DNA from: Parabacteroides sp.
GTDB taxonomy: Bacteria > Bacteroidota > Bacteroidia > Bacteroidales > Tannerellaceae
Assembly (NCBI GenBank): GCA_020026285.1
Contig: JAHHQS010000135.1
Coordinates: 1-10,272 of the forward strand
Reading direction: 5' to 3'
Length of the DNA: 10,272 nt
The notes under the pieces were generated by a model. It was not told the DNA's origin, made no database searches, and saw only the letters and a list, made by a program, of their open reading frames with translations. How positions within the stretch are numbered: position 1 is the stretch's first letter; each line of letters starts with the position of its first letter. Position numbers and translations under genes: made by a program. This document shows positions 1-10,272 of the stretch, one piece after another.

Positions 1-4
1 TCGT

Positions 5-33
5 ATTATAATCACTGACTTCCCAAAAGTCAA
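5..33 (-). promoter_or_regulatory. Strong sigma-A type promoter reading leftward out of the window
   Basis: Read on the minus strand, a -35 box TTGACT (33-28) is followed after exactly 17 bases by a perfect -10 box TATAAT (10-5). Five of six and six of six consensus matches at ideal spacing make this one of the best promoter matches in the window. It would drive a gene lying left of position 1, which is not visible here. The -35 box abuts and partly overlaps the 13-bp inverted repeat at 32-68, so that repeat could be an operator or the terminator of a preceding transcript. Confidence 0.6.
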
Positions 34-68
34 CCCCTTATGCAGCATGGATCGTTGCATAAGGGGTT
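32..68. repeat. Perfect 13-bp inverted repeat (hairpin)
   Basis: The arms AACCCCTTATGCA (32-44) and TGCATAAGGGGTT (56-68) are perfect complements around an 11-base loop. On the plus strand the stem is followed by a weak CTCTTTA tract; on the minus strand it runs straight into the -35 box of the promoter at 5-33. It may be a terminator for a transcript entering from the left, or a regulator binding site next to the outward promoter. The sequence does not decide between these. Confidence 0.5.
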
Positions 69-104
69 CTCTTTACTTGAATTCTAGCTAGATCATTTCA
101 TCTT

Positions 105-145
105 ACCAGCAGGTGCCGGAAACTTTCGGCACCTGCTGGTCTTTT
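105..145 (+). terminator. Hairpin, probable rho-independent terminator
   Basis: A perfect 14-bp GC-rich stem (105-118 with 127-140) encloses an 8-base loop and is followed on the plus strand by CTTTT. The stem is the strongest GC hairpin in the window. The T tract is on the plus strand, so it best fits the end of a transcript arriving from the left. It could also slow leftward transcription leaving the XRE gene that ends at 266, although no T tract follows in that direction. Confidence 0.5.
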
Positions 146-168
146 CAGTAGACTTTCTTTGGGAGGTT

Positions 169-225
169 TTAGGAGTGCGCTCCTAACGATTGTACTGTTT
201 TACGACTCTTGGGAGTATAAACAGT
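169..225. repeat. Two further small inverted repeats
   Basis: The first is TTAGGAG-TGCG-CTCCTAA (169-186), a 7-bp stem with a 4-base loop. The second is a nested structure: outer arms ACTGTTT (194-200) and AAACAGT (219-225), with an inner ACTC/GAGT stem (205-208 with 213-216). Neither has a clear T tract. Together with the stems at 32-68 and 105-140 they make a run of four hairpins in 200 bases between the XRE gene and the left edge. Confidence 0.35.
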
Positions 226-265
226 CTGCTCGCTAAGATGATACATATAAATCAAGAACTGTACT

Positions 266-1429
266 TTAATTTGTTTCAAATAGTTTTATTATATTCAATA
301 CAAATGAATGGTCATTGATTTTTTGGTCAACATACTGATGAAAATTTTCTATATCAATCTTACCACCGTTTAAAATTTCATTATAATTAGGATAGTTTTT
401 CAAAATATTATCACGTGTAATTGAAAAGCTGCTTCCGCTAAAATTAAATGTGATATATTCAAGGTTATCAATCAAAGCAAACATTGAAACAGAATTATAT
501 ACTAATGCTTTTTCCGTATATAGGTTTTCATTATCATACCAATTTGTAAAATGGTAGTCTATGATTATGCCACAGTTTTCAGAGTCAATCTCAAATACAT
601 ATCCATATTCAGAAAAGGGTAATGCTCCTATAAGATTTCCTATATTAGCATCATCTCCAACATACTCGCTTTGAAATTGCATAAGATGTTCAATCGCACT
701 TATATTTTGATTAAAAGGACTTGTCGGAACAGTATCAATATTATACTGCTTTTTATGGTCGATAAGATAATATTCGTTTGGTGTGTCTGCATTCACTTGA
801 TATACATTGTAAAATAAATTGCAATATTCAATAAGTTTATTATCGTTAAAAACAGTTGTCGTTTTATATCTATAAATCGGCGGTTGCTTAAATTCTGTTA
901 CCCCAATATAGTCAGTAATAAAAAAGGCGCTTAAAATTACAAAAAATAAGCATATAGAAATCAAGCTTTTTTTGAGTAAAGATAATGGCTTTAATGCTTT
1001 GAATGTACCTGTGACTATCAATAACAGTCCAACAAGTGAATATATGCCTCCCCAACTGCTTTTGGATGGAAAAGCAGTAAAAGAACAAATACATATTAAA
1101 ACACCAATTCCTATAATAAAGGCAACTATTTTTTTGTGCTCATACTTTATCTTTCGGTCTGAATAATCAATTGCGCGAATTAAGTTTTGCTCTGAGTATT
1201 CAATCACTTTTTCTTTTACTATTTCTTCTCCTGCTAAGAGTTCATTTAAAGAGATTCCCAATTCTTTGCCAAGTGGCTCCAGCAAAGACAAATCAGGCAT
1301 ATAATTTCCATTTTCCCATCTAGAAACGGTCTTGTTGCTTACACCCAATTTTTCACCCAGTTGTTCTTGTGTTAATCCTTTTTTCTTGCGGTTTGCAGCA
1401 ATAAATGCTCCAATCTTTTTGCTATCCAT
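266..1429 (-). CDS. XRE-family transcriptional regulator with three membrane segments and a large outside domain
   Basis: The 387-residue product begins with a classic Cro/C1-type helix-turn-helix (about residues 4-68: KKKGLTQEQLGEKLGVSNKT, then VSRWENGNYMPD). A polar linker and three hydrophobic segments follow at about 101-119, 126-144 and 154-173, then about 210 residues of unrecognised mixed-composition domain that would lie outside the membrane. DNA binding inside and an unknown ligand or stress sensed outside is the simplest inference. Start choice: an in-frame ATG at 1447 sits on top of the ribosome binding site, whereas the ATG at 1429 has AAGGAG eight bases upstream and puts the HTH at the usual distance from the N-terminus. 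The gene stands alone, with the terminator of the upstream sigma operon between. Many clostridial XRE proteins carry 2-4 membrane helices; this outside domain was not matched to a named family. Confidence 0.85.
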   Translation of the reverse strand: MDSKKIGAFIAANRKKKGLTQEQLGEKLGVSNKTVSRWENGNYMPDLSLLEPLGKELGISLNELLAGEEIVKEKVIEYSEQNLIRAIDYSDRKIKYEHKKIVAFIIGIGVLICICSFTAFPSKSSWGGIYSLVGLLLIVTGTFKALKPLSLLKKSLISICLFFVILSAFFITDYIGVTEFKQPPIYRYKTTTVFNDNKLIEYCNLFYNVYQVNADTPNEYYLIDHKKQYNIDTVPTSPFNQNISAIEHLMQFQSEYVGDDANIGNLIGALPFSEYGYVFEIDSENCGIIIDYHFTNWYDNENLYTEKALVYNSVSMFALIDNLEYITFNFSGSSFSITRDNILKNYPNYNEILNGGKIDIENFHQYVDQKINDHSFVLNIIKLFETN

Positions 1430-1437
1430 AAATTCAG

Positions 1438-1443
1438 CTCCTT
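1438..1443 (-). promoter_or_regulatory. Ribosome binding site fixing the XRE gene start
   Basis: AAGGAG on the minus strand lies eight bases before the ATG at 1429. The alternative upstream ATG (1447) is immediately before this motif and has no binding site of its own at a usable distance, so 1429 is preferred. Confidence 0.7.
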
Positions 1444-1516
1444 TCAAAAAAACTTTATCAATTTACGTCCAAAATGAACACCCCACAAATAGCGAATCAC
1501 AACTTTCGTCATGAAT

Positions 1517-1522
1517 ATTATA
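1517..1522 (-). promoter_or_regulatory. Possible -10 box for the XRE gene
   Basis: A TATAAT on the minus strand lies about 90 bases before the XRE start, just past the terminator hairpin at 1535-1568. I see no good -35 box or TG extension; the -35 position falls inside the terminator stem. It is the best candidate in the short gap, but in AT-rich DNA a bare hexamer is weak evidence. Confidence 0.3.
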
Positions 1523-1534
1523 GCTCTTTTATGA

Positions 1535-1568
1535 AAAAAGGCACTATTCTTTTGAATAGTGCCTTTTT
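1535..1568 (-). terminator. Bidirectional-type rho-independent terminator of the first sigma operon
   Basis: A perfect 15-bp stem (1535-1549 with 1554-1568) has a 4-base loop. Its A-tract and T-tract flanks give a run of Ts on either strand. It lies 20 bases after the stop codon of the membrane partner gene at 1588 and before the XRE gene, so it most likely ends the sigma/partner transcript. Confidence 0.85.
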
Positions 1569-1587
1569 CATCTCTTAATTTCTTTAT

Positions 1588-2337
1588 TTACTTGAGGATA
1601 GAAGATAATACAGCGATAAATTCATCTTGCGTTAAGCCATTTGCATTTACACAAAAGCCAACATTTTTATACATAAAGATTGCGTGGTGGTAGTGACTTG
1701 CTTCAGAATAACCTATTGTAACCTTCCAATTATTAATGATAGATTTTTCTTCTGATGATTCGTCAAAGCCATAATCTAAAGCAGGTAAAGAGCCCTTTTT
1801 AATTTCAATATTAACCTTTCTCTTAAAATCTTCGTTAGCATAATTTAGAACGGTTTGATCCCAATAAACATCGCCGGCACCACCATCTTTTCTATAAATC
1901 CCATAAAATTCGTCATCCCATTCCTTAATATCGCTGGGAACGGACGGAAATATTTCAACACCATAATAATCGTTTATTTCAGCTTTGTTCATTTTCACAA
2001 AGTCTTCCGGTCTTACTTCATAGTCAAGTTTTAATCTATTTGTGCTATCTGTGGGAAATGAAGTCATATTGTTAATTACGATTTTATTTTTTGTGGGTGA
2101 TTCATTGGGATCGTAATGATCTACCTCTCCGGGATGTATGGAATCATTTGCAATTTGTGTTGGCTTATTTTCAAATAATCCGCCTTGCCAAACGCCAACT
2201 CCTAATAAAGCAACAAGGCAAATGCAACAAATTGGTGTTACAGTTTTTACAACAATCTGTCTTCTGCGCCTTTTCTCTGTTTCATATTTGTCTCTTCGCT
2301 CAAGAACGTTGTTTGCAATTTCATTATAGTTCTTCAT
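1588..2337 (-). CDS. Single-pass membrane protein, putative anti-sigma partner of the adjacent ECF sigma factor
   Basis: The 249-residue product has a short highly charged cytoplasmic N-terminus ending in KRRRRQ, one hydrophobic segment at about residues 29-50 (PICCICLVALLGVGVW), and an outside domain of about 200 residues. That domain ends in a NANGLTQDEFIAVLSSILK-like pattern often seen in clostridial proteins encoded next to ECF sigma genes. The inferred role is to hold the sigma factor inactive at the membrane and release it on an outside signal; no classical zinc-binding anti-sigma motif (HxxxCxxC) is present. Start choice: the ATG at 2337 has GGAGG nine bases upstream, while an in-frame ATG at 2358 has no binding site at a suitable distance. 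The gene begins 14 bases before the sigma stop codon, which suggests translational coupling. Membrane topology is well supported; the anti-sigma role rests on gene order. Confidence 0.7.
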   Translation of the reverse strand: MKNYNEIANNVLERRDKYETEKRRRRQIVVKTVTPICCICLVALLGVGVWQGGLFENKPTQIANDSIHPGEVDHYDPNESPTKNKIVINNMTSFPTDSTNRLKLDYEVRPEDFVKMNKAEINDYYGVEIFPSVPSDIKEWDDEFYGIYRKDGGAGDVYWDQTVLNYANEDFKRKVNIEIKKGSLPALDYGFDESSEEKSIINNWKVTIGYSEASHYHHAIFMYKNVGFCVNANGLTQDEFIAVLSSILK

Positions 2338-2881
2338 AAACAAAGCCCTCCGTTTCAAGTTGAGATTTTAAAGATTTTTTTGCTCTATAAATAAGATTTT
2401 CAGTTTGTTTGTATGTCTTTTCGAGGATAGATGCGGTTTCCTTTATAGTGAAATTTTCAAAATAGATCAGATAAAGCACATTGCTGTATTGCACATTTAT
2501 TTTATTAAGAGCTTTATGTAACATTATTTTTTGCTCATCCTTAAAATAATCTTTTTCAAGATCGGCTTCATCTCTTAAAATAGCTGATAGTTCTTCTGCT
2601 GAAACTTCACTAATTTTCGAGTTTTTTCTTATGTAATCAACCGCAATATTTCTGCCAATGGAATACAGCCACGTTTTAAAACTGCTTTTTCCTGAAAAAT
2701 ATGGCTTTTTAGTAACTAACCTGACAAAAGTATCTTCCATTAAATCTTCAGCAATATGAATATTTTTAACATAGCTGTTTATATAAAGCATAAGACCATC
2801 TTTGTAGTCCTTGATTATCTCGACAATGCCGTTATCATCGCCATTAAGAAAACGGCGGTAGCTACTTGCACCGTTATCCAT
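2324..2881 (-). CDS. ECF (group 4) RNA polymerase sigma factor
   Basis: The 185-residue product is the usual length for an extracytoplasmic-function sigma factor, with region 2 and region 4 but no regions 1 or 3. Region 2.2, the core polymerase contact, is visible as AEDLMEDTFVRL (44-55). Regions 2.3-2.4 follow at about 68-86 (FKTWLYSIGRNIAVDYIRK). Region 4 lies at about 125-175, with the helix-turn-helix around FTIKETASILEKTYKQTENL and a RAKKSLKSQL tail. It would redirect RNA polymerase to a small regulon, probably including its own operon. A very good AGGAGG lies six bases before the ATG at 2881. It is first in a two-gene operon with the overlapping membrane partner. It is a different subtype from the second sigma gene in this window; the regulon cannot be read from the sequence. 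Confidence 0.9.
   Translation of the reverse strand: MDNGASSYRRFLNGDDNGIVEIIKDYKDGLMLYINSYVKNIHIAEDLMEDTFVRLVTKKPYFSGKSSFKTWLYSIGRNIAVDYIRKNSKISEVSAEELSAILRDEADLEKDYFKDEQKIMLHKALNKINVQYSNVLYLIYFENFTIKETASILEKTYKQTENLIYRAKKSLKSQLETEGFVYEEL
2347..2351 (-). promoter_or_regulatory. Ribosome binding site fixing the start of the first membrane partner gene
   Basis: GGAGG on the minus strand, inside the end of the sigma gene, lies nine bases before the ATG at 2337. It supports that start over the in-frame ATG at 2358, which is upstream of the motif. Confidence 0.65.
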
Positions 2882-2971
2882 TAAGCTCCTCCTTTCTAAA
2901 AGGTTAATTATCCTTTCACTTATTAGTCGCAGTTTTTAATATTTTCCCTCACTTAAATTAAATTTGTTCCA

Positions 2972-2980
2972 ATTATAGCA
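2972..2980 (-). promoter_or_regulatory. Extended -10 promoter of the first sigma operon
   Basis: TGCTATAAT on the minus strand is a full TGnTATAAT extended -10 element about 90 bases before the sigma start at 2881. No strong -35 box is present (TTGCTG at 19-base spacing is the nearest), which is normal for extended -10 promoters. It is sigma-A-like, so basal expression probably does not depend on the ECF sigma factor itself. Confidence 0.55.
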
Positions 2981-3011
2981 TAAAATATTTATAGGACAGC
3001 AATTAAGAATA

Positions 3012-3056
3012 AAATAATGCCACCCATACTCAAATAATAGATGGGTGGCATTATTT
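3012..3056 (-). terminator. Hairpin terminator after the DUF2500 gene
   Basis: A perfect 16-bp stem (3012-3027 with 3041-3056) has a 13-base loop. On the minus strand it is followed by a T-rich stretch (TTATTCTTAATT), about 40 bases after the DUF2500 stop codon at 3099. It separates the second sigma operon from the promoter of the first. Confidence 0.75.
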
Positions 3057-3098
3057 GAACAAACTCAGATATAGTAAGTGAGTTTTAAATATTTTTTG

Positions 3099-3458
3099 TC
3101 ATACTTTTTCAAAGCTAATATATTTTTCCCCTTGAAAAGTCAATTTACCCGTAGAACCCTTTTTTAGCTTATCATATTTCAACTTGCTTACCCGTAATTT
3201 TACAGAGTCGCCACCTTCTAAGCTAAAAATTATATAATAAATTGGAAGAACTTCATCCTTCATTCCCATACCGCTCTCAAAAGGTTCACTAGTATGATAT
3301 TCATCAATTGTTTTTGCACTTATAGTTGCCATAGTAACAACTCGTGGTGAACGTTTATTTCTTATCCATTGAAGACTCACTATAACGATGATGAAACCGA
3401 AAACAATAATAAACATTACAATGAACGAAATCAGTTCAAATGTTTCAGTATTAGTCAT
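3099..3458 (-). CDS. DUF2500 family single-pass membrane protein
   Basis: The 119-residue product has one hydrophobic segment at about 8-30 (ELISFIVMFIIVFGFIIVIV), then RNKRSPR and a compact beta-rich domain. The pattern RNKRSPRVVTMATISAK, then YYIIFSLEGGDSVKLRVS, then GSTGKLTFQGEKYISFEK matches my memory of DUF2500, a family of unknown biochemical role, and the length is typical. It starts 44 bases after the stop of the second membrane partner gene with no terminator or good promoter between, so it is probably the third gene of that operon and may be part of the same envelope response. The ribosome binding site is weak (GGTAGGAA). The family assignment is from sequence pattern; the function is unknown. 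Confidence 0.8.
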   Translation of the reverse strand: MTNTETFELISFIVMFIIVFGFIIVIVSLQWIRNKRSPRVVTMATISAKTIDEYHTSEPFESGMGMKDEVLPIYYIIFSLEGGDSVKLRVSKLKYDKLKKGSTGKLTFQGEKYISFEKV

Positions 3459-3502
3459 GTATATTCCTACCTTTTCATAACCTATGACTCAGTTACAGAA
3501 AA

Positions 3503-4189
3503 TCAAGAAAGTTCAAGATCATCAACCGAAGCACGATAAAGCAAAGAATCATTGGCTGTAATTGCAATATTTTGCTTTCCAACAACTTTGCTGTCATACA
3601 GTGCAACTACTGTAATGGTAGAATTTCTTTGGATAGTACCGTCATCTGACATAGGACTCCAATAGAGAATCTCACCTTTACTATATGATGCTGACTTTCC
3701 GCAATTTGTTACGATTCCGGTGCTCTGATCCCATTTACACAAAGTACCATTTTCCGTTGTAACGCTTATCTCATAGTTTCCTTCCACGTCAAATTTAAAC
3801 GGGAACCCCGGAACAGAACTTGTAAGAGGTGTGTACTTCCCTAATAAGATTTCAACATGTGGCTGCATGACCACAGCATTGGTATCTGCAAGGATATTTT
3901 CAGTCAATGTGTAATCCTCAGTACTTGCTGCATACGCTGTTAAAATAAATCCATTGAACGAATAATCGTAATGCTTATTTTCATCCGAAATTCCAGGAAT
4001 TAGTCTGTCCTCATGTAAAAGTGCAGAGATTGCAGTGAACGCACTGATAATTAGAGCAACACAAGCCGCAACAGCAATCCATTTAGTTGTTGTAGGAATT
4101 CTGTTTCTTTTTGGTTTATAGGAAACTGCCTCTGTAATCAAATCTTCGTCAATATGTTCCATTGCATCAACAATTCTTGGCTTTTTCAT
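3503..4189 (-). CDS. Single-pass membrane protein, putative anti-sigma partner of the second ECF sigma factor
   Basis: The 228-residue product has a short cytoplasmic N-terminus with IVDAMEHIDEDLITEAVSYK (6-25), a pattern commonly found in clostridial proteins encoded behind ECF sigma genes. One membrane segment follows at about 37-58 (KWIAVAACVALIISAFTAIS), and then a 170-residue outside domain rich in beta-prone sequence. The inferred role is membrane anchoring and signal-dependent release of the sigma factor encoded just upstream. Its ATG overlaps the sigma stop codon in an ATGA, a strong sign of translational coupling. Despite the same plan, it shows no obvious similarity to the partner protein at 1588-2337 beyond one helix and a charged tail. 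The outside domain was not recognised. Confidence 0.72.
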   Translation of the reverse strand: MKKPRIVDAMEHIDEDLITEAVSYKPKRNRIPTTTKWIAVAACVALIISAFTAISALLHEDRLIPGISDENKHYDYSFNGFILTAYAASTEDYTLTENILADTNAVVMQPHVEILLGKYTPLTSSVPGFPFKFDVEGNYEISVTTENGTLCKWDQSTGIVTNCGKSASYSKGEILYWSPMSDDGTIQRNSTITVVALYDSKVVGKQNIAITANDSLLYRASVDDLELS

Positions 4190-4740
4190 AATGCAATACC
4201 TTCTTTCTTCAAAAAGTCTTTCAGACGAATTCGAGTTCGGTGAAGCATGGATTTTACTTTTTCTTCCCGAAAACCATATGTTACTGAAATTGTTTTAATA
4301 GAATCACAGAACCAGTATTTTCTTATAAAGACATTTCTGCTTTCGGCTGATTCCGTTTTGAGAAACTTACTAATAGCTGCACTGATATCCTCATTACAAA
4401 TTTTCTCTTCAATTTGACTGTCAGAGAGTACAGATTCCAGCTCATCAAAAGAAAAAAGTAACTCCGGAGTTCTCTTTCGTGCCATATTATAGTCTAAACG
4501 CTTTAATGACAGATTACGTGTTATTTTACAAAGAAACGCCATAAAATTATTCGGCTTTTTCGGCGGAATTGTGTTCCAAGCACCAAGATAAGTATCATTT
4601 ACACACTCTTCTGCATCCTCAATATTAAAGAGAATATTATGCGCAATGTGAAAACAAAGTTTTCCATATTTATTGCCGGTTTCCCGAATGGCAGCTTCAT
4701 CTCTTGCAAAATATAATTCAATAATTTGAAAGTCCTCCAT
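4186..4740 (-). CDS. ECF (group 4) RNA polymerase sigma factor
   Basis: The 184-residue product has region 2 and region 4 only. Region 2.2 is visible as DAEECVNDTYLGAWN (42-56) and regions 2.3-2.4 as FMAFLCKITRNLSLKRLDY (66-84). A linker with the FSFDELES pattern follows, then region 4 at about 120-178, including NVFIRKYWFCDSIKTIS and EEKVKSMLHRTRIRLKDFL. This combination is typical of a large clostridial ECF group whose partner is a DEDL...KWIAVAA-type membrane protein, as found next door. An excellent AGGAGGTG lies seven bases before the ATG at 4740. It is first in an operon with the partner gene (4-base overlap) and probably DUF2500. It is not a recent copy of the sigma gene at 2324-2881: the conserved regions differ at most positions. 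Confidence 0.9.
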   Translation of the reverse strand: MEDFQIIELYFARDEAAIRETGNKYGKLCFHIAHNILFNIEDAEECVNDTYLGAWNTIPPKKPNNFMAFLCKITRNLSLKRLDYNMARKRTPELLFSFDELESVLSDSQIEEKICNEDISAAISKFLKTESAESRNVFIRKYWFCDSIKTISVTYGFREEKVKSMLHRTRIRLKDFLKKEGIAL

Positions 4741-4767
4741 ACATTCACCTCCTGTTCGTGTTTTTCT

Positions 4768-4852
4768 GAAAGGCCTTTCTACCTATTCAGTACGGTTTTA
4801 GAATGAAAAGTTTCGCAAATTGAAAATTTTTAAATATCTGTTTTAGAAAGGC
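4768..4852 (-). promoter_or_regulatory. Leader of the second sigma operon with competing inverted repeats
   Basis: Between the promoter at 4904-4912 and the sigma start at 4740 lie about 155 transcribed bases with no gene. A perfect 12-bp palindrome GAAAGGCCTTTC sits at 4768-4779, about 15 bases before the ribosome binding site. Half of it can also pair over a distance: GCCTTTCT (4773-4780) is complementary to AGAAAGGC (4845-4852). The two pairings exclude each other. It may be an operator, an RNA switch in the leader, or chance; no known riboswitch class was recognised. Confidence 0.3.
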
Positions 4853-4903
4853 AGATTTGTAACTGTTAAAAAATTTTTGAAATGTTTAATGTGGTCTTTC
4901 AGT

Positions 4904-4912
4904 ATTATATCA
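4904..4912 (-). promoter_or_regulatory. Extended -10 promoter of the second sigma operon
   Basis: TGATATAAT on the minus strand is a full TGnTATAAT element. At 17-base spacing the -35 position reads TTATAA, a three-of-six match. It lies about 165 bases before the sigma start, which leaves a long leader, and it overlaps the 3' end of the doubtful open frame at 4910-5164. Confidence 0.5.
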
Positions 4913-5164
4913 TATTGCTTTAAATTTTATAAAGTCTTTCTCAAGCGTTATTAAATGGGAACTGATTACTGTCTTGTTTCCACTGTATCTGAATAAAAGA
5001 AAAGCCGAGAAGATCCTTTTACAGTCCTTCTCGGTAATTTTCTCGTCCAGCTGCAATGCTCTCTGTCCTAATTTCGGTAAGCTGTCCTTAAAACCTATAC
5101 TTTCAGGCAATATCTTTTTCGATAACAACAAATAGTCTTTTATACTATATTGCTTTCCCTTGTT
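4910..5164 (-). pseudogene. Open frame without a proper start, possible gene remnant
   Basis: A minus-strand frame is open from after a stop at 5165-5167 to a stop at 4910. It contains no ATG start; the only candidate is a TTG at 5131 with no ribosome binding site, giving 73 residues (LGQRALQLDEKITEKDCKRI, then ISSHLITLEKDFIKFK near the end). The amino acid mix is believable for a real helical C-terminal piece, so this may be the tail of a decayed gene. It could equally be a chance open frame, since its end overlaps the promoter of the second sigma operon. No family was recognised. Confidence 0.3.
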
Positions 5165-5471
5165 TTAATTGCTTATATAATATAGTTTTTTCAAATTTTT
5201 ATCTATTTCTTATGCGTATAAGTCCCCTATGAAATAGGTAACCCACCTTTCTTAACAGTCAAACAGGTTGCCTCATTAATATTATTTCTTACTCTGATTT
5301 TATAAACAAATAAATTTATCCAAATTGGCGAAACTCTCAAGATGCCATATTCTAAAATAGAATCAGAAGAATTTTCTGTTTTCAACAGGTATAGATTAAT
5401 TTAGATAGTAAATTGATTCAAATCATTTGCACTTTGGAAGTTGAAAATGATGAGCTTTCTTGTATAAGAAT
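5165..5471. other. Non-coding gap of about 300 bases with small palindromes
   Basis: No gene is supported on either strand. Small structures seen are CTTAT-GCGT-ATAAG (5209-5222), CCTAT-GAA-ATAGG (5226-5238), a wobble-paired AGGTAACC ... GGTTGCCT, and TGATT-CA-AATCA. A 7-bp inverted repeat CTATATT/AATATAG (5145-5151 with 5179-5185) straddles the left boundary. None has the shape of a known RNA or attachment site. The gap separates the regulatory genes from the nuclease/ATPase cassette and may hold its insertion boundary. Confidence 0.4.
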
Positions 5472-5520
5472 GTAACACATTGTTTGTGCTACTCTAACCA
5501 CATAGCGGTAAACTGTGATT
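5472..5520 (-). terminator. Tandem hairpins after the PIN gene, probable end of the cassette transcript
   Basis: On the minus strand a 7-bp stem with one G-U pair (5520-5514 with 5502-5496) begins at the PIN stop codon. Next comes a stronger 8-bp stem with one G-U pair and a 5-base loop (5492-5485 with 5479-5472), followed by a loose ATTCTTAT tract. The T tract is poor, so termination may be partial; the two stems could also protect the 3' end of the message. Confidence 0.4.
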
Positions 5521-7349
5521 TAATTGTCCGCTTTCCGCTTTAAACGCGCATCGAGATCATTTACAATTTTTTGCTCTTTATTAAATTCTTCTTTTAACTC
5601 TACAACTAGTCTTTTTAGAGCATTCACAACATCGTCCGCCTCATATTCAATACTATCCTCAACGCCATCTGATGCTCCACCATCTTCATCGAAGTTCAGA
5701 TAACCAACAATCAGATTTACATATCCCCTTGCGAGCATTTCCTTGTCCTCTAAAAGAAAGATGTTGATCCGTTCTTCTGACCCAGCTTCTGGTGTCCCTC
5801 GAAGTTCATCAAAAAACAGAGTATAAACTTTATCATCCGTTCCAAAGATTTTTATATTTTCTCCATATTTAATAGAATCAGGAAGCTTTCTCTCTGTTCT
5901 TTGTGATATCGATTCCTCTTTACAGAGTATCCAATATCTAACGTTTTTCAAATTTTCATCAGTGTTCGTGCAAGATAAATCCATTGAACTACTTGTCACA
6001 GAGGAAAAGGCATTAATAAATGCTTTAGCATCGTCTTCTTTCATCTCATTTTCTATCTGGGTATCAAATTCATCATACCGTAGCAGTAAATCTTCATAAT
6101 CAGATGAAATACCATTATATTGCTCGAAAACCTTAAGTATTTCTTGTGCTATGCTTGATTCATTTAAGTCCTCTGCTAAAACATCAGCATATTTTGATAG
6201 GGGAACAAACCCCAATTCTTCCCTGTCGGCATCCTCAAATTCTCTGTATAAATTTTCTTGCTCGTCGTCAATTTCAACTCTGCTTTCTCGTGAATCTCCT
6301 CCCAGCACAATGGTGAAAGGCAACACTCTTATTTCACCAGTTTTGCTATTGAGTTCAACTCTACAAGGAAATCTTACATCATGTTTTTCAAAAATATGTT
6401 TTTGCTCAACAAATACATATTCTTTTTCTTCAGAATCCCAAGGAGCATTGTCAAAATCATCAAAATAACAATCCACGGACATATTACCATGAATCCATAA
6501 AGATGCTGTAATTTCATTCCCGTCTATATCGTCTATTGTGTGAAGATTCATATCTAATAGATTGCAATGTTCCAGGTATGTTTCATCATAGTCATATCCA
6601 TCAGCAACTCCATCTCGATCATATGATAATCCATGCACTTCAACACAACTATCATCAATCATATCGCTAATTGTCTGCTTAATAGAATCATAGCTTCTCT
6701 TTATATGTTCAAGTGCAGCAGTATATTCTTTTTCGTTTTTGCTTAATGTGTCAAAGAGCTCTCCTAAAGAAGAAAAGAACATATGGTTTTTACTGTTGGT
6801 ACACGCTTTTATGAACCCATGATCCTGACTAACGATTGCTACAGTCTCATCGTTACCAAAGCGCTTTTTAATCTCTTCAGCAATAAAAGCATCTGGAAAT
6901 TCTTTCCTTTTTTTCTCACTATTCTCAAAAGGCGGACGAACAGAAAAATAATCTTCTAGAATTTTTTCAAGGTTTATACCACATGTATCAAGTCTTTCAA
7001 CATTGCAATCTTCCAAAAATTTTTCAAATACATCTTTTGCACTTTTATGGATAGTTTCCTTATCTGGTATCTGAACATATATCCCCATTCCAATATCAAC
7101 TAAATATTGTTCTGAAAGTTTGTCCAGATATTCTTTTCTTAATTTTCTTGCTTTTCCGCATACGCTATCAACACTTCGACATATATGTTTTTCTACTTCA
7201 CTTATTACGATATTGCTTAGTACGAGCTTGATTTTGCCATTTTGAACATTTTTAACAAGCAAGCCCATCGTACTATCTGTGCTAAAATCATATTTGTTTG
7301 CTTCAAATATATTTGTATCTATCGTAACATTTAAAGGGTATTTTATCAT
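5520..7349 (-). CDS. PIN-domain (DUF4935-like) predicted ribonuclease with long acidic extension
   Basis: The 609-residue product has an N-terminal PIN domain at about residues 1-200. The expected metal-binding acids are all visible: D11 in VTIDTN, E51 in VISEVEKH, D153 in FPDAFIAEE and D176 in VSQDHGF. This set and the SxVxxEVxxH-type helix fit the DUF4935 PIN-like group, whose members often occur in defence islands. Known PIN domains cut single-stranded RNA with Mg2+ or Mn2+. Residues 200-600 are a long, strongly acidic extension with a beta-rich part (SVDCYFDDFDNAPWDSEEKE, then RVLPFTIVLGGDSR) and a helical, coil-prone end. Most toxin PIN proteins are only about 130 residues. It is third in the cassette, 65 bases after the ATPase gene. 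The start at 7349 is forced, since an in-frame TGA lies just upstream, yet its binding site is weak (GATGGTG). RNA cleavage as the killing or sensing step is inference. Confidence 0.8.
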   Translation of the reverse strand: MIKYPLNVTIDTNIFEANKYDFSTDSTMGLLVKNVQNGKIKLVLSNIVISEVEKHICRSVDSVCGKARKLRKEYLDKLSEQYLVDIGMGIYVQIPDKETIHKSAKDVFEKFLEDCNVERLDTCGINLEKILEDYFSVRPPFENSEKKRKEFPDAFIAEEIKKRFGNDETVAIVSQDHGFIKACTNSKNHMFFSSLGELFDTLSKNEKEYTAALEHIKRSYDSIKQTISDMIDDSCVEVHGLSYDRDGVADGYDYDETYLEHCNLLDMNLHTIDDIDGNEITASLWIHGNMSVDCYFDDFDNAPWDSEEKEYVFVEQKHIFEKHDVRFPCRVELNSKTGEIRVLPFTIVLGGDSRESRVEIDDEQENLYREFEDADREELGFVPLSKYADVLAEDLNESSIAQEILKVFEQYNGISSDYEDLLLRYDEFDTQIENEMKEDDAKAFINAFSSVTSSSMDLSCTNTDENLKNVRYWILCKEESISQRTERKLPDSIKYGENIKIFGTDDKVYTLFFDELRGTPEAGSEERINIFLLEDKEMLARGYVNLIVGYLNFDEDGGASDGVEDSIEYEADDVVNALKRLVVELKEEFNKEQKIVNDLDARLKRKADN

Positions 7350-7413
7350 TTTTCACACCATCGCAACTACAAAATACAGCGCAATTCATTTCCTTTCTTG
7401 TCCAAATTTTTCT

Positions 7414-7441
7414 ATTATACCGAGATTGTTTGATTCAACAA
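7414..7441 (-). promoter_or_regulatory. Possible internal promoter for the PIN gene
   Basis: On the minus strand a TATAAT (7419-7414) overlaps the ATPase stop codon, with TTGTTG (7441-7436) 16 bases upstream. It lies about 65 bases before the PIN start. The -35 match is only partial, so this is a candidate only; if real, PIN protein could be made independently of the nuclease and ATPase. Confidence 0.3.
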
Positions 7442-8872
7442 CTGACCATTTAGTTCAATTACATGCTCGTTTGGTACATAGTGATAAATTGAGGCGATAA
7501 TAATCTGATTATCTGAGAAATCTCTTTGCAGAATCTGCATCATCTTGCCAATATTCATTTCGTCAACTTCTTTTCCACTCGGAGAATCCAAAAAAATAGG
7601 CAATTTGATCCCAAGAACTTTTTCAATTTCAATAATGTATGCAAGCCGAAAAGAAAACACGGTTTTGTGCAGAACCGCTCCTGACAATTCCTTTAGGTTG
7701 CTTGTAAAGAGATACTTCCAAGTCATTTTTTCGGCATCAGTATCTCCCAACTCACCCATATATTTTTGTACTGTTTTTATCATGGACTGAGTTACATTGT
7801 TGCCATCATTGGTAATTTGAGAGATTTGACTGTTTAGTGTACGCCTCTCTTTTTCCAAGTCACCAATTATTCTTTTCACATCAATTGGGCTAATATCGAC
7901 CTCATTCATCTTTCGATCAAAAACATCAGCCAAAGATTCCGTTGGGAATAGTGATAGTTGTTGTTCCTCTTCTCTAATCTCAAGTTCTATCTTTTCGATT
8001 TCTTTAAGTATTCTTTCTAATTTCGGAATAAGTAGTCTTTTCTTTGCCTGCAGGAAATCGATACTGTCTGTTGCTCCGATAATCATGTCACGAGTAACGC
8101 AGATTTCTTGTCCAGTTTCAAGCCTAATTACCAGCTTCATATCATCGATGAGTTCGATGGCTTTTTTATTGTTTTTTATATTTTCATCAAGTCGTCTAAT
8201 CTCTTTTTTTATTTGATCTCTTTCAACTTTGAGCTGATCCTGCATCAAAAGCCGGTCACGGTTGTAGCTGTTTTTTGTTAATGAACGCTCCGCAGAAGCG
8301 ATAGATTCTCTATATTCGGCTATATTTAATATTTGCTTATACTTCTTGATATTTTCTTCAACTTTCTTTTTTCTCAACAGAAGATCTGCACAGTTTCGTC
8401 CTGACAGGCCTCTGATAAGCTCGTCAATATTAAAATGTATTCCAGCTATGGCTTTACCTCGATTTAACAGTGTCCAGCCCTTCTCTTGATCAGCATAGAT
8501 TGCTCCAAGCAGGTTATTAAGTATATCCTCATTGTCGGTTTCAAAGATTTTCTCATGCAGTTCTTTGATTTGCATAGGGAGTACAAATGAATATCGTGCA
8601 TCTGTTTCTGTGAGTTCGATGGAATCAGCTGTCTCTCTATTCAAAGTTACAACGGTTCCATTATCTTTCTCTAAAACAAGTCTAACTCTGCAAGATTCAA
8701 TTTTAAAATTTTTTGTTCCTGGAACAGCATATCCTAATCCGTATAAGATGCATCTCATAAGAGTTGTTTTTCCGGCACTGTTTTTTTCACTGTAAATAAG
8801 GTTAAATCCGGCTTCAAATAACCGTTCTGTACAAAATAGTCCTTGAGATATATATATGGATTTTATTTTCAT
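7415..8872 (-). CDS. SMC/Rad50-like ABC ATPase of a probable conflict system
   Basis: The 485-residue product has ABC-type ATPase halves at both ends and a coiled coil between. Walker A is at 29-36 (EKNSAGKT), with the first glycine replaced by Glu. A Q-loop-like ADQEKGW is at 127-133. A helical coiled coil (about 163-245 and 272-306) surrounds a short non-helical insert. A degenerate signature ELSGAVLHKTVFSF starts at 395, and Walker B LPIFLDSPSGKE (424-435) has Ser where the usual catalytic Glu stands. A histidine at 464 sits at the H-loop position. There is no CxxC, so no Rad50 zinc hook. The GKTTLMRCILYGLGYAVPGT pattern and the LDSPSG box recall the ABC ATPases of Lamassu and ABC three-component systems. 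Its ATG overlaps the nuclease stop codon (ATGA) and has a GAGAGG site. The likely role is sensing unusual DNA and switching on the nuclease; that is inference. Confidence 0.82.
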   Translation of the reverse strand: MKIKSIYISQGLFCTERLFEAGFNLIYSEKNSAGKTTLMRCILYGLGYAVPGTKNFKIESCRVRLVLEKDNGTVVTLNRETADSIELTETDARYSFVLPMQIKELHEKIFETDNEDILNNLLGAIYADQEKGWTLLNRGKAIAGIHFNIDELIRGLSGRNCADLLLRKKKVEENIKKYKQILNIAEYRESIASAERSLTKNSYNRDRLLMQDQLKVERDQIKKEIRRLDENIKNNKKAIELIDDMKLVIRLETGQEICVTRDMIIGATDSIDFLQAKKRLLIPKLERILKEIEKIELEIREEEQQLSLFPTESLADVFDRKMNEVDISPIDVKRIIGDLEKERRTLNSQISQITNDGNNVTQSMIKTVQKYMGELGDTDAEKMTWKYLFTSNLKELSGAVLHKTVFSFRLAYIIEIEKVLGIKLPIFLDSPSGKEVDEMNIGKMMQILQRDFSDNQIIIASIYHYVPNEHVIELNGQLLNQTISV

Positions 8873-9876
8873 AACGATACCTCTCTACTTATATTGTTAA
8901 TCAAATATCTTTGCTGAATTATTTTTGCGAGAACAACCTTTGTAACAGCCTCTTGAACTTCCTCATCTAAGGCTTCTAAGGAAAAAGCAGAAATATAATC
9001 TTTCCACTTTTCCTTAATGAATTTGCGAGTACGCTCTTTCATCGGCAAAGCATAATTTGACGAATTATTATAGTCATATAGGATTTTTGTTATAAGATCA
9101 TATTGCTCTGTATTATTATTTACTAGATAAGAATATTGAGATGTTACCTCATTTATAAAACCCTGGTCATATTCATCAATGTATTCCGATGGCAGTTGCT
9201 TGCCTAATGTCAATACAATAACCGGCCATACAATTTCTTTTTTACTCAGTTTTATCGTTATATCCGTTTGAGACCCATTATGAAAAAGATCATTTTGCCA
9301 AACCTGCATAAGTTCTGTTACACTTAAGACCTGTCCTAAGTTTAGCTGATTAATAAAGTCTCTAATTTTTTCTTCAATTACTTTGTATCTCGTCTTTAAA
9401 TTATCTGTTTCAAACATAAAATAGTATATTTGAAATTTATCCTTATTAAATGAGATATTGAGTCGTTCAACAATTTCATCAATTATCTTCTTTGCTTCAT
9501 CAGATAAATCACGATAGCCAACTAATGTTGGGGGACCATAGAAAAAACTTTTTGAGGTATCCTCCTTGAGTGGATTTTTTGAATTCGTGATTAGAATCAA
9601 TTGCTCCACTGACTTACCATCAGCCTCTGAGAGTGTTTTTATGGCTTTCTTAAGATTACTTCGAACATTAGAAAAATCACTGCTTCCTTTTACAACAGAT
9701 TTTGCCTGAGCCATAATGCTATTTCCATTATTCATAGTAAGCTGAATATCTTCGGAGGGACCCTCCATTCGAATTTTTTCAACATCTTTTATATTATCAA
9801 GTAATAAAAAAATTGTCGCATTGACTTGAAAATCAAATCCAAATAATTCTGGACTTGCATTAGAACTCTTAGCCAT
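8869..9876 (-). CDS. PD-(D/E)xK predicted nuclease, DUF4297/Cap4-like
   Basis: The 335-residue product opens with the pattern of the dsDNA-endonuclease domain found in Cap4 and DUF4297 proteins: GFDFQVNATIFLLL (13-26), then RMEGPSEDIQL (36-46) and NGNSIMAQAKSV (50-61). E42-D43 and Q57-x-K59 are the expected metal- and phosphate-handling residues, and E38 is a further candidate acid. A second alpha/beta stretch follows (VEQLILITNSKN at about 90-101). The last 200 residues are mainly helical and unrecognised; they may bind the ATPase or a signal. Cap4 family members degrade duplex DNA when activated. It is the first gene of the cassette, with a good extended -10 promoter and an AGAGAGGG site 7-10 bases before its ATG, and its stop overlaps the ATPase start. 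There is no SAVED domain, so cyclic-nucleotide control as in CBASS is unlikely. Confidence 0.78.
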   Translation of the reverse strand: MAKSSNASPELFGFDFQVNATIFLLLDNIKDVEKIRMEGPSEDIQLTMNNGNSIMAQAKSVVKGSSDFSNVRSNLKKAIKTLSEADGKSVEQLILITNSKNPLKEDTSKSFFYGPPTLVGYRDLSDEAKKIIDEIVERLNISFNKDKFQIYYFMFETDNLKTRYKVIEEKIRDFINQLNLGQVLSVTELMQVWQNDLFHNGSQTDITIKLSKKEIVWPVIVLTLGKQLPSEYIDEYDQGFINEVTSQYSYLVNNNTEQYDLITKILYDYNNSSNYALPMKERTRKFIKEKWKDYISAFSLEALDEEVQEAVTKVVLAKIIQQRYLINNISREVSL

Positions 9877-9946
9877 TGTTGTTCCCTCTCTTTACACTTA
9901 TATTATATTTTCTCCAGTATACACCTCATATTTTACTTTAAAATTA

Positions 9947-9955
9947 ATTATATCA
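9947..9955 (-). promoter_or_regulatory. Extended -10 promoter of the nuclease/ATPase/PIN cassette
   Basis: TGATATAAT on the minus strand is a full TGnTATAAT element about 70 bases before the nuclease start at 9876, leaving a leader of about 64 bases. The -35 position is poor. A second TATAAT (9907-9902) is too close to the start and lacks both a -35 box and a TG extension. The nine bases are identical to the promoter core of the second sigma operon at 4904-4912. Confidence 0.55.
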
Positions 9956-10168
9956 TAGCTTTTAAAAAAATACTAACTATTTTCAACGTGGTACTTTCGA
10001 GTTTTCACTATGGAAATGGTTTATTTCTCGTCAAATGAATGTCCTGCCTAAAAAATAAGGAGTAAGCACAAAGAAGCGCTCCTGTACATAGTTATGTATA
10101 AATCTATTCAACAGTCACAATTTTAATTAATCTTTTGCTGATATGTTCATCCACTTAACCAGCTGCAT
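9956..10168. other. Non-coding region upstream of the cassette
   Basis: Nothing gene-like is supported on either strand. A small palindrome TACATA-GT-TATGTA is at 10085-10098, and short inverted bases AGGAG/CTCCT flank a stretch near 10060-10083. No attachment-site repeat matching the left flank (5165-5519) was found by eye. Confidence 0.4.
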
Positions 10169-10272
10169 TTAATTTTCGTCCTTAAGTTGTTCGTGAAAAA
10201 GAGCGGGACGCAGTGTGATTACATTTTCATAAGTAGAAAATGAGATGGTTTTTATTTGATTAACAACTGTGC
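10169..10272 (-). CDS. Possible C-terminal end of an unidentified protein, cut by the window edge
   Basis: A minus-strand frame is open from the right edge to a TAA at 10171-10169. It encodes 33 residues (including STYENVITLRPALFHEQLKD) that read like ordinary protein sequence. With so little visible, no family can be named and a chance open frame is possible. If real, it is the gene before the cassette on the same strand, about 290 bases away. Confidence 0.3.
   Translation of the reverse strand, partial: TVVNQIKTISFSTYENVITLRPALFHEQLKDEN

Follow-up and report, generated by a model that had tools for sequence, protein, structure and literature searches.

Three genes follow one another on the minus strand of the window, by which we mean the whole stretch of 10,272 nucleotides of Parabacteroides sp. 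DNA that was analysed. They are listed in Table 1 as A, B and the PIN gene, together with the signals around them. The coordinates agree with the sequence-only reading, which had described three same-strand genes, the first two overlapping by ATGA (4 bases, 8869-8872, from the open reading frame coordinates) and the third following after 65 bases.

Table 1. Genes and signals of the locus, in window positions (L001 is a related genome locus, described below).
Feature	Position	Strand	Remarks
A	9876-8869	minus	LmuA-like effector gene, 335 aa
B	8872-7415	minus	LmuB-like SMC/Rad50-type ATPase gene, 485 aa
PIN gene	7349-5520	minus	609 aa
B-PIN intergenic stretch	7350-7414	minus	65 bases; 30 bases in L001
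Extended -10 motif TGATATAAT	9955-9947	minus	upstream of A; weak evidence
Terminator-like hairpin	5472-5492	minus	3' of PIN gene, poor T tail

As for regulatory signals, the same reading had placed the genes under a single extended -10 promoter. The motif TGATATAAT is present, ending 70 bases from the start codon of A, but no -35 was recognised for it. A promoter scan that requires a -35 omits the site and returns 33 promoter-like sites, where shuffled sequences give 23.5 on average, so the evidence for a promoter is weak. Terminator-like sites number 5 in 4700-10272, against a shuffle mean of 1.8. The Rfam search gave nothing at the gathering score, and the tRNA gene search found none.

Further minus-strand genes lie at lower positions. 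At 4740-3503, an ECF-type sigma factor (Sigma70_r2) shares an ATGA overlap with a 228-aa protein that has no Pfam match and, by eye, a hydrophobic stretch, which would make a sigma/anti-sigma-like arrangement. At 2881-1588, a second sigma factor (185 aa, Sigma70_r2 and r4_2) overlaps with the 256-aa frame behind it, which shows a hydrophobic stretch by eye; this may be a second pair of the kind. Lastly, one protein at 1447-266 carries an HTH_3 repressor-like domain and DUF4825, with hydrophobic stretches between them (by eye).

The nuclease and ATPase pair

Protein A is composed of an N-terminal Cap4/DUF4297-type PD-(D/E)xK nuclease and a helical C-terminal part, the enzyme-plus-C-terminal layout of LmuA. 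A fold comparison found the LmuA fold (PDB 9ux7/9ux8) along most of its length. The nuclease type named by the sequence-only reading is confirmed by residues E38, D43, Q57 and K59, kept in 77, 76, 79 and 78 of 79 relatives; the departures are gaps, except for one Tyr at D43. One A relative, at L002 (7779-11461), belongs to a longer open frame of 741 aa, which by its predicted start would have some 400 additional residues at the N-terminus, and B is divided there into two frames.

Protein B is an SMC/Rad50-like ATPase, as is LmuB. Its Pfam match is AAA_23, and in PADLOC it matches PDC-M46B at 1.4e-179 and the best LmuB model at 2.5e-16. The sequence match to LmuB in the PDB (9ux7_A) is weak, with E 0.0095 and a domain i-Evalue of 0.73. 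The short-coil ABC/SMC-like ATPase proposed earlier also holds at the motif level: Walker A residues N31, G34 and K35 are kept in 78 of 80 relatives (the other two being gaps), and 79 of 80 have Asp-Ser-Pro at 429-431 (the other a gap). The Walker B glutamate is replaced by Ser in the window and in 79 of the 80 relatives, with one gap, and 9ux7_A has Ser there too. A CxxC zinc-hook motif is absent from window B and from the best B frame of the 80 loci; passages of PMC10586767 place the hook in many, not all, Lamassu homologues.

A plasmid search with B returned 8 records with relatives, all under 60% identity. Lactic acid bacteria plasmids (H22-H29, 7.6 to 45.7 kb) bear B relatives at 30.7-33.5% identity, and on one of them a dsDNA nuclease domain protein is among the features that the B match covers.

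A genome scan with one genome per species gave 111 B relatives, of which 80 were kept. A adjoins B in 79 of these loci, and the exception (L029) starts inside B. Adjacency and overlap both exceed chance. A three-component ABC-3C reading was rejected, as no middle gene is present: a 4-base overlap joins A to B in the window and likewise in 59 of 79 relatives. Ten chosen neighbours of A-B pairs (at most 3 genes away) comprise type I restriction subunits, ResIII helicases and Eco57I, D12 and C5 methylases, and also a YhcG nuclease, a recombinase and an integrase.

The PIN gene and the slot behind the pair

The third protein has a PIN_12 domain at about residues 1-200, a middle part at about 215-380 and a C-terminal part at about 370-609; the last two have no Pfam match above the cut-off. 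The PIN domain with intact acids, already recognised from the sequence, is clear: PIN_12 (PF16289) scores above its cut-off, and D11, E51, D153 and D176 are invariant in 17 aligned sequences. Foldseek with the whole model gave nothing under E 0.001, and in a second structural look the domain was similar to various PIN proteins, VapC toxins included. The fold call is therefore based on Pfam and this second look, and it concerns the N-terminal domain, residues beyond about 208 being barely covered. RNA would be the likely substrate. In the PADLOC search the gene fell in no system and hit none of the M46 models; its one match was DrmB, at 16.8 bits. The Pfam and PADLOC search that the sequence-only reading had proposed thus places A and B in PDC-M46 and the third gene in PIN_12, but yields no PADLOC system for the latter.

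Among frames of at least 60 aa, no small antitoxin gene of the VapBC kind was seen next to the PIN gene: the 65-base gap holds no such frame, and the upstream neighbour is a 485-aa ATPase. The likeness to VapC and the position beside the pair would also suit a guard arrangement, with a PIN toxin restrained by A-B and released when a phage disables the pair. Seven genomes have PIN relatives and no B. These are partial or distant matches, not the 609-aa form, and they indicate that the family needs no B for restraint, so we regard a guard as very improbable.

Relatives of the PIN gene were also found in viral contigs (three, 24-28% identity), in phages (one match, 24.6%) and in 51 plasmid records, where identity stays below 60% and every match spans less than 80% of the query. 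Further relatives come from Enterocloster, Thomasclavelia, Clostridium innocuum, Ohessyouella and metagenome contigs. PIN_12 proteins also occur apart from A-B, for example at L104 and L103. Near the L104 protein, one frame reads by eye like a phage terminase. At L103 (640-3766), a TnsD-like gene is close to the gene of a 509-aa PIN protein, which shares the C-terminal part of the window protein and is possibly cargo of a Tn7-like element.

In L001, a PIN_12-type gene follows the pair in the same gene order as in the window. Positions 5572-9876 of the window align with L001 at 73% (DNA) as one block, from the start of A to inside the PIN gene, while the flanks have no DNA match. At the protein level, identities are 81% for A, 82.5% for B and 61% for PIN. 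For the PIN gene, dN/dS is about 0.11, with dS at 2.46 and synonymous sites near saturation, which suggests purifying selection. Moreover, within the top 120 relatives of A and B, five further PIN contigs have the same size as A or B contigs (4945, 5107, 5856, 10176 and 15789). The block without its flanks indicates that the trio can travel together, and with these contigs that it does so at times.

The three-gene set of the sequence-only reading is therefore real and recurs in L001, where the PIN gene belongs to the same block as A-B, as in the window. However, its general recurrence was not borne out: of the 71 genome loci with enough sequence after B, only 1 has the PIN gene behind the pair, and the B-less genomes above add to this. 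PIN as a fixed member of the A-B system was rejected on that count; it is an occasional partner.

Among the 71 loci where 1 kb or more of sequence follows B, 28 have a close third gene, defined as a same-strand frame of 100 aa or longer no more than 100 bases behind B. The 28 count L064 and L065 separately, although their neighbours resemble each other, and take in a 222-aa frame at L054 that looks like a spurious translation. The Pfam scan, which covered 19 of the 28, found HEPN_Swt1 (L011, 32 bases after B), PIN_8 (L057, 2 bases after B), GmrSD_N (L018, HEC-05 in PADLOC), TIR with NB-ARC (L037, TIR-NLR in PADLOC), a trypsin-like protein (L024), AbiJ_NTD4 (L033, PDC-S32 in PADLOC), DUF4145 (L040), an HsdR-like protein (L039) and a C5 methylase (L074). 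Others are a nitroreductase, a flavoprotein, RhuM and Mob_Pre, and several have no Pfam match. The slot after B is thus variable in gene type.

Some of these loci deserve description. At L057 (8982-13242), the Lamassu-type pair is followed by a 597-aa protein of another PIN family in the same slot. The third proteins of L079 and L080 fall into one cluster with the L046 YhcG protein. Two Clostridia carry related 226-228-aa proteins directly behind the pair (L010 11450-12136, L015 11465-12145), and that of L010 has no Pfam or PADLOC match. A common docking part was sought with the PIN profile against the L057 and L011 third proteins and the A profile, and with L057 against L011; it was rejected, the best E values being 0.034-0.46.

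Such variety, with some third genes matching single-gene candidates and some looking metabolic or mobile, would be expected if PIN were a chance neighbour in a defence island, having neither transcript nor function in common with A-B. Against this stand the short gaps in both copies, the kept order and the DNA homology limited to the block, and we find a chance neighbour improbable.

Accessory gene or second effector

We favour, at a probability of about 0.6, a two-gene (LmuC-less) Lamassu formed by A and B, with PIN as an accessory defence gene of RNase type that was acquired separately and functions as a unit of its own. The pair is of a known, ordinary Lamassu type, and the added gene, a predicted RNA-cutting enzyme that may be a passenger or a second weapon, probably works on its own. 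The SMC-like LmuB would bind foreign or abnormal DNA and keep LmuA inactive; on engagement, LmuA would be released, assemble and cut DNA, by analogy with PDB titles and published accounts of Lamassu. Phage or plasmid would be stopped, and the cell may die. The PIN gene, probably co-transcribed, would in addition attack RNA, in response to a trigger of its own. Passages of PMC13092281 describe defence systems of one or two proteins that are built on PIN ribonucleases. A defence role, as first proposed, appears likely, and a joint attack on DNA and RNA possible.

The shared block and the same-size contigs, which show the trio at times together, count against an accessory gene. So do PIN_8 and HEPN in the same place, which hint at selection for an RNase partner; the weak sequence match of B to the PDB LmuB speaks against the favoured reading as well. 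Together with the purifying selection, the observations on the trio and on the RNase partners would fit PIN as a second effector: one LmuB engagement would license both DNA nuclease and PIN ribonuclease, for combined DNA and RNA destruction, RNase partners (PIN_12, PIN_8, HEPN) being recruited repeatedly to the slot. Passages of PMC12799240 report that Lamassu and other systems recruit an added MBL nuclease-protease pair. The single locus in 71 and the B-less genomes argue against it. Furthermore, no similarity was found between PIN and A or between the L057 and L011 third genes, and PIN resembles these two only weakly, over one stretch of the PIN domain. Both the shared trigger and the repeated recruitment seem doubtful to us.

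An anonymous cassette is now placed in the two-gene Lamassu group, which often has a close third gene of variable type. Coupling of these third genes to LmuB would make Lamassu a sensing centre that serves interchangeable effectors encoded by genes of their own; without such coupling, defence genes are simply stacked here. Among the papers searched, one mentions PDC-M46. The titles and abstract openings searched, a set with bioRxiv and most subscription papers outside its scope, describe no Lamassu-PIN pair.

Relation to known systems

The kinship with Lamassu that the sequence-only reading had named is upheld by the LmuB profile match and the LmuA fold along A. Its view of the set as unusual for a missing middle protein was not: the two-gene form appears in PDC-M46, in the solved complex 9ux7, whose title (LmuAB-DNA) names only LmuA and LmuB, and in passages of the review PMC10586767, where LmuC is missing from some Lamassu systems.

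With LmuAB (9ux7/9ux8), the locus has in common the LmuA fold, the LmuB profile and an Asp-Ser Walker B, but window B has 485 aa against 562, sequence similarity is very low, and the PIN gene is added. In terms of PADLOC, the adjacent genes A and B match M46A and M46B over their full length, which is how PDC-M46 was assigned, whereas the PIN gene lies outside the M46 models. Lamassu LmuACB, DdmABC and ABC-3C share the Cap4-type LmuA and SMC-like LmuB; the window differs in having no LmuC or middle component, no zinc-hook motif, and Ser at the Walker B position, where passages of PMC10586767 give Gln for LmuB generally. Finally, PIN_12 (PF16289) proteins have the PIN domain in common with the window protein and some also the middle part, but its C-terminal part is shared, among the loci scanned, only with L001, L102 (split) and L103 (the last two being L095/L094 in that scan).
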